A program made the translations under genes and the position numbers. The notes beneath the pieces were generated by a model. The model saw only the letters and a list, made by a program, of their open reading frames with translations, was not told the origin of the DNA and did not search any database. A DNA stretch of 64,000 nt from Niameybacter massiliensis (GTDB taxonomy: Bacteria > Bacillota > Clostridia > Lachnospirales > Cellulosilyticaceae), in contig NZ_LN875035.1 in NCBI RefSeq assembly GCF_001282685.1, positions 1,505,572 to 1,569,571 of the forward strand, written 5' to 3'. Every line of letters begins with the position of its first letter. The stretch's first letter is position 1. Positions 1-64,000 of this stretch are shown piece by piece.

Positions 1-308
1 AAGTTTTCAACATAGTTACATCCTGTAATGTAAATATCACAGTCTAATGCCTTTGTCGCTTCAATCAAACGATAGTCTATTTCAAGTTCTTCTTCTTTGA
101 TTCCTTTGGCTGTAATTTTATCTTCGCCCCAACGTCCTACACTTCCAATAGGCATTTCATAAGCTTGGCTATAACCTTTAAGCTCTTCAATTCCTGCCAA
201 AAATGCTTCATGGCGCTCGTTTACACAAATTTCAATGAACTCTAATTTCCTTTCTTTTGCACGTTTAAATTCTTCTTCATTAATCCAACCAATGATTCCT
301 AGTCTCAT
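1..308 (-). CDS. Sugar phosphate isomerase/epimerase-like protein (3' end outside window)
   Basis: The reading frame starts at the ATG at 308 and runs off the left edge after about 102 residues. It begins MRLGIIGWINEEEF and continues with LEFIEICVNERHEAF, the first strand-helix units of a xylose-isomerase-like TIM barrel. Later it has IDYRLIEATKALDCD followed by IYITGCNYVEN, the next barrel strand. Such proteins isomerise or epimerise sugars and inositols. The gene starts 14 bases after the Gfo/Idh/MocA oxidoreductase, so the two are almost certainly co-transcribed with the LacI regulator upstream. The substrate cannot be read from this fragment, and the catalytic metal-binding residues lie outside the window. 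Confidence 0.75.
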   Translation of the reverse strand, partial: MRLGIIGWINEEEFKRAKERKLEFIEICVNERHEAFLAGIEELKGYSQAYEMPIGSVGRWGEDKITAKGIKEEELEIDYRLIEATKALDCDIYITGCNYVEN

Positions 309-322
309 AGCTCACCCCTACA

Positions 323-1408
323 TTAATTTTCAAAGAATACAGGTTTTCCTGTTTTTCCCGATTCATAAATAGCTTCTAGAATTTGTGTTACAACTAAAGC
401 TTCCTCTGGTTTTACAACAACTTCTGTATCATTTACAACTGCTTCAATCCAAAGCCTTGCTTCTAATTCTTGTGGAGACTCTGCATCACCATCATAGAAG
501 TCTACACCACCTGCACCAAGCCCTGGTTTTTCTACATATTGTTTGTTGTATTTAACTCCATTAATACGAAGACCATCCTTCATATCTGCACCTGCCTTAG
601 TTCCACAAAGTGTCGTTTGTGCTTCCCCTACATCAAGTGTATTAAGTGCCCAACTTGATTCTAATACGATTGTTGCGCCATTTTCCATTTTGATAAAGGC
701 AAATGCTGAGTCTTCAACTGTATACTCGTTAACATCCCAGTCCCCCCATGCATTAGCTGTTTCTGTTTGATCACTTAACTTCTTAAATACACTCCCTACT
801 ACCATCTGTGGCTTGTAGTTGTTCATCATCCATAATGTTAAGTCTAAAGCATGTGTCCCGATGTCAATAAGTGGTCCTCCACCTTGTTCCTCTTCATTTA
901 AAAATACACCCCAAGTTGGTACTGCACGACGTCTTAACGCATGAGCCTTAGCATAATATACTTCTCCTAATACCTCATCCTCACATGTACGTTTAAGATA
1001 TAAACTATCTTCACGATATCTATTTTGATAACCAATGGTCAATTTCTTTCCTGTACGCTGAGCAGCCTCTACCATCGCTTTTGCTTCTTCCGTTGTTTTA
1101 GCCATAGGTTTTTCACACATAACATGTTTGCCTGCCTCTAATGCATCAATAGTAATAAAGGAATGTGAGCGATTAGGTGTACATACATGGATAACCTCTA
1201 TAGATTCGTCTTTTAATAGTTCTTTATAATCTACATAGCATTTTGCATCTGCTGTTCCAAATTTCTCACAAGCTTTTTTAGCTCTCTTCTCAATAATGTC
1301 ACAGAATGCTACCATTTCTACATTCTCTAATTTTGCTAAAGATGGCATATGCTTTTGTGTTCCAATACCACCACATCCAATAATTCCAACTTTTACTACT
1401 TTATCCAT
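323..1408 (-). CDS. Gfo/Idh/MocA family NAD(P)-dependent oxidoreductase
   Basis: The 361-residue protein opens with a Rossmann nucleotide-binding strand (GIIGCGGIGTQ, residues 8-18). It carries the family signature EKP at residues 99-101, whose lysine is the conserved catalytic or cofactor residue. The C-terminal half is the usual alpha/beta substrate domain, with GGGPLIDIGTHALDL as the conserved catalytic His region. Family members oxidise a sugar or inositol hydroxyl with NAD(P). The start is fixed by AAGGAGATAGGGTT before the ATG. It lies 24 bases downstream of the LacI-type regulator and 14 bases upstream of a sugar isomerase, so it is probably one step of a locally regulated sugar pathway. 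The exact substrate is unknown. Confidence 0.9.
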   Translation of the reverse strand: MDKVVKVGIIGCGGIGTQKHMPSLAKLENVEMVAFCDIIEKRAKKACEKFGTADAKCYVDYKELLKDESIEVIHVCTPNRSHSFITIDALEAGKHVMCEKPMAKTTEEAKAMVEAAQRTGKKLTIGYQNRYREDSLYLKRTCEDEVLGEVYYAKAHALRRRAVPTWGVFLNEEEQGGGPLIDIGTHALDLTLWMMNNYKPQMVVGSVFKKLSDQTETANAWGDWDVNEYTVEDSAFAFIKMENGATIVLESSWALNTLDVGEAQTTLCGTKAGADMKDGLRINGVKYNKQYVEKPGLGAGGVDFYDGDAESPQELEARLWIEAVVNDTEVVVKPEEALVVTQILEAIYESGKTGKPVFFEN

Positions 1409-1432
1409 AACCCTATCTCCTTTTTAAATAGA

Positions 1433-2422
1433 TTATTTAGTTGATTGTCTAATCATTAATTCATGTGGTAAAAATATAGTTTCATTAGCACTGTCTATAT
1501 TCTGGATTTTATTTAGCAATAATCTTGCTGCTTTTTTTCCCATTTTTAGACGTGGCTGACTGATAGTTGTTATTGTAGGCTCATAGAACTTCGAAATGAA
1601 GGTATTATCAAATCCTATAACATCTATGTCTACCCCTACTTTTTTCCCACATTCTTTTAATCCTCTAATAACACCTATGGCCAGACTATCTGAAATCGTA
1701 AATATAGCTGTAGGTGGGGTCTTTCTTGTTAACAATGTTTTTGCAGCCTCTGTACCACATTGTGGTGTGTAGTCTGTGTAGTAAATAAGTTCTTCGTTCA
1801 CTGGTAATTGATGTTGTGTAAGTGCCTCCTTAAAGCCTTCTTCCCTTAATTTTGAAGACGTATATACTTTTTTACTGGTTATAAGTCCAATATGTTTATG
1901 TCCTAGTTCAATAAGGTACTTAGTTGCATCAAATGCCGCTTGCTTATTATCAATACTTACCAAACTAAGCTTGGCACCTTCTACATACTCGCTACACTGA
2001 ACAATAGGATATACTTTTCCAAGCCTTGTTAAAGTAGACTTTGCAATTTGAGGTGTAAAGAAAATAATACCATCCACTAACTTATTTTCAAGTAGTTGAA
2101 TATGATTCATCTCTATATTCACATCCAAATCCGTAATACCTATCATTACATTGTATCCCTCCAGATTTGCTTCCTCACGAATTCCTTTAATAATAGCTGA
2201 ATAGAACTGATTCGAAATCGTTGGAAGGAGTACCAGGATATTATGGGTAGAAGAACGTCTTAGATTTCTCCCTAGTAAATTGGGGGAATAGCCCAGTTCA
2301 TCAATTGCTCTTTCAACTACTTCCTTTGTTTCTGGTCTTACTTTAGGATCATTATTAAGCACTCTAGATACTGTCGCTACAGAAACCTTCGCATGCTGTG
2401 CAACATCTTTAATGGTCGCCAT
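1433..2422 (-). CDS. LacI family transcriptional regulator
   Basis: The 329-residue protein starts with the classic LacI headpiece (TIKDVAQHAKVSVATVSRVL, residues 3-22), followed by the hinge helix around LLGRNLRR. A periplasmic-binding-protein-like effector domain with two lobes follows (ILVLLPTISNQFYSAI; IDVIGFDN near the C-terminus). The family binds a sugar or sugar phosphate and releases DNA. The ATG has a strong AAAGGAGGGAAAGC site. It is the first gene of a probable three-gene operon with the oxidoreductase and sugar isomerase. A perfect inverted repeat lies between its promoter and start codon, which suggests autoregulation. The effector cannot be assigned. Confidence 0.93.
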   Translation of the reverse strand: MATIKDVAQHAKVSVATVSRVLNNDPKVRPETKEVVERAIDELGYSPNLLGRNLRRSSTHNILVLLPTISNQFYSAIIKGIREEANLEGYNVMIGITDLDVNIEMNHIQLLENKLVDGIIFFTPQIAKSTLTRLGKVYPIVQCSEYVEGAKLSLVSIDNKQAAFDATKYLIELGHKHIGLITSKKVYTSSKLREEGFKEALTQHQLPVNEELIYYTDYTPQCGTEAAKTLLTRKTPPTAIFTISDSLAIGVIRGLKECGKKVGVDIDVIGFDNTFISKFYEPTITTISQPRLKMGKKAARLLLNKIQNIDSANETIFLPHELMIRQSTK

Positions 2423-2450
2423 GCTTTCCCTCCTTTCACAAATTGGATAA

Positions 2451-2464
2451 TGTAATCCGTTACA
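2451..2464. promoter_or_regulatory. Probable LacI-family operator
   Basis: The 14 bases TGTAATCCGTTACA form a perfect inverted repeat (TGTAA, four-base centre, TTACA). They lie just downstream of the predicted start of transcription of the LacI-type gene and 29 bases before its ATG. The form matches LacI-family operators in general and differs from the CcpA cre consensus at one core position. The neighbouring regulator is the natural candidate to bind it; that is inference. Confidence 0.6.
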
Positions 2465-2475
2465 TCTTTGATTTA

Positions 2476-2503
2476 ATTATAAGTTTTATTTAAGATAATT
2501 CAA
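2476..2503 (-). promoter_or_regulatory. Promoter of the LacI-type operon
   Basis: On the minus strand a TTGAAT hexamer at 2498-2503 and a perfect TATAAT at 2476-2481 are 16 bases apart. They lie 54 bases upstream of the LacI-type ATG and directly before the palindromic operator. The rest of the 312-base gap (2504-2635) is very AT-rich and I see nothing else in it. Confidence 0.6.
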
Positions 2504-2635
2504 TATATTAATTAATAAAATTATTTTTTTGTTTAAATTATATATTTTTATATTATTTTTTGTTCACCATATACAATGCTCTTGTAATTAAAATCGTAAC
2601 AATCACTTAAAATTTTTTTTAATTTTGTAGAAATA

Positions 2636-2686
2636 AAATAAGAGCAAAAAGGTACAAGATTGACTTGTACCTTTTTGCTCTTATTT
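2636..2686 (-). terminator. Intrinsic terminator of the Na/Pi symporter gene
   Basis: Two perfectly complementary 23-base arms (2636-2658 and 2664-2686) enclose a five-base loop. The hairpin lies 48 bases after the stop codon of the symporter gene and ends in T-rich sequence on the minus strand. Confidence 0.85.
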
Positions 2687-2734
2687 AACATAAATTTAGT
2701 TTTAATTTATTATTAATTTAGTATCCTTATATTA

Positions 2735-4426
2735 TTATTTAGAAATCATTGGTTCACTTGATACATAAATTTTCTTCTCATCAAGTACCGCATTTCCAAC
2801 ATTAGAAGCATGGTCAGAGATACGCTCTAAGTTACTAATTGCATCTAAGAATACGACACCTGCCATAGAACTACATTTATTATCTGCAAGACGTTTAATA
2901 TGTCTTGTTCTTAATTCTTCTTCTAATTTATCAACTTGTTGCTCAATTGGCTGTACTTCTTTTGCAATAGAACGATCATCAAATTCACAAGCTTGAAGTG
3001 CTGTATCAAAACATTTAATTGCTAAACCAGAAATAGCTTTTAATTCTTTTATCGCTGTTTCTGAGAATTCTACTTCATCTCTTATTCGAATTTGTGCAAG
3101 TTCTGCTAAGTTTTCTGCATGATCACCTACACGTTCAATATCGCTTACTGTATGGAATAAGCTATTAACAATACCATGTTCATTTTCAGAAATTGGTAAG
3201 TTAGAAAGTTTAATTAAATAGTGGTTAATACCATGTTGTAATTGATTAATAACTTTTTCACGTTTAAATACGTCTTGTATTTTAACTTCATCTTTATCAA
3301 AGATTGCTTCCATACCAATTTTTGCATTGTGACTTGCCATTTCTCCCATACGTACAACTTCTTTAATAGCATTTTGTACTGCAAAAGATGGTGTTTCAAG
3401 AATACGTTCATCTAAATGTTTAAGTTCGCTTTCGTTATCCTCATCTTCTTTACCTGGAACAAGTTTTTCTGCAACTTTTACAAGTAAACCTGCAAATGGG
3501 AATAATAATAGCGTATTTAATACGTTAAAGATACTATGTACCACACTAATCTTCGTTGGGTCAATAAGTGATGTACCAAATGCAGCAAGTTTTGGCATAA
3601 GTCCACCAAATGCTATAATTGCTATCACAGCGAATACAACAGAACCAATTACGTTGAAAAGTAAATGGATAACAGCTGCACGTTTACCATTTTTACTAGC
3701 ACCAATACTAGAAAGCATAGCTGTTACTGTTGTACCAATATTTTGACCTAAAATAATATAAATCGCAGTATTCCATGGTACAAGACCACTTAATGCTAAT
3801 GTTTGTAAAATACCTACAGAAGCAGATGAACTTTGAATAACTGCTGTTACAATCGTTCCGACTAAAATACCTAAGAAAGGATTTGCGCCTAAGCTTACAA
3901 ATAGTTGTTTAACAGATTCTAGTTGACTGATTGGTTTCACTGCATCTCCCATAAGGTCAAGCCCTAAGAAAAGTGCACCAAAGCCAAAAACAATTTGGCC
4001 AACTTGTTTTACTTTTTGTTTCTTACAGAATAAAACCATAATAACGCCTATACCAATACAAAGTGGCGCTATTGTAGCCGGTTTTAAAAATGATACCCAG
4101 TCTCCTAAAGATACAATCCATGCTGTTACTGTTGTACCAATATTGGCACCCATGATAACCCCTACAGCTTGTTTTAAAGACATAAGACCTGCATTAACAA
4201 AACCTACAACCATAACTGTGGTTGCTGACGAACTTTGGATAATAGCTGTTACACCTGCACCTACAGCAACCCCTAAAAACGGATTACTTGTTAATGCACT
4301 AAGAAGATTCTTCATCTTACTACCAGCTGCTTTTTGAAGCCCTTCTCCCATGTAGTCCATCCCAAACATAAAAAGACCAAAACCACCAAGAAATGCTAAA
4401 GCTATCTGAAATACATTAATATCCAT
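2735..4426 (-). CDS. Na+/phosphate symporter with C-terminal PhoU-like domain
   Basis: The 563-residue membrane protein contains two copies of the Na/Pi-cotransporter repeat, each with the QSSSA signature (AIIQSSSATTV near residue 65 and AVIQSSSASVG near 195). These fold into the sodium and phosphate binding sites. About ten hydrophobic segments cover residues 5-320. From about 340 to 550 it is a soluble all-helical PhoU-like module, the layout of the bacterial NptA/YjbB group. It imports, or in some family members exports, inorganic phosphate. It sits alone between two terminators, with a GGGAGG site before the ATG. No pst genes are nearby. Confidence 0.92.
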   Translation of the reverse strand: MDINVFQIALAFLGGFGLFMFGMDYMGEGLQKAAGSKMKNLLSALTSNPFLGVAVGAGVTAIIQSSSATTVMVVGFVNAGLMSLKQAVGVIMGANIGTTVTAWIVSLGDWVSFLKPATIAPLCIGIGVIMVLFCKKQKVKQVGQIVFGFGALFLGLDLMGDAVKPISQLESVKQLFVSLGANPFLGILVGTIVTAVIQSSSASVGILQTLALSGLVPWNTAIYIILGQNIGTTVTAMLSSIGASKNGKRAAVIHLLFNVIGSVVFAVIAIIAFGGLMPKLAAFGTSLIDPTKISVVHSIFNVLNTLLLFPFAGLLVKVAEKLVPGKEDEDNESELKHLDERILETPSFAVQNAIKEVVRMGEMASHNAKIGMEAIFDKDEVKIQDVFKREKVINQLQHGINHYLIKLSNLPISENEHGIVNSLFHTVSDIERVGDHAENLAELAQIRIRDEVEFSETAIKELKAISGLAIKCFDTALQACEFDDRSIAKEVQPIEQQVDKLEEELRTRHIKRLADNKCSSMAGVVFLDAISNLERISDHASNVGNAVLDEKKIYVSSEPMISK

Positions 4427-4617
4427 CGGTATCCTCCCATGTTGTTTTCATACAGGGACATTCTAACACGATATATTTTGACGTACAACAATTAGATTTA
4501 TACTTCTCATTATTTTGTACAATTTATCCTATATATCTATTATTTCATCTTAAAATCTAGTCTATGTGTTAAAATATTATATCAAAAGAATTAACTATTC
4601 TATTAATTTAAATAGCT

Positions 4618-4647
4618 AAAAAGGGTCGCAATGAGCGACCCCTTTTT
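4618..4647 (-). terminator. Terminator of the isc-mnmA operon
   Basis: AAGGGTCGC and GCGACCCC pair around a five-base loop 22 bases after the mnmA stop. A-rich and T-rich flanks give a U tail on the minus strand. Confidence 0.8.
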
Positions 4648-4669
4648 ATAGAGAATTAAAGTGATATAT

Positions 4670-5752
4670 TTATTTAATAATTGTACCGCCACCAACTACA
4701 ATATCACCATCATAAATTACAAGAGCTTGTCCTGGTGTGATGGCACGTTGTGGTTCTTTAAATGTACATTTAAGTGTTTCTTCATCTACCATTTCTATTG
4801 TACAAGGTTGAGGCGCATGGCTATAACGTATCTTAGCTGCTACTTCTAATGGACCTTCTAACTTTTCAAATGGCATAAAGTTAAGTTTATTTGCGTATAC
4901 CTCGCAAGTAAATAAATCTTCATTATCTCCAACAACTACGGTGTTGTTAACTGGATCAATTTTAGAAACAAACAGTGGTTTACCATAGGAAATACCAAGA
5001 CCTTTACGTTGTCCAATAGTATAATGAATAATACCTTTGTGCTCACCTAATACCTTACCATCTTTTGTGATAAACTTACCTTTTTGTTGTTTTTTTCCTG
5101 TTTCACGTTCAATATAACCTGCATAGTCATCGTCTGGAACGAAGCAGATTTCTTGGCTATCTGGTTTGGTTGCTACAGCAAGTCCTATTTCTTTAGCTAT
5201 TGCACGTATTTCATCTTTTGTGTAATCACCTAATGGCATAAGAGTATGCTCTAATTGATGCTGTGTTAAATTGTACAAAGCATAAGTTTGATCTTTTGCC
5301 ATTGTTTTAGAGAACTTAAGCATAAAACGTCCTGTTTGTTCATCTTGAATAACTCTTGCGTAGTGTCCTGTTGCAATATAGTCTGCACCAATTTGAAGTG
5401 CTTTGTGTAACATAGATTCCCATTTAACATAACGGTTACATGCTATACAAGGATTTGGTGTATGCCCTTGTTCGTACTCATCAATAAAATAATCAATTAC
5501 ATGTTTTTTAAAGTCATCTCTAAAATTTATTACGTAGTGTGGAATATCAAGCTTCTGGCATACGCGTCTTGCATCATCTACTGCTGAAAGCCCGCAACAT
5601 CCCCCGTCATTATCTTCCGGTGCATCTTTTTGCCAAATCTGCATCGTCATCCCAATAACTTCATAACCTTGTTGCTGAAGAAGGTAGGCAGTTACAGAAC
5701 TGTCTACCCCTCCTGACATCCCAACTACAACTTTACCCTTGCTATTAGGCAT
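4670..5752 (-). CDS. mnmA: tRNA-specific 2-thiouridylase MnmA
   Basis: MnmA adenylates and thiolates U34 of Lys, Glu and Gln tRNAs using persulfide sulfur. The PP-loop GMSGGVDSS is at the N-terminus. The catalytic cysteine pair is present as the Cys in [12 protein letters not shown] and the Cys in [10 protein letters not shown], and GHYAR follows the first. From the ATG at 5752 it has 360 residues, the usual size, and it overlaps the NifU-like gene by eight bases. In-frame ATGs extend up to 5794 deeper inside nifU, and the one at 5764 is also possible. It follows nifS and nifU, so the sulfur donor is encoded in the same operon. Confidence 0.93.
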
Positions 5753-6203
5753 GGCAAGCTTCATCTTCTTCATCATGGCCGTGGTCATGATCATGGTGAT
5801 CTGTTTCTTTTGGTTCTTCTAGACCTTCAATTTTAATCCCATTTTTTGTCGCATAATCCCAAAGCGCCGCTTGAAGTGCTTCTTCAGCAAGTACTGAACA
5901 GTGTACTTTTACTGGTGGAAGCCCATCTAATGCTTCCATAACTGCTTTATTTGTTACTTTTAATGCTTCTTCAATTGTTTTACCTTTTACAAGTTCTGTA
6001 GCCATTGAACTTGTTGCCACAGCTGCACCACAACCAAAAGTTTTGAATTTAACATCTTCAATAATATCATTTTCAATTTTAAGGTATACTTTCATAATAT
6101 CGCCACATTTAGCGTTACCTACTGTACCTACACCACTTGCATCATCGATTTCACCTACATTACGTGGATTCATAAAATGATCCATTACTTTTTCACTATA
6201 CAT
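5745..6203 (-). CDS. nifU: NifU/IscU-type Fe-S cluster scaffold with His-rich tail
   Basis: The 152-residue protein has the three cluster-ligand cysteines of the IscU fold: C33 (AKCGD, with the stabilising D35), C58 (FGCGA) and C102 (VHCSV). It receives sulfur from NifS and assembles [2Fe-2S] or [4Fe-4S] clusters for transfer. Residues 131-152 form an unusual acidic tail with six histidines and a cysteine ([10 protein letters not shown], then DEACHA). The final codons overlap the start of mnmA, so translation is probably coupled. The start has an AGGTG site seven bases before the ATG. It is the third gene of the iscR-nifS-nifU-mnmA operon. Confidence 0.93.
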
Positions 6204-6267
6204 AATTTCACCTCGTTAGTTATTTTAGTTATTTATTTTATCTCGATCTAGTATTTATAATTTTTTC

Positions 6268-7452
6268 TTAGTCTTGTTTGTTTTCTTTTAAGAAATCTTC
6301 GTATAAAGGAGACATATCTCTCATACGGCCTACAATTGCAGGTAATTTTTCAAGTACAAAATCAATTTCTGCTTCTGTTGTTTTCTCACCTAAAGTCATA
6401 CGTAATGAACCATGAGCTTTTTCATGTGGTAATCCAAGTGCTAATAATACATGTGATGGATCAAGTGAGCCTGATGTACAAGCTGAGCCACTAGAAGCTG
6501 CAACACCATTCATATCTAATAAAAGAAGAAGTGATTCTCCCTCAACAAATTCAAATCCAATGTTTGCATTATTTGCTAAACGTTTTACTGGATCACCATT
6601 TAATTTGCTATATGGAATACTTGTTAAAATACCATTAATTAATCTGTCACGTAATCCTTGAATACGTGCAATTTTATTATCAAAATCTGTATATGCAAGT
6701 TCTATTGCTTTTGCAAGACCTACAATACCTGGTACATTTTCTGTTCCAGCACGTCTGCCTCTTTCTTGTGCACCACCATGAATAAGGTTAGTTACTTTAA
6801 GTCCTCTTCTGATATAAAGAACACCTACACCTTTTGGTCCATAGATTTTGTGCCCTGACATAGAAAGTGCATCAATATTTTGATCTTTTACATCTATTCT
6901 CACTTGTCCTACTGCCTGAACAGCATCTGTATGGAAAGCAACACCATGTTCTTTAGCAATTTGACCAATTTCTTTAACTGGCATAATACTTCCAACTTCG
7001 TTGTTTGCATACATAATTGTAATAAGAATAGTTGTATCTTTTATAGCTGCTTTAAGTTCTTCAAGATCAATTTGACCATTTTCATTAACATTTAAATAAG
7101 TAACTTCATAGCCTTGTTTTTCAAGATATTCACATGTATGAAGAACAGCATGATGTTCGATTTTACTTGTAATGATATGGTTACCTTTTGCTTTATTTGC
7201 TTCAGCAATCCCTTTGATTGCCCAGTTATCTGCTTCACTTCCACCTGCTGTGAAGAAAATTTCATTCGGATGAGCACCTAAATGCTTAGCTACTGTTTCT
7301 CTTGCATCATCTAATGCTTTTTTATTAATTTGAGCAATTTGATAAACACTTGATGGATTTCCGAAATTTTGTGTGAAGTAAGGCATCATAGCCTCTAATA
7401 CTTCTGGTTTGACTGGTGTGGTCGCTGCATGATCTAAATAAATTTTATCCAT
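6268..7452 (-). CDS. nifS: Cysteine desulfurase NifS/IscS
   Basis: This PLP enzyme converts cysteine to alanine and passes a persulfide to NifU and MnmA. The N-terminus MDKIYLDHAATTPV is canonical. The PLP lysine lies in SGHKIYGPKGVG and the mobile active-site cysteine in SSGSACTSGSLDPSH. The long loop around that cysteine matches the NifS/IscS group I type. I chose the ATG at 7452 (394 residues) because GGGAG precedes it by seven bases; a TTG at 7467 gives five extra residues but lacks a site. The gene lies 46 bases after the Rrf2 regulator and 64 bases before nifU. Confidence 0.95.
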   Translation of the reverse strand: MDKIYLDHAATTPVKPEVLEAMMPYFTQNFGNPSSVYQIAQINKKALDDARETVAKHLGAHPNEIFFTAGGSEADNWAIKGIAEANKAKGNHIITSKIEHHAVLHTCEYLEKQGYEVTYLNVNENGQIDLEELKAAIKDTTILITIMYANNEVGSIMPVKEIGQIAKEHGVAFHTDAVQAVGQVRIDVKDQNIDALSMSGHKIYGPKGVGVLYIRRGLKVTNLIHGGAQERGRRAGTENVPGIVGLAKAIELAYTDFDNKIARIQGLRDRLINGILTSIPYSKLNGDPVKRLANNANIGFEFVEGESLLLLLDMNGVAASSGSACTSGSLDPSHVLLALGLPHEKAHGSLRMTLGEKTTEAEIDFVLEKLPAIVGRMRDMSPLYEDFLKENKQD

Positions 7453-7498
7453 TTTCAACACTCCCAACTTTATAATAAGTAGTTTCTATCTATAATAT

Positions 7499-7945
7499 TT
7501 ATATATAAAATTTGTTACATGAATTATCACTTATAGATTCATAGTCATCTATAAGTTCCTGTAATGAGATTCCATCTACAACTTCATTAATGCCATCTCT
7601 GATTTTTTCCCATACAGGTCTTGTTACACATCTTGTATTTCTTTCGCAATGTTTGCCGCCCTCACAAGTACAATCTGTTGGAGCAAGTGAACCTTCTAAA
7701 GTCCTTAGGATCTCTCCTATACTAATCTCTTTAGCTGGTCTTGCCAAGGTATATCCACCTTGGGCACCTCTTACACTTGTGACAAGCTTATTTTTTTTAA
7801 GTAAAGCAATAAGCTGTTCTAAATAATTTTCAGATACATCTAAGCGCTCAGCAATGCTTTTTAAAGAAATATGTTTTTCTTTCGCATAAACCCCAATATC
7901 AACCATTGCTTGGAGTCCATACCTACCTTTAGTAGATAATTTCAT
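7499..7945 (-). CDS. iscR: Rrf2 family regulator, IscR-like
   Basis: The 148-residue protein starts MKLSTKGRYGLQAMVD and has the Rrf2 winged helix (SLKSIAERLDVSENYLEQLI). Cysteines at 92, 94, 100 and 106 (CTCEGGKHC, then RC) form the cluster-binding segment. In IscR-type members a [2Fe-2S] cluster here reports cellular Fe-S status. It leads the operon with nifS, nifU and mnmA, the standard clostridial arrangement. A 25-base perfect-armed palindrome lies between its promoter and start, implying autoregulation. A related regulator, CymR, responds to cysteine metabolism, but the four clustered cysteines favour an IscR role. Confidence 0.9.
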   Translation of the reverse strand: MKLSTKGRYGLQAMVDIGVYAKEKHISLKSIAERLDVSENYLEQLIALLKKNKLVTSVRGAQGGYTLARPAKEISIGEILRTLEGSLAPTDCTCEGGKHCERNTRCVTRPVWEKIRDGINEVVDGISLQELIDDYESISDNSCNKFYI

Positions 7946-7957
7946 TTTAACGCCTCC

Positions 7958-7982
7958 AATTCCTAGTTATTTTGTAGGAATT
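7958..7982. promoter_or_regulatory. Palindromic operator of the isc operon
   Basis: AATTCCTA and TAGGAATT are exact reverse complements separated by nine bases. The site sits between the -10 box and the ribosome binding site of iscR. A TTCCTA half site is what I recall for Rrf2/IscR-type operators in Firmicutes, so the product of the adjacent gene is the likely ligand. Confidence 0.75.
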
Positions 7983-7990
7983 ACATTTTC

Positions 7991-8019
7991 AGCATATCAC
8001 TCCCTTTTTTATTTGTCAA
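7991..8019 (-). promoter_or_regulatory. Promoter of the iscR-nifS-nifU-mnmA operon
   Basis: On the minus strand TTGACA (8014-8019) and TATGCT (7991-7996) are separated by exactly 17 bases, directly upstream of the palindromic operator. Confidence 0.8.
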
Positions 8020-8060
8020 TTATTATTTTTTGTGCTATAGTAGTGTGTTCCAATTTGTCC

Positions 8061-8090
8061 TTGATAAAACCTAAAGTCTTTGTCTATACT
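8061..8090 (+). promoter_or_regulatory. Promoter of the NusG-II-like gene pair
   Basis: TTGATA (8061-8066) and TATACT (8085-8090) with an 18-base spacer lie 45 bases before the start codon of the gene at 8135. This promoter is divergent from the isc promoter. Confidence 0.6.
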
Positions 8091-8134
8091 GATAATTGAA
8101 CAAGCATTATTTTCTAAAGAAAGGTGTTTTTAAG

Positions 8135-8527
8135 ATGAGTAAACATATAAATAAAATCATTATTGCCGCCATTGGCATCCTTATGGTTGTATGTATTATT
8201 GCAATTTTTATAATGATGAACTATAAAACTCCAGACCACCAAATAGCTACTATAAAATTAGATGGTGAAGTGATTCGTGAGATAGATTTATCAAAAGTAT
8301 CTGATCCCGAAACTTTTTCAGTCGAAAATAAACATGGTGGTACTAATACCATTCATGTTGAACATGGTAAAATCAGATTTCTAGAAGCAAGCTGTCCAGA
8401 TCAGCTTTGTGTACAACAAGGTTATATCTCTAATAGCTTGTTACCTGCAGTCTGCCTTCCTAATGGAGTAGTTATTGAAATTGAAGCAGCTAATGAAGAG
8501 TTATTACTCGATGCTATTGTTGAATAA
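8135..8527 (+). CDS. NusG domain II-like membrane-anchored protein
   Basis: The 130-residue protein has one N-terminal membrane segment (residues about 7-29) and a small outer beta domain. That domain carries ASCPDQLCVQQGYI and LPAVCLPNGVVI, the conserved three-cysteine pattern of the NusG_II (DUF1667-like) extracytoplasmic family. The start at 8135 has AAAGGTG eight bases upstream; a TTG at 8096 opens the same frame but lacks a site. The gene is followed after 11 bases by a Gx-transporter-family gene, a pairing common in Firmicutes. The molecular role is not established; association with Rnf or flavinylation functions has been suggested for relatives, which is inference here. Confidence 0.8.
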   Translation: MSKHINKIIIAAIGILMVVCIIAIFIMMNYKTPDHQIATIKLDGEVIREIDLSKVSDPETFSVENKHGGTNTIHVEHGKIRFLEASCPDQLCVQQGYISNSLLPAVCLPNGVVIEIEAANEELLLDAIVE

Positions 8528-8538
8528 AAGGAGTCTCT

Positions 8539-9060
8539 ATGAATAAAGTTCAAAAGTTAGTCTATTTAAGCTTATTATGTGCCATTGCACTTGTTATCTT
8601 TATTATTGAATTACAAATTCCACCTATTGCGCCTATCCCTGGTCTAAAACTTGGCCTGGCTAATATGGTTTCCCTTGCTGTATTAATTCTCTATGGACCA
8701 AAAGAAGCCTTAACTGTACTTTTATTACGCATCTTTTTAGGAACAATGATTACAGGGAAAGTCTCTACAATTTTCTTTAGTCTTGCTGGAGGCCTACTTA
8801 GCAATATAGGTATGATCTTACTTTATAAATATTGTAGCAAATATATAAGTATCTGGGTCATTAGTGTTGTGGGCTCTATCCTACATATTATTGGTCAACT
8901 TGTTATTGCTGTAATAATTACAAATACACCTGGTATTTTCTTCTATGCACCAATTCTTCTTGTGAGTAGTATTGTTGCAGGATACTTCGTAGGATGGGGA
9001 GCTCTCTTTATCAGTAAACATTTAAAGAAAATTATGCGGACAGCAAATAAAGATTTTTAA
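8539..9060 (+). CDS. Gx transporter family protein (heptaprenyl diphosphate synthase component I-like)
   Basis: The 173-residue protein has five to six hydrophobic segments. It carries the family signature PGLKLGLANMVSLAVL followed by LYGPKEALTVLLLRI near residues 35-70. Older annotation calls these heptaprenyl diphosphate synthase component I, but the sequence is that of a small integral membrane protein resembling an ECF substrate-binding subunit. It follows the NusG-II-like gene with AAAAGGAG at the right spacing, and a strong terminator comes directly after its stop codon. The cargo is unknown. Confidence 0.85.
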   Translation: MNKVQKLVYLSLLCAIALVIFIIELQIPPIAPIPGLKLGLANMVSLAVLILYGPKEALTVLLLRIFLGTMITGKVSTIFFSLAGGLLSNIGMILLYKYCSKYISIWVISVVGSILHIIGQLVIAVIITNTPGIFFYAPILLVSSIVAGYFVGWGALFISKHLKKIMRTANKDF

Positions 9061-9064
9061 TCAA

Positions 9065-9094
9065 AAAAGGTGTTTCCTGTGGGAAACACCTTTT
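9065..9094 (+). terminator. Terminator of the Gx transporter gene
   Basis: A 13-base perfect stem (AAAAGGTGTTTCC with GGAAACACCTTTT) and a four-base loop start four bases after the stop codon. Confidence 0.9.
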
Positions 9095-9183
9095 ACATTT
9101 TAGGTTATAAAAATATAGTCTAATTTTATATCATTAAGCATATACATAGAATGTATTATATATGTCATATTTATAATTTATAT

Positions 9184-9428
9184 AATTAAATGAGTCCAGC
9201 TTTTAGCAGATATATCATAGGATATAAATGTCTGTTCGTGACTTCTACCTTTAAGCGGCATCTTAATGGTAGGGCCTTCTTTTGTTTAAAGCTGGTTTTG
9301 TAAAGGCTAGACTCATTATTGTAGAATAAGGAATTTGTTCAAAGGGGATACTATACCATTTTACACTGTATAGTAATAATATATGCGGTCTTCTAAAAAA
9401 GGTTCCACTTTATTTAGAAATTTTTTTG
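9184..9428 (+). ncRNA. Candidate structured non-coding RNA with a pseudoknot
   Basis: This gap between two converging genes is not random. P1 pairs AATGAGT (9189-9195) with ACTCATT (9311-9317). P2 pairs CCAGCTTT (9196-9203) with AAAGCTGG (9288-9295). P3 is a hairpin at 9207-9234 (TATATC with GATATA, then CAGA with TCTG). P4 is a hairpin at 9245-9272 (CTACC and TTAAG arms). GCCTT (9274-9278), inside P2, can pair with AAGGC (9303-9307), outside it, which makes a pseudoknot. A further hairpin (ACTATAC at 9350 with GTATAGT at 9368) and a U-tailed terminator follow. TATAAT hexamers stand at 9172 and 9181 without a clear -35. I cannot match it to a known family. Strand is inferred from the terminator. 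No coding frame fits. Confidence 0.5.
9391..9428 (+). terminator. Terminator closing the candidate ncRNA
   Basis: TTCTAAA pairs with TTTAGAA and, after one mismatch, AAAG pairs with CTTT. A run of seven T follows on the plus strand (9421-9427). The T run on this side only favours plus-strand transcription. Confidence 0.6.
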
Positions 9429-9445
9429 TTCTTCTTAATACTATA

Positions 9446-10639
9446 TTATTCAAGTACAAGTATTTTTTGTTCTACTTTTTTCAACAAAATTTTATAAACT
9501 GATTTATTTATTCTCTCTTCACTTAGTTCTCCCTTTTCATAAGCTTCTTTTAATGCTTCCATAGCCTCATCTAATTGTTCTGGCATCAGAATCATATCTA
9601 TCCCACTTATAAAACTCATAAGTGTAGCTTGCCCTGATCCTCTATCTTCTATAATAGCGCCCATATTCATAGCGTCGGTAATAAATATAGTATGCTCTTT
9701 ATCAAAGTTTTGTTCTATATATTTTCCCCATCTCGGTGAAAGTGTAGCTGGAAGTGTATCCATTTCTTCTACAATCAAATGTCCTACCATTACCACATCT
9801 ACTCCATTCTTTGTGGCTTCTAAAAATGGCTTCATTTCTTCATCTTCTAATTCTTTGATTGTTTTATCAATGTAAGCTAAACCAACATGTGAATCTTCTA
9901 CTGTATTACCGTGTCCCGGGAAATGTTTTATAACAGGTATTATCTCTTCCTCCTTTAGCCCTTTACTAAACGCCATAACCATAGGTATCACTTCTTCTGC
10001 TGTCTTTCCAAAGCTTCTATCTCCAATCACTGTATTTTGAGGGTTGTTATAAATATCAGCATCTGGAGCAAAATTCATATTAACACCTATAGAATTTAGT
10101 ACTTTCCCCATACGTTTTGCTTCCTCATATGCCACTTGCGTATCTCCAGTTTCGCCAATAGCTTCAGCACTTTTGAATGGTGCATTCACCATAGCTTCAT
10201 TATTTCCGACTCTGCTTACTCTCCCACCTTCTTCATCAATTCCAATCCATAAGGACGTAGTTGCCTGCTCCTGTAATCCTTGTACAAGCTTACTTGTTTC
10301 TTCTATGGTTGTAATATCATCTTTAAAAAGTATAACGCCACCTACATCCTTTCCATATTTATCATTTACTGCTACTTGTTGTACCGTCACAAAAAATAGC
10401 TGGCCAATCTTTTCCTCTATACTCATTTGATTCATATAGTCTAAAACTTGCTTTTCTTTTATCTCTTCCACCATCCTTGCATCCGAAGGGTGAGAATCTG
10501 ATTGTGGCTCATTTTGTGGCAACACCTGAGAATCAAATTGCTTCTCCCCATGCCCAATCTCTAAGTCTATCTTGTTACATCCTATAAATATAAAGCTCAT
10601 AAGTCCTATCAGTATCACCCAACTTAATAATTTTTCCAC
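9446..10639 (-). CDS. Glycoside hydrolase family 3 lipoprotein, NagZ-like beta-N-acetylhexosaminidase
   Basis: The 397-residue protein begins with a lipoprotein signal (hydrophobic residues 4-20, lipobox FIGC with Cys21), so it is probably anchored outside the membrane. The GH3 barrel carries the NagZ-type motif KHFPGHGNTVEDSH, whose Asp-His pair acts as the acid-base. The nucleophile aspartate lies in FITDAMNMGAI. Such enzymes trim N-acetylglucosamine from muropeptides or glycans. Translation starts at a GTG preceded by AGGAGATAAA. The C-terminal second GH3 domain is absent, as in single-domain NagZ. It is divergent from the DUF2225 gene, with a palindrome between them. Confidence 0.88.
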   Translation of the reverse strand: MEKLLSWVILIGLMSFIFIGCNKIDLEIGHGEKQFDSQVLPQNEPQSDSHPSDARMVEEIKEKQVLDYMNQMSIEEKIGQLFFVTVQQVAVNDKYGKDVGGVILFKDDITTIEETSKLVQGLQEQATTSLWIGIDEEGGRVSRVGNNEAMVNAPFKSAEAIGETGDTQVAYEEAKRMGKVLNSIGVNMNFAPDADIYNNPQNTVIGDRSFGKTAEEVIPMVMAFSKGLKEEEIIPVIKHFPGHGNTVEDSHVGLAYIDKTIKELEDEEMKPFLEATKNGVDVVMVGHLIVEEMDTLPATLSPRWGKYIEQNFDKEHTIFITDAMNMGAIIEDRGSGQATLMSFISGIDMILMPEQLDEAMEALKEAYEKGELSEERINKSVYKILLKKVEQKILVLE

Positions 10640-10688
10640 TTTATCTCCTACTCTTTCTATATAAATTGCAATAGTTACAAAAGATTAA

Positions 10689-10712
10689 TTTTAATGTATA
10701 ATTACATTAAAA
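10689..10712. repeat. Perfect palindrome between divergent genes
   Basis: TTTTAATGTA and TACATTAAAA are exact reverse complements around a TAAT centre, which also creates a TATAAT hexamer. The site sits midway between the start codons of the GH3 gene (minus) and the DUF2225 gene (plus). It could be an operator over a promoter; no regulator is adjacent. Confidence 0.5.
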
Positions 10713-10745
10713 TATACTAATATTTACTAGTAAAGAAGGTGCACT

Positions 10746-11420
10746 ATGTCTACAACACTCACACCTTCGGATATTCTCTACGATAAGACTTATGAATGTC
10801 CAGTGTGTTATAACAAGTTTACATCCAAAGCAATCCGCACTGGTAAAAACCAAGCGCTTTCATCTGATATAGATCTTTATGCACGTTACGCTGTTATCAA
10901 TCCTATTTTATATGATGCAATACTTTGCCCTAATTGTGGATACTGTAGCTTGTCTAAAAATTTTTCTACATTATTACCTACACAAATAAAATGGATAAAA
11001 GAACAAGTAACACCTAAATATAAAAAACGTAACTTTGATACATATACTTCTATTAATGATGCAATTATAAAACATCAACTTGCTCTTGTTTCTAGTATTA
11101 TTAAAAAAGGAAAATTTGGTGAGCAAGCCTATATCTGCCTACATATTGCTTGGTTATACCGAGATTTAAATGCACTTAATCAAGAAAAAATATACTTGAA
11201 CAAGGCTGTAAATGGCCTAAAACAAGCTCTAGAAACAGAAAATTTTCCACTTTTTAATCTTGATGCATTAACAACTTCTTACATTATTTCGGCTATTTCC
11301 TATACATTAGGCGATTACACTAATGCAAAAACCTACTTAAGCGATGTTCTGTATAATAGCAACGGAAAACTAAAGGATCGTGCCCTTAATCTAAAGGAAA
11401 TGATCTTAGAACATTCGTAA
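10746..11420 (+). CDS. DUF2225 family protein
   Basis: The 224-residue protein starts with two paired-cysteine knuckles, CPVC (residues 18-21) and CPNCGYC (61-67), that probably bind zinc. A helical, TPR-like region follows (AYICLHIAWLYRDL; NAKTYLSDVLY). This is the DUF2225 layout, a family common in Clostridia and of unknown function. No membrane segment is seen. AAGGTG precedes the ATG. The gene is monocistronic and ends in a terminator shared with the ADP-ribosylglycohydrolase gene. Confidence 0.85.
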   Translation: MSTTLTPSDILYDKTYECPVCYNKFTSKAIRTGKNQALSSDIDLYARYAVINPILYDAILCPNCGYCSLSKNFSTLLPTQIKWIKEQVTPKYKKRNFDTYTSINDAIIKHQLALVSSIIKKGKFGEQAYICLHIAWLYRDLNALNQEKIYLNKAVNGLKQALETENFPLFNLDALTTSYIISAISYTLGDYTNAKTYLSDVLYNSNGKLKDRALNLKEMILEHS

Positions 11421-11463
11421 TAAAAAGACCTGCACCTATAATACATGCAGGTCTTTTTATTAC
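11417..11463. terminator. Bidirectional terminator
   Basis: Eighteen-base perfect arms (11417-11434 and 11446-11463) contain AAAAAGACCTGCA and its complement. The hairpin lies between two converging genes and has T runs on both strands. Confidence 0.9.
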
Positions 11464-11472
11464 GTATCTTGA

Positions 11473-12534
11473 CTACCATCCAGGATATCTTTTTTGCCAC
11501 TCTTCCGTTTCTTCATAGCGTACATAAATATCTTCTGATATTTGTTCAAGTTCCTTGCGTATTTCTAAACTTTCAACAAGCTTATTAGGAATAGCATCTA
11601 TCCCTAAATAAGTTCCTAGTACTTGCCCTGTAATAGCTGCTACACTATTACTATTACCACTTTGATTAATAGCAAGTTTTACAGCTGATTCAAAATCATT
11701 AGGATAGCTTAGTGTACAGTATACAGCCATCGCTAATGCATCATCTGCCATAAAGCCATCTCCAAAGTTTAATAATTTATCTGCATTTGGCTCACTATCT
11801 TTGGTAAGCTCTATCGCTTTATTAATCATTTCAAGACACTCTTCATGTCCTTCATACATTTTAAGTTTTGCTATGGCTTGTTCTAAACTCTCTTCTAAAC
11901 TATATCCTTCTATTAAATAAAAAATCCATGTAGCTAGTATTCCTGCAGATAAGTAAGCTTGAGGATGTCCATGAGTAATAACACCTATTCGACTTGCTAC
12001 TTCAAAAACATCTTCTTCTACCTCTATAAGACCTACAGGAGCTATCTTTATAACTGTCCCACATCGTTTGCTATCATTAAGTGGTCTTTCTAAGGTTCCC
12101 ATTACACCTTTTCCTAAAGACGTAATACAAGTGATACCTGGCTCTTTGTAACCATAAAGCTTCTTACATTTAACAAGCCATCCATCATATGATTTAGAAT
12201 TCCAATTGGGGGTTGAAAGTCCTTGGGTATAAAGCCATCTTAAATATGCTCTAAACGTAATCATAGCTGTATCTTTAGGTGTTCTAAAAATACCTTTTTG
12301 ATTGGCTCTAACAATACTTCTCAGTAAACCTTCTGCTGTAAATAGGGTTAGTTGTGTGTCATCTGTAATTGTTGCTTTTGGTCCTTCCATTGTAGCAATT
12401 AAATCAGTAATGCCTTGTTCACCATACATCTTCTGAATCTGCTCATACTTCATATTTTTAACAGGTGCACCAAATGCATCCCCAATTGCACCACCTATTA
12501 GGCATCCATAAAATTGTTCCTTACATCTTCTCAT
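11473..12534 (-). CDS. ADP-ribosylglycohydrolase family protein
   Basis: The protein shows the family metal-site motifs GGAIGDAFGAPVK near the N-terminus and TDDTQLTLFT about 40 residues later. A further helical-core motif is ITHGHPQAYLSAG. The family removes ADP-ribose from proteins such as dinitrogenase reductase or from nucleic acids; some members act on other N-glycosidic substrates. I chose the ATG at 12534 (353 residues) because GGAGG lies eight bases upstream; a GTG at 12543 overlaps that site. No DraT-type ADP-ribosyltransferase is seen nearby, so the target is unknown. It has its own promoter. Confidence 0.9.
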   Translation of the reverse strand: MRRCKEQFYGCLIGGAIGDAFGAPVKNMKYEQIQKMYGEQGITDLIATMEGPKATITDDTQLTLFTAEGLLRSIVRANQKGIFRTPKDTAMITFRAYLRWLYTQGLSTPNWNSKSYDGWLVKCKKLYGYKEPGITCITSLGKGVMGTLERPLNDSKRCGTVIKIAPVGLIEVEEDVFEVASRIGVITHGHPQAYLSAGILATWIFYLIEGYSLEESLEQAIAKLKMYEGHEECLEMINKAIELTKDSEPNADKLLNFGDGFMADDALAMAVYCTLSYPNDFESAVKLAINQSGNSNSVAAITGQVLGTYLGIDAIPNKLVESLEIRKELEQISEDIYVRYEETEEWQKRYPGW

Positions 12535-12627
12535 TCGAAGCACCTCCAGACCAGCATCTTTATAATTTTTCTTAAAGCTTTCATACTCTTCTTATTACTA
12601 TCTTCCTATTACAGTTATATATAAAGT

Positions 12628-12656
12628 ATTGTACCAAATTTATCTAAGTTTTTCAA
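12628..12656 (-). promoter_or_regulatory. Promoter of the ADP-ribosylglycohydrolase gene
   Basis: TTGAAA (12651-12656) and TACAAT (12628-12633) on the minus strand are separated by 17 bases. The rest of 12535-12783 is AT-rich and shows nothing else. Confidence 0.7.
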
Positions 12657-12783
12657 TGTTGTATATATTTTAATATATATTCTAACACTTAAGCAAAATA
12701 TTAACGCTCTTTATCTTATTCAATTTATTTTTACATTACTTAATTTACACTCGCTAATTATTCTTCCCAGAAATCCTAAATAT

Positions 12784-12825
12784 AAAAGTATGGGATTGCA
12801 AAATTTATGCAACCCCATACTTTTA
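12784..12825 (-). terminator. Terminator of the ilv-leu operon
   Basis: A long stem (AAAAGTATGGG and CCCCATACTTTT arms, with TTGCA/TGCAA inside) overlaps the ilvB2 stop codon at 12823-12825. A-rich and T-rich ends give a U tail on the minus strand. Confidence 0.85.
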
Positions 12826-14487
12826 CTCTAATATTAAATCATTAATAGGTGCACCCGGTGCTACCATAGGTAATACTTTTTCATCCTCACCCACATGGCA
12901 ATTAATTACAACAGGCTTTTTGCTCTCTAAGGCTTCTTTAAATGCTTGCTGGAACTCCTCTTGTGTAAATACATCATACCCCTTCATATAATAAGCTTCT
13001 GCTAATTTTACAAAATCAGGGCCTCTATCTAAAGTTGTCTCTGAATATCTTCCTTCATAGAACATGGTTTGCCACTGTCTTACCATACCTAAAACACTAT
13101 TATTAAGTACTACAATAATAACAGGGATATTATAATACGAAATAGTTGCCAGTTCATTACAATTCATTCTAAAAGAGCCATCTCCAGCAATATGCACAAC
13201 TTGCTTGGTAGGCATCCCCATTTGAGCTCCAATGCTTGCTCCTGTACCATATCCCATTGTACCTAGTCCACCAGAGGAAATATATGTTCTAGGCATTGTA
13301 TACTTATAAAACTGTGCAGCCCACATTTGATGCTGACCTACTTCTGTTGTAATAATTGCCTCACCATTTGTTTGTTCATAAATGTCCTCTATAACAAACT
13401 CAGGTCTTAATTTATCATCTCGTTGATAATCAAAACGGAACTCTTCTTTCCACCCTCTAACATTTTCTAACCACTCTGTGTGGTCTTGTTGTACAATCAT
13501 TTCATTAAGATTAGTGAGAATTTCTTTCGCATCTCCAATGATTGATGTATAACATTTAACATTTTTACTAATTTCTGCAGGATCTACATCAATATGAATA
13601 ATCTTTGCATTTGAAGCAAATGTATTCACACTACTTGTTACCCTATCACTAAATCTAGCTCCCACTGCAATAAGTACATCACATTCAGTAGTTGCCATAT
13701 TGGAAGCTTTACTACCATGCATACCAATAAGTCCAGTAGATAATCTATGGGTTTCTGGGAAACCACCTATACCCATCAAAGAAGTTGCTACAGGTGCTTG
13801 AATCCTTTCTGCAAACTCTAATAATTCTTTGTGAGCAGAACTACGAATAATACCGCCTCCACAGTAAATCATAGGTTTGTTACTGTCTCTTATTAGTTTA
13901 ACTGCTTCATCTAAGTCTTTTTGTCGAATACTACATACTTGTCTAAAAACCTTTTTAGGCATAGATGGCATATACTCACAAGTTATTGCCGTAATATCTT
14001 TTGGAATATCAATAAGTACGGGACCCGGTCTACCTGACTGAGCAATGTAAAATGCTTCTCTTATGGTATCCGCCAACTTACATATATCTTTTACAATATA
14101 ATTATGTTTTGTAATTGGCATAGTTACACCTGTGATGTCCACTTCTTGAAAACTATCTTTTCCAAGAAGTGGTCTACCTACATTCCCTGTAATTGCAACC
14201 ATAGGCACTGAATCCATATATGCTGTTGCTATTCCTGTTACTAAATTTGTAGCCCCTGGCCCTGATGTAGCTAAACAAACCCCTACTTTTCCTGTTGCTC
14301 TTGCGTATCCATCTGCAGCATGAGCTGCCCCTTGCTCATGTGCAGTTAAAATGTGATGGATTTTCTCTCTATATTTATATAATTCATCATAAATGTTGAG
14401 TACAGACCCTCCTGGATAACCAAACACAGTGTCTACGCCTTGCTCTAACAAACATTCCATTAATATTTGTGAACCATTAAGCTCCAT
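12823..14487 (-). CDS. ilvB2: Acetolactate synthase large subunit (second copy in operon)
   Basis: This ThDP enzyme condenses pyruvate with pyruvate or 2-oxobutyrate, the first step of valine and isoleucine synthesis. The 554 residues show the catalytic glutamate region AHEQGAAHAADGYAR, the FAD-binding central domain, and the ThDP motif AGDGSFRMN ending in VVLNN. DKGP-type spacing and the biosynthetic length argue against a catabolic AlsS. It is the last gene of the operon, 30 bases after ilvD, and lacks a small subunit of its own. The other copy (23357-24964) is paired with ilvN. Whether this copy shares IlvN or works unregulated is open. Confidence 0.93.
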   Translation of the reverse strand: MELNGSQILMECLLEQGVDTVFGYPGGSVLNIYDELYKYREKIHHILTAHEQGAAHAADGYARATGKVGVCLATSGPGATNLVTGIATAYMDSVPMVAITGNVGRPLLGKDSFQEVDITGVTMPITKHNYIVKDICKLADTIREAFYIAQSGRPGPVLIDIPKDITAITCEYMPSMPKKVFRQVCSIRQKDLDEAVKLIRDSNKPMIYCGGGIIRSSAHKELLEFAERIQAPVATSLMGIGGFPETHRLSTGLIGMHGSKASNMATTECDVLIAVGARFSDRVTSSVNTFASNAKIIHIDVDPAEISKNVKCYTSIIGDAKEILTNLNEMIVQQDHTEWLENVRGWKEEFRFDYQRDDKLRPEFVIEDIYEQTNGEAIITTEVGQHQMWAAQFYKYTMPRTYISSGGLGTMGYGTGASIGAQMGMPTKQVVHIAGDGSFRMNCNELATISYYNIPVIIVVLNNSVLGMVRQWQTMFYEGRYSETTLDRGPDFVKLAEAYYMKGYDVFTQEEFQQAFKEALESKKPVVINCHVGEDEKVLPMVAPGAPINDLILE

Positions 14488-14517
14488 ATTTCCCCTCCTC
14501 TTGATTTATCTACTCTC

Positions 14518-16179
14518 TTACCCCTTAAAGATTGCTCCTGTACTTGCAGATGTTACTTGCTTTGCATAACGTGCCAAATAACCATGTTTTACTTTTGGTT
14601 CTGGTTTTACCCATGCATCACGTCTTTTTGTCAGTGTTTTTTCATCTACCAATAAGTCTAATGTACAAGCTTCCATATCAATACTGATTAAGTCACCATT
14701 CTCAACAAGACCAATTACTCCACCTTCAGCCGCTTCCGGCGAAACATGCCCAATGCAAGCACCTCTTGTCGCTCCTGAGAAACGTCCATCTGTAATAAGT
14801 GCTACATCTTTATCAAGCCCCATACCAGCAAGTACAGCAGTAGGAGATAGCATTTCCCTCATACCCGGTCCACCTTTTGGTCCTTCATAACGAATAACAA
14901 CTACATCGCCTTTTTTAATTTGCCCACTTGTTATACCTTCTTTGGCTTCCTCTTCACTATTGAATACTTTTGCAGGTCCTGTATGTTTAAGCATTTCATG
15001 AGCCACAGCTGAACGTTTAACAACACAAGAATCTGGCGCTAAATTACCACGTAGTACAGCAATACCTCCTGTTTCACTATATGGATTTTCACTTGGACGA
15101 ATAACTTCTGGATTTTTATTTACTACTTTTTCAAGATTAGTTGCTACACTCTCTCCTGTAACAGTAATAAGCTCCTCATTTAAAAGCCCTTTTTTAGTAA
15201 GTTCTTTCATAACAGCAGCAACGCCACCCGCACCATAAAGATCTTCCATATGATTTGGACCAGCTGGCGCTAACTTACAAAGGTTAGGTGTACGACTGCT
15301 AATGTCATTCGCCATATCTAAGTTAATTTCAACCCTTGCCTCATGAGCAATAGCTGGAAGATGGAGCATCGTATTTGTACTACATCCAAGTGCCATATCA
15401 GCTGTTAATGCATTCTCAAAAGCTTTCTCTGTTAAGATATCACAAATCTTAATATCTTTTTCTACCATTTTCATAATAGCTATCCCTGTTTTTTTAGCTA
15501 AACGAATACGTTCTGCATAAACTGCTGGAATACTGCCGTTCCCTGGAAGAGCAATCCCTAGCACCTCTGTCATACAGTTCATACTATTAGCAGTAAACAT
15601 CCCTGAACAAGATCCACATCCTGGACAAGTATGTTCTTCAAACTCACAAAGCTCTTCTTCTGTAATTTTACCTGAATTATATGCACCGACTGCCTCAAAA
15701 ATAAGAGATAAACTTACTTTTTTACCTCCTACTGTTCCTGCAAGCATAGGCCCTCCGCTTACTACTGCTGTTGGAAGATTCATTCTTGCTGCTCCCATTA
15801 ACATCCCTGGTACAATCTTGTCACAGTTAGGTACAAGTACAAGCCCATCAAATCCATGTGCCATTGTCATACACTCAATAGAATCTGCGATTAGTTCACG
15901 TGTTACTAATGAATATTTCATCCCTTCATGGCCCATAGCAATACCATCACATACACCAATAGCAGGAATCTCTATTGGTGTTCCCCCTGCCATACGAATA
16001 CCTGCTTTAACAGCTTCTGTTATACGGTCAAGATGCATATGCCCTGGGACGATTTCACTTTTAGCTGTAACAACCCCTATCAAAGGTTGATTAAGCTCTT
16101 CCTCTATATATCCCATTCCTTTAAATAATGAACGGTGTGGTGCACGGTCTATACCTTTTTTAACTACATCGCTTCTCAT
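14518..16179 (-). CDS. ilvD: Dihydroxy-acid dehydratase
   Basis: IlvD dehydrates 2,3-dihydroxy-isovalerate and its isoleucine-branch analogue to the 2-oxo acids. The 553-residue protein carries the Fe-S cluster cysteines in [11 protein letters not shown] and [18 protein letters not shown]. The catalytic C-terminal region has [19 protein letters not shown]. Full family length is present. GAGGGAGG precedes the ATG. In the operon it lies between ilvE and ilvB2; the 105-base gap to ilvE holds a perfect hairpin. Confidence 0.96.
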
Positions 16180-16237
16180 CTATAAGCCTCCCTCTATTTT
16201 ATAAGTTTTAATCCTGCTAATTGGATTATGCCAAGGT

Positions 16238-16265
16238 GGGGTATAGCAATTTTACGCTATACCCC
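16238..16265 (-). repeat. Intra-operon hairpin between ilvE and ilvD
   Basis: GGGGTATAGC and GCTATACCCC form a perfect ten-base stem around eight bases. On the transcribed strand no U tract follows, so it is not a standard terminator. It may protect or define mRNA ends. Confidence 0.6.
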
Positions 16266-16284
16266 TTTAAATTCTTTATTAATA

Positions 16285-17160
16285 TTAGAAAATTTCTGTT
16301 CCATTCTCATTTGCATAAGCTTTAAATGCTGCAAGGATTTCAGTTGTAACCTTTCCTGCTACACCATCACCAATAATACGCTCATCAACACTTGTTACAG
16401 GAATAGCTTCTGCTGCTGTTCCTGTTAAGAAACACTCATCTGCACTATATACATTGAATAAAGTAAATTCTTTCTCCTCTACTATATAACCCATCTTTCT
16501 TGCTAATTCTATAACTGTGCTTCTTGTAATACCATCTAAGATACCTACATGAATCGGAGGTGTATAAATTACATTATCTTTTACAATGAAGATGTTATCT
16601 CCTGTACATTCTGCTACAATTCCATCATTATTGAGCATAAGTGCTTCTGGTACACCTGCACGATTAGCTTCAATTTTAGCTAAAATATTATTAAGATAAT
16701 TTAAAGATTTTACTTGTGGGTCTACAATGGTTGCCTTATTTCTTCTTTGAACAGCTGTAATAATTGGCATACCTTTTGTATACATTTCATCCGGATAAAG
16801 CGTAATAGAACCTGCAATACAAAATACAGTTGCTACCTTACAACTTTTGGGATTAAGTCCAAGATCACCTTTTCCTCTTGTTACAACAAGTCGAACATAA
16901 CCATCCTTTAAATCATTTTTTCTACATGTTTCAAGTAAAACTTCTGTCATCTCTTTCTTAGTCAAAGGAATTTCTAACATAATTGCTTTTGCTGCATTAT
17001 AAAGTCTATCAATATGTTCCTCACATCTAAATATACGTCCATTATAAGCACGAATACCTTCAAATACACCATCTCCATAAAGTACGCCATGATCAAATAC
17101 TGATACGGTAGCTTCTTCCTCTGGTACATATTTTCCATCTAAATATATTATTCTACTCAT
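16285..17160 (-). CDS. ilvE: Branched-chain amino acid aminotransferase
   Basis: This class IV PLP aminotransferase of 291 residues makes the last step to Val, Leu and Ile. It has YLDGKYVPEEEATVSVFDHG at the N-terminus. The PLP lysine lies in VKSLNYLNNILAKIEA, and the cofactor-binding C-terminus has FLTGTAAEAIPVTSVD. The sequence fits a branched-chain rather than a D-amino-acid or aminodeoxychorismate lyase member, and the operon position supports this. AAGGAGG precedes the ATG. Confidence 0.93.
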   Translation of the reverse strand: MSRIIYLDGKYVPEEEATVSVFDHGVLYGDGVFEGIRAYNGRIFRCEEHIDRLYNAAKAIMLEIPLTKKEMTEVLLETCRKNDLKDGYVRLVVTRGKGDLGLNPKSCKVATVFCIAGSITLYPDEMYTKGMPIITAVQRRNKATIVDPQVKSLNYLNNILAKIEANRAGVPEALMLNNDGIVAECTGDNIFIVKDNVIYTPPIHVGILDGITRSTVIELARKMGYIVEEKEFTLFNVYSADECFLTGTAAEAIPVTSVDERIIGDGVAGKVTTEILAAFKAYANENGTEIF

Positions 17161-17205
17161 GTTTCATTCCTCCTTATGCTGATTCTCTATAATTAATTAG
17201 TTCAA

Positions 17206-18282
17206 CTAAATAGCATTACAAATTAATTCGCCCATTTCTCTTGTTCCAACTAATTTCATACCTTCATTCATAATATCACTTGTTCTATAACCTTGATCTA
17301 GGACACATTCTACTGCTCGTTCTATAGCATACGCCTCCGCATTAAGTCCTAATGAATAACGGAGCATCATCGCCGCAGATAAAATGGTGGCTATAGGATT
17401 TGCTTTATTCTGTCCTGCTATATCTGGCGCACTACCATGACTTGGCTCATAAAGCCCCAGACTTCCTTCTCCAAGACTTGCTGAAGCTAACATTCCAATA
17501 GAACCTGTTAGCATACTTGCTTCATCAGATAAAATATCACCAAACATATTGTTTGTAATAATAACATCAAACTGCCTTGGATTCACTACAAGTTGCATTG
17601 CTGCATTATCTACATACATAAAACTATACTCTACTTCTGGAAACTCCTTTGCTACTTCTTCACTAACTTCTCTCCAGAGTTTGGATGTAGCAAGTACATT
17701 AGCTTTATCTACGATTACAGCCTTTTTACCACGTTTCATAGCGGCATCAAAACCGACTTTTAAAATACGCTCAATTTCTTCTACATTGTAGTACTCGATA
17801 TCCTCTGCATACGTTGCTTTCTTATTTTCCATAACTACACGTTCATGCTTGCCAAAATAAATTCCACTAGTCAATTCTCTTACAATCAAAATATCTAAGT
17901 TATCCCCTATTACTTCTTCTTTTAAAGGGCTTGCGCATTTCAATTGCTTATATAAAATAGCTGGTCTTAAATTAGCAAATAACTTTAATGTTTCGCGAAT
18001 TTTAAGAAGACCTTTTTCCGGCCTATCTCCATTAGATGTTGTATCCCATTTTGGTCCACCTACTGCCCCTAAAAGTATAGCATCACTTTTTAAACAGGCC
18101 TCTATAGTAGCTTCTGGAAGAGAAGCACCTGCCTCATCTATTCCTATTCCACCAATAAGTTGTTCATTGAATTTAAATTGATGGTTATATTTAATAGCTA
18201 TTTTTTCTAATACTTTTACTGCTTCACCTACAATTTCTGGCCCAATACCATCTCCAGGTAATGTAACGATTTGATATGTCAT
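17206..18282 (-). CDS. leuB: 3-isopropylmalate dehydrogenase
   Basis: LeuB oxidises and decarboxylates 3-isopropylmalate with NAD+. The 358-residue protein has the substrate motif [10 protein letters not shown], the metal-binding aspartates in [12 protein letters not shown], and the NAD+ motif [19 protein letters not shown]. The start [16 protein letters not shown] is typical. It follows leuD by ten bases. Confidence 0.96.
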
Positions 18283-18292
18283 AACCTACCCC

Positions 18293-18784
18293 CTAATTTC
18301 TACTTTCCTTTACATAGTTTACAAGCCCATTAGCTGCAATAATACGTTGCATAAACTCAGGGAAAGGTTGTGCCTTATAAGTTATACCTGTTGTCATATT
18401 ATGAATCTCACCTGTATTAAAATCTACTTCTACCTGATCACCCTCACTAATACCTTTAACAGCTTCAGGACACTCTAAAATAGGTAATCCAATATTAATA
18501 GCATTTCTATAAAAAATACGAGCAAAAGTTTTAGCTATAACACAAGAGATACCTGAAGCTTTAATTGCAATGGGTGCATGCTCACGAGAAGAACCACATC
18601 CAAAGTTTTTGTCTGCAACAATAATATCTCCATCCTTAACTTTTTTACTAAATGTTAAATCTATATCTTCCATACAATACTGTGCAAGCTCCTGTGGATC
18701 AGAAGTATTTAAGTATCTTGCAGGAATAATAACATCTGTATCAATATTGTCTCCATATCTAAATACTGTACCTACTGCTTTCAT
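18293..18784 (-). CDS. leuD: 3-isopropylmalate dehydratase small subunit
   Basis: LeuD is the swivel-domain partner of LeuC in the isomerisation of 2- to 3-isopropylmalate. The 163-residue protein shows [17 protein letters not shown] and the [16 protein letters not shown] segment. Its start is two bases from the leuC stop, so translation is probably coupled. The short length is that of the archaeal/clostridial LeuD subtype, which partners the 420-residue LeuC found here. Confidence 0.95.
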
Positions 18785-18786
18785 TA

Positions 18787-20055
18787 CTATTCCCCCTTTA
18801 CCTTTTCTGGATTTGCAATCTTACCACTAATAGCAGATGCAGCTGCTACTGCTGGGCTTGCTAAATAAATCTCAGATTCTACATGTCCCATACGTCCTAC
18901 AAAGTTACGATTGGTTGTAGCCACACATCTTTCACCTTTAGCTAATATCCCCATATGACCACCTAAGCATGGACCACAAGTTGGTGTACTCACTACACAA
19001 CCTGCTGTAACTAAATCTTCAATAATACCTTCTTTAATAGCTTGCAAGTAAATATTCTGTGTCCCCGGAATAATAATTGCACGTACACCGCGTGCCACTT
19101 TTTTCCCTTTCATAACCTCTCTTGCCATACGAAGGTCTTCCATACGCCCATTAGTGCATGACCCTATGACAACTTGATCAATAGCAATATTGCCTACTTC
19201 ATCTATTGTTTTTGTGTTCTCAGGTAAATGAGGAAAAGCTATAGTTGGTCTAATGTTACTAAGGTCAATTTCTATCACTTGATCATAGTGGGCATCTTCA
19301 TCCGCTTTATATACTGTATATGGTTTCTTAGATCTTTCTTTGATATAGTCAAGTGTGATTTCATCGACTTCAAAGATTCCATTTTTTGCTCCTGCTTCTA
19401 TAGCCATATTTGCCATAGCAAGTCTAGAGTCCATAGATAAGTATTTAAGCCCTTCCCCTACAAATTCCATAGATTTATACAGTGCTCCATCTACACCAAT
19501 CATTCCTATAATATGTAGAATAATATCTTTGCCTGATACAAACTTTGTAGGCTCACCTGATAACACAAACTTAATCGCTGATGGTACTTTAAACCATGCT
19601 TTACCTGTTGCCATACCTGCTGCCATATCTGTACTTCCAATCCCTGTTGAAAAAACGCCTAATGCACCATAAGTACATGTATGAGAATCTGCCCCAATAA
19701 CCACATCTCCTGCTACTACAAGCCCTTTTTCTGGAAGCAGTGCATGCTCAATCCCCATTTCTCCAACTTCAAAATAATTTTCTACGCCTTTAGCATAAGC
19801 GAATTGTCTTACACATTTGCATTGCTCTGCAGCTTTTATATCTTTATTGGGTGTAAAATGATCTGGTACAATAGCTACTTTTGCTTTATCAAAAACCTGT
19901 CCTATGCCTATTTTTTCAAACTCATTGATTGCTACAGGCGTTGTAATATCATTACCAAGAACGAGGTCAAGATCAGCCTCTATTAATTGTCCTGCTACTA
20001 CCTGGCTAAGTCCTGCATGTGCTGCTAAAATTTTTTGTGTCATGGTCATTCCCAT
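18787..20055 (-). CDS. leuC: 3-isopropylmalate dehydratase large subunit
   Basis: LeuC carries the catalytic [4Fe-4S] cluster. Ligands are visible in [12 protein letters not shown] and [13 protein letters not shown], and [13 protein letters not shown] is also conserved. The 422-residue size is the shorter homoaconitase-like subtype. Three in-frame ATGs occur at the N-terminus; the first (20055) has AAGGAGG seven bases upstream and is preferred. Confidence 0.95.
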
Positions 20056-20161
20056 ACGATTTCCTCCTTTTTAATAATTTCTGCCGATATAATCCCTTAC
20101 ACTATTCTTACTTCTCTATGTTTATTACAATGGATATATTTTCCACTATTCATAATGGTTT

Positions 20162-20197
20162 AAAGTGCAGGGCCTATCATAGTAGTCCCTGCACTTT
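20162..20197 (-). repeat. Intra-operon hairpin between leuA and leuC
   Basis: AAAGTGCAGGG and CCCTGCACTTT form a perfect 11-base stem. No U tract follows on the minus strand. It sits in the widest gap inside the operon (155 bases), much like the ilvE-ilvD hairpin. Confidence 0.6.
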
Positions 20198-20210
20198 GGA
20201 GTTTACCTCT

Positions 20211-21737
20211 TTATTTCATACTTTCTAAATCATAAAGCATACTATTAATGGCTGATATATAAGCTAAAATACTTGCTTCTACAATATCCATACTTACGCC
20301 ATGTCCATTATATGTTTTACTCTTACATTTGATTTTAAGAGTTACCTCACCCTGTGCATCCGCACCACCTGTTACTGAATTAATAACGAAGTCTTCTAAT
20401 GTAAACTTCTTACCTACCATCTTATCTATCGCTTTAAATGAGGCATCAATTGGTCCATCATATGAAGACATTACATCTTCTAAAATAGCACCCGTTTTAC
20501 AATATAAACGTACAGATGAGGTAGCTGTAATTGTATTTCCTGAATTTACAACGAAACGATCTAGGTTATAAGTTTGTGGAATAACAATAGTTTTACGACG
20601 CACTAAAGCTTCTACGTCTTTATTGGTTACAACTTTCTTCTTATCCGCTAAAACTTTGAACTGTTCAAAAGCTTTATTAAGTGCATCTTCTTCCAATGTA
20701 TATCCCATTGTTTTTATACGATCCACAAAAGCGTGACGTCCTGAATGCTTACCAAGTACCATCTTATTCTCTGTAAGCCCTATAGACTCTGGTGTCATAA
20801 TTTCGTAAGTTTCTTTATTAGCAAGTACACCATGTTGATGTATACCTGATTCATGTGCAAAAGCATTTTCTCCTACAATTGCTTTATTAGGTTGTACCTT
20901 TACACCTGTAATACTACTCAATAATTTACTTGTTCTATAAATTTCTTTTGTATTAATATTAGTACCTAAATTATAAAGATCTCTTCTAACACCAAGATTC
21001 ATAACAATTTCTTCTAATGCAGCATTTCCCGCACGCTCTCCAATACCATTAATAGTACATTCAATTTGAGTTGCACCTGCTTTAATCGCCGCTAGAGAGT
21101 TTGCTACCGCTAAGCCTAAGTCATTATGACAATGTACTGAAATATCCACTTTATCAATACTTGGGACATTTTCACGAATTCCCTTGATTAAAGTAAAAAA
21201 TTCCTCTGGACTTGTGTACCCTACTGTATCAGGAACATTAACAACGGTTGCTCCTGCTTGTATAACAGCCTCGATAATTTGATATAAAAATACTGGATTA
21301 CTTCTAGATGCATCTTCTGCAGAAAATTCTATATCTCCACAGTATTTTTTTGCATATTTCACCATCTCTACTGCTGTTTCAAGTACTTGTTCAGGCGTTT
21401 TTTGCAACTTATACTGCATATGAATATCAGAGGTTGCAATAAATGTATGTATTCTTGGATATGCTGCCTCTTTAACCGCTTCAGCAGCTGCATCAATATC
21501 TTTTGTGAGGGCTCTTGCAAGACTCGCTACTCTTGTATTTTTAACAGCCTTTGCAATTTGGTTTACAGATTGAAAATCACCAGGTGATGCAATAGCAAAA
21601 CCTGCTTCAATAATATCTACACCTAGGCGTTCTAGTTGCAAAGCCATCTCCAGTTTCTCGCTTAGGTTCATACTACACCCTGGTGATTGTTCGCCGTCTC
21701 TAAGTGTGGTGTCAAAAATTTTGATAGTGTTTGCCAT
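20211..21737 (-). CDS. leuA: 2-isopropylmalate synthase
   Basis: LeuA condenses acetyl-CoA with 2-oxoisovalerate, committing carbon to leucine. The 508-residue protein has the catalytic start FDTTLRDGEQSPGCSM, the metal-binding VHCHNDLGLAVANSL, and NGIGERAGNAALEE. A complete C-terminal LeuA dimer/allosteric domain (residues about 370-508) indicates feedback inhibition by leucine. Homocitrate synthase or citramalate synthase would be alternatives, but the operon context favours LeuA. AAGGAGG precedes the ATG. Confidence 0.94.
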   Translation of the reverse strand: MANTIKIFDTTLRDGEQSPGCSMNLSEKLEMALQLERLGVDIIEAGFAIASPGDFQSVNQIAKAVKNTRVASLARALTKDIDAAAEAVKEAAYPRIHTFIATSDIHMQYKLQKTPEQVLETAVEMVKYAKKYCGDIEFSAEDASRSNPVFLYQIIEAVIQAGATVVNVPDTVGYTSPEEFFTLIKGIRENVPSIDKVDISVHCHNDLGLAVANSLAAIKAGATQIECTINGIGERAGNAALEEIVMNLGVRRDLYNLGTNINTKEIYRTSKLLSSITGVKVQPNKAIVGENAFAHESGIHQHGVLANKETYEIMTPESIGLTENKMVLGKHSGRHAFVDRIKTMGYTLEEDALNKAFEQFKVLADKKKVVTNKDVEALVRRKTIVIPQTYNLDRFVVNSGNTITATSSVRLYCKTGAILEDVMSSYDGPIDASFKAIDKMVGKKFTLEDFVINSVTGGADAQGEVTLKIKCKSKTYNGHGVSMDIVEASILAYISAINSMLYDLESMK

Positions 21738-21793
21738 ATAAAAGCCCTCCTTTTTTCTTATTTTATTTATACTTCTATTTGTGGCTATAGTTT

Positions 21794-22807
<1,014 letters not shown>

Positions 22808-22848
22808 CTAATATATGTTTATTTTAATAAGGCTTCTTCTAGGAAGTC

Positions 22849-23343
22849 TTAGTTTTTCAATTCTTTTTCTCCACGTTGTAGTGCCGTTAAACCCGTACGT
22901 ATAACTTCCCTAATCCCATAAGGTTGAAGCATCTCTGTCAAAGCTTGAATCTTACTTTGATCTCCAGTTGCTTCTAATATAAGTACCTCTTTTGAGACAT
23001 CTACAATATGCGCTCTAAAAATATTAGCAATTTCTATAATTTCAGCTCGATTACTTTGATTCGCACATACCTTAATAAGTGCTAACTCACGATAAACAGC
23101 ATCTTGCTCTTTTAACTCTACAATTTTGATGACTTCTACTAATTTGTTAAGCTGCTTTTTAATTTGTTCTTGCATTTGCCTATCAGCTTTAGTAACAATA
23201 GTCATACGAGAGATTGAAGGATTTTCTGTTTCACCTACCGATAAACTATCAATATTATATCCTCGTCTACTAAATAGCCCTGATATGCGACTAAGTACCC
23301 CTGAATGGTTCTCAACAAGTATAGATATAACATGTTTTTCCAT
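22849..23343 (-). CDS. ilvN: Acetolactate synthase small (regulatory) subunit
   Basis: This 164-residue protein starts with an ACT domain (HVISILVENHSGVLSRISG, GYNIDSLSVGETE) that binds valine for feedback control. A C-terminal ALS_ss_C domain follows and ends with PYGIREVIRTGLTAL. I chose the ATG at 23343, which has AGGAGG seven bases upstream. An upstream in-frame start at 23379 would overlap ilvB and adds a non-homologous stretch. It is the only small subunit for two large subunits in the operon. Confidence 0.94.
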   Translation of the reverse strand: MEKHVISILVENHSGVLSRISGLFSRRGYNIDSLSVGETENPSISRMTIVTKADRQMQEQIKKQLNKLVEVIKIVELKEQDAVYRELALIKVCANQSNRAEIIEIANIFRAHIVDVSKEVLILEATGDQSKIQALTEMLQPYGIREVIRTGLTALQRGEKELKN

Positions 23344-23356
23344 TTCATCTCCTCCT

Positions 23357-24964
23357 CTACAGTGTGCTTTCTTTATCATTTACAATGAATTCAAAGAAAT
23401 AAGGTTCATTACTATTCACTGCTTCTTTTAAAGCCTCTTCTACCTGCTTTGGGTCAGAGATTGTTACAGCCTTAATCCCATAAGCTCTTACAATAGCTGC
23501 AAAATCTGGATTTTTTGGAAGTCCTACACCGTATTCTTTAAGCTCTGTTCTTCTTTGAATCTCTCTTACCATCCCAAGACCACTATTGTTAAACAAAATC
23601 ATAATAGGACTTACTTGCTCTTGTATAAGTGTACCCAGTTCAAAGAAACTCATTTGGAAACTACCATCTCCAAAAACACTTACTACTTTCTTATGTTTAT
23701 TGCCTATACAAGCTCCAATACATGCTGGCAAAGAATATCCCATAGTACCAAATCCACCAGAGCAAATCATTTGCCTATTCCCCTTCATTTCCATATTACG
23801 CATAGTCCAAAATTGATTCTGGCCTACATCTGCCGTAATAATGGCATCATCATCTAATAAATTAGATAATATCTTTATTACCTTTTTAGGGTTGATAAAA
23901 GTTTCATGATCTATTTCTTCTTTTAACTGCTTCCTATCTAAAATTGTCTTTGTCCAATTAATCGTATCTAGGGGTGTTACCATTTCATTCATTACGTTAA
24001 GTATTTCTTTTGCATCTCCTACAACAGGAATATTGGCAGCTGTAATTTTGCCTATTTCTGCTGGATCTACATCTATATGAATAATACTTGCATTATCATC
24101 CAAAATTCCTACATTTGCTACTGCACGATCTGCAATACGTGCCCCTACGAAAAGTATAGTATCTGCATTTTTAAGTGCCCAATTGGCATGGGCATATCCA
24201 TGACTTCCTATCATTCCAAGATTAAACCCTGAATTTGTATCTAATGCGCCCGTTCCCATTAATGTATGTACAACTGGTATATTTGACTTTCTTACCAATT
24301 CTCGTATCTCGTCTTTTGCATGAGCAAGGATGACACCACCTCCTACGCATATAAGTGGCTTCTTACTATGCTGCAAAAGCTTAATAGCTCTTTTTATCTG
24401 TCCTACATGGCCTTTTACTGTAGGTTTGTATCCTCTAATTTCTACCTTTTTAGGATAATTAAAGTCTATTTGATAATCTTGAAAATCCATTGGTATATCA
24501 ATAAGAACAGGACCGGGCCTTCCTGTTCTTGCTATATAAAACGCTTCCTTTACAATACGAGGGAAGTCTTTAGGATTTTGTAGCAGATAACTATGTTTAA
24601 TAAATGGTTCCGTACACCCTGTAATATCTACCTCTTGGAATACATCTCTACCAATAAGTGTTGACTTTACTTGACCTGTAAAGATAACCATTGGAATAGA
24701 ATCCATATAAGCTGTCGCAATACCTGTTACAAGGTTGGTTGCACCTGGACCTGATGTAGCCATGCAAACACCTACTTTACCAGTTGTCCTTGCATACCCA
24801 CTTGCCGAGTGAACCGCTGCTTGTTCTTGACGTACCAATACATGGTGTATACTGGAAGCTCGTAATGATTCATACAGAGATAAGACGGCTGCACCAGGAT
24901 ACCCGAATACGGTATCAACATTCTCTTCAACTAAACATCTTACTAATACATCTGATAATTTCAT
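23357..24964 (-). CDS. ilvB: Acetolactate synthase large subunit
   Basis: The 535-residue ThDP enzyme has VRQEQAAVHSASGYART at the catalytic glutamate and FGDGSFQMSFFELGTL at the ThDP site. It is the first gene of the operon, and ilvN follows 13 bases later, so it is the copy that forms the classic valine-regulated IlvBN complex. AGGAGG lies eight bases before the ATG. The leader upstream contains an attenuator and a CodY-like box. It is clearly diverged from ilvB2 at the operon end (for instance FGDGSFQMSFF against AGDGSFRMNCN). Confidence 0.94.
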   Translation of the reverse strand: MKLSDVLVRCLVEENVDTVFGYPGAAVLSLYESLRASSIHHVLVRQEQAAVHSASGYARTTGKVGVCMATSGPGATNLVTGIATAYMDSIPMVIFTGQVKSTLIGRDVFQEVDITGCTEPFIKHSYLLQNPKDFPRIVKEAFYIARTGRPGPVLIDIPMDFQDYQIDFNYPKKVEIRGYKPTVKGHVGQIKRAIKLLQHSKKPLICVGGGVILAHAKDEIRELVRKSNIPVVHTLMGTGALDTNSGFNLGMIGSHGYAHANWALKNADTILFVGARIADRAVANVGILDDNASIIHIDVDPAEIGKITAANIPVVGDAKEILNVMNEMVTPLDTINWTKTILDRKQLKEEIDHETFINPKKVIKILSNLLDDDAIITADVGQNQFWTMRNMEMKGNRQMICSGGFGTMGYSLPACIGACIGNKHKKVVSVFGDGSFQMSFFELGTLIQEQVSPIMILFNNSGLGMVREIQRRTELKEYGVGLPKNPDFAAIVRAYGIKAVTISDPKQVEEALKEAVNSNEPYFFEFIVNDKESTL

Positions 24965-24995
24965 TTTCGAACCTCCTCATTTTGAAATAATAAAC

Positions 24996-25023
24996 AAAAA
25001 TCTCATCCTACAAAGGACGAGAT
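24996..25023 (-). terminator. Attenuator hairpin in the ilv-leu leader
   Basis: On the minus strand ATCTCGTCC pairs with GGATGAGAT (one G-U) around a six-base loop, and five T follow. It lies between the promoter and ilvB, 32 bases before the ATG, so it must be conditional. Just upstream AGATAAA can pair with TTTATCT, which overlaps the first four bases of the terminator stem. The two folds exclude each other. No T-box motif is present. Confidence 0.75.
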
Positions 25024-25039
25024 AAAAGTCTTTGGTTGC

Positions 25040-25054
25040 ATTTATCTGACAATT
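25040..25054. promoter_or_regulatory. CodY-like box in the ilv-leu leader
   Basis: Read on the minus strand, the 15 bases AATTGTCAGATAAAT match the CodY consensus AATTTTCWGAAAATT at 12 of 15 positions. The site begins a few bases downstream of the predicted transcription start. CodY represses ilv-leu operons in low-GC Gram-positive bacteria when branched-chain amino acids and GTP are plentiful. In AT-rich DNA such a match has limited weight; position and operon raise it. Confidence 0.5.
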
Positions 25055-25065
25055 TAATTATAAGT

Positions 25066-25094
25066 ATTGTATCAATTGTCTTTAATAGTGTCAA
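25066..25094 (-). promoter_or_regulatory. Promoter of the ilv-leu operon
   Basis: On the minus strand a perfect TTGACA (25089-25094) and TACAAT (25066-25071) are exactly 17 bases apart. This predicts a leader of about 95 bases before ilvB. Confidence 0.9.
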
Positions 25095-25372
25095 TATTTT
25101 ACTTGTATATAATTTTTATTTTTGCTTATTTTAGTTAGATATTACAAAGCTCAATCTATTGAGTATATTTTTTTATCGATTTAATTAATTTACATAATTA
25201 ATTTCCAAAATATTTATATTTTATTTGTAATATGACTTAGATTAGCACTATTAATTTCATATTCATGTCTATTCTTCTGATTTTTTCTTTATTCTTTCCT
25301 ATTTAATGTACTACCACTCCCCCTATTCCTTTCTTTTCTCACTAACAACTTTACATAATTCAAAAAATAATT
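25095..25372. other. AT-rich intergenic stretch without recognised content
   Basis: This stretch separates the ilv-leu promoter from the terminator of the TPR gene. It is AT-rich, has no open frame with a ribosome binding site, and no convincing hairpin. A weak CodY-like match at 25200-25214 is discussed under rejected items. Confidence 0.5.
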
Positions 25373-25420
25373 AAAAAAAAGAAGCGTAGCGAGGAATTTT
25401 TCCATTCCAAACTACGCTTC
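25373..25420 (-). terminator. Terminator of the TPR-protein gene
   Basis: GAAGCGTAG and CTACGCTTC arms with an inner GGAAT/ATTCC stem are followed by eight T on the minus strand, 11 bases after the stop codon. Confidence 0.9.
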
Positions 25421-25430
25421 ATATTAATTA

Positions 25431-26432
25431 CTATTTTTGTGTAATACGTTTATAAATTTGTGCTACTACTGGATTTTCTTTTTCTTTTTTATACGCATCT
25501 GTAATTGCCTCTTCTGCTTTTGCTTGATTCCCTTGTATAAAATACACATAGGCACGCTCTGCTGCTACATGATAATCTTTTGGTCTACGTTCTAAGTAGT
25601 AATCAAGATAAGGAAGTGCTTCCTCATAATTTTGTTTTAACCCATTTATAAGCCCCATACAATAATGTGCTAAATCATTACTTTCATCTAGTGCAATTAC
25701 CTTTTTATACAGTTCTAAAGCTTCATCATACATTTTGAGACTTAGTAAAATACTTGCTTTACATTCATATCCCAAAGTTTCTTCTGGTTCTTCTTGGATA
25801 GCCTTATTAAAACAGCGAATCGCTTTTGCATAAGCATCTTTTGCTAAAAATTCATCTGCCTTATGGAAGTAGCGTTCATAGTCCATATTAATAGAAAGAA
25901 CACCATTTAACTCTTTTTCTGTAAGTACTAAATTCATATGATCTCCAGCATAATTATGAATATAGCTTAAAAGCTCTGCACGTTTAGCTTCATCCATATG
26001 ATATGCAATTGGTGCTTCTAATCCTTCTACTACATAACTTCTTTCTTCTACTGGCAATAAGAGTACCCCTTGATTTGGTGCGACTATACTATATGTTCTT
26101 TCAAAACGTTCACTATCTAATGTAAGTTGTGTAAGAGCATGTCCATGTACTGTAGCATCTTTATACCATCCAATAACACATGTCTCCCCATTACGATTTG
26201 GAGCTAACCATACAACAAGTACATTTTGTACTTTGTCATCTACAACTTCAATATTATCTTTATTTATTCCTTGAATTTTTTCTAATTGAATCGTTTCAAG
26301 TCCTTCCCCATAACCATAGTAATACCCATTTACATTCTGAAAATTATAACCACAAAGAGGAACCGCTTTCTCTTCATCCCCTTCTCCTACATAATACTTC
26401 ATCCAGTCTGTTGTCACGAATAATATCTTCAT
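25431..26432 (-). CDS. TPR-repeat protein with an N-terminal domain of unknown function
   Basis: The 333-residue protein is soluble, without signal or membrane segment. Residues about 185-330 form four tetratricopeptide repeats (YAKAIRCFNKAIQEEPEE, YDEALELYKKVIALDES, YEEALPYLDYYLERRPKD, and one more). Residues 1-150 are a beta-rich module containing VLVVWLAPNRNGETCVIGWYKDATVHG-type sequence at about 70-95. I recall a similar GWYKNATV motif in uncharacterised N-terminal modules of nuclease-related and TPR proteins, but cannot verify it. TPR proteins act as protein-protein scaffolds; no partner is evident. The gene stands alone with its own terminator. Confidence 0.75.
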   Translation of the reverse strand: MKILFVTTDWMKYYVGEGDEEKAVPLCGYNFQNVNGYYYGYGEGLETIQLEKIQGINKDNIEVVDDKVQNVLVVWLAPNRNGETCVIGWYKDATVHGHALTQLTLDSERFERTYSIVAPNQGVLLLPVEERSYVVEGLEAPIAYHMDEAKRAELLSYIHNYAGDHMNLVLTEKELNGVLSINMDYERYFHKADEFLAKDAYAKAIRCFNKAIQEEPEETLGYECKASILLSLKMYDEALELYKKVIALDESNDLAHYCMGLINGLKQNYEEALPYLDYYLERRPKDYHVAAERAYVYFIQGNQAKAEEAITDAYKKEKENPVVAQIYKRITQK

Positions 26433-26510
26433 TGTCTAATCTCCTATTAAAATCTTAAATCTCATAACAATAGCTTATCATATTCTAAAAAAAATGTCTA
26501 AATAAATACA

Positions 26511-26541
26511 AAAGAGGAGCGTTCATATCCCTCTCCTCTTT
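26511..26541 (-). terminator. Terminator of the DUF4870 gene
   Basis: AAAGAGGAG and CTCCTCTTT arms lie 16 bases after the stop codon, with an A/T-rich flank. Confidence 0.7.
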
Positions 26542-26556
26542 AACACTTTATCTTCT

Positions 26557-26895
26557 TTATTTAATAATCTCAAACTGACCTATTATAGGTAGTTCTTTTG
26601 CCTGGCCTTGAAGTGCATTCACTAAGCCCATTATAAATCCTGCTAAAACCAGTACCCAGGCTGAAAATGAGAAAATCCCCCCAATAAATGGGATAATACT
26701 AAGTATACCGCTTGCAATAGATACAATAATAGATGCGATAAAAAATACTAGGCCTTGATTAGCATGGAACTTTGCATATTCAGATTCTTTTGCAGCTAAT
26801 AGGGGTACTATGAATAAAATCCCCACATATGATAGTGCAGCCATCCCCTTATTACTCTCTATATCTTGTGGATCAAAAACCTTTTGTGTTGACAT
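26557..26895 (-). CDS. DUF4870 / Tic20-like small membrane protein
   Basis: The 112-residue protein has three to four hydrophobic segments. Its opening SNKGMAALSYVGILFIVPLLAAKESEY-type sequence continues into KFHANQGLVFFI, the typical DUF4870 or Tic20-like pattern in which a charged loop and the motif FHANQG follow the first helix. The function of these proteins in bacteria is unknown. A GGGGAG site precedes the ATG. It is monocistronic. Confidence 0.85.
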   Translation of the reverse strand: MSTQKVFDPQDIESNKGMAALSYVGILFIVPLLAAKESEYAKFHANQGLVFFIASIIVSIASGILSIIPFIGGIFSFSAWVLVLAGFIMGLVNALQGQAKELPIIGQFEIIK

Positions 26896-26987
26896 CTTAA
26901 TCTCCCCTTCATCCTATATTCTTTCCTATTATAGGATAACTTTTCTGATAAATCAAATATTTATTCACCCCTTCAAACTTAATTATA

Positions 26988-27031
26988 AAAAAAATGGCTG
27001 TTGTAAAGTGATTAATCACTTTACAACAGCC
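26988..27031 (-). terminator. Terminator of the 35-aa Lys-rich gene
   Basis: A 36-base perfect palindrome (arms 26996-27013 and 27014-27031) is followed on the minus strand by eight T. It starts five bases after the stop codon of the 35-residue gene. Confidence 0.9.
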
Positions 27032-27035
27032 TATA

Positions 27036-27143
27036 TTATTTCTTCTTAGGTTGAATTTCTTCAGCTACTTCTAAGTTAGTATTTTTATTTGCTTTTTTAG
27101 CCTTTGTACTTACTTTATCTTTGTTATTTTTGTTTTTAGCCAT
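27036..27143 (-). CDS. Small lysine-rich hypothetical protein (35 aa)
   Basis: The frame encodes 35 residues starting MAKNKNNKDKVSTKAKK and ending EEIQPKKK. AAAGGAG lies seven bases before the ATG and a very strong terminator follows the stop, so it looks like a real, independently terminated gene. It is highly basic (13 Lys) with a short acidic patch, and likely disordered. No function is recognisable. Similar short Lys/Asn-rich proteins occur in clostridia; ribosome or nucleic acid binding is a guess. Confidence 0.6.
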   Translation of the reverse strand: MAKNKNNKDKVSTKAKKANKNTNLEVAEEIQPKKK

Positions 27144-27212
27144 CTTTAAAACTCCTTTAACATAGATTTAAACATTATCATTATTTCCAATGTAAAGGAA
27201 TTTTATACATGA

Positions 27213-27902
27213 TTAATTTCTTTTCCCCATCATTCTTACAAGATAAATAAATATGTTAATAAAATCCAAGTATAATTCAAGAGCAAAATATATCGCAACC
27301 TTCTCCATCATTTCTGATTGTTGTTCTACTGCTCCAAATGTATTTTTCATCTTTTGAGTATCATAAATAGTAAGTCCTAAAAATACAATCACACCAAATA
27401 GACCTATTAATAAATCATATCCAGATAAATTAATAAAAAATCCCACTACACCTATTCCTAAAAGAATAAACAAGCCCATAAAGCATAAATTTCCTATAGA
27501 AGAGAAATCTTTCTCCGTAGTAAATCCAATAATTGATAAACAGGCAAATAATATAGCTGCAAAAGCAAATGCTATAAAAACAGATGTGATATCAAACATA
27601 AAAAAGATTACTGAAAAAGTTATTCCTGTTAAGATTGAATATCCTATAAATACCATACGTGCAGTTGATGTTTGCATCTTATAAATTCTACTACTTAAGA
27701 AAATTACAAGCGCAATTTTTGCTATAATCATTGCAAAAGGTAACCATGAAAAACTATAAACCACCCATATTAAATCTGTTGCAATCATTACATATGATGT
27801 CAGCGCTGTACATAGTAGCCCTACAAACATCCATAAATATGCTTTATTAATATAATTGTAACTTGATGATCGTCTTATTGATGAATACTGGTTATTTTCC
27901 AT
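27213..27902 (-). CDS. Bax inhibitor-1/YccA family membrane protein
   Basis: The 229-residue protein has seven hydrophobic segments starting at residue 23 (NKAYLWMFVGLLCTALTSY). It carries the BI-1 signature in the last half, GLTIYDTQKMKNTFG, and a charged helix near the end (LELYLDFINIFIYLVRMMG). The family forms pH-sensitive calcium leak channels in characterised bacterial examples. GGAGGAGAGG precedes the ATG. No operon partners are seen. Confidence 0.92.
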   Translation of the reverse strand: MENNQYSSIRRSSSYNYINKAYLWMFVGLLCTALTSYVMIATDLIWVVYSFSWLPFAMIIAKIALVIFLSSRIYKMQTSTARMVFIGYSILTGITFSVIFFMFDITSVFIAFAFAAILFACLSIIGFTTEKDFSSIGNLCFMGLFILLGIGVVGFFINLSGYDLLIGLFGVIVFLGLTIYDTQKMKNTFGAVEQQSEMMEKVAIYFALELYLDFINIFIYLVRMMGKRN

Positions 27903-28005
27903 TATTAATCCTCTCCTCCATAAGCTATTATAATCATTGATTTTAATCCTTCTCTAAGGTTTATCCATTACTCTTGATAATTATACAAAAATAGTCTTAA
28001 ATTTA

Positions 28006-29085
28006 TCAATCTTTAATTTTATTATATAGCCTTACAGCAATAATTACACTTAAAATACCTGCAATTATTTTAGACGTTAAAAAAGGTATAATCATACGTT
28101 CTTCCATTGCACTTACAAAAGCCAACTGCCCCCCTAGCATAAACCCGCCACTTATTCCAAATGCACTTGCAATAACCTTTCCCTTTTTATCCATCTCTTC
28201 TAAATCACCAAATGTTAATAGATTACTTGCTAATGCACCTATCATTCCTACAATGGTTATATCATTAACTTGTAGCCTATTGGCTAATGGTTTGGTTACT
28301 GACTGTAACCCTTTTTGCAAGCAATAAAGCATTGGATATGCCCCTGCTAAGAATAATCCAATCCTTACTACGACTTCCGCTGCTTCTTGTAATGGCGGCA
28401 TAGCAGCTGGCAAAAAGTCTATACCTAGTACAACAGATGTTCCTACTGCAATAAGTCCTAGTACACTTATCGTAGTAATCAACTTACTAAATGCAGTAAA
28501 GAATTTCACAACTGCATTTGTATATTTAATTGTGCAATATCCTAATATAATACTTAGTAAAAATAATGGAATACTATTAATAATAAGAGTAACTAAAGGT
28601 ACACCTTGTACCAGTCCTCCTACAAAGTTTCCGATAGGTATAACAATAATTGCTACAACCAATCCTTTTAAAAAATAGGGCAAATCCTCTTTCTTAATCA
28701 TACCTAAAGCAACTGGAATAGAAAAACTTAAAGTTGCTCCTAAATTAGATGCTAATATAATTCCGGAAAAGCTTGCCATTTCTGATGTATAGGCCAGTTG
28801 CCTTCCTAACTGTAATCCTCCCATATCTACTGCTAAAAATGTAGTTGGTATAATAGAAGGATCTATCTTAAACAAATGGGCAATAGGTTCTAATACAACA
28901 ATAAGCCCCTGTGCTAGAATCGGTGCTAGCATATAAATCCCTATCATATTTAAGCTTAATGCACCTACTGCTTCTAATCCTTTCTTGAATTGGCTTCCTA
29001 GCCCAAATCGATTACCTATTAAATAATCCATACCTCCTAGTACAAGAAATCCTGCAATAATAAGAAATAATATTTTTGTTACCAT
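28006..29085 (-). CDS. eutH: EutH-family ethanolamine transporter
   Basis: The 359-residue protein has about ten hydrophobic segments and the characteristic EutH start GGMDYLIGNRFGLGSQF followed by ALSLNMIGIYMLAPIL. TFLAVDMGGLQLG and GGFMLGGQLAF are also family-typical. EutH takes up ethanolamine at low concentration for use by the eut microcompartment. No eutABC or shell genes are in this window. The neighbours are a split LysO exporter, so this gene may work with a scattered eut set or on another amine. Confidence 0.88.
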   Translation of the reverse strand: MVTKILFLIIAGFLVLGGMDYLIGNRFGLGSQFKKGLEAVGALSLNMIGIYMLAPILAQGLIVVLEPIAHLFKIDPSIIPTTFLAVDMGGLQLGRQLAYTSEMASFSGIILASNLGATLSFSIPVALGMIKKEDLPYFLKGLVVAIIVIPIGNFVGGLVQGVPLVTLIINSIPLFLLSIILGYCTIKYTNAVVKFFTAFSKLITTISVLGLIAVGTSVVLGIDFLPAAMPPLQEAAEVVVRIGLFLAGAYPMLYCLQKGLQSVTKPLANRLQVNDITIVGMIGALASNLLTFGDLEEMDKKGKVIASAFGISGGFMLGGQLAFVSAMEERMIIPFLTSKIIAGILSVIIAVRLYNKIKD

Positions 29086-29124
29086 AAACTAAACCTTTCC
29101 TTCTCATATAATGTAAGCAATCTA

Positions 29125-29724
29125 CTATAGGACACTATAGAAGAAGTTAGTTAATATAGGTACCATCATTGAACAAATAACCCCATTAATAACTGCCATA
29201 ACGACAACTTCTTCACTTGTATACTTGATTAAAACTGGCAAAGTCGTATCTTCACTTGTAGCTGCTGCTGGTGCAATAGCTGTATAAGGATTACAGTATT
29301 TTGCTACAATAGGTATTATCATAAAAGATAAAATTTCTCTAAATAAATTTGCCAAAAATGCTATTGTCCCTACATCTGCACCTGCTAAGTCTGTTAATAA
29401 TACACCTGATAACGAATACCATCCAAGCCCTGATGTAATGGCTACGCTTGTATTAAGTGGCATATCCATAAGTTTACTACATACCACACCACCTAATATA
29501 GACCCTAATATGATTCCTACTGGAATAAGTAATATTTTTATATGGTGTTCTTTAATCTTACTGAAAACTTGTTTATTTGCTCCTACACTAATTCCTACTG
29601 AGAACATTAAAATAACTAATGTAATATCTGAAAGACTACTAAAAAATTCAACTTGTTCATTTCCCAAACCTACAGTTGCATAAAGCACACCTAAAACCAA
29701 ACTAATCATTATTGCTTTGATCAT
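29125..29724 (-). CDS. LysO family transporter, C-terminal half
   Basis: The 199-residue membrane protein corresponds to the long domain of LysO (DUF340), with LMFSVGISVGANKQVF and GLGWYSLSGVLLTDLAGADVG. LysO exports L-lysine and toxic analogues in Escherichia coli, where the protein is a single chain of about 299 residues. Here it is encoded separately and its start overlaps the preceding short gene by 23 bases. An AAGGAG site within that gene supports independent initiation. The following gene is eutH after 39 bases. Confidence 0.85.
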   Translation of the reverse strand: MIKAIMISLVLGVLYATVGLGNEQVEFFSSLSDITLVILMFSVGISVGANKQVFSKIKEHHIKILLIPVGIILGSILGGVVCSKLMDMPLNTSVAITSGLGWYSLSGVLLTDLAGADVGTIAFLANLFREILSFMIIPIVAKYCNPYTAIAPAAATSEDTTLPVLIKYTSEEVVVMAVINGVICSMMVPILTNFFYSVL

Positions 29725-29992
29725 CTTTTTTCTCCTTCATAAATAACCTGGTCAAAATATATACAACAATAACTGATAGGATAATTGGTATGACTGCAAA
29801 AAGTAAGCCTTGTAATCCCATCCCTAACAATTTATCCATTAAAGTTTCATTACTCCCGAGTGTAACACCCATGCAAAAAATGAGTATTACAATACTTATA
29901 ACCTGAACTTTACTATTATGTACTTGCCATTTTTCAGGAAAGATGTAAGCTCCCAATGCTACACCTAAACACATTATTAATAAAATAATCAT
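29702..29992 (-). CDS. LysO family transporter, N-terminal domain protein
   Basis: The 96-residue protein has three membrane segments with SIVILIFCMGVTLGSNETLMD, the N-terminal LysO domain, and ends in a charged tail (KEKKDDQSNND). It probably pairs with the product of the overlapping downstream gene to make a complete transporter. Together the two have 295 residues, very near the single-chain LysO length. AAGGAG precedes the ATG. Confidence 0.83.
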   Translation of the reverse strand: MIILLIMCLGVALGAYIFPEKWQVHNSKVQVISIVILIFCMGVTLGSNETLMDKLLGMGLQGLLFAVIPIILSVIVVYILTRLFMKEKKDDQSNND

Positions 29993-30035
29993 ATCATTTA
30001 CTCCTTATTTCTAAACTTAAAATGCCATTTATCCA

Positions 30036-30070
30036 AATAAAAAGGGCTGTTTAATGACAGTCCTTTTATT
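30036..30070 (-). terminator. Terminator of the HD-domain gene
   Basis: A stem of AATAAAAAGGGCTGT and ACAGTCCTTTTATT arms with a six-base loop lies directly after the stop at 30073, with a T-rich tail on the minus strand. Confidence 0.85.
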
Positions 30071-30072
30071 AG

Positions 30073-31311
30073 CTATTCAATAAATACTTGATAACGGCAT
30101 ATTGCATCCCTTTGAGCTGCCTCACGTATCGCAACTAAATTATCATAGTTCTGCTTCAGTACTTCCACTAAACAACTAAATTCCTCATCTTCTTCATCTT
30201 GCTCAACACGTTTAAAAATTTCTAATACTTTTTCTGATTTCATCGGTTCTCTATAGGGTCTTTCTTCTGTTAATGCTGTAAATATATCTGCTACTTTCAT
30301 AATTTTACAGCCCTCATCCAATCCACTATCTTGTATTCCAAATGGATATCCTGTTCCTTTTATATTTTCATGGTGGTATGCTGCCCACTCTTTTACTTTT
30401 CCTATTCCTTCTATATGACTTAAAATCTGATAAGTATAATAGGGATGTATTTTCATGATACTATATTCTTCATCTGTAAGCTTATCTGGTTTTTCAATAA
30501 TTTCTATCGGTACTGCCAACTTACCAATATCGTGAACAAACCCTGCAAATCGCATTAATGTACATTCATATTGACTATATGCTCTTAACTTTGCTAACTC
30601 ACTTGCAACTGCTGCAATACCACTTGAATGAGTTGCCGTAAATCTACACCTAAAGTCAATTATTTGTGAAAAGAATAGCCCCATTTGAATCATAACATCT
30701 TCTGTAAAGGCTATGTTTTTATAATATTCACATCTAGGTGCCAACATCATAGCACTCATACTATCTAGCCAAAAAGCTTCATTTTTACTAATCCTCATAA
30801 AAGCTTCTACTACTTTAGGATTAAACATTTTACCACGTTCTTCAATAATCTGTGTTCTTATTTCTTCACTTTTTAGCAAAATATTACTTTGCTGCTGAGC
30901 TAATACATCTACTCTATCAGCTAAATATAATATATTCCCCCCTAACATTTCCTCTTGCTTAGGATATTCATCCCACCTTATATGATGATACCGTACATGT
31001 ACTGCAACATCTTTAAATGATTCTAATATACTTAAAAGCTTATAGCCCTTTTCCGCATGAATCCCCCCATTCATTCCTTTAAAGTCAAAAATATCTACAC
31101 GATCTTGAGTTGATAATGCCCCTACATCATGAACTAATCCAGCTAATACCATCTCATCTCGTTCCTGTGTGGTTAGCCCAAGCTCTTCCGCTATCCTACC
31201 TGCAATATATGCTACTCTTCTATGATGCCCTGTTAGCTGAGAATCTACTAAATCAGCTATTCTTCCCACAGAATAAGCAATATTAAAGATGGATACATTA
31301 TATTCCCCCAT
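30073..31311 (-). CDS. Tandem HD-domain (HD-GYP-like) phosphohydrolase
   Basis: The 412-residue soluble protein holds two HD domains. The first (about residues 25-135) has GHHRRVAYIAG, LVHDVGAL and VRYHHIRWDEYP. The second (about 210-340) has THSSGIAAVASELA, FVHDIGKLAVP and HHENIKGTGYPFG, the HD-GYP form that hydrolyses cyclic di-GMP. The first copy lacks the GYP part and may be structural or act on another nucleotide. No sensor or receiver domain is attached. The gene has its own promoter (TTTCAA, 17 bases, TATACT) and terminator. Confidence 0.85.
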   Translation of the reverse strand: MGEYNVSIFNIAYSVGRIADLVDSQLTGHHRRVAYIAGRIAEELGLTTQERDEMVLAGLVHDVGALSTQDRVDIFDFKGMNGGIHAEKGYKLLSILESFKDVAVHVRYHHIRWDEYPKQEEMLGGNILYLADRVDVLAQQQSNILLKSEEIRTQIIEERGKMFNPKVVEAFMRISKNEAFWLDSMSAMMLAPRCEYYKNIAFTEDVMIQMGLFFSQIIDFRCRFTATHSSGIAAVASELAKLRAYSQYECTLMRFAGFVHDIGKLAVPIEIIEKPDKLTDEEYSIMKIHPYYTYQILSHIEGIGKVKEWAAYHHENIKGTGYPFGIQDSGLDEGCKIMKVADIFTALTEERPYREPMKSEKVLEIFKRVEQDEEDEEFSCLVEVLKQNYDNLVAIREAAQRDAICRYQVFIE

Positions 31312-31358
31312 ATTAAATTCCTCTCTAGTATATATTTCATTTTTTAATATTAGATACT

Positions 31359-31387
31359 AGTATATCATTATTCTTATAGCATTGAAA
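31359..31387 (-). promoter_or_regulatory. Promoter of the HD-domain gene
   Basis: TTTCAA (31382-31387) and TATACT (31359-31364) on the minus strand have a 17-base spacer and lie 48 bases before the ATG. Confidence 0.55.
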
Positions 31388-31405
31388 TACTTCAAATATA
31401 CAAAA

Positions 31406-31439
31406 AAACTTGCTAGGTCAGCTCTAACCTAGCAAGTTT
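31406..31439 (-). terminator. Terminator of the NCS2 permease gene
   Basis: AAACTTGCTAGG and CCTAGCAAGTTT arms with seven T following on the minus strand lie immediately after the permease stop codon. Confidence 0.9.
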
Positions 31440-31441
31440 GC

Positions 31442-32752
31442 TTATTCTGCTATATCTATTTTTTCATCTTTAGGTAAGATAAAGTTTAAAATTGCCGCTA
31501 CTAAAAATGCCACAACTATACCACTTTGTGCAAAGATTAATCTTGCCCATTCTGGTAAATATTGAAGTGCATCAGGCACATTGCCTAACCCTAAACCTAA
31601 TCCTAAAGCAATAGCAACAATCATTCCATTACGTCCACTCATATCTTGTTTAAATACAAGTTGCATACCACTTACTGCAATCATGGCAAACATAATAACT
31701 GTTGCACCACCAAGTACTGATTGTGGTGTAGCTGCTACAACTGCTCCTAATTTAGGGAAAAACCCTGCTAAAATAAGGAAAATGGCACCTGTCATAATTG
31801 TAAAACGGTTAACTACTTTTGTCATACTTACAAGACCAACATTCTGACTAAATGATGTATTTGGAAGTACTCCAAAGACCGCTGCAATAGCGCTTCCAAA
31901 TCCATCTGCAAGTACACTACCACCTACTTCTCTATCCGTTGGTTCGCGGTCAAGGCCACCCATAGTAATACCTGAAACATCCCCTACTGTTTCTACTGCT
32001 GTTGCAATATACATAATGCACATTGGTATAATAACTTCTATTTTAAATTCAAATGGGAACATAAATGGTTGTGGCATACTAAACCATGCTGCATTTGTAA
32101 CACCACTAAAATCTACTTTTCCCATGAAAACAGCCACAATATAACCTACAATAATTCCTATTAGTATAGCTGAAACACTTGCAAATCCTTTTGTAAATTG
32201 TTTTAAACCTATAATAATGAACATAACTAAGAATCCTAAAAATAAATTAGATAAAGATCCAAAGTCATCTGCCCCAATTCCTCCTGCTAAGAATTTCACC
32301 CCTGTAGGAATAAGTGAAAAACCAATAGCAATAACAACTGTACCTGTTACAACAGGTGGAAAGAATCTTTTAAGTGGTTTAATAAAGAAACCTAATATAA
32401 TCTCAAGGATTGCACCTGTAAAAGATGCGCCCATAATGGCACCATAACTATAACTTCCAGCTGCAGCTTGTACAGTTGGTAAAAATCCTGAACTTGTACC
32501 CATAACAATGGGTAGCTTTGCTCCAATACGACCTAGTGGATAAAGTTGAATCAATGTAATAAGCCCTGCAATAAACATGGCATTTTGCATCAAAGCAGCT
32601 TTTTGTTCTGCTGGAATACTCATGACACCACATACAATAATAAGTGGTGAAACATTTCCAACAAACATAGCTAAAACGTGTTGCATCCCTAATGGTATAG
32701 CTTTTTTCAAAGGCACTCTGCCATCTAACTCATAAATACTTTCTTTTCCCAT
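31442..32752 (-). CDS. NCS2 family purine (xanthine/guanine) permease
   Basis: The protein is a nucleobase:cation symporter-2 member with about 14 hydrophobic segments. It starts YELDGRVPLKKAIPLGMQH and has PTVQAAAGSYSYGAIMGASF and the NCS2 signature region SFSQNVGLVSMTKVVNRF. A guanine riboswitch in its leader argues that it carries xanthine, guanine or hypoxanthine, not uracil. I chose the ATG at 32752 (436 residues), preceded by an AGAGGAA-rich stretch; the ATG-opened frame from 32800 has no ribosome binding site and would add a very basic extension overlapping the riboswitch expression platform. A strong terminator follows. Confidence 0.9.
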   Translation of the reverse strand: MGKESIYELDGRVPLKKAIPLGMQHVLAMFVGNVSPLIIVCGVMSIPAEQKAALMQNAMFIAGLITLIQLYPLGRIGAKLPIVMGTSSGFLPTVQAAAGSYSYGAIMGASFTGAILEIILGFFIKPLKRFFPPVVTGTVVIAIGFSLIPTGVKFLAGGIGADDFGSLSNLFLGFLVMFIIIGLKQFTKGFASVSAILIGIIVGYIVAVFMGKVDFSGVTNAAWFSMPQPFMFPFEFKIEVIIPMCIMYIATAVETVGDVSGITMGGLDREPTDREVGGSVLADGFGSAIAAVFGVLPNTSFSQNVGLVSMTKVVNRFTIMTGAIFLILAGFFPKLGAVVAATPQSVLGGATVIMFAMIAVSGMQLVFKQDMSGRNGMIVAIALGLGLGLGNVPDALQYLPEWARLIFAQSGIVVAFLVAAILNFILPKDEKIDIAE

Positions 32753-32801
32753 ATTTTTCTTTTTCCTCTTCCTCTTATATTTCATTGGGAAGGTGAACAT
32801 T

Positions 32802-32866
32802 TCGTAGTCTACTTATTTACGGCAAGTAGGTAGAAACCTTCGGTCCTTATCACCAAATTTATACGA
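32802..32866 (-). promoter_or_regulatory. Guanine-type purine riboswitch aptamer
   Basis: On the minus strand the 65 bases show the purine aptamer. P1 pairs TCGTA with TACGA. J1/2 starts with TAAA, and the P2 loop is followed by GGTTTCTACC. A CCGTAAAT P3 loop region comes next, and the 3' end is GACTACGA. The specificity base before TACG is C, which in xpt-type aptamers selects guanine, xanthine or hypoxanthine over adenine. It lies 49 bases before the permease ATG. No terminator is present between aptamer and gene; CTTCC just after the aptamer can pair with GGAAG in the ribosome-binding region, which hints at translational control. Confidence 0.88.
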
Positions 32867-32895
32867 TATAATATATGTATACATAAGTCGATTTT

Positions 32896-32924
32896 ATTAT
32901 AGCATAGCCTTTTATATTTGTGAA
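32896..32924 (-). promoter_or_regulatory. Promoter of the riboswitch-permease unit
   Basis: TTCACA (32919-32924) and a perfect TATAAT (32896-32901) with a 17-base spacer precede the aptamer by about 30 bases. Confidence 0.75.
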
Positions 32925-33014
32925 CTATTTTTTTGTATCTAATCATAATGTTCGAGTTTCATATTTATATTTTATTTTTTACACTTCTCTTTCTTATTCA
33001 AAAACAATTCTATA

Positions 33015-33042
33015 ATTTAATTAAGTAATCACTTAATTAAAT
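33015..33042. promoter_or_regulatory. Perfect 28-base palindrome at the ArsR-like gene start
   Basis: ATTTAATTAAGT and ACTTAATTAAAT are exact reverse complements around AATC. The site overlaps a TATAAT hexamer (33011-33016) and abuts the GGAGG ribosome binding site of the ArsR-like gene. It is ideally placed for autorepression by an ArsR-type dimer. Confidence 0.65.
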
Positions 33043-33051
33043 GGAGGCAGT

Positions 33052-33431
33052 ATGGTTAATCCTATTCAGCTTTTCAAAGCACTCTCTGACGAGACAAGAC
33101 TTCACATCCTTTATTACTTGCTCACAAAAATGTGTGTACAAAAGGTATTTCTAAACATCTTAACATTTCTGAAACTGCTGTAACACAGCATATTAAAATT
33201 CTCAAATATGCCGAGATTATTATAGATGCCAAACAAGGTTATCGTATTCATTATACTCTTAACCCCAACACACTTAATATTTTATCTAAATTTATAGATG
33301 AGTTAAGATGTCCTAGTACTATGAAGCAACATACTTCTTATCCCCTCAAAGAAAGTTGCACTAAAAGTTGCTGTCATTTCAAGCAAGAAGGGATTTATAA
33401 TGAAAATATGTTTTCTAATCAATCAAGCTAA
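33052..33431 (+). pseudogene. ArsR/SmtB-type metalloregulator, frameshifted
   Basis: The frame from the ATG at 33052 (GGAGG eight bases upstream) encodes MVNPIQLFKALSDETRLHIL, the start of an ArsR winged-helix protein, but hits a stop at 33181. The rest of the domain, CTKGISKHLNISETAVTQHI and later GYRIHYTLN, continues in another frame to 33431. Adding one A to the five-A run at 33126-33130 restores a protein of about 126 residues whose spacing from the RLHIL helix to the ELCV-position cysteine equals that of intact family members. The C-terminus is cysteine-rich (ESCTKSCCHF). The change may be a real mutation, phase variation or a sequencing error. Its end overlaps the NifX-like gene by 32 bases. 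Confidence 0.75.
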
Positions 33432-33618
33432 CGACCTACAAAGCATACCTTATGGGCACTTTGGTTCAGCTCCAAATTTCTTAATCGTAGATAGTACTAC
33501 CCAAGACTGTATTTGTATTGATAATGGTAACCTTCACCACGGGCATAATAAATGCCAATCACTACAAGCACTTAACCATACACACACTTGTAGCCATGAT
33601 CATTGCCGTCACCATTAA
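33400..33618 (+). CDS. Short NifX/NifB-like (dinitrogenase cofactor-binding fold) protein with His/Cys tail
   Basis: The 72-residue protein starts MKICFLINQANDLQSIPYGHFGSAPNFLIVD, resembling the first half of the NifX/NafY dinitrogenase iron-molybdenum cofactor family, including the HFG and HHGH motifs. The family usually runs to 110 or more residues with a second beta-alpha half. Here the chain stops after CQSLQAL and a tail of NHTHTCSHDHCRHH. The tail has seven histidines or cysteines that could bind metal. AAGGG precedes the ATG inside the ArsR-like gene. It may be a truncated relic or an independent small metal-binding protein. Confidence 0.6.
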   Translation: MKICFLINQANDLQSIPYGHFGSAPNFLIVDSTTQDCICIDNGNLHHGHNKCQSLQALNHTHTCSHDHCRHH

Positions 33619-33629
33619 GAATGAATATA

Positions 33630-33643
33630 TTACATTTGTGTAA
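33630..33643. repeat. Small inverted repeat upstream of the 40-aa gene
   Basis: TTACA and TGTAA flank TTTG just upstream of the predicted promoter of the 40-residue gene. It is a possible operator half-site pair, weak on its own. Confidence 0.3.
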
Positions 33644-33659
33644 CAATTCAAACTTCCTA

Positions 33660-33688
33660 TTTACATTTTAACTGAATTATTTTAATAT
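33660..33688 (+). promoter_or_regulatory. Promoter of the 40-aa gene
   Basis: TTTACA (33660-33665) and TAATAT (33683-33688) are 17 bases apart and 31 bases upstream of the ATG. Confidence 0.5.
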
Positions 33689-33719
33689 TATATTATCAAA
33701 AATTATGAAGGAGGTAAAA

Positions 33720-33842
33720 ATGATGATGAAATTAAGAATGGCTGTAACAGGCACTTTAACAAAAACAAAACCAAATACATTAACACTCCCATCAGTTCTA
33801 CCTCTAAATGAAAAAGGCTTACTACCTTCTAACTTATTCTAA
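33720..33842 (+). CDS. Small hypothetical protein (40 aa)
   Basis: A GAAGGAGG site five bases upstream introduces a run of three ATG codons. The product is MMMKLRMAVTGTLTKTKP followed by a Leu/Pro-rich half ending GLLPSNLF. It has four basic residues in the first 17, no cysteine, and no membrane helix. An intrinsic terminator begins 12 bases after the stop, so it can form a transcription unit of its own. I recognise no family. A ribosomally made signal or modified peptide is conceivable, but no processing enzyme is next to it. Confidence 0.6.
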   Translation: MMMKLRMAVTGTLTKTKPNTLTLPSVLPLNEKGLLPSNLF

Positions 33843-33853
33843 AGTCCATTATG

Positions 33854-33881
33854 AGCGTGACACTGCTGTCGCGCTTTTTTT
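33854..33881 (+). terminator. Terminator of the 40-aa gene
   Basis: AGCG-T-GACA pairs with TGTC-G-CGCT around CTGC and is followed by seven T. Confidence 0.85.
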
Positions 33882-33952
33882 GTGTTCAAAAATAAGTTTG
33901 TATCATTTAGAGACTATGTAAAACTGAAAGGGGGCCATCGGGAGGCACTATT

Positions 33953-34132
33953 TTGAAAATAAAGTTTATATTATGGGTTATTTGCTATTTTAAAAAGAAT
34001 ATCAATTCTATTCTTGGTCATCATATTATTAATACTGATAAAGACCATGAACATTATTCATATAGTATTGGGGAACAGCAAAATAACTCACTAGAAGCAC
34101 AAATTATTATAGATAGACAACGTCTTATATAA
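33953..34132 (+). CDS. Small hypothetical protein (59 aa, TTG start)
   Basis: A TTG codon preceded by GGGAGG with a seven-base spacer opens a 59-residue frame. It begins KIKFILWVICYFKKN and continues with HHIINTDKDHEHYS and a polar C-terminus ending DRQRLI. The first 13 residues could be a short hydrophobic, membrane-associating helix. No family is recognised. It follows the terminator of the 40-residue gene by 71 bases and shares a downstream bidirectional terminator with the UDG-like gene. Confidence 0.45.
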   Translation: MKIKFILWVICYFKKNINSILGHHIINTDKDHEHYSYSIGEQQNNSLEAQIIIDRQRLI

Positions 34133-34136
34133 TATG

Positions 34137-34184
34137 AAATGCCACAAGAAATTCATATTATCCTTGAATTTCTTGTGGCATTTT
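34137..34184. terminator. Bidirectional terminator
   Basis: Nineteen-base perfect arms (34137-34155 and 34166-34184), including GCCACAAGAAATTCA, sit between the 59-residue gene and the UDG-like gene, whose stop lies within the loop. Confidence 0.88.
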
Positions 34185-34910
34185 GTAATTTTTAATTTTC
34201 TTCATCATTGTCTCTTTATGTGTAGCAAACTGCTCATGCCTATGTGCATTTGCTCCTGAGGGATGAGGAAAACCTAATAGACACTGCTCTTCTTTTAACT
34301 TTCCAGCTTCTATCAACTTCACTAATACTTCTTCAACGCTTTTTCCTAGTGGTATAATTAAAGCATCTTTTAAGATCTCTAATTGAGGATAAAAATACGT
34401 TTCTATATATTTCATGAGTAATTCACTCTTTAGAAGAGGTGGTTGATGGCCAGTATAGTTTTTACCTTTGACAAAAGTAGCATAAGGAATCATAGAGGTT
34501 GTATGCAACAAGTAATCATGATCACCAAATAACTGGGATGAATCGTTAAGCCCATATTTTTTTTGTAACTCTAACTCATTAAGCATACTAATAATGTTTT
34601 TTCTTAAGCTGCCCTCAAATCGGGCCTCTTTCTTACATATATAAGGGATTTCTTCTTTTGACACACCTTCCTCAGTACACTTTCTTGCCGCTACAAGCGA
34701 CTTATTCATCTGATTGAAACCAGGAGTAATCCCTACGATAAAGATTTTTGCATTGGAATTCATATACTCATTATGTGCACAATAATAAAGGCTTACATCT
34801 TTTACTTCTTCTATTAAAAGTTCTGGAATAAGAATATCTTCTTTTGTATAACTCTTTTTGATCGGTAATGTCTTAATGATTTCTAAATACTTATTAAATA
34901 TACTAGACAT
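34158..34910 (-). CDS. Uracil-DNA glycosylase superfamily protein
   Basis: The 250-residue protein has the two UDG-fold motifs: AKIFIVGITPGFNQ near residue 55 (motif A, normally GxDPG) and LLGFPHPSGANAHRHEQ near residue 215 (motif B, HPSG). A DNA repair role excising uracil or another lesion is suggested, but motif A lacks the catalytic Asp of family 1 enzymes, so it may be a distant or non-catalytic member. AGGAGG precedes the ATG. It begins eight bases after the sulfite-reductase-like gene and is probably co-transcribed with it. Confidence 0.7.
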   Translation of the reverse strand: MSSIFNKYLEIIKTLPIKKSYTKEDILIPELLIEEVKDVSLYYCAHNEYMNSNAKIFIVGITPGFNQMNKSLVAARKCTEEGVSKEEIPYICKKEARFEGSLRKNIISMLNELELQKKYGLNDSSQLFGDHDYLLHTTSMIPYATFVKGKNYTGHQPPLLKSELLMKYIETYFYPQLEILKDALIIPLGKSVEEVLVKLIEAGKLKEEQCLLGFPHPSGANAHRHEQFATHKETMMKKIKNYKMPQEIQG

Positions 34911-34918
34911 AAAACCTC

Positions 34919-35761
34919 CTAACTAAATAGCGCTTGTTCTACTACTTCAAGTCCTATTCTTTCAATCACTTCTGCAAAACGCTCACCACTACCTGCATGC
35001 TCATTATAAAAAGCTAATACTTTTTCTGTAACTTCATATATTTCATCTTCTTTAACTTTTACTTTACAAGGTATTGCAAGTCTTGACTTTCTTCCTAGTC
35101 TTCCCCCTAAAAACACTAAAAATTCTACTTTATCACTTTTTAATGCATTAACTGGACATTCCGGAATACACTTCCCACATCTAGAACATTTTTCTTTTTC
35201 TAATGCTAAGTACTTTTCATCCACTCTAAAAGCATCATCTGGACAAACTTTTACACACTTCTTACAGTGAATACATACCTCTTCTATAAGTTCTACACCT
35301 TTCACTGCAAGAAATGCTAAATCATTCCCTTGTGCTTTCCCATAGCTATTTGGACAACCTAATACTGTAATTTTAAATTTCCCCGGCAATTTACGACCAA
35401 AGAAGCGCTTGTCCATCTCACGTGTAATACGATTTGTATCTGCTAACCCATGTTTACACACTGTACCCTTACAAGTTAAGATTGCTCGAACAGTGGGACC
35501 ACCGCCGCCAATCCTTAAGTTTTTCTCATTACAAAATGCTAATACTTCTTCTAAATTTTCTTGTTTTATATAAGGGATTTCTAAAGTTAAACGACTTGTA
35601 AGTCCTAATTCACCATTACCATACTTACTTGCTACTTCAGATAAACTCGTCATTTCATCTACTGTAAAATACCCTGCATCGCTTAAAAAACGAAGTACAA
35701 AATATCCTTCTTGCTTCTGTGCAATAATTCCCTTTGCTTTAAGTTCAGCTAAATCTGTCAT
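34919..35761 (-). CDS. Sulfite/nitrite reductase-like protein with two [4Fe-4S] ferredoxin motifs
   Basis: The 280-residue protein has a siroheme-reductase ferredoxin-like start (LTSRLTLEIPYI), a cysteine pair in LTCKGTVCKHG and a single cysteine in LGCPNSYG. Inserted after this is a bacterial 2x[4Fe-4S] module, CIHCKKCVKVCP and CSRCGKCIPECP. The layout is that of AsrC-type anaerobic sulfite reductase subunits. The last siroheme-cluster cysteine, expected at CPNxC, is tyrosine. The start at 35761 is preceded by AAAGGA; an upstream in-frame start at 35791 lacks one. Electron donor and substrate are unknown; no asrA or asrB gene is adjacent. Confidence 0.8.
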   Translation of the reverse strand: MTDLAELKAKGIIAQKQEGYFVLRFLSDAGYFTVDEMTSLSEVASKYGNGELGLTSRLTLEIPYIKQENLEEVLAFCNEKNLRIGGGGPTVRAILTCKGTVCKHGLADTNRITREMDKRFFGRKLPGKFKITVLGCPNSYGKAQGNDLAFLAVKGVELIEEVCIHCKKCVKVCPDDAFRVDEKYLALEKEKCSRCGKCIPECPVNALKSDKVEFLVFLGGRLGRKSRLAIPCKVKVKEDEIYEVTEKVLAFYNEHAGSGERFAEVIERIGLEVVEQALFS

Positions 35762-35903
35762 TCTTTCACGTCCTTTACTGCAAATTTTCATTGCGATTAA
35801 TTATACGTCTGTTCTACAAATTTTTCAACATTTCTTTCTTAGCTTCCTCAACTTTCACCTTCTACCATATTCTCCCTTATCCAATTAACATCTCAGTTAG
35901 CAC

Positions 35904-35935
35904 ACAAAAAATAAGTGAGCTCATCTAAGCCCACT
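35904..35935 (-). terminator. Terminator of the 36005 gene
   Basis: AGTGGGCT pairs with AGCTCACT (one G-U) around six bases and ends in TTATTTTTT on the minus strand. The wider gap 35762-36004 shows nothing else. Confidence 0.75.
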
Positions 35936-36004
35936 CCTCCTCACCATATAAAAATAACTCATTTGTTCAGAACGCTTAAACTATAGATCAAATTATATTA
36001 GTAA

Positions 36005-37528
36005 TTATAATTGCTTCCATACGTTTTTAGCTTTATGTACATTACCATATACCTCAAACACCAATTTAAAGAGCTCTTTTTCTGAAAGTTTAAGTACTTC
36101 TTTTTCACTTTCTGGTATCACTAGCTCTATCTGCTCTAATGCCTGTATGTAACTTATGCCTTTTAACTCTATTTCAAAGTTATTATAACCATCTTTTACA
36201 CCTATCTTTAATAAATTACTATCTATAGATACAGATTTCTCATCCCTATTACTTATGTAAGTACCTTGTATATCTATACTAAGTGCAAGTCTCTGCATTA
36301 TATCAACTTTATATTTTAAAGTAAAATTATCATTTTCTATGTTAGGATTATAGATCCATCTATAATTCATATCCAAAAATTTTTCTTTATTATTTCCTAT
36401 ATTCCAACTTACCGTTTGGAATTTCTTTTCTTCCTTTTCTCCATAATTGTGTTCTGACTGGATAAACATTTGAATTTGGTCATATTCATTTTCTACTATA
36501 AATTCTATTTCAATATCATCGGTTAAGTAATGACTACTGCCAAAGCTAAGTTTCCCCTTTACATTGGCTTGATCATATAACCCCTCCACTTTAGTTACAC
36601 ATTCTATTTGAGTAATATATTTATTGGTATTAACTAATAGTTTAAATGTTATTCCATCCTTAAACTTTAATTCTCCTAACCTTTTTTCTCCTGCATTATA
36701 AAATGCTTCATACTGTTCTTCTATACTTGTATCTTTATCATCATTTTGGACAAGTAATTGCTGTTTAATGGCTTCTTGAAAAATACTATCAGTCATAAGA
36801 AGGTCATAGACCTCTAATAATACTTTTTTCAATGTAATTTCTTCTATAGTCACATTAAACAAAAAGCAATTCTCATCATCTATTTTCTGTTTTCCCAGAG
36901 AGCTTATCTGCATTTCTCTAACTTCTTTTTTAATAATTAGTTTTAAAGCTTCATTGAAACAATCACTTTCATGTTCTACATCTAATGTTTCAAAATCAAA
37001 GCTTCCATCAAGTTCAGGTAGCCTTGTCAATTTTCTAACCACTGAATTATTAAAATCCTCAACAAATGTAGCTTTTTGAATCGTATAGTAATCCTTAACA
37101 AAAGGTTCTAGCTTAAGTGCAAAAAGATCTTTATTGGTATAGCAACTCCCCTTTATAGCACATATTTGTTGATTAAGCAGACTTATATCTATTAGACTTT
37201 CATCTTCTCTAGTTGCTCGCGTAATTTGTAAAATCATATTAGTCAAAGCTTCTTTTAATTCAAGCCTTGTACCGTTTTGGGCAACTGAAATTAGCTGAAG
37301 TTGTGTATCTGATTGATACCCCACTCCGTTTACAAATTGCTTTTGAAATACTTCCTTTACTATTTCGCTTTCTTCAATTAATTTATCATTTGTATTCTTA
37401 ATAGCCTTTCCCAGAAAAATGGTGGGTGATATAGTCGCTAGCACTGTATCTTTTGCTAATATGCCACCACCTAAAAGGATAACAATACATATGATTATAA
37501 TACTAATATGTGTTCCTTTTTTATTCAT
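36005..37528 (-). CDS. Uncharacterised membrane-anchored protein (507 aa)
   Basis: One N-terminal membrane segment (residues about 8-25) is followed by a large polar domain with long helices (NTNDKLIEESEIVKEVFQKQF) and a beta-rich C-terminal half. The topology suggests an extracytoplasmic domain. No catalytic motif is seen. GGGAGG lies only three bases before the ATG. The preceding gene, 22 bases upstream, encodes a coiled-coil zinc-ribbon protein; paired zinc-ribbon and membrane proteins of unknown role are common in Firmicutes. I do not recognise the family. Confidence 0.65.
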   Translation of the reverse strand: MNKKGTHISIIIICIVILLGGGILAKDTVLATISPTIFLGKAIKNTNDKLIEESEIVKEVFQKQFVNGVGYQSDTQLQLISVAQNGTRLELKEALTNMILQITRATREDESLIDISLLNQQICAIKGSCYTNKDLFALKLEPFVKDYYTIQKATFVEDFNNSVVRKLTRLPELDGSFDFETLDVEHESDCFNEALKLIIKKEVREMQISSLGKQKIDDENCFLFNVTIEEITLKKVLLEVYDLLMTDSIFQEAIKQQLLVQNDDKDTSIEEQYEAFYNAGEKRLGELKFKDGITFKLLVNTNKYITQIECVTKVEGLYDQANVKGKLSFGSSHYLTDDIEIEFIVENEYDQIQMFIQSEHNYGEKEEKKFQTVSWNIGNNKEKFLDMNYRWIYNPNIENDNFTLKYKVDIMQRLALSIDIQGTYISNRDEKSVSIDSNLLKIGVKDGYNNFEIELKGISYIQALEQIELVIPESEKEVLKLSEKELFKLVFEVYGNVHKAKNVWKQL

Positions 37529-37550
37529 TGGCCTCCCCCCTACATACTAC

Positions 37551-38069
37551 TTAATCTATCTTCATACCACATCCACTACAAAATTTTGCCCCTGCATCTA
37601 TAACTTGCCCACAAGAACATACTTTTTTATTATCCTCTTCAGCTTCTTTTTCTTCTTCTATAACTTCCTTAGATATTTTAATAGACTCACTTTGACTTAC
37701 AGGACTAACTTGAGGCGTAATAGGAAAATGTACTTCTTCTTTTATTTCTCTTTTTTTGCTTGCTTCTTGTAGAAGTAATTCCTCTTTTTGTCTAATATCT
37801 TCTATTTCATTTTCTTTTATTTTAATCTCAGCTTCTAACTCTTGAATTTTGAGGCAAAATGTTTTACATGCTTCTATATTGATTGACCCTTGTAAATACA
37901 TTTTATAAAATAGATCACTTAAATCATTTTTCTGCTTTTGCACATCTTGGTTAAGTGCATTAATACTACTTTTAACCCTATTTACTTCCATAAGAATATT
38001 AGATTTAATAGAAACTGTATTTACACCCTTATCTAATGTTTTCTTAAATTTATTTAAAAAATCAGCCAT
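37551..38069 (-). CDS. Coiled-coil protein with C-terminal zinc ribbon
   Basis: The 172-residue protein begins MADFLNKFKKTLDKG, continues in a long helical region with heptads (residues about 20-105), then an acidic Lys/Glu linker. It ends in a zinc ribbon KVCSCGQVIDAGAKFCSGCG. The first knuckle is C-x-C where CxxC is normal. I chose the ATG at 38069 because GGGGAG lies eight bases upstream; an ATG two codons earlier is too close to that site. It is the first gene of a pair with the membrane protein at 36005. Confidence 0.7.
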   Translation of the reverse strand: MADFLNKFKKTLDKGVNTVSIKSNILMEVNRVKSSINALNQDVQKQKNDLSDLFYKMYLQGSINIEACKTFCLKIQELEAEIKIKENEIEDIRQKEELLLQEASKKREIKEEVHFPITPQVSPVSQSESIKISKEVIEEEKEAEEDNKKVCSCGQVIDAGAKFCSGCGMKID

Positions 38070-38208
38070 ATCCATTCTCCCCTTTTAAATGACTTTAATG
38101 ATTATGAACTCAATTCTATTGTATATCCTCAAAATATTTTTAACAATACATATTATTCTTTTTATTTTATTCATTTTTAAGTATTTATTTACTCTTTTAA
38201 ATAACTAC

Positions 38209-38240
38209 AAAAAGAGGCTACTTAATAGTAGCCTCTTTAC
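38209..38240 (-). terminator. Terminator of typA
   Basis: AAAGAGGCTACT and AGTAGCCTCTTT arms around TAAT, with five T following on the minus strand, lie 21 bases after the typA stop codon. Confidence 0.9.
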
Positions 38241-38260
38241 ATTTATATTAATTTATCCAA

Positions 38261-40069
38261 TTAGCGTCCTGCTCTACGTCTATCGCCTTCGCTAAGAATA
38301 CGTTTACGTAAACGAATTGCATCTGGTGTTACTTCTACTAATTCATCATCTTCAATAAATTCAAGTGCTTCTTCTAAGCTGAATATTTTTGGAGGTGTAA
38401 GTCTGATTGCATCGTCAGCACCTGATGAACGTGTATTAGTCATTTTTTTATTTTTACATGCATTAACTGTCATATCTTCACGTCTAGCATTCATACCAAT
38501 AATCATACCTTCATATACTTCTATTGCTGGTGGTACGAATAAGATTCCACGATCTTCAAGGTTATTAAGTGAGTAACCCATTGTTGTTCCTGCTTCTTGA
38601 GCAATAAGTGCACCATTAGCTCTTCTTGGAAGTTCTCCTACGTATTCTGTATAACCTTCAATACGTCTTACAAGAGTAGCTTCTCCACGAGAATCTGTAA
38701 TAAGTTCACTTCTAAATCCTAAAAGACCACGTGTTGTACAAAGGTACTCAATACGTACATAACCATTTTCTGGTTCCATACTTTGCATCATACCTTTTCT
38801 CATATTAAGGTTAGCAATTGCTGCTCCTGAATATTGTTCTGGAAGTGTTACAATAACACGTTCAAGTGGCTCTACAAGTTTACCATTTTCATCTCTGTGC
38901 ATGATAACTTCTGGTTTTGATACTCCAAGCTCATAGCCTTCACGACGCATGTTTTCGATTAAGATAGATAAGTGAAGCTCTCCACGTCCAGATACTTTGT
39001 ATCCATCTGTAGTATCCATAGATTCTACTCTAAGACCAACGTTAACTTCTAATTCTTTTTCAAGACGATCTTTGATATGTCTTGTTGTTACGAATTTACC
39101 ACTTTTACCTGCAAATGGTGAATTATTAACTAAGAAGTTCATAGAAAGTGTTGGTTCTTCAACTGTGATTGGTTCCATAGGTTCAACTTTACCTACTTCC
39201 CCTACTGTTTCACCAATAGAAATATCAGTGATACCTGCAATAACTGCGATATCTCCACTTGTTACTTCTTCAATAGGTGTTTGTTTAAGGCCTTCATATG
39301 CCATAAGTTTTGCAACACGACCTGTTCTAAGTGTACCGTCATTTGCAGAAATTTGAACTGTTTGACCTTCTTTGATTTTCCCTTTATATACACGACCAAT
39401 ACCAAGACGACCGATAAAGTTGTCATAACCTAATGCACTAATTTGCATTTGAAGAGGTGCTTCATCATCTTTTGGATATTCGCCTACTTGTTTAATAATC
39501 GTTTCAAGAAGAGGTTCGATATTGTCTGATGGTTGATCTAATTCATATTGCATGATACCTTGTTTACCAATTCCATAAAGGATTGGGAAATCAAGTTGCT
39601 CGTCTGTAGCATTAAGGTCTACGAATAAGTCGAATGTCATATCTACTACTTCTTCAGCACGGTGGTTTGGTTTATCAATTTTGTTAATAACAAGAATTGG
39701 TTTTAACCCTTTTTCAAGAGACTTTTGAAGTACGAAACGTGTTTGTGGCATAGGCCCTTCAATTGAGTCTACTAAAAGAATAACTGTATCTACTGTACTG
39801 ATAACACGTTCTACTTCTGATGAGAAGTCACTATGTCCTGGTGTATCTACAATGTTAATTTTGTAATCTTTATGTCTAATTGAACAGTTTTTTGAATAAA
39901 TAGTAATCCCTCTCTCACGCTCTAGAGAGTTACTATCCATTACGCAGTCCACTACTTCTTGGTTTGCACGGAATACACCACTCTGATTTAAGAAAGCATC
40001 TACTAGAGTAGATTTCCCAGCATCAACGTGGGCAATTACTGCTATATTAATTATTTTATCATGATTCAT
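38261..40069 (-). CDS. typA: Ribosome-associated GTPase TypA/BipA
   Basis: This translational GTPase of 602 residues has the G1 motif [14 protein letters not shown], the switch region [12 protein letters not shown], and G3 [17 protein letters not shown]-like domains and the BipA-specific C-terminal domain follow ([17 protein letters not shown]-like region, then the [19 protein letters not shown] tail). TypA binds the ribosome under stress or cold and helps large-subunit assembly. Full length is present. The start has a GAGGAAA site. It is monocistronic with a consensus-like promoter. Confidence 0.96.
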
Positions 40070-40118
40070 CTATTTTCCTCATTTCTGCATAATTCTACGC
40101 ATCTTATCACAAATAGAT

Positions 40119-40147
40119 ATTGTATCATTCTTATGCTGATTACTCAA
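40119..40147 (-). promoter_or_regulatory. Promoter of typA
   Basis: TTGAGT (40142-40147) and TACAAT (40119-40124) on the minus strand are 17 bases apart, 50 bases before the start codon. The remaining 40148-40341 is AT-rich and contains no further clear signal. Confidence 0.65.
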
Positions 40148-40341
40148 CATGTAACATCTAACTATATTTAGGATGAAATATGCGTTTTTTTAGCCATTTT
40201 TATAAATAAAGAATTATTTTCATCTGTATTACCTTATGTTATACTACTACTTAATTCATATTTCTTCCATCTTTCTTCATTCTAATATGCCGAAAGATAA
40301 CTTGAAATATATGACAAAATTAGATAAGGAAGAGGTCATTT

Positions 40342-41667
40342 ATGAAAAAAACTGAATACGGTTTATTTACAACCATTGGGATGATTGTGGGGATCGTTAT
40401 TGGTTCAGGAATCTTCTTCAGAAGTGATAATATTCTTATTGCAACAGGCGGAAGTATTAAACTGGGTGTGCTTGTATTCTGCCTTGCAGCAATTAGTATC
40501 ATTTTTGGAAGTCTTACTATTGCCGAACTCGCTTCCCGTACAACTAAAGCAGGAGGGATCATTACCTATGCAGAAGATACATGTAATAAGCATGTTGCCT
40601 GTGCATTTGGTTGGTTCCACACATTTCTTTACTATCCAACATTAATCTGTGTTGTAGCGTGGGTTGTTGGGATTTACACATGTTTATTATTTGCTATTGA
40701 AGGTACATTATTAGTACAAATTGGGATAGGTTCTATCGTAGTATGTGTACTCTTTGTCTTCAATATTTTATCAACGAAACTTGGTGGTTATTTCCAAAAC
40801 TTTGCAACAGTAATTAAGCTTATCCCTCTATTTGTAATAGGTATCGCGGGACTTATTGGTGGCAATCCAACTCATTTAACGCCTAATCAATTAGAGACTG
40901 CTCAATCTGCTAGCTGGATCGCAGCTATAACACCTGTTGCCTTTGCCTTTGATGGTTGGATTATTGCAACATCAATGGGACATGAAATTAAAGACGCTAA
41001 GAAGAACTTAAGAATTGCTCTTATTTTTGCACCTATATTTATCTTAGCAATTTATCTTTTATACTTCATAGGAATTAGTTTATATATTGGTCCTGAAACA
41101 GTTATGCAACTCGGGGATGCCCATGTAGATTTAGCTGCACAACAGCTTGTAGGTCCATGGGGTGCTAAGATTATTTTAATCTTTGTTATCATCTCTGTAA
41201 TGGGAACTGTTAATGGACTTATCATGGGACTTTTAAGACTGCCATACTCTCTTGCTCTAAGAGATATGTTCCCTCGCTCTGAAAAACTCAAAGAAACTTC
41301 ACATGGTTTAAGTTTTTCACTTTCTAGCGCAGCGATTGCTTTTAGTGTTTGTGTATTTTGGATGATTATTCACTATTTCACTCAATCTAGTGGAATTTTA
41401 CAAAACTCTGATGTATCAGAAATTGCAATCACTATTAATTATGTCCTTTATATTGTTCTCTATATCAAAGTTTTCCAACTTGGTCAAAAAGGAGAAATCA
41501 AAGGATTTTGGCGTAGTAAAATGAACCCAATTCTTGCAACTTGTGGTTCACTCATGATTTTATTTGGAAGCATAAGCAATCCTTACTTCTTTGTATATGC
41601 AGGATTCTCTGTACTGTTATTAATCGGCGGAGCATTATTCTGGCATAACAAATCTAAAAACCTATAA
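40342..41667 (+). CDS. APC family amino acid permease
   Basis: The 441-residue protein has 12 hydrophobic segments and the APC-superfamily first-helix motif GMIVGIVIGSGIFFR, which binds the substrate alpha-amino and carboxyl groups. AFDGWIIATSMGHEIKDAKKN is also typical of the LAT/serine-threonine exchanger-like branch. The substrate is not predictable. AAGAGG precedes the ATG. It is convergent with the flavodoxin-like gene and shares its terminator. Confidence 0.9.
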   Translation: MKKTEYGLFTTIGMIVGIVIGSGIFFRSDNILIATGGSIKLGVLVFCLAAISIIFGSLTIAELASRTTKAGGIITYAEDTCNKHVACAFGWFHTFLYYPTLICVVAWVVGIYTCLLFAIEGTLLVQIGIGSIVVCVLFVFNILSTKLGGYFQNFATVIKLIPLFVIGIAGLIGGNPTHLTPNQLETAQSASWIAAITPVAFAFDGWIIATSMGHEIKDAKKNLRIALIFAPIFILAIYLLYFIGISLYIGPETVMQLGDAHVDLAAQQLVGPWGAKIILIFVIISVMGTVNGLIMGLLRLPYSLALRDMFPRSEKLKETSHGLSFSLSSAAIAFSVCVFWMIIHYFTQSSGILQNSDVSEIAITINYVLYIVLYIKVFQLGQKGEIKGFWRSKMNPILATCGSLMILFGSISNPYFFVYAGFSVLLLIGGALFWHNKSKNL

Positions 41668-41668
41668 A

Positions 41669-41712
41669 TAGAAAGTGCCTCCTATTCTTGTAAGGATAGG
41701 AGGCACTTTCTA
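41669..41712. terminator. Bidirectional terminator
   Basis: TAGAAAGTGCCTCCTAT and its complement ATAGGAGGCACTTTCTA form a 17-base perfect stem between converging genes. Confidence 0.9.
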
Positions 41713-41747
41713 TCTAACTTTATGTATGATTTTATTTTAAAAATTTC

Positions 41748-42635
41748 TTAGTTAAAAAAGACTTCTTTTAGTTTTGCTTTGAGAGCATCTCTTAACTCAT
41801 TAATTTCTGCTTCATAGTTGTCTGAACTATTCTTTGGTGTTCTATCATTTACAAATCTTCCTTTGTTCTCAACACCCCAGAAGCCTGCTGTATCATTATC
41901 TAAGACCTCAAATGCCTGCATATATTCATCCCATGCAGCATCATCAATACCGATACCATCACCAATATAGCCACGACCACCACCAAGGAATCCTGCATTC
42001 ATAATAGTATAGATAGATTTATCTGTTAACATACCTTGTAGACCTGATTCTGTATCTTGATAAGCAAATTTCTTAGCGAAAACTTTCTCCATATAACCTT
42101 TTACAATAGCATTTGGTGTATCATGCCAGTTTGGATAAGAGAAGATAATATAATCTGCTTGACTTACTAGCTCTTGTTCTTTTTTTATCTCAGGTGTTGG
42201 TTCACCATTTCCATCTTTTGCATAATAAAATTCTTCTGGCATAAGTACTGGATTAAAGTTCATATCATATAAATCTCTTACTTCAACTTCTACACCATTT
42301 TCTTCAAAATACTGCATTGCAGTACGTGCCAAATCGTAATGCACGCTATCTTTTCTTGGGTCACCTATTACAAATAATGCTTTTTTAGCATCTGTATCTT
42401 TGAATCCTTTTGGACTGTAAACTTGTACTAATTCTGCTGGAACAATAGATGCTGATGTTGCAGCATCTACTTCTGAAGCCCCTGATGTTGCATCTGCTTC
42501 CTCTTTGTTTTCTACTTCGGCTTGTGTCACTTGTTCTACTGGTTCACTCACTTGTGGTACTTGTTCTTGTGCACATCCTACTAAAGCAATTGCTAAACCA
42601 GCTGCTAATAATGAAGCTAACATTTTTTTATTCAT
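41748..42635 (-). CDS. Flavodoxin-like NAD(P)H:quinone oxidoreductase-type lipoprotein
   Basis: The 295-residue protein has a lipoprotein signal (MNKKMLASLLAAGLAIALVGC, Cys21), a Glu/Thr-rich linker to about residue 75, then a Flavodoxin_2 fold. That fold shows KALFVIGDPRKDSVH at the phosphate loop, VEVRDLYDMNF, DYIIFSYPNWHDTPN and IMNAGFLGGGRGY. Relatives such as MdaB and KefF bind FMN or FAD and reduce quinones in the cytoplasm. Placement outside the membrane is unusual. It lies 34 bases after a LysR regulator and is probably co-transcribed. AAGGAG precedes the ATG. Confidence 0.85.
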   Translation of the reverse strand: MNKKMLASLLAAGLAIALVGCAQEQVPQVSEPVEQVTQAEVENKEEADATSGASEVDAATSASIVPAELVQVYSPKGFKDTDAKKALFVIGDPRKDSVHYDLARTAMQYFEENGVEVEVRDLYDMNFNPVLMPEEFYYAKDGNGEPTPEIKKEQELVSQADYIIFSYPNWHDTPNAIVKGYMEKVFAKKFAYQDTESGLQGMLTDKSIYTIMNAGFLGGGRGYIGDGIGIDDAAWDEYMQAFEVLDNDTAGFWGVENKGRFVNDRTPKNSSDNYEAEINELRDALKAKLKEVFFN

Positions 42636-42669
42636 TTTAAATCTCCTTGTAAATCAATTTATATAAATA

Positions 42670-43572
42670 TTATTTATACCGTTTTAATTGCTCTAAAAAA
42701 TATAAAACTTCTTTTCTTAGAACTTCATTGTTACGTTTAATTACAGCAATAGTTACAGAAATGGGATTACCAGCAAACGGTATTCTTTTAAGATAACTAT
42801 TGACTTCTAAATTACAATGCCATTCAGGTGTAATAGCAAAAGAAGGTAAATGAGCTAGTGCTGCTTCATAGGTTTTGATTTGATGTGTCACTAAACTCTT
42901 GTTGCAAAATTCCATTCCTAATTGACGCATCTCATAATCTAAGCTAAACATCCCACTAAACAAGATATTTTTCTTCACATGCACAAGTCCTCTTAAATCT
43001 CCTTTATTAATCTTAGCCTTTTTGCTTAATTCCCATTGTTCGCTGACATGTACCTTAAGCTCTCCTGTAAAAATTTCTTGCATACATAAGTTTTTGTTTA
43101 TCAAAAACTGATCTAATTTTTTATATTGAAGAGATGTATAAGGAATAACAGCCATGTCTACTTCTTGGCTCCCTAATTTCTCAATACATTGTTCAATATT
43201 GCAATACTCTAATTCAAACTCATAATTCATTTGATTAAAAACCTTACAAACCTCAAAAAAGGCTGGCTCGATTACTTCACATCCACATGAAGCAATTTTA
43301 ATCTTATTTTCACTAATATGATTTAATAGTTTTTGCTTCGTTAGCTCAAATTGGCTTACTACTTGCTTTGCATAGTGATAAACTTCTATGCCCTCTTTAG
43401 TAAGTGTAACCCCTCTATTACCACGAATAAAAAGTTGTCTTCCTATTTCTTTTTCTAATTGAGTCACTTGACTACTTAAATTAGGTTGCGAAAGAAATAA
43501 GACCTGAGCTGCTTTAGAAATACTTCCTGATTCTACAATTTCAACAATATATTTTAACTGGTTATACTCCAT
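42670..43572 (-). CDS. LysR family transcriptional regulator
   Basis: The 300-residue protein begins MEYNQLKYIVEIVESGSISKAAQVLFLSQPNLSSQV-type sequence, the LysR winged helix with the recognition helix at QPNLSSQVTQLEKEIG. An effector-binding domain follows from about residue 90. It is upstream of, and probably co-transcribed with, the flavodoxin-like lipoprotein gene, so redox or quinone stress sensing is possible. The effector is unknown. Confidence 0.92.
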   Translation of the reverse strand: MEYNQLKYIVEIVESGSISKAAQVLFLSQPNLSSQVTQLEKEIGRQLFIRGNRGVTLTKEGIEVYHYAKQVVSQFELTKQKLLNHISENKIKIASCGCEVIEPAFFEVCKVFNQMNYEFELEYCNIEQCIEKLGSQEVDMAVIPYTSLQYKKLDQFLINKNLCMQEIFTGELKVHVSEQWELSKKAKINKGDLRGLVHVKKNILFSGMFSLDYEMRQLGMEFCNKSLVTHQIKTYEAALAHLPSFAITPEWHCNLEVNSYLKRIPFAGNPISVTIAVIKRNNEVLRKEVLYFLEQLKRYK

Positions 43573-43602
43573 CTTTTCACCTACACATTGAACATTTTAC
43601 CA

Positions 43603-43676
43603 ATAACGGTTATATTTTACTTTTTGTTCACTAAAATAGTGTATAATTTGTAACTATCATTTACAACCGCTTGGTT
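43603..43676. promoter_or_regulatory. Two inverted-repeat sites upstream of the LysR gene
   Basis: ATAACGGTTAT (43603-43613) is a perfect 11-base palindrome and AACC-GCTT-GGTT (43665-43676) is a second one; both contain GGTTAT at or next to their right arm. They are about 62 bases apart, centre to centre, upstream of the LysR ATG. LysR proteins often bind two such sites, so autoregulation is plausible. Confidence 0.4.
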
Positions 43677-43747
43677 ATCCATATATTTTAACGCTATATT
43701 TATTTTTTTATATATCAAAGTTTTACCTATTATGTTTTCACTCACTA

Positions 43748-43794
43748 TAAAAAGGCCCTTTATGGATTTATTCAATCCATAAAGGGCCTTTTTT
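43748..43794 (-). terminator. Terminator of the ferredoxin gene
   Basis: AAAGGCCCTTTATGGAT and its perfect complement are followed by a T-rich tail on the minus strand, 14 bases after the ferredoxin stop. Confidence 0.9.
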
Positions 43795-43808
43795 ATACTA
43801 TGTATATC

Positions 43809-43982
43809 TTATGCTTCTGGGTTTGGTGCGCCAACTGGACAAACAGATGCACATGCACCACATTCGATACAAGAATCTGCATCAATAACGAATAAGCCAT
43901 CTCCTTCAGAAATACAGCTTACTGGACATTCAGCTTCACAAGCACCACAGCTAATACAATCTTCACTAATACGGTATGCCAT
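43809..43982 (-). CDS. 2x[4Fe-4S] ferredoxin
   Basis: This 57-residue gene encodes a clostridial-type ferredoxin. It has two CxxCxxCxxxCP motifs, CISCGACEAECP (residues 9-20) and CIECGACASVCP (38-49), in pseudo-twofold arrangement. Such proteins carry low-potential electrons for hydrogenase, pyruvate:ferredoxin oxidoreductase and related enzymes. GGAGGTG lies eight bases before the ATG. The gene is monocistronic with a strong terminator. It is full length for the family. Confidence 0.95.
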   Translation of the reverse strand: MAYRISEDCISCGACEAECPVSCISEGDGLFVIDADSCIECGACASVCPVGAPNPEA

Positions 43983-44200
43983 AATAAAACACCTCCATTT
44001 TTTCTCTTTAAAATAGTTGACCTTTTTATAGGATTTTCTATAAGGTTAACACACCTATAGCATATATTTTTGTAAGGCTAATGTCAAGATTTTTCCATCT
44101 TAAAAAGCACTTCATTATTCTACTTAATTGCATAAAAATATCTTATTAAAGTTTTATTTTTTATTGTTAAAAATGCTTCAATTTTTCTCCAACTTTTAAG

Positions 44201-44233
44201 AGGTGCAGAGGTACCTTCTCTCCCTCTACACCT
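44201..44233 (-). terminator. Hairpin after topB, probable terminator
   Basis: AGGTGCAGAGG and CCTCTACACCT pair with one wobble position just beyond the topB stop. The U tract is poor, so the terminator call is tentative. The rest of 43983-44200 is AT-rich without features. Confidence 0.5.
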
Positions 44234-44238
44234 CCTAT

Positions 44239-46548
44239 TTACTCAGGTCTTCTAAAGTCCCATTTCCCTACTGCTGTTTCATTATCAAATGTATAACTTA
44301 CAATAGCATCAAACTTTGTTCCATTCTTAGTCTTAAGCCCCTTTAAAGTGCCTTCGCCTTTTTTAAGCAACTGCTTCACTAATGTCTTAGTTGGCTTCTT
44401 CCCATAATGTGCAAGTGTTGTATCTTCTTTCCAAATAACAAAGCGGCAACCTGATTTATAACCCATACACCCAAAACCTTTAGCACCTTCAATAATATCA
44501 CTACCACAAAGTGGACATTTGCCTAAGATTTCTTTTTCACCGTTTCCTTTAATTCCATTTGAAGAGGTATTTTTAGATGTACTTGATTTACTAGTAGATG
44601 CTTTATTAGCAGCTACCTTTTTACTCGCTACACTTGTTGGTGCAAAAGCTTCTTTGTTGTACTGGATAGGCGCTGTTCTTTGTGTCTTGATCGTGTCTAC
44701 ACCACTTACCACAAACTTAACAATATGATTCATAAAGGTTTCTTTTTTCACTGTTCCCTTTTCAATATCTGATAGGGTCTTTTCAAGCTTCCCTGTATAC
44801 TCTAAGTCCATTAACCCTTTAACAGGTAATGTTTCTATGAGTTTCTTACCCTTTTCTGTACAGCGAATATTCTTCTTTTGCATTACTGTATAATGAGTAT
44901 AACAAAGCTTCTTGATTGTCTCTGCACGGGTAGCTGGTGTACCAATACTAAAACCACTTAAGATAGCATCCATTAAATCACTATCTTCTCCCTCTTCACC
45001 TACATTCTCCTCAACGTCATCAGTATCATCATTATTGTCTGCTTTACCTTTACCGTTCTTAAACTGCTTACCGCATGTCTCCATAGCTCTAAGTAAAGTT
45101 TTTTCTGTATATGGTTTGGGTGGTGTTGTTGCATGACTTGTAACTTCAGCTTTTGCTACATCAACTATTGTTCCTTCTTCTAAATCAGGCAAAATGACAT
45201 CTTTAGAATTATCTTTTTCAATTTTCTTCCAACCTAATACTTTTTGAATCTTTCCTTTAGAGATAAATTCTCCTTCTACACCTTCTATTTTTGTAGTGAA
45301 TACAGTCTCTTCAACAATAGAAATAGGCATAAACTGCATCAAGAAACGATTACGTATAGCATCATAAACTAACTTTTCTTCTCCTCCTAGCCCCGTTGGT
45401 ACCATATACGTTGGAGTAATCGCACTATGGCTTTCTACTTTTTTACTGTTAAAGACACGTGGGCTTCTATGGAATTTAATCTCATCTTCAAAAGGTGTAC
45501 CTTTTTTCTGAGCCATAAGTACCTTTTGTACTTTATCTATTAAACTTTCGTCTAACACACTACTTGCTGTTCTAGGATAAGTAATAAATTTCTTTTCATA
45601 TAAACTTTGAGCTACTTTTAATACTTTGTCTGAAGTAAACCCATTATATTTACTTGTAATATATCCTTGTAAAGCTGAAAGATTGAATAGTGCAGGTGGA
45701 TATTCATTCTTCTCTACTACATCTTTTTGAACAAGTTTTCCTTGTTTAGCTGCAATGGCTTCTTTTACTGCAATGAGATCATTTTCTTTTTCAAATTTAT
45801 CTTTCTTATCAACAGTATAGGCCCCTTCATAGCTTTCTTTATCAGCTTTAAAAGTAGCTGTTAGTTTAAAGTAGGGTTCTGAGTTAAAGTTAAGAATCTC
45901 CATATCTCTGTCATAAATCATTTTTAATGTTGGTAAAAGTACACGTCCTATATTGAATAATTCACCTTTACCCGATTTATATTTCAAAGTAGCTACAGAA
46001 GTTAAGTTAATTCCAATAAGCCAATCAGCATGCTGGCGACTTATACCTGCATCTTGTAATGGCTGCATAGTTTCATTAGGAACTATCTTCTCTAAGCCTT
46101 TTTTCACCTCATCTTCTGTCCATTCATTTAGAAGTATACGGTACCTTGGCTTCTTAACCTTCAAGAAGTTCATAATACAGTCTCCGATAACCTGTCCCTC
46201 CCTATCGTAGTCACAGGCTGAGATCACACCATCAACATCATCACGGTTAATAAGGTCTTTGATACACTTCATTTGTTTCTTGGCACCTTGATCTACTTTT
46301 TTCTTACCTTGTTCCATCTTGATCTTATATTTAAATTGATCCGGTATAAAAGGGAAGTTTTCCATACGCCAAATTTGCATCTTTTCATCATAGTCTTTTG
46401 CATCATAGAGTTCTACAAGATGACCAAATGCCCATGTAATAAGATAATCTTCCCCTTCAAAATATCCGTCTTTTCGTCCTTTGATGTGCAGGGCATCTGC
46501 AATATTTTTAGCGACAGATGGTTTTTCTGCAATAATGACTCTTTTCAC
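44239..46548 (-). CDS. topB: DNA topoisomerase III (type IA)
   Basis: The 769-residue enzyme starts with a Toprim domain (RVIIAEKPSVAKNIADAL; acidic DYDREGQVIGD region). The catalytic tyrosine lies in KKFITYPRTASSVL. After an acidic loop (about residues 510-530) and a Lys/Ser/Thr-rich linker (about 650-680) it ends in a zinc-finger-like CPLCGSDIIEGAKGFGC module. Type IA topoisomerases relax negative supercoils and decatenate single-strand-gapped DNA. Translation starts at a GTG preceded by GGGAGG. It is larger than the approximately 650-residue E. coli TopB, as usual in clostridia. Confidence 0.93.
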   Translation of the reverse strand: MKRVIIAEKPSVAKNIADALHIKGRKDGYFEGEDYLITWAFGHLVELYDAKDYDEKMQIWRMENFPFIPDQFKYKIKMEQGKKKVDQGAKKQMKCIKDLINRDDVDGVISACDYDREGQVIGDCIMNFLKVKKPRYRILLNEWTEDEVKKGLEKIVPNETMQPLQDAGISRQHADWLIGINLTSVATLKYKSGKGELFNIGRVLLPTLKMIYDRDMEILNFNSEPYFKLTATFKADKESYEGAYTVDKKDKFEKENDLIAVKEAIAAKQGKLVQKDVVEKNEYPPALFNLSALQGYITSKYNGFTSDKVLKVAQSLYEKKFITYPRTASSVLDESLIDKVQKVLMAQKKGTPFEDEIKFHRSPRVFNSKKVESHSAITPTYMVPTGLGGEEKLVYDAIRNRFLMQFMPISIVEETVFTTKIEGVEGEFISKGKIQKVLGWKKIEKDNSKDVILPDLEEGTIVDVAKAEVTSHATTPPKPYTEKTLLRAMETCGKQFKNGKGKADNNDDTDDVEENVGEEGEDSDLMDAILSGFSIGTPATRAETIKKLCYTHYTVMQKKNIRCTEKGKKLIETLPVKGLMDLEYTGKLEKTLSDIEKGTVKKETFMNHIVKFVVSGVDTIKTQRTAPIQYNKEAFAPTSVASKKVAANKASTSKSSTSKNTSSNGIKGNGEKEILGKCPLCGSDIIEGAKGFGCMGYKSGCRFVIWKEDTTLAHYGKKPTKTLVKQLLKKGEGTLKGLKTKNGTKFDAIVSYTFDNETAVGKWDFRRPE

Positions 46549-46616
46549 TTAGATTGCCCTCCCATTAATATTTATCTACTCATTTTTTTCTTAGAAATAG
46601 TATTGTAACACATAAC

Positions 46617-46651
46617 AAGAGACACTACAAAATGCTTTTATAGTGTCTCTT
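46617..46651. repeat. Hairpin upstream of topB
   Basis: AAGAGACACTA and TAGTGTCTCTT are perfect 11-base arms with a 13-base loop. No U tract follows, and it lies between the terminator of the next gene and the topB start. It may back up that terminator. Confidence 0.45.
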
Positions 46652-46680
46652 GATCTAGCTTATATCATACTTAGAAATAT

Positions 46681-46708
46681 AAAAGCTCTAAGTTTGGCCT
46701 AGAGCTTT
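46681..46708 (-). terminator. Terminator of the 46716 gene
   Basis: AAAAGCTCTA and TAGAGCTTT arms lie seven bases after the stop and have a T-rich tail on the minus strand. Confidence 0.75.
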
Positions 46709-46715
46709 CATTATA

Positions 46716-47072
46716 CTACTTATTTTCTTCGTCTGTGTTATCTGCTTCTACTACTTCTTCTGTAGCTTCTTCAGCTTCTATTTCGTCTTCTTTATCAAAA
46801 TCTTTAATTGCTACGTATTCTACATCATCATCTTCTTCGCCATAAAGGTCATCTTCTAGTTCATCTTCTAGATCATCATCGAAATACTCATAGTATTCTT
46901 CAATGTATTCATCATTTCTTGATTTTAACCATAATACAAGACCTACTAATCCTGCAACTACAGCTAATGCGATTCCAAACCACAAACCTCTATTTGATCT
47001 TTCTTTTCTTCTTCCACAACACATGAGTTTTCTGACCTCCTTGACTTTCTTTTTAAATTTACGTTTATTCAC
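46716..47072 (-). CDS. Single-pass membrane protein with acidic tail (118 aa)
   Basis: The protein begins with a very basic stretch (KRKFKKKVKEVRKLMCCGRRKER), one membrane helix (residues about 29-50), then a long cytoplasm-excluded or cytoplasmic acidic tail with more than 30 Asp/Glu and several Tyr. The basic N-terminus predicts an N-in orientation with the acid tail outside. No family is recognised. A GTG start is preceded by AAGGAG at nine bases. The gene is monocistronic, upstream of topB. Confidence 0.6.
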   Translation of the reverse strand: MNKRKFKKKVKEVRKLMCCGRRKERSNRGLWFGIALAVVAGLVGLVLWLKSRNDEYIEEYYEYFDDDLEDELEDDLYGEEDDDVEYVAIKDFDKEDEIEAEEATEEVVEADNTDEENK

Positions 47073-47237
47073 TGTTTCATCTCCTTAACACAGTAAACTA
47101 CTCTTATATACTATTATAACAATTTTCAAATCATATAACAACTCTATATTTATCTGTATTTAATCTGTTTACCTTTTAATAGGTTATCCATTTCATCTTA
47201 AAATATGAATTTCAATTGCTATTTCTCGTATATAAAT

Positions 47238-49583
<2,346 letters not shown>

Positions 49584-49700
49584 CTAAAATTATTTTCTAT
49601 GATAATATATGAATATTTTTTCACCTTGCTACCTAATACTTACAACCTTGTTCTTTTTATTCCAACATTTATAAATGAAAAATATGAGTACAAAATTAAC

Positions 49701-49720
49701 AAGCCACCTTAAGGTGGCTT
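49701..49720 (-). terminator. Terminator of the methyltransferase-like gene
   Basis: AAGCCACC and GGTGGCTT form a 20-base perfect palindrome with TTAA at its centre, 15 bases after the stop codon; a short T-rich tail follows. Confidence 0.65.
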
Positions 49721-49735
49721 ATTAATTTTAAACTA

Positions 49736-50419
49736 TTAATTAATTCTTAATAGAAATGGTCGATCATGTAATCCATACCAAGACCTATAGCATAAAACCG
49801 CTTCATAAAAGTTATTATATCTAATAGGTGTTACCATATCCCATAAAGCATCATTGCCTGTGCAACCACCTTTTGTTTCACCAATGTAGATGATTTGTGC
49901 TTTTGGATTAATGTGTTTTAGAAGTTGAATAACTGTTAAAATAGGTGCTTTTTGAGCACACCAAGAAATTAAAAGATAATCTATCTGGCTACCATATTTT
50001 CTAACGCTTTCTATACAATCTAATTGTTCTAAATCTTTAATCCAAAAATTAGTCAATAACTCCTCAGAGTAATCATCTGTTGCATGAATATTAACTCCAA
50101 AACTTCTCAAGCCATAGGTAAGACATCCTGTCCCTGCCATAATTTCTAGGACTTTTTTGTCTTTAATAAAAGATGCTAATGCCTTACAAACGTTTTTAGT
50201 TACTAGTGTGTAACCAACTATAGGTAACAGTGTCTCTCTATAATCATAACTATTGTAATCTTTAGGTATAATAATAGGTACACCGCAACTATCAAATCCA
50301 GCATAGATTTGGTCTGTATAATCAAAAGGAATATCTTCTGGTAAATCTTTATGAAAATAAGTTTTAAAAACTGACGGTACAGGAATAAGGGTTTCTCCTA
50401 GTTTGCGTATTGTTCTCAT
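49736..50419 (-). CDS. Class I SAM-dependent methyltransferase-fold protein
   Basis: The 227-residue protein has a Rossmann motif I, VLEIMAGTGCLTYGLRSFG, followed by motif II NIHATDDYS, and a motif IV-like region QIDYLLISWCAQKAP. The pattern fits a SAM-binding fold. IIYIGETKGGCTGND recalls class I methyltransferases acting on small molecules or proteins, but the substrate is not evident. About 80 residues precede the fold. It stands alone downstream of the relQ-metA pair. Confidence 0.65.
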   Translation of the reverse strand: MRTIRKLGETLIPVPSVFKTYFHKDLPEDIPFDYTDQIYAGFDSCGVPIIIPKDYNSYDYRETLLPIVGYTLVTKNVCKALASFIKDKKVLEIMAGTGCLTYGLRSFGVNIHATDDYSEELLTNFWIKDLEQLDCIESVRKYGSQIDYLLISWCAQKAPILTVIQLLKHINPKAQIIYIGETKGGCTGNDALWDMVTPIRYNNFYEAVLCYRSWYGLHDRPFLLRIN

Positions 50420-50570
50420 GTCATGCCCTCTTTATGTTAAATTTATCATTAATTTGCTACACTATTTTAGTGTAGCTAGTAAATAAATTGTTCCCTTTCT
50501 CACTAATCCATATGCTTATCAAAATATTCAAGTTCAAAATAGACTTCTATTAGTTTAGCTATAATGCTAA

Positions 50571-50604
50571 AGCGAGTTAATCATCTTATATTGATTAACT
50601 CGCT
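50571..50604. terminator. Terminator between metA and the methyltransferase-like gene
   Basis: AGCGAGTTAATCA and TGATTAACTCGCT are perfect 13-base arms. The T run is stronger on the plus strand, but the position, 20 bases after the metA stop, fits metA termination. Confidence 0.65.
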
Positions 50605-50624
50605 TTTTATAATCTCTATCTATT

Positions 50625-51539
50625 TCATTTTATTTCATCTAACTTATATGGTGTTACTTGGTATACGTAGTAGTTGAGCCAGTTTGAAAACATAATATAA
50701 GCATGAGAGCGCCATTTTACATCTGGTCCTTTGTCCATATCATCATCTCTAAAATAGTGATGTGGCATTTGTATAGGTAAACCTTTATCTAAATCACGTC
50801 TATACTCATTACCTAATGTCCAAGGGTCATACTCAGCATGACCTGTTGCAAAAATCTGTTTGCCATCTTTTGAAATTGCTAGTGCTATCCCTGCTTCTTC
50901 TGAATCCAATAAAATATCTACGCAGTTACAAGCTTTTACTTCTTCCCTAGAGATTTCAGTATGCCTTGAATGAGGAATAAATACACAGTCATCCAATCCA
51001 TAAAGAAGTGGTCCCGTGCCTACTTTATAATGTTCAAATACTCCAAAACGTTTTGCTGGCAAGTCAAACTTTTTAATACCATAATGATAATAAAGTCCTG
51101 CCTGTGCTCCCCAACAAATATGGAATGTAGAAGTTACATGAGTTTTAGTCCATTCCATAATGTCTGCTAACTCTTCCCAATATGTAACCTCTTCAAAAGG
51201 TATTTGCTCTACTGGAGCACCTGTAATAATCATACCATCAAATCTTTCTTCACTAATTTCATCAAATGTTTTATAAAATGTATTAAGGTATTCACTAGAT
51301 GTATTTTTTGATTCATGTGAAGCTGGTCTTAATAATGTAATATCGATTTGAAGAGGGGTATTTCCAAGTAGTCTTAGAAGTTGGACTTCTGTGTCTTGTT
51401 TAATAGGCATTAAATTTAATACAGCTATTTTAAGTTCACGTATATCTTGTTTAATAGCCCTCTCCTCATCCATGATGAAAATATTTTCTTTTTGTAAAAT
51501 ATCTGCTGCTGGTAATTGATTTGGTACTCTAATTGGCAA
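50625..51539 (-). CDS. metA: Homoserine O-acetyltransferase, MetA type
   Basis: The 304-residue enzyme activates homoserine for methionine synthesis. It starts [20 protein letters not shown] from a TTG codon preceded by GGGAGG. The nucleophile is Cys142 ([16 protein letters not shown]), with the HSRHTE and [10 protein letters not shown] motifs. Residue 111 is glutamate ([13 protein letters not shown]). In this family Glu111 selects acetyl-CoA, whereas Gly111 in E. coli selects succinyl-CoA. I therefore call it an acetyltransferase despite the metA family name. It lies 12 bases after an alarmone synthetase gene. No SAM riboswitch or T-box is seen upstream. Confidence 0.93.
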
Positions 51540-51551
51540 AATACTTCCTCC

Positions 51552-52352
51552 CTATCTTTGATACACTTGACGAATTTTTTCTTCTAATTCTTTATTGAAC
51601 TTATTAAGTTTATCTACATTGCCTTCTTCCCATAAGCCCCAAAACATTTCATAAATCTCATTCATGTCGTCTTGTTCATTGTTCTTAGCAAGTGCTTGCA
51701 CATTTCCAAAGATGTCTGCTACTACGTTTGATTCTGCCTGGAACCCAGCTTGTGCTTTAAGTACTTCATCTCGTATTTCTGCCATTTCTTGATCCAGCTT
51801 ATGAGCAGCTTCTGCGGCTTTATTAAGACGCTCTTGAATTGTTTCTGGCATATTTTGCTTATATTTATATCTAAGAGAGTGTTCAATTGTTGCCCAAAAA
51901 TTCATAGCTAATGTACGAATTTGAATCTCTGCAAAAATCAATTTTTCACCTTGAGCTGTTTGCACAGGGTATTTTATAATCATATGATAACTACGATAAC
52001 CACTTGGCTTTAGGTTATTGATATAATCACGTTCTTCTACTAAATACATATCTTTGCCATGGCGCTTGCGGATAATTTCTCTTACTGTATAAATATCTTC
52101 AACAAACTGGCACATAATACGGATCCCCGCAATATCTTCCATCTTTTCTTCCACTTGATCCAGTGGAATATTTTTCTTTTTAGCTTTCTCTAATATACTT
52201 GAAATTTTCTTAACACGGCCTGTCACAAATTCTATTGGTGAATACTCATCCAGGTTAATGTACTCGTTTCTAATCCCTTTGAACTTAATTTTCAGTTCTT
52301 CTACAGCTTGTGTATAGGGTGTTAAAATCTTCTTCCAGTTATTAATTTCCAC
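51552..52352 (-). CDS. relQ: Small alarmone synthetase (RelA/SpoT domain, RelQ-like)
   Basis: The 266-residue protein is a stand-alone RelA_SpoT synthetase domain, with GIRIMCQFVEDIYTVRE, the GTP-binding GYRSYHMIIKYP and the EIQIRTLAMNFWATIEHSL motif with the catalytic glutamate. It lacks the HD hydrolase, TGS and ACT domains of long Rel. Such enzymes make (p)ppGpp and related alarmones. A helical C-terminus suggests tetramer formation as in RelQ. Translation appears to start from a GTG at 52352. It is the first gene of a pair with metA. Confidence 0.92.
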   Translation of the reverse strand: MEINNWKKILTPYTQAVEELKIKFKGIRNEYINLDEYSPIEFVTGRVKKISSILEKAKKKNIPLDQVEEKMEDIAGIRIMCQFVEDIYTVREIIRKRHGKDMYLVEERDYINNLKPSGYRSYHMIIKYPVQTAQGEKLIFAEIQIRTLAMNFWATIEHSLRYKYKQNMPETIQERLNKAAEAAHKLDQEMAEIRDEVLKAQAGFQAESNVVADIFGNVQALAKNNEQDDMNEIYEMFWGLWEEGNVDKLNKFNKELEEKIRQVYQR

Positions 52353-52500
52353 CTATTGTTCACCATCCTTTTGCCTAAACTCATCATTTTTATTATACCT
52401 TATTTACGGTAACTTGCTCAACTTAAAATTCTAGTGCACATATTTTCCCAACTTGTCTCATAAATTGTACTAGTTATGTATTTAGATAAGGAGGAAGTCT

Positions 52501-54024
52501 ATGGGTAAAAAAGCACTAATCACTGGTACAATTGTTTTAACCTTAACCAGTTTTGCAACGAAAATACTTGGATTTATTTTTCGTATTTACATGTCCAATA
52601 TTATGGGGGCTGAAGGTGTTGGATTGTATCAACTTATTTTCCCCATCTATATGCTCATCTGGGCAGCCTCATCTGCTGGCATTTCACTTGCTGTATCCAA
52701 AAAAGTAGCTGAACATACAGCTCATGGTAGACATGCAGATGGTATCCGTACATTAAGGTCCGCCTTAATTATTTCTGTAAGTATTGCAACATTTATGTCT
52801 GGTTTTATTTTTGTCGCAGCACCTTGGGTTGCAAACTCCTATATACACGAGCCACGTACTGCACTTGCTCTTCGCTATTTGTTTGTATGTGTTCCCTTTA
52901 TGGCTATAGCTTGTTGTATTCGTGGTTACTTCCAAGGTAGACAAGAAATGGCTGTTTCTGGCCTTGCCCAAGTTGTCGAGCAAATTGCTCGTATGGCTAT
53001 TATTATCTGCTTTGCTAGTCTTTATATTCCAAAAGGTATTGAATATGCCTGTGCTCTTGGTGCTCTTGGCCTTTGCGCTGGTGAGTTTTGTTCTGCACTC
53101 TTTACTTTCACTATGTTTCAACTAAAAAAACGCAAGTTACCACCAAGCAAACCAACATTACCTTACCGCAGCATTATGGGCTCACTGATGACCATCTCTA
53201 TTCCTATTACTGCAAATCGTTTTCTTACTTCAGCCCTAAGCTCTATAGAAAACATTCTTATCCCTATCCAACTTCAAAAGTTTGGAATGAATAACAGTGA
53301 AGCACTAGGTATGTATGGTATGTTTAGTGGAATGGCACTTCCTCTTCTTCTCTTCCCTTCAATGGTTACAATGGCCATTTCAACTGCTCTTGTCCCTGCC
53401 ATTTCAGAAGCGGTAGCTAAGAACAACACCAGAGTTCTCCATAAAACAGTAAGTAAATCTATACAATACTCTGCTGTAATTGGAATTGGTTCTTGCGTAC
53501 TTTTTTTAACACTAGGAGATGAAATTGCTATGGCTTGCTATGGCCGCCAAGAAGTTGGAGACCTTCTTCGCTACTTAGCCATTATCTGTCCTTTCCTTTA
53601 CTTAAGAGATATATTAACTGGTATGCTTAATGGGTTAGGACTTCAACGCTTAACCTTTAAGGGTAATAGTATTGCTTCTGTTATATGCATCGTCCTTATT
53701 TTAATCCTTGTTCCACGCTTAGGTATTATTGGATTCGTTGTGGCAATGCTTATTCAGTCTACACTTGTAAGCTGTTATCATTTATGGCACGCTCTCAAAC
53801 ATATTAACCTTTCTGTAGATATTGTAGGCTGGTTCATTAAACCTACTTTAGCTGCTGTAGCAGGTGGACTTACACTCAACTATGTGTTTGACCATCATTT
53901 AATGACTCTCTTTAGTCTACGTATCTCTACAGTAATTGGTTCCTTAAGTCTTGCAGCCTTCTACATAGTTTTTCTATTTTTATTCAAATCCATTACAAAA
54001 GAAGATATTAAATTATTTATTTAA
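52501..54024 (+). CDS. spoVB: SpoVB/MATE-like polysaccharide flippase
   Basis: The 507-residue protein has about 14 membrane segments and the MVF/polysaccharide-synthase start TKILGFIFRIYMSNIMGAEGVGLYQLIFPIYML. This closely follows the stage V sporulation protein B group, which helps spore cortex synthesis, probably by moving lipid-linked precursors. AAGGAGG precedes the ATG. The stop codon abuts the rarA stop codon, and its terminator lies inside rarA. Confidence 0.92.
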   Translation: MGKKALITGTIVLTLTSFATKILGFIFRIYMSNIMGAEGVGLYQLIFPIYMLIWAASSAGISLAVSKKVAEHTAHGRHADGIRTLRSALIISVSIATFMSGFIFVAAPWVANSYIHEPRTALALRYLFVCVPFMAIACCIRGYFQGRQEMAVSGLAQVVEQIARMAIIICFASLYIPKGIEYACALGALGLCAGEFCSALFTFTMFQLKKRKLPPSKPTLPYRSIMGSLMTISIPITANRFLTSALSSIENILIPIQLQKFGMNNSEALGMYGMFSGMALPLLLFPSMVTMAISTALVPAISEAVAKNNTRVLHKTVSKSIQYSAVIGIGSCVLFLTLGDEIAMACYGRQEVGDLLRYLAIICPFLYLRDILTGMLNGLGLQRLTFKGNSIASVICIVLILILVPRLGIIGFVVAMLIQSTLVSCYHLWHALKHINLSVDIVGWFIKPTLAAVAGGLTLNYVFDHHLMTLFSLRISTVIGSLSLAAFYIVFLFLFKSITKEDIKLFI

Positions 54025-55347
54025 TTACTCTTGGCACTTGCGTCTTGCAAGTGCCTCTTTTTGTTTGCGTTCATATCCTTCATCTGTAAGCTCACAATAT
54101 ACAGTGCCTCTTAAAGCTTCTGGTAAATACGCTTGTTCTACATAATGATTTGGATAATTGTGAGGATAAAGATAGTCTATCCCTCTTCCTAAATCTTTTG
54201 CACCACTATAATGGCTATCTTTAAGATATAATGGCACTGTTCCAATATCTCTAGTACGCACATCACTAAGCGCTGCATCAATACCAAGATAACTTGCATT
54301 GCTCTTTGGTGCACAGGCTACATAGACTGCAGCTTGTGCTAATATAATACGCCCTTCTGGCATACCAATACGTTCTACTGCAAGCATTGCATTCGTTGCT
54401 ACGACTAGAGCCATGGGGTCAGCATTACCTACATCTTCACTTGCACAAATAGTAATACGTCTTGCTATAAATTTAGGATCCTCTCCCGCTTCTATCATTC
54501 TCGCCAAGTAATGAAGTACTGCATCTTTATCACTTCCACGCATACTCTTAATAAATGCAGAGATGACATCATAATGGTTGTCACCCTTTTTATCATAGTT
54601 CAACATACGCTTTTGCATGCATTCTTCCATAACTGCTACATCTATATGAATAAGTCCATCTTCACTTCTTTCTGTAGTCATAGCTGCAAGTTCAATAGCA
54701 TTCAGTGCACTTCTTGCATCGCCCCCACTTCTAAGACCTATAAATTCTAACGCTTCATCTGTAATCGTACACTTATATACACCAAGTCCACGCTCTTTGC
54801 TTTTTAGCGCTTCAATTATAATTTTTTTTATAGCCTCTTCACCTAATGGGCGAAGTTCAAAAATTAAAGATCTAGAAATAAGCGCTCTATTTACTTCAAA
54901 ATAAGGATTTTCTGTTGTTGCACCAATTAATATAATCGTACCATCCTCTGCATAAGGAAGGAGCGCATCTTGCTGAGCCTTATTAAAACGATGGATCTCA
55001 TCTACAAAAATAATGGTCTTGTGTCCAGTCATAGCCTGATGATCTTTTGCTTCCTTAACAGCTTCTGTTATATCTGATTTACCACTGGTTGTCGCATTCA
55101 AAATAACAAACTTTGCTTTTGTTGTATTGGCAATTACTTTAGCAATTGTTGTTTTCCCCGTTCCTGGTGGGCCATAAAAAATGAGAGATTGGAGCTTGTC
55201 TGCTTTTATCGCACGATACAGTAACTTATCTGGTTGTAATATATGTTCTTGTCCTACTACTTCTTCTAGTTTTTTAGGTCTCATACGAGAAGCAAGTGGT
55301 GAGTCTACACTTTTCTTATTTTCACTAATATAATCAAATAAATCCAT
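54025..55347 (-). CDS. rarA: Replication-associated recombination protein RarA/MgsA (AAA+ ATPase)
   Basis: The protein has Walker A YGPPGTGKTTIAKVIANT, Walker B IIFVDEIHRFN, and sensor I LIGATTENP. The C-terminal MgsA oligomerisation domain has PEGRIILAQAAVYVACAPKSN. RarA acts at stalled replication forks with SSB. I chose the ATG at 55347 (440 residues, GAGGTG six bases upstream); an upstream ATG at 55377 adds ten residues without a site. It is convergent with spoVB, with no base between the two stop codons. Confidence 0.94.
   Translation of the reverse strand: MDLFDYISENKKSVDSPLASRMRPKKLEEVVGQEHILQPDKLLYRAIKADKLQSLIFYGPPGTGKTTIAKVIANTTKAKFVILNATTSGKSDITEAVKEAKDHQAMTGHKTIIFVDEIHRFNKAQQDALLPYAEDGTIILIGATTENPYFEVNRALISRSLIFELRPLGEEAIKKIIIEALKSKERGLGVYKCTITDEALEFIGLRSGGDARSALNAIELAAMTTERSEDGLIHIDVAVMEECMQKRMLNYDKKGDNHYDVISAFIKSMRGSDKDAVLHYLARMIEAGEDPKFIARRITICASEDVGNADPMALVVATNAMLAVERIGMPEGRIILAQAAVYVACAPKSNASYLGIDAALSDVRTRDIGTVPLYLKDSHYSGAKDLGRGIDYLYPHNYPNHYVEQAYLPEALRGTVYCELTDEGYERKQKEALARRKCQE
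54033..54062 (+). terminator. spoVB terminator embedded in rarA coding sequence
   Basis: GGCACTTGC and GCAAGTGCC pair perfectly around GTCTT and are followed by TCTTTTTG on the plus strand. The hairpin lies wholly within the last codons of rarA and starts nine bases after the spoVB stop. Confidence 0.8.
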
Positions 55348-55447
55348 ATTATCCACCTCAATTCTTCGAAACATCATTATATCATATTTTTACCATATAG
55401 TTATGAAATTAACATGCAGACTAAATTCTATCATTTATTAAATACTG

Positions 55448-55476
55448 TTGACTTTTCTAAAATTTTATTCTATAGT
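55448..55476 (+). promoter_or_regulatory. Promoter of the TrmB-type regulator gene
   Basis: TTGACT (55448-55453) and TATAGT (55471-55476) have a 17-base spacer and precede the ATG by 31 bases. Confidence 0.7.
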
Positions 55477-55496
55477 AGTTCTAAACAAAACTACTA
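55473..55496. promoter_or_regulatory. Inverted-repeat operator of the TrmB-type regulator
   Basis: TAGTAGTT and AACTACTA are exact reverse complements around eight bases. The repeat overlaps the -10 box and ends next to the AAGGG ribosome binding site, a position suited to autorepression by the encoded regulator. Confidence 0.65.
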
Positions 55497-55507
55497 AGGG
55501 TGATAAT

Positions 55508-56194
55508 ATGCATTTCGAAGAAGCACTTACCAAGTTAGGGTTAACACCTATAGAAGCTACTATTTACACAACACTTTGTAAACATGGTGCTTTAACAGGA
55601 TATGAAGTTGCAAAACTCTGTGGCATTTCTCGTTCTAATGTATACGCAGCACTATATAGTCTCCAAGACAAAGGTAAATGCTATCTTCTAGACGAGGAAC
55701 CTAACAAATATATTGCAATATCAAAGGAAGATTTACTTCTTTTAGCCAAAAAAGATTTTAAAGCCATTTATGAAACAATTGATACATTCTATCCTGAGAA
55801 TTTACTTGTTTCAGATCCTTATATAACAATCAAAGGTTATCAAAATGTTATAGATAAAATTACAAATACTATCAAAAGCTGCAAATCACATTTGTATATT
55901 TTGACAACTGCTGACATTCTTGAACAATTTAGGGATGTCCTAAGTGAGATTAGTACAAGTAAAAGAGTCACCATTATTTGTAATTCACATTTAATATTAG
56001 GAGAGGCTCTTGTTTATGTTAAAGTCAAACCGCCTCTTGGTTTTCATATGATTGTGGATACACATTGTGTCATCACTGGGGATCTAGCTAATACATCATC
56101 ACAATGTCTTTATACCACTAATCAATCTCTCGTACGGCTTATGCGAGAATCATTAATCACAGAATTAGAAATGATTCGTCTCACGAATCAATAG
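55508..56194 (+). CDS. TrmB family transcriptional regulator
   Basis: The 228-residue protein has a winged helix-turn-helix at residues about 1-65 (LGLTPIEATIYTTLCKHGALTGYEVAKL-type, then GISRSNVYAALYSLQDKG). A C-terminal region follows that resembles the TrmB sugar-sensing or phospholipase D-like module. The start at 55508 follows AAGGGTGATAAT; 20 upstream codons of the same open frame contain the promoter and are not translated. The lysA-type decarboxylase follows after 11 bases, so control of lysine or cell-wall diaminopimelate flux is suggested. Confidence 0.85.
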   Translation: MHFEEALTKLGLTPIEATIYTTLCKHGALTGYEVAKLCGISRSNVYAALYSLQDKGKCYLLDEEPNKYIAISKEDLLLLAKKDFKAIYETIDTFYPENLLVSDPYITIKGYQNVIDKITNTIKSCKSHLYILTTADILEQFRDVLSEISTSKRVTIICNSHLILGEALVYVKVKPPLGFHMIVDTHCVITGDLANTSSQCLYTTNQSLVRLMRESLITELEMIRLTNQ

Positions 56195-56205
56195 GGAGGA
56201 TTGCT

Positions 56206-57462
56206 ATGCACACTTTACACGGTAATTTTACAACTGATACTCAATTCTTTGGAGGAAACAATGTCTTCGACCTCATTGAAGAATACGGGTCTCCACTCTA
56301 TATTTACAATGAAGAAATTCTTCGTACACGTTGCAAAGAAATTAAAAACTTAGTTACTTATGAGAACTTTGTTCCACACTATTCAGTAAAAGCAAATACA
56401 AATATTCACTTACTTAAAATTGTTAGAGAAGAAGGCCTTCATGCAGATGTTATGAGTCCTGGTGAAATATACCTTGCACTTCAAAGTGGATTCAAACCGG
56501 AAGAACTTTTCTTTATTCCAAATAACGTTACAGCTGAAGATATGCGTTATGCGATCAATCATGGTGTTCTAATGAGCTTAGATTCTCTTTCTCAACTTGA
56601 ACTTTATGGAGAAATGAACCCAGGTAGTAAAGTTGCTTTACGTTTCAATCCTGGTATTGGTGCTGGCCACCATGAAAAAGTTGTTACAGCAGGTAAAAAA
56701 ACTAAATTCGGAATTAACCAAGAAGATATTGATATTGTTAAATCTCTTCTTAAAAAATATGATTTAACATTAGTAGGAATTAATCAACACATCGGTTCAT
56801 TATTTATGGATTACGATCCATATATTCAAAGTACTGCTTCTATCTTACACATCGCAGAGCACTTTGAGGATTTAGAATTTATTGATTTAGGCGGTGGCTT
56901 CGGTATTCCTTATCATAAACAAGATGGTGAAGCACGCTTAGATATTAAAACACTTGGTCACAAACTCGATGTTGTACTTCACAACTTTGCTGAAAGCTAT
57001 GGCAAAAAACTTCAATTCCAAATTGAGCCTGGACGCTACATCCCTTGCGAATGCGGACTTATCCTTGGTACAGTTACAAGTTTAAAAGAAAATGCTGGTG
57101 TACATTACCTTGGAACAGATGTAGGATTCAATGTTCTTCAACGTCCTATTATGTATGACTCACATCATGATATGGAACTTTATACTACACATGTTGCTTG
57201 TACTTCACCACTAACACCTTTTACTGTAGTAGGTAACATTTGTGAAAGTGGGGATATTCTGGCTAAAGACCGTCTTCTTCCTACTCCACATGTAGGTGAC
57301 CTAATAGGAGTATTAGATGCTGGTGCTTACGGCTTCTCAATGTCATCTTCTTATAACCAACGTCCTCGTACTGCCGAAGTCCTTATTGAGGAAACTGGTA
57401 ATGTAAAATTAATCCGCAAACGTGAGACACTTGAAGATTTACTTCGTCCTATGCTTGTATAA
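56206..57462 (+). CDS. lysA: Diaminopimelate decarboxylase
   Basis: The 418-residue fold-type III PLP enzyme removes CO2 from meso-diaminopimelate to give lysine. The PLP lysine is K62 (HYSVKANTNIHLL). The glycine loop is DLGGGFGIP, the conserved arginine region is EPGRYIP, and the C-terminal domain has GNICESGDILAKDR and DAGAYGFSMSSSYNQRPR. The last two are typical of DAPDC; a carboxynorspermidine decarboxylase would differ. GGGAGG precedes the ATG. It is co-transcribed with the TrmB-type regulator. Confidence 0.92.
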   Translation: MHTLHGNFTTDTQFFGGNNVFDLIEEYGSPLYIYNEEILRTRCKEIKNLVTYENFVPHYSVKANTNIHLLKIVREEGLHADVMSPGEIYLALQSGFKPEELFFIPNNVTAEDMRYAINHGVLMSLDSLSQLELYGEMNPGSKVALRFNPGIGAGHHEKVVTAGKKTKFGINQEDIDIVKSLLKKYDLTLVGINQHIGSLFMDYDPYIQSTASILHIAEHFEDLEFIDLGGGFGIPYHKQDGEARLDIKTLGHKLDVVLHNFAESYGKKLQFQIEPGRYIPCECGLILGTVTSLKENAGVHYLGTDVGFNVLQRPIMYDSHHDMELYTTHVACTSPLTPFTVVGNICESGDILAKDRLLPTPHVGDLIGVLDAGAYGFSMSSSYNQRPRTAEVLIEETGNVKLIRKRETLEDLLRPMLV

Positions 57463-57485
57463 CAAGGATTAATATTAAAAATATA

Positions 57486-57538
57486 AAAAGAACCTTCTAT
57501 AGCTAGGAATTTTTCACTAGATATAGAAGGTTCTTTTT
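57486..57538. terminator. Bidirectional terminator of lysA and the chemoreceptor gene
   Basis: AAGAACCTTCTATA and TATAGAAGGTTCTT arms with T runs on both outer sides lie between the converging genes. Confidence 0.9.
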
Positions 57539-57554
57539 TATTATTCATTGCTAA

Positions 57555-59012
57555 CTAGAATACCATTTCTTCTTGTTGTTCTAATCTTTTAGCAATTTTT
57601 ATAATCTCTTGAAGCTTATTAATAATTTGCTCTGATATCCCATAGGTGTCTTGATAAATTCTCTGAGCTCCTACTAAATCTCCTGTTTCAATTGCACGAA
57701 TAACATGATGCCCGTTATTATGTAAGGTCTTATGAATGCCTTCAATCGTATCCCATACTTCTTTAATCTGTGGATGTTTAATCTCTAAACCATTATAAAA
57801 GTGACCAAACTCACACTTATTCTCATTTGTTTGGATAGCTTCAATCTTTTTATTTTTTAACATTGTTTCTAACTTAATAACCCATTTTTGATGTGCTTTA
57901 ATCGCTCTTTCAATAACTATTATAAATTGTTCATTTGAAAGTTTTGTATAACCCTCACTCATATTATGGAATATTGCTTTTATCTGGTTAGATACCCCTT
58001 CATCTATAGAACTAATACTCTTTGCATACTCATAAGTTTTCTCAGATACTTCGCTTACTTCTAAAGACATTTGATTCATTTTTTCTGTCTCAAGTACAAC
58101 TTCATTCATCCCAACTGAAATCTCTTGTGCTGACTGATTAATCTCATTTATCGTTGTTGATAAAGTTTGAATTTGCCCTACTGTCATCTCTAGATTACGT
58201 CCGCCTTCTTCAAATGTATGATTAACTTGTTCCATCTTTGAATCCATTTCTTCCATTGAGTGAATGGTTGTTTTAACACTATGGATACCATCGGTTGTTG
58301 CTTCTCTAATATTTTGTGTAAAGGTCTGCATATCACCTAACTTACTTTTTGTGCCTTCTGCTAACTTTCTAATTTCTTCTGCAACAACAGCAAATCCTCT
58401 CCCCTGTTCCCCTGCTCTTGCTGCTTCAATACTAGCATTTAAAGCAAGTAAATTAGTTTGCTCTGCAATAGCTCTTACACCTTCTACAATCTCATCTACT
58501 TTATGTGAAAGTTGCTCTAAGACATTAATTTTATCTTCCATAATCTTTGCATTATCGAATACTACTTGTCTAATATTATTGATTTCATTAAGTTGTTGCA
58601 TATTTTCTTTATTTGTAGTCATAAGCTCTAGTGACTTACTACTTACCTCTTTAAGGACGTGGGTGCTTTCTTCCAAACTCACAGATACTTCATTTATACT
58701 TAACTTCGCTTCTTCTACAATTGCCATATTACAATTACTTGACATCTCTAACTCTGCTGCAATATTTTTAAGTCTATTTGCACTAAAGCTCATTGTTACA
58801 TCAAACTCACTCAACTTTGAGCTTTCTGCTAGAAGTTGGACTGTCATATCATAATTTAGACTATGTACATTCATATATCTATCTACAACTTCTAATACTT
58901 TTTGATGCTGTGGGTGGTTTGTTTTAGGTGCTTCACAGCATTTCCCTTTCATATTACTTTCCATATAATCAAAGATACTGCATACTTCTGAACACTTTTT
59001 ACGTTTGAACAT
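57555..59012 (-). CDS. Soluble methyl-accepting chemotaxis protein with C-terminal CZB zinc domain
   Basis: The 485-residue protein has no membrane segment. Its N-terminus is Cys-rich ([17 protein letters not shown]). The signalling hairpin tip is [41 protein letters not shown]-type, of which [19 protein letters not shown] is the core. Residues about 365-465 form a CZB domain with [20 protein letters not shown] and HNNGHH supplying the His3-Cys zinc ligands. CZB receptors sense zinc or hypochlorite. It could act on chemotaxis or on another CheA-like pathway. GAGGAG precedes the ATG. Confidence 0.9.
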
Positions 59013-59230
59013 ATTAAACGATCTCCTCGTATATTTTATATATTTTATATATTTTCACCTTAAGTCAACCCTACTCTTCCGCTAATATTACTGATATCTA
59101 AATTATAAACTAGGTTTACACTCGTTTACAATTATTTTTTATCTTTCCTGTCTCATTTACTTCTATCCTATACATTTAGCTCAACTTATAGTAAAATACA
59201 TAAGATTAAGTATGATAAAAGGAGATTCCT

Positions 59231-60421
59231 ATGAAAACTTTTGAGCTTATTGCTACTTCTACCTTTGGAATCGAATCTGTTGTTCGACATGAAGTAGAAG
59301 AACTTGGCTATGAAATAAATGAAGTTGCGGATGGTAAGATTACTTATATAGGTGATGTTGAAGCCATCGTTCTTTCTAATTTATGGCTTCGCAGTGCTGA
59401 CCGTGTACTTCTTAAGATGGGAGAATTTAAAGCCCTTACTTTTGAAACACTTTTCAATGAAACTGCAGCTATTCCTTGGGAAAAATGGATTACACCAGAT
59501 GCTAAATTCACTGTTAATGGTAAATCCGTTAAATCTGCTCTCTTTAGTATTTCTGACTGTCAATCTATCGTAAAAAAAGCTATTGTTACACGTTTACAAA
59601 AAGTTTATGGCATTGAATGGTTTGAAGAAACTGGTCCAAGCTATACTGTACAAGTATCTCTTCTTAAAGATATTGCAACTTTAACTATTGATACAACTGG
59701 TAATGAAGGTCTTCACAAACGTGGTTACCGTGTAAGCACTGTAGAAGCACCTATTAAAGAAACATTGGCTGCTGCACTTTTACAAATTAGTTACTGGCAA
59801 AAAGGACGTATTCTATATGATCCATGTTGTGGTAGCGGTACATTTGCTATTGAAGCTGCTATGATGGCTAAAAATATTGCCCCTGGGCTTAACCGTTCTT
59901 TTGCATCTTGTGCATGGCCTCAAGTGCCTCGTAAACTTTGGCAAGAGCTTCGCGAGGAAGCACGTGACCAAATGGACCAAAAAGGTAACCCTATCATCTA
60001 TGCTTCTGATATTAATCGTAATGCGATTTTAGCTGCACGTGAGAACGCAGAAGCTGCTGGTGTAGGCGAATGTATCCAATTCTTTGCAAAACCAATCCAC
60101 AAGACTTCTCTTCCTCATGGAGACTATGGTGTTGTAATCTGTAACCCACCTTATGGTGAACGTATTAGTACAAGTCAAGAACTTCCTAGACTTCATAAGG
60201 ATTTACGTACCCTTATTGACTCTAATGAAACTTGGTCTTTCTATGCTGTTACATCTGCACCTGATTTTGAAAAAGACTTTGGAAAACGTGCTAATAAAAA
60301 TCGTAAACTTTTCAACGGACGTATTCCAGTTAAATTCTATCAATACTTTGGACCTCGCCCACCAAAAGATGGTGAGAACTTCAAAGTTGTTGAGCCAAAT
60401 GAGAAGCAACCAATAGAATAA
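59231..60421 (+). CDS. THUMP-domain class I rRNA methyltransferase (RlmL N2-guanine type)
   Basis: The 396-residue protein starts with a ferredoxin-like and THUMP RNA-binding region (residues about 1-155). A Rossmann methyltransferase follows with motif I DPCCGSGTFAIEAA and the N2-guanine catalytic motif CNPPYGER. This is the YpsC/RlmL group that makes m2G in 23S rRNA. AAGGAGA precedes the ATG. It stands alone and ends in a strong bidirectional terminator. Confidence 0.93.
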   Translation: MKTFELIATSTFGIESVVRHEVEELGYEINEVADGKITYIGDVEAIVLSNLWLRSADRVLLKMGEFKALTFETLFNETAAIPWEKWITPDAKFTVNGKSVKSALFSISDCQSIVKKAIVTRLQKVYGIEWFEETGPSYTVQVSLLKDIATLTIDTTGNEGLHKRGYRVSTVEAPIKETLAAALLQISYWQKGRILYDPCCGSGTFAIEAAMMAKNIAPGLNRSFASCAWPQVPRKLWQELREEARDQMDQKGNPIIYASDINRNAILAARENAEAAGVGECIQFFAKPIHKTSLPHGDYGVVICNPPYGERISTSQELPRLHKDLRTLIDSNETWSFYAVTSAPDFEKDFGKRANKNRKLFNGRIPVKFYQYFGPRPPKDGENFKVVEPNEKQPIE

Positions 60422-60470
60422 AAAAAGGCACATAGAGCGTGTATACTTACCTGGCTCTATGTGCCTTTTT
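60421..60470. terminator. Bidirectional terminator
   Basis: AAAAAAGGCACATAGAGC and its complement form an 18-base stem immediately at the stop codon of the methyltransferase gene, facing the histidine kinase gene. Confidence 0.92.
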
Positions 60471-60488
60471 TATAAATTTTAAAATTAA

Positions 60489-61877
60489 TTATTCTGGAAA
60501 CACAATTTTAAAACTTGTCCCTTGATTGACTTTACTTGTAATTTCTACTACTCCACCATAAAGCTCTACAATATGCTTAACAATAGAAAGTCCTAGACCT
60601 GTACCACCACTTTTACGTGATCTACTTTTATCTACTCTGTAAAATCTTTCAAAAATACGTGGTAAGCTTTCTTCTGGAATACCTATCCCTGTATCTTGTA
60701 CACAAAATACTTTCTTTCCATCTTCAATATAAGTAGAGATTATTACATTTCCTTCATCTGTATACTTAACTGCATTACTTACTATATTCATAATAACTTG
60801 TTTCACATAATCTGTATTGGCACACTCTAGAATAAGAGGTTGCTTAATATCTAGTTTAATTTCTACTTGCTTTTCAGTTGCATTTTGCTCAAGCATTGAT
60901 ACAACTTCTTCGATTAATGGTGTAAAGTTGACTTCACTCCCATCATTATTCTCCATATTTTCAATTTCAGACAGGCATAGTATATCTTGAATTAAGCGAT
61001 AAAGTCTCTTGGCCTCTATATCAATAATATCGATAAATCTCAATGCTATATCTCTGTTATCAATTGCCCCTTCTTTTAACGTCTCTGCAAAACCTTGTAT
61101 GCTCGTAAGTGGCGTCTTAAGTTCATGAGATACATTGCTTACAAATTGATAACGCATGACTTCTAGCTGCCTTGTTTGAGTAATGTCTCTTATGGAAATA
61201 ATAAATCCATATTTTTTTCGTCCTTTACTAATAGGTCCTATACGAAAATGTAAAATTTGATCATTTTTAAGAAATTCACAAGAACCATATACACCTTGTC
61301 CCACCGCTTTTTCTATAACCTGCATAACCTTTGCATCACGGATTAAAGCAAGTATAGATTGATTCTTAATAGCATCTCCACCTAATAGTGTTCTAACCTT
61401 TTCATTTCCTTCTGTAATATAGCCTTCTTCATCTAAAATAATAATCGCTTCATTTAAATTACTTAATATAGATTCTGCTTTAGTTTTTTGATATTGGAGT
61501 TTTCTAATCGTTCTATAAAGTTTTTCCCCCATATCATCTAAGGCACTTGCTAATTGTTGAACCTCTTTTATACTATAATTTTTAACTTGATGAACGTATT
61601 CACCTTTTGCAAATGAACTTGCTTCTTCTGTCATATTTTGCATAGGGTCAACAATTTCTTTAATAAATGTTCTGAGTATCCAGTATAGAATAATGGATGC
61701 AATAACAGTTATCCCTACTGTCTTATAAATCATCTGAGTACCTAAATGCACAGCTACATTCTTTTCTAGTAAACCTCTAATACTTAACTCTTCGTAGCTG
61801 AGATAACTACTACTCATATAAATAAGCGCTAATACCCATATTGCTACCATTACAGGTCCAATAATCTTATTTTTCAT
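60489..61877 (-). CDS. Sensor histidine kinase, PhoR/WalK-like
   Basis: The 462-residue protein has two membrane helices (residues about 8-26 and 50-68). Only about 25 residues lie between them, so there is little external sensing domain. A HAMP domain, a PAS domain (about 130-230), the HisKA box FVSNVSHELKTPLTS with the phospho-accepting His, and an ATPase domain (NIVSNAVKYTDEG; GIGIPEESLPRIFERFYRVDKS; GGTGLGLSIVKH) follow. The order is that of PhoR. Its start is three bases from the response regulator stop. Cognate signal is unknown. Confidence 0.93.
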   Translation of the reverse strand: MKNKIIGPVMVAIWVLALIYMSSSYLSYEELSIRGLLEKNVAVHLGTQMIYKTVGITVIASIILYWILRTFIKEIVDPMQNMTEEASSFAKGEYVHQVKNYSIKEVQQLASALDDMGEKLYRTIRKLQYQKTKAESILSNLNEAIIILDEEGYITEGNEKVRTLLGGDAIKNQSILALIRDAKVMQVIEKAVGQGVYGSCEFLKNDQILHFRIGPISKGRKKYGFIISIRDITQTRQLEVMRYQFVSNVSHELKTPLTSIQGFAETLKEGAIDNRDIALRFIDIIDIEAKRLYRLIQDILCLSEIENMENNDGSEVNFTPLIEEVVSMLEQNATEKQVEIKLDIKQPLILECANTDYVKQVIMNIVSNAVKYTDEGNVIISTYIEDGKKVFCVQDTGIGIPEESLPRIFERFYRVDKSRSRKSGGTGLGLSIVKHIVELYGGVVEITSKVNQGTSFKIVFPE

Positions 61878-61880
61878 GCA

Positions 61881-62585
61881 TTACTCCTTTGTAAAGCGAT
61901 AGCCTACTCCACGTACTGTTTCTATACAATCCTCTAGACCATACTGTGTTAGCTTAGATCTTAAATAACGGATATGTACATCTACTGTCCTTGTTTCACC
62001 ATAGTATTCATAACCCCAAATACGATCGAGCAATACTTCTCTTGTCATTACACGACCTTTGTTTTGCATTAGAATTTTTAAAATCTCAAATTCTTTAAGT
62101 GTTAGTTCTAATTGTTGATCACCAAAAAAAACTGTATGACTTTCTATATCTAGTCTTAAATCTTTATAATTTAATTCTTGAGCTTCTTTATTTGTACTTT
62201 TTTCTATACGTTGATTTCTTCTAACTACCGCATTGACGCGAGCTACTACTTCCCTTACACTGAATGGTTTGGTAATATAATCATCTGCACCTAACTCAAG
62301 ACCTATAATCTTATCAATTTCTTCCGCTTTTGCTGTTACCATGATAATAGGCATATTTTGAGTTTTAGGATTGCTCCTATACTTTTTAAGTGCTGTCATA
62401 CCATCCATGTCAGGTAGCATAATATCTAAGAGTGTCAAATCTACTACTTCATCCTCTAAAATTCGATCGGCTTCTTGTATACATGTTGCTGTAAAAACTT
62501 TAAATCCATTTTGAGATAAGTTGTAAGCGATGAGTTCAAGAATATGTTCTTCATCGTCTACTATCAAAATTTTTACTTTTTCCAT
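61881..62585 (-). CDS. OmpR/PhoB family response regulator
   Basis: The 234-residue protein has a receiver domain (ILIVDDEEHILELIAYNL; phospho-acceptor Asp in LLDIMLPDMDG; Lys in YITKPF) and a winged-helix DNA-binding domain (ELTLKEFEILKILMQNKGRVMTREVLL; GYRFTKE end). It pairs with the kinase directly downstream. GGAGG precedes the ATG. A phosphate-type PhoP role is suggested only by family similarity; no pst or phosphatase genes flank it. Confidence 0.94.
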   Translation of the reverse strand: MEKVKILIVDDEEHILELIAYNLSQNGFKVFTATCIQEADRILEDEVVDLTLLDIMLPDMDGMTALKKYRSNPKTQNMPIIMVTAKAEEIDKIIGLELGADDYITKPFSVREVVARVNAVVRRNQRIEKSTNKEAQELNYKDLRLDIESHTVFFGDQQLELTLKEFEILKILMQNKGRVMTREVLLDRIWGYEYYGETRTVDVHIRYLRSKLTQYGLEDCIETVRGVGYRFTKE

Positions 62586-62737
62586 ATTTATCCTCCACTC
62601 TTGTGTTTACATCTTTTATTATAAACGTAAACTACGTATAAGTAAATTTACCAGACACCTTTTTGAGGACTTTGGATATAATAAGTGGTAGAGAACGAGA
62701 TTTTCTATTTATTTTTCACATTTAAGGGGGATTTGAA

Positions 62738-63172
62738 ATGTCAAAGCTACTTAGTAAACAAGAACTCGAGGCCCATATTAATCAATTCCGTGATATTTTA
62801 GCCCATTTTGATTATAGTCAGCTTAAGAACATACGCTTTTTTAATCTAGAGTCTCTTTATAACTATATGGATACTGTAGAGGGAAATCCTTTTCAAGAAC
62901 AGTATCAAGCTTTACAATCTGAACTTGATTTTCTTCAACCCTATCTCCCTTTTGTATCTTCAGAACGTGCAGCTCATTTTTTAACTGCTATGTCTAAAGC
63001 AAAAGATGATGAAGAAATTGCCGAGATAAAAAAAGACTATACCCAAAAACTTCGAAAAGATTTTATCAATGTCGCTCGTACTATGACGACCAATGATCAA
63101 TGGGCATCTTTACTTTCTACATGTGAAGAAATTCGCCTTCATAAAGAAGAAAGTAGCCTTGCGAGTTATTAA
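62738..63172 (+). CDS. Hypothetical protein (144 aa)
   Basis: The product is a soluble, mostly helical protein beginning SKLLSKQELEAHINQFRDIL, with a middle region NPFQEQYQALQSELDFLQPYL and a Lys-rich helix near residues 110-120. A GGGGG-containing site precedes the ATG. It is divergent from the two-component system and has its own terminator. I recognise no family. Confidence 0.65.
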   Translation: MSKLLSKQELEAHINQFRDILAHFDYSQLKNIRFFNLESLYNYMDTVEGNPFQEQYQALQSELDFLQPYLPFVSSERAAHFLTAMSKAKDDEEIAEIKKDYTQKLRKDFINVARTMTTNDQWASLLSTCEEIRLHKEESSLASY

Positions 63173-63181
63173 ATTAAATGT

Positions 63182-63218
63182 ATAATAAAAAACAAGGCAT
63201 TGCCTTGTTTTTTATTAT
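63182..63218 (+). terminator. Terminator of the 62738 gene
   Basis: Eighteen-base perfect arms, centred on one T, include AACAAGGCA and TGCCTTGTT with A and T runs outside. Confidence 0.9.
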
Positions 63219-63237
63219 ACGCAGAAAGGATTTTTTC

Positions 63238-64000
63238 ATGTCAAATGCTACAAGATTCTATAGTTTAAACGATTTTTTAAAAGAACGTCATGGCGAAAAA
63301 GTAATGAAACTCTCATTAGATGGAGGCTTTACTTGTCCTAATAGAGATGGAAAAGTCGCTACTGGTGGATGTATCTTTTGTAGTAGTCGTGGTAGTGGAG
63401 ACTTTACAAGTTCTTCCAAATACTCTATTACAAAACAAATGGAAGAGAATATTACCTTATTATCTAATAAATGGCCTAACGTCACAAAATATATGCCTTA
63501 TTTCCAAGCTTACTCTAGTACATATGCCCCTTTACAAGTATTAAAAGAGCAATATGAAGAAGCTCTAAGTTTTCCTAATGTAGTCGGTCTTGCTATTGCA
63601 ACAAGACCAGATTGCTTAGAAGAAGATCTATTAGACTACTTAGGTGAGCTTAATAAACGTACACATCTTTGGATTGAATTAGGACTTCAAACAATACATT
63701 CAAAAACAAGTTCATTCATAAATAGGGGGCATGATCTAGCTTGTTTTGAAGAATCTGTTTACAAGCTTTATAACCGTGGTATAGAAGTCGTTGCACATAT
63801 GATTATTGGGCTTCCTTACGAAACTCGAGAAGATATACTTGCAACAGCTACCTATATGAGTAAGCTACCTCTTCAAGGCGTTAAAATGCATATGCTGCAT
63901 GTATTAGATAATGCACCTCTTGGCAAACTTTATAATAAAGAACCATTTCCACTACTTACAGAGGATGAGTATGTAGAAATTGTAGGAGAGATACTCAAAA
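63238..64000 (+). CDS. TIGR01212-type radical SAM protein (3' end outside window)
   Basis: The first 254 residues are in the window. The N-terminus RFYSLNDFLKERHGEKVMKL is followed by the cluster-binding segment FTCPNRDG and GGCIFCSS, the variant cysteine spacing of the YtqA/YhcC radical SAM group. Later, barrel motifs include IATRPDCLEEDLL, WIELGLQTIHSKTS, INRGHD and HMIIGLPYETREDI. The function of this group is not established; tRNA or other cofactor modification has been suggested. AAAGGA lies seven bases before the ATG. Confidence 0.9.
   Translation, partial: MSNATRFYSLNDFLKERHGEKVMKLSLDGGFTCPNRDGKVATGGCIFCSSRGSGDFTSSSKYSITKQMEENITLLSNKWPNVTKYMPYFQAYSSTYAPLQVLKEQYEEALSFPNVVGLAIATRPDCLEEDLLDYLGELNKRTHLWIELGLQTIHSKTSSFINRGHDLACFEESVYKLYNRGIEVVAHMIIGLPYETREDILATATYMSKLPLQGVKMHMLHVLDNAPLGKLYNKEPFPLLTEDEYVEIVGEILK

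Follow-up and report, generated by a model that had tools for sequence, protein, structure and literature searches.

A structured RNA family of the Cellulosilyticaceae with a promoter that resembles the sigma-K consensus

We describe a non-coding RNA of about 310 nt, encoded on the minus strand (from about 9370 to 9063) of a 64,000-nucleotide stretch of the Niameybacter massiliensis genome, here called the window, which is probably transcribed from a sigma-K-type promoter in the mother cell and would act in trans. Its homology, structure, strand, promoter match and terminator were obtained by computation, and from these we infer its mother-cell expression and its action in trans. The RNA occupies a gap (9061-9445) between a plus-strand gene pair and a minus-strand gene (Table 1), where no open reading frame of at least 60 aa is found; six frames of at least 20 aa overlap 9063-9445, the longest of 39 aa. 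The terminator (9063-9093) adjoins the end of the convergent gene at 8539-9060 on the plus strand. The initial annotation had proposed a stand-alone structured RNA in this gap, and that part of the proposal is strengthened by covariation among relatives; the strand is most likely the opposite one, the limits move to about 9063-9370, and conservation does not extend to the pseudoknot.

Table 1. Features of the RNA and its neighbours in window coordinates.
Feature	Position	Strand	Basis or remark
NusG_II	8096-8527	+	left of gap, first of gene pair
Hpre_diP_synt_I	8539-9060	+	left of gap, second of gene pair
Intrinsic terminator, 9-bp stem, U6, RNA end	9063-9093	-	hairpin -16.1 kcal/mol
P1, 3' arm	9189-9204	-	covariation in alignment A6
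P2, 3' arm	9207-9216	-	helix comparison
P2, 5' arm (window: CAGA + bulge + TATATC)	9221-9234	-	helix comparison
Core strand 2, AGAAGUCACGA (most copies AGAAGUYAY)	9236-9246	-	alignments
P3, 3' arm	9245-9255	-	covariation
P3, 5' arm	9262-9272	-	covariation
Core strand 1, CAAAAGAAGGCCCUACC (most copies AAAGAWNGYCCU)	9268-9284	-	alignments
P1, 5' arm	9302-9317	-	covariation in alignment A6
Box 2, near-invariant 23-mer TAAAATGGTATAGTATCCCCTTT	9341-9363	-	at predicted 5' end; 13/20 loci
Transcription start, predicted	near 9370	-	inferred from usual -10 spacing
-10 element GCATATATTA, exact fit to GCATANNNTA	9377-9386	-	pair pattern
-35 element GAACC, sigma-K-type, one letter off KCACM	9401-9405	-	pair pattern
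Glycosyl hydrolase family 3 gene	9446-10639	-	right of gap

Conserved structure and the strand that carries it

The stems originally described at 9184-9428 are present in the sequence, and the segment folds better than chance on either strand, with a z of -3.45 on the plus strand (1 of 200 dinucleotide shuffles as good) and -4.04 on the minus strand (0 of 200). P1, which closes the structure, and the internal hairpins P2 and P3 are conserved among relatives and show compensatory changes, the observation whose absence from homologous loci the initial annotation had named as grounds for refutation. In a sequence-only alignment of 15 sequences (A3), 14 of the 37 pairs change on both sides, a number reached by none of 500 shuffles (mean 8.5), and 29 individual cells are changed on both sides where shuffles give 12.4 (0/500). 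One of five measures, the number of further pair types, does not rise above the shuffles (29 versus 30.1). When the partners are slid by 1-3 columns, the paired cells of A3 fall from 84% to 37-50%. A second alignment (A6) of 18 distinct sequences, made by fitting to the model and hence biased towards it, has changes on both sides in 18 of 36 pairs (12.8 shuffled, 3/500 reach this) and in 57 cells (21.4 shuffled, 0/500); within P1, this applies to 12 of the 16 pairs.

While the stems vary, the two strings that flank P3, AAAGAWNGYCCU and AGAAGUYAY, are near-constant in most copies, and the core around P3 looks like an internal loop that may bind a protein or a ligand. On the sense strand, an AU-rich flank like UUUAAnnAUAUA lies 3' of the P1 3' arm; it is conserved in most of the 20 loci and unpaired in the models. 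An outer helix (P0) between the promoter region and the tail was considered and rejected, the best helices being no better than those of shuffles in 19 of 20 loci. The GCCTT/AAGGC pseudoknot of the initial annotation is not conserved: all five pairs form in a single one of 19 aligned copies, that of the window itself, and the crossing regions give 7 bp in another register in 4 of the 19.

The structured RNA is most likely on the minus strand, given the pair statistics, the shuffle z, the terminators and the promoter motif considered below. Standard pairs fill 84.2% of the A3 cells on the minus strand versus 75.6% on the plus strand. Read on the minus strand, the varying pairs of A3 comprise 48 G-U and 21 A-C cells and the hand-aligned helices 76 G-U versus 14 A-C, a surplus that comes mostly from P2, with its three invariant G-U pairs. 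This helix is 14 bp long in two sister groups, which exchange A-U and U-A at three positions beyond the G-U pairs; those G-U pairs form on the minus strand only, and only there is the helix continuous. The shuffle z is lower on the minus strand in 12 of 15 copies (mean -4.9 versus -3.25), the three others (in genomes G001, G016 and G020; G and L numbers are our handles for genomes and loci) counting against this strand, and in G020 the inner P2 also pairs better on the plus strand. The minimum free energy (MFE) is likewise lower on the minus strand in 12 of 15 copies, with exceptions other than those of z.

The terminators point the same way. On the sense strand 17 of 20 loci have a hairpin with a U-rich tail within 230 nt downstream, the ones without being G001, G009 and G023; on the antisense strand 6 of 20 have one, the window not among them. 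That 9184-9428 is instead a stand-alone RNA of the plus strand, as first proposed, would agree with the MFE of the P1 domain in the window, which is deeper on that strand (-42.1 versus -37.2), and with a TATAAT-like string that precedes P1 there; with pair statistics, terminators and promoter motif all opposed to it, we consider this reading highly improbable. The plus-strand U-tailed terminator claimed at about 9390-9428 is a weak AU stem below the terminator filter, and the part of the sequence that was to end the RNA at 9428 carries the promoter and 5' end of the minus-strand transcript.

Distribution and genomic neighbourhood

Copies of the RNA are present in 21 of the 24 Cellulosilyticaceae genomes, with one credible copy per genome, and none was detected in the family genomes G006, G010 and G011. 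The carriers are Cellulosilyticum, which NCBI taxonomy places in the Cellulosilyticaceae, Sporanaerobium hydrogeniformans (G001), C. ruminicola (G016), an Epulopiscium metagenome-assembled genome (G020) and other relatives of Epulopiscium. A DNA search returned matches at E <=0.01 in 43 of 146 genomes, mostly short; 12 loci among them, all in the family, were taken to be homologues on inspection, and one further match (L018) was inspected and dropped. A model of the plus strand (R1) matched 15 of 392 genomes of the order, all in the family. A model of the minus strand comprising P1, P2 and P3 (R2) matched 19 of the 24 family genomes, namely those 15 and G005, G003, G007 and G017 (E 1e-5 to 0.005); these four extra copies were gained with less strict filters and a broader alignment, and prove nothing on strand. 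A third model (R3) adds G014 (E 8.5e-10) and G004 (E 0.039). Models built from relatives thus account for 20 of the 24 genomes, and the twenty-first copy, that of G004, was accepted by hand on the strength of a core that is present and a P1 that is fully altered yet perfect.

Across 391 genomes of the class R2 matched that of the window only, and neither this sample nor the 392 genomes of the order yielded a credible copy outside the family; the searches that covered more than 40 genomes were run with stricter filters and with 7 candidates scored in each genome, so that distant copies may exist elsewhere. Several candidates were set aside. A match in a genome of another family (G391, E 0.0026) lacks the core, and neither core string occurs in the weak additional matches of G016 (E 0.044) and of the genome of the window (E 0.2). 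The core pattern occurs in 86 stretches of a virus collection, and among the 80 that were examined the best R1 match has an E of 0.098, and they were taken as chance; 32 matches to it in a genome collection comprise 11 from the family and 21 judged by their R1 scores to be chance. On these samples, the RNA appears to be restricted to a single family, whose members are bacteria of the gut and rumen.

Fifteen of the 21 copies lie upstream of iscR and are co-directional with it. The isc-linked loci contain iscR-iscS, followed by iscU and mnmA where the contig reaches; the name IscR is given here from its place and an Rrf2 domain, the NCBIfam models for IscR and CymR both scoring below their cut-offs. 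Between iscR and the RNA, the window contains a NusG_II and Hpre_diP_synt_I gene pair (8096-9060), and the same pair is recognizable by eye in G018 (L056); it was not found in the other 13 isc-linked loci. In all 15 loci the isc promoter is followed, before iscR, by a repeat of the CCTA-n-CTAGG type (7946-8096 in the window; L052-L065), which is doubled in some Cellulosilyticum copies.

Around the six other copies, no isc gene is found within 5.5-10 kb. In G005 and G003 the RNA lies downstream of an acetolactate synthase-type gene, in G004 downstream of tenA, and in G007, G017 and G014 downstream of a SpoVB-like flippase, identified by below-cut-off matches to TIGR02900 except in G017, where it was recognized by reading its likeness to the G007 protein.

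The isc linkage raises the question of whether the element could be a cis-acting, riboswitch-like leader of the iscR operon, with the intervening hairpin as expression platform. The element does precede iscR on the minus strand in 15 loci, and in 13 of these its core lies 224-450 nt from the iscR start; in the window and G018, however, this distance exceeds 1.2 kb and two plus-strand genes intervene, and six copies are not beside isc at all. Moreover, the isc genes have a promoter of their own between the element and iscR, with TTGACA in 14 of 15 loci and TAGACA in G020. A leader function is therefore very unlikely in our estimation, and the element does not keep the constant position in the 5' leader of a regulated gene that would mark an isc riboswitch. 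Because six copies are unlinked to isc and the isc promoter is separate, the RNA is an independent gene, not a leader. It has the properties of a stand-alone non-coding RNA gene, with a promoter, a terminator, a covarying structure, no long open reading frame and variable neighbours, the exceptions being the promoter pair in G016 and the sense terminator in the three loci named above.

Promoter and box 2

The sense strand carries a bipartite motif, KMAC-N16/17-CATANNNTA, upstream of the RNA. Its loose form ([A/C]AC-N16/17-[C/A]ATANNNT[A/G]) is present in 19 of 20 loci and its strict form (AC-N16/17-CATANNNTA) in 12, where dinucleotide shuffles lead one to expect 0.45 and 0.11 loci, for a pattern that was drawn up with the sequences in view and that tolerates either C or A at one -35 position and some latitude in the loose -10. 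These loci fall into about 11 sequence groups from 8 genera and do not amount to 20 independent cases; 10 of the groups carry the motif, and the remaining one, the C. ruminicola copy (G016), lacks both the promoter pair and box 2. If the -35 element is written as K[C/A]AC the counts are unchanged (19 loose, 12 strict), and at the mirrored position on the other strand the motif is found in none of the 20 loci. Both strands of the loci taken together (126,104 bases) contain 34 loose and 17 strict matches.

Sigma-K promoters have 16-17 bp between their two elements. The promoter of the RNA resembles the sigma-K consensus of Bacillus subtilis, a type used late in spore formation, which Table 4 of PMC3416734 gives as KCACM and GCATANNNTA; its arrangement, with elements of this kind about 16 bp apart, is the one expected of a small RNA of the sigma-K regulon. 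According to Table 3 of the same paper, both C. lentocellum and Epulopiscium type B have sigK.

The -10 element alone does not separate sigma-K (CATANNNTA, 13 of 20 loci) from sigma-E (CATANANT, 12 of 20), whose -10 consensus appears in PMC3416734 as KCATANANTN and which the -10 of many copies, that of the window included, also fits. One could thus envisage that the same minus-strand RNA is transcribed by the housekeeping or another sigma factor and has a role in growth or in Fe-S metabolism, as its position upstream of iscR-iscS in 15 of 21 copies might suggest. We consider this unlikely: the full sigma-E pair (ATA-N14/18-CATANANT) is found in 1 of 20 loci and a loose sigma-A pair in 5, where 0.47 and 3.6 would be expected, as against 19 of 20 for the sigma-K pair, and the isc linkage is missing from 6 of the 21 copies.

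Downstream of the sigma-K-type promoter, within about the first 30 transcribed nt as counted from the predicted start, lies box 2, which is absent from 7 of the 20 loci. Exact copies of its central 18-mer number 12 in the 24 genomes of the family, and each lies in a locus of the RNA. Box 2 contains UAUCCCCUUU, complementary to AAAGGGGAUA, and this string could be a seed for ribosome-binding sites. It is equally conceivable that the DNA of box 2 is an operator. A candidate hairpin at the 5' end, in box 2, overlaps the predicted start of transcription.

Relation to known RNAs and proposed role

The initial annotation had left the RNA unassigned and had called for a scan of the region against Rfam. 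In Rfam 15 there is no match over the RNA at gathering score; the single weak hit in 8900-9700, with an E of 0.46 and a score far short of its cut-off, stops at 9094 and lies outside the element. In the relatives, the matches to Rfam at E <=10 are below gathering score, with none over the P1-P3 core and few in the flanks. Elsewhere in the window, a purine riboswitch aptamer at 32785-32886 on the minus strand (78.4 bits, gathering score 37) is the sole match at gathering score.

The raiA family (RF03072), which had been suggested for comparison, can be set aside: its model has no match over the element, none at E <=1 in 8900-9700, and none at E <=10 in 19 loci of the RNA (18 relatives and the own genome, G023 and G017 not included). 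Its cut-off of 101.3 bits is reached in none of 59 genomes of the order, own genome included, where two lower matches (12.3 and 10.2 bits) lie away from the RNA. In a sample of the class, 19 of 118 genomes have a match above this cut-off. Like the RNA described here, raiA/ModT is a stand-alone structured clostridial RNA, one that affects sporulation in C. difficile (PMC11706538), and the two have a short AGAAGU string in common. In contrast, raiA has helices P1-P8 and two pseudoknots as described in PMC11751092; we did not find the raiA core and these pseudoknots in the new RNA, where by eye only short strings are common to both and the single pseudoknot candidate lacks conservation.

The new RNA also recalls 6S RNA in being stand-alone, structured and of similar length. 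The 6S model (RF00013) has no match over it, and the single match in the own genome lies elsewhere (G000:C11:2448954-2449148, minus strand), a candidate with 36.5 bits where the cut-off is 46.4. This model matches 38 of 41 genomes, own included, at E <=0.001, and in three Cellulosilyticum genomes two matches lie side by side (G019:C34, G022:C123 and G023:C98).

Closer in kind, to judge from their description rather than from any comparison of sequences, are SurC and the polC-ylxS RNAs of B. subtilis, which PMC9147052 describes as sigma-K dependent small RNAs. CsfG and Bvs196 are further sporulation-specific small RNAs treated there, Bvs196 being of similar length at 294 nt; they belong to the forespore and to sigma-F/sigma-G, whereas the promoter found here is of the mother-cell type. 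The same account gives no known mRNA target for CsfG, a forespore small RNA of B. subtilis, and reports no obvious sporulation defect upon disruption of the SurC, polC-ylxS or CsfG RNAs. In the open-licence literature we found no earlier report of the RNA in Cellulosilyticum or Epulopiscium or beside iscR. By these comparisons the RNA appears to be a family new to Rfam 15, of a kind, stand-alone sporulation-type RNA, that is already known.

We propose that the RNA is transcribed by sigma-K in the mother cell during the late stages of endospore development. In the relatives of Epulopiscium, it would be made during the development of offspring; kin of these bacteria have reportedly turned endospore formation into the production of live intracellular offspring. 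The predicted transcript would begin with a 5' leader that contains box 2, continue with P1 enclosing P2 and P3, and end with an AU-rich tail and the intrinsic terminator. It would act in trans, its core serving as a predicted protein-binding site, and in the 13 of 20 copies that have box 2, UAUCCCCUUU may pair with purine-rich ribosome-binding sites. A bolder and, in our estimation, unlikely possibility is that the RNA belongs to the late mother-cell programme and has been retained by the Cellulosilyticaceae as a ribonucleoprotein or a catalytic RNA required for the maturation of spores or offspring, with a fast-evolving scaffold around an invariant core, and that it takes the place of raiA/ModT in this order.

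This family without a match in Rfam 15 has been seen only in a lineage that comprises spore formers as well as bacteria related to viviparous giants, and its promoter leads to a precise prediction, namely transcription by sigma-K in the mother cell. If confirmed, this would add control at the level of RNA to late sporulation in a lineage whose sporulation genes were so far compared, as in PMC3416734, through their proteins, and would provide a marker by which to tell if the relatives of Epulopiscium still use the late mother-cell programme.
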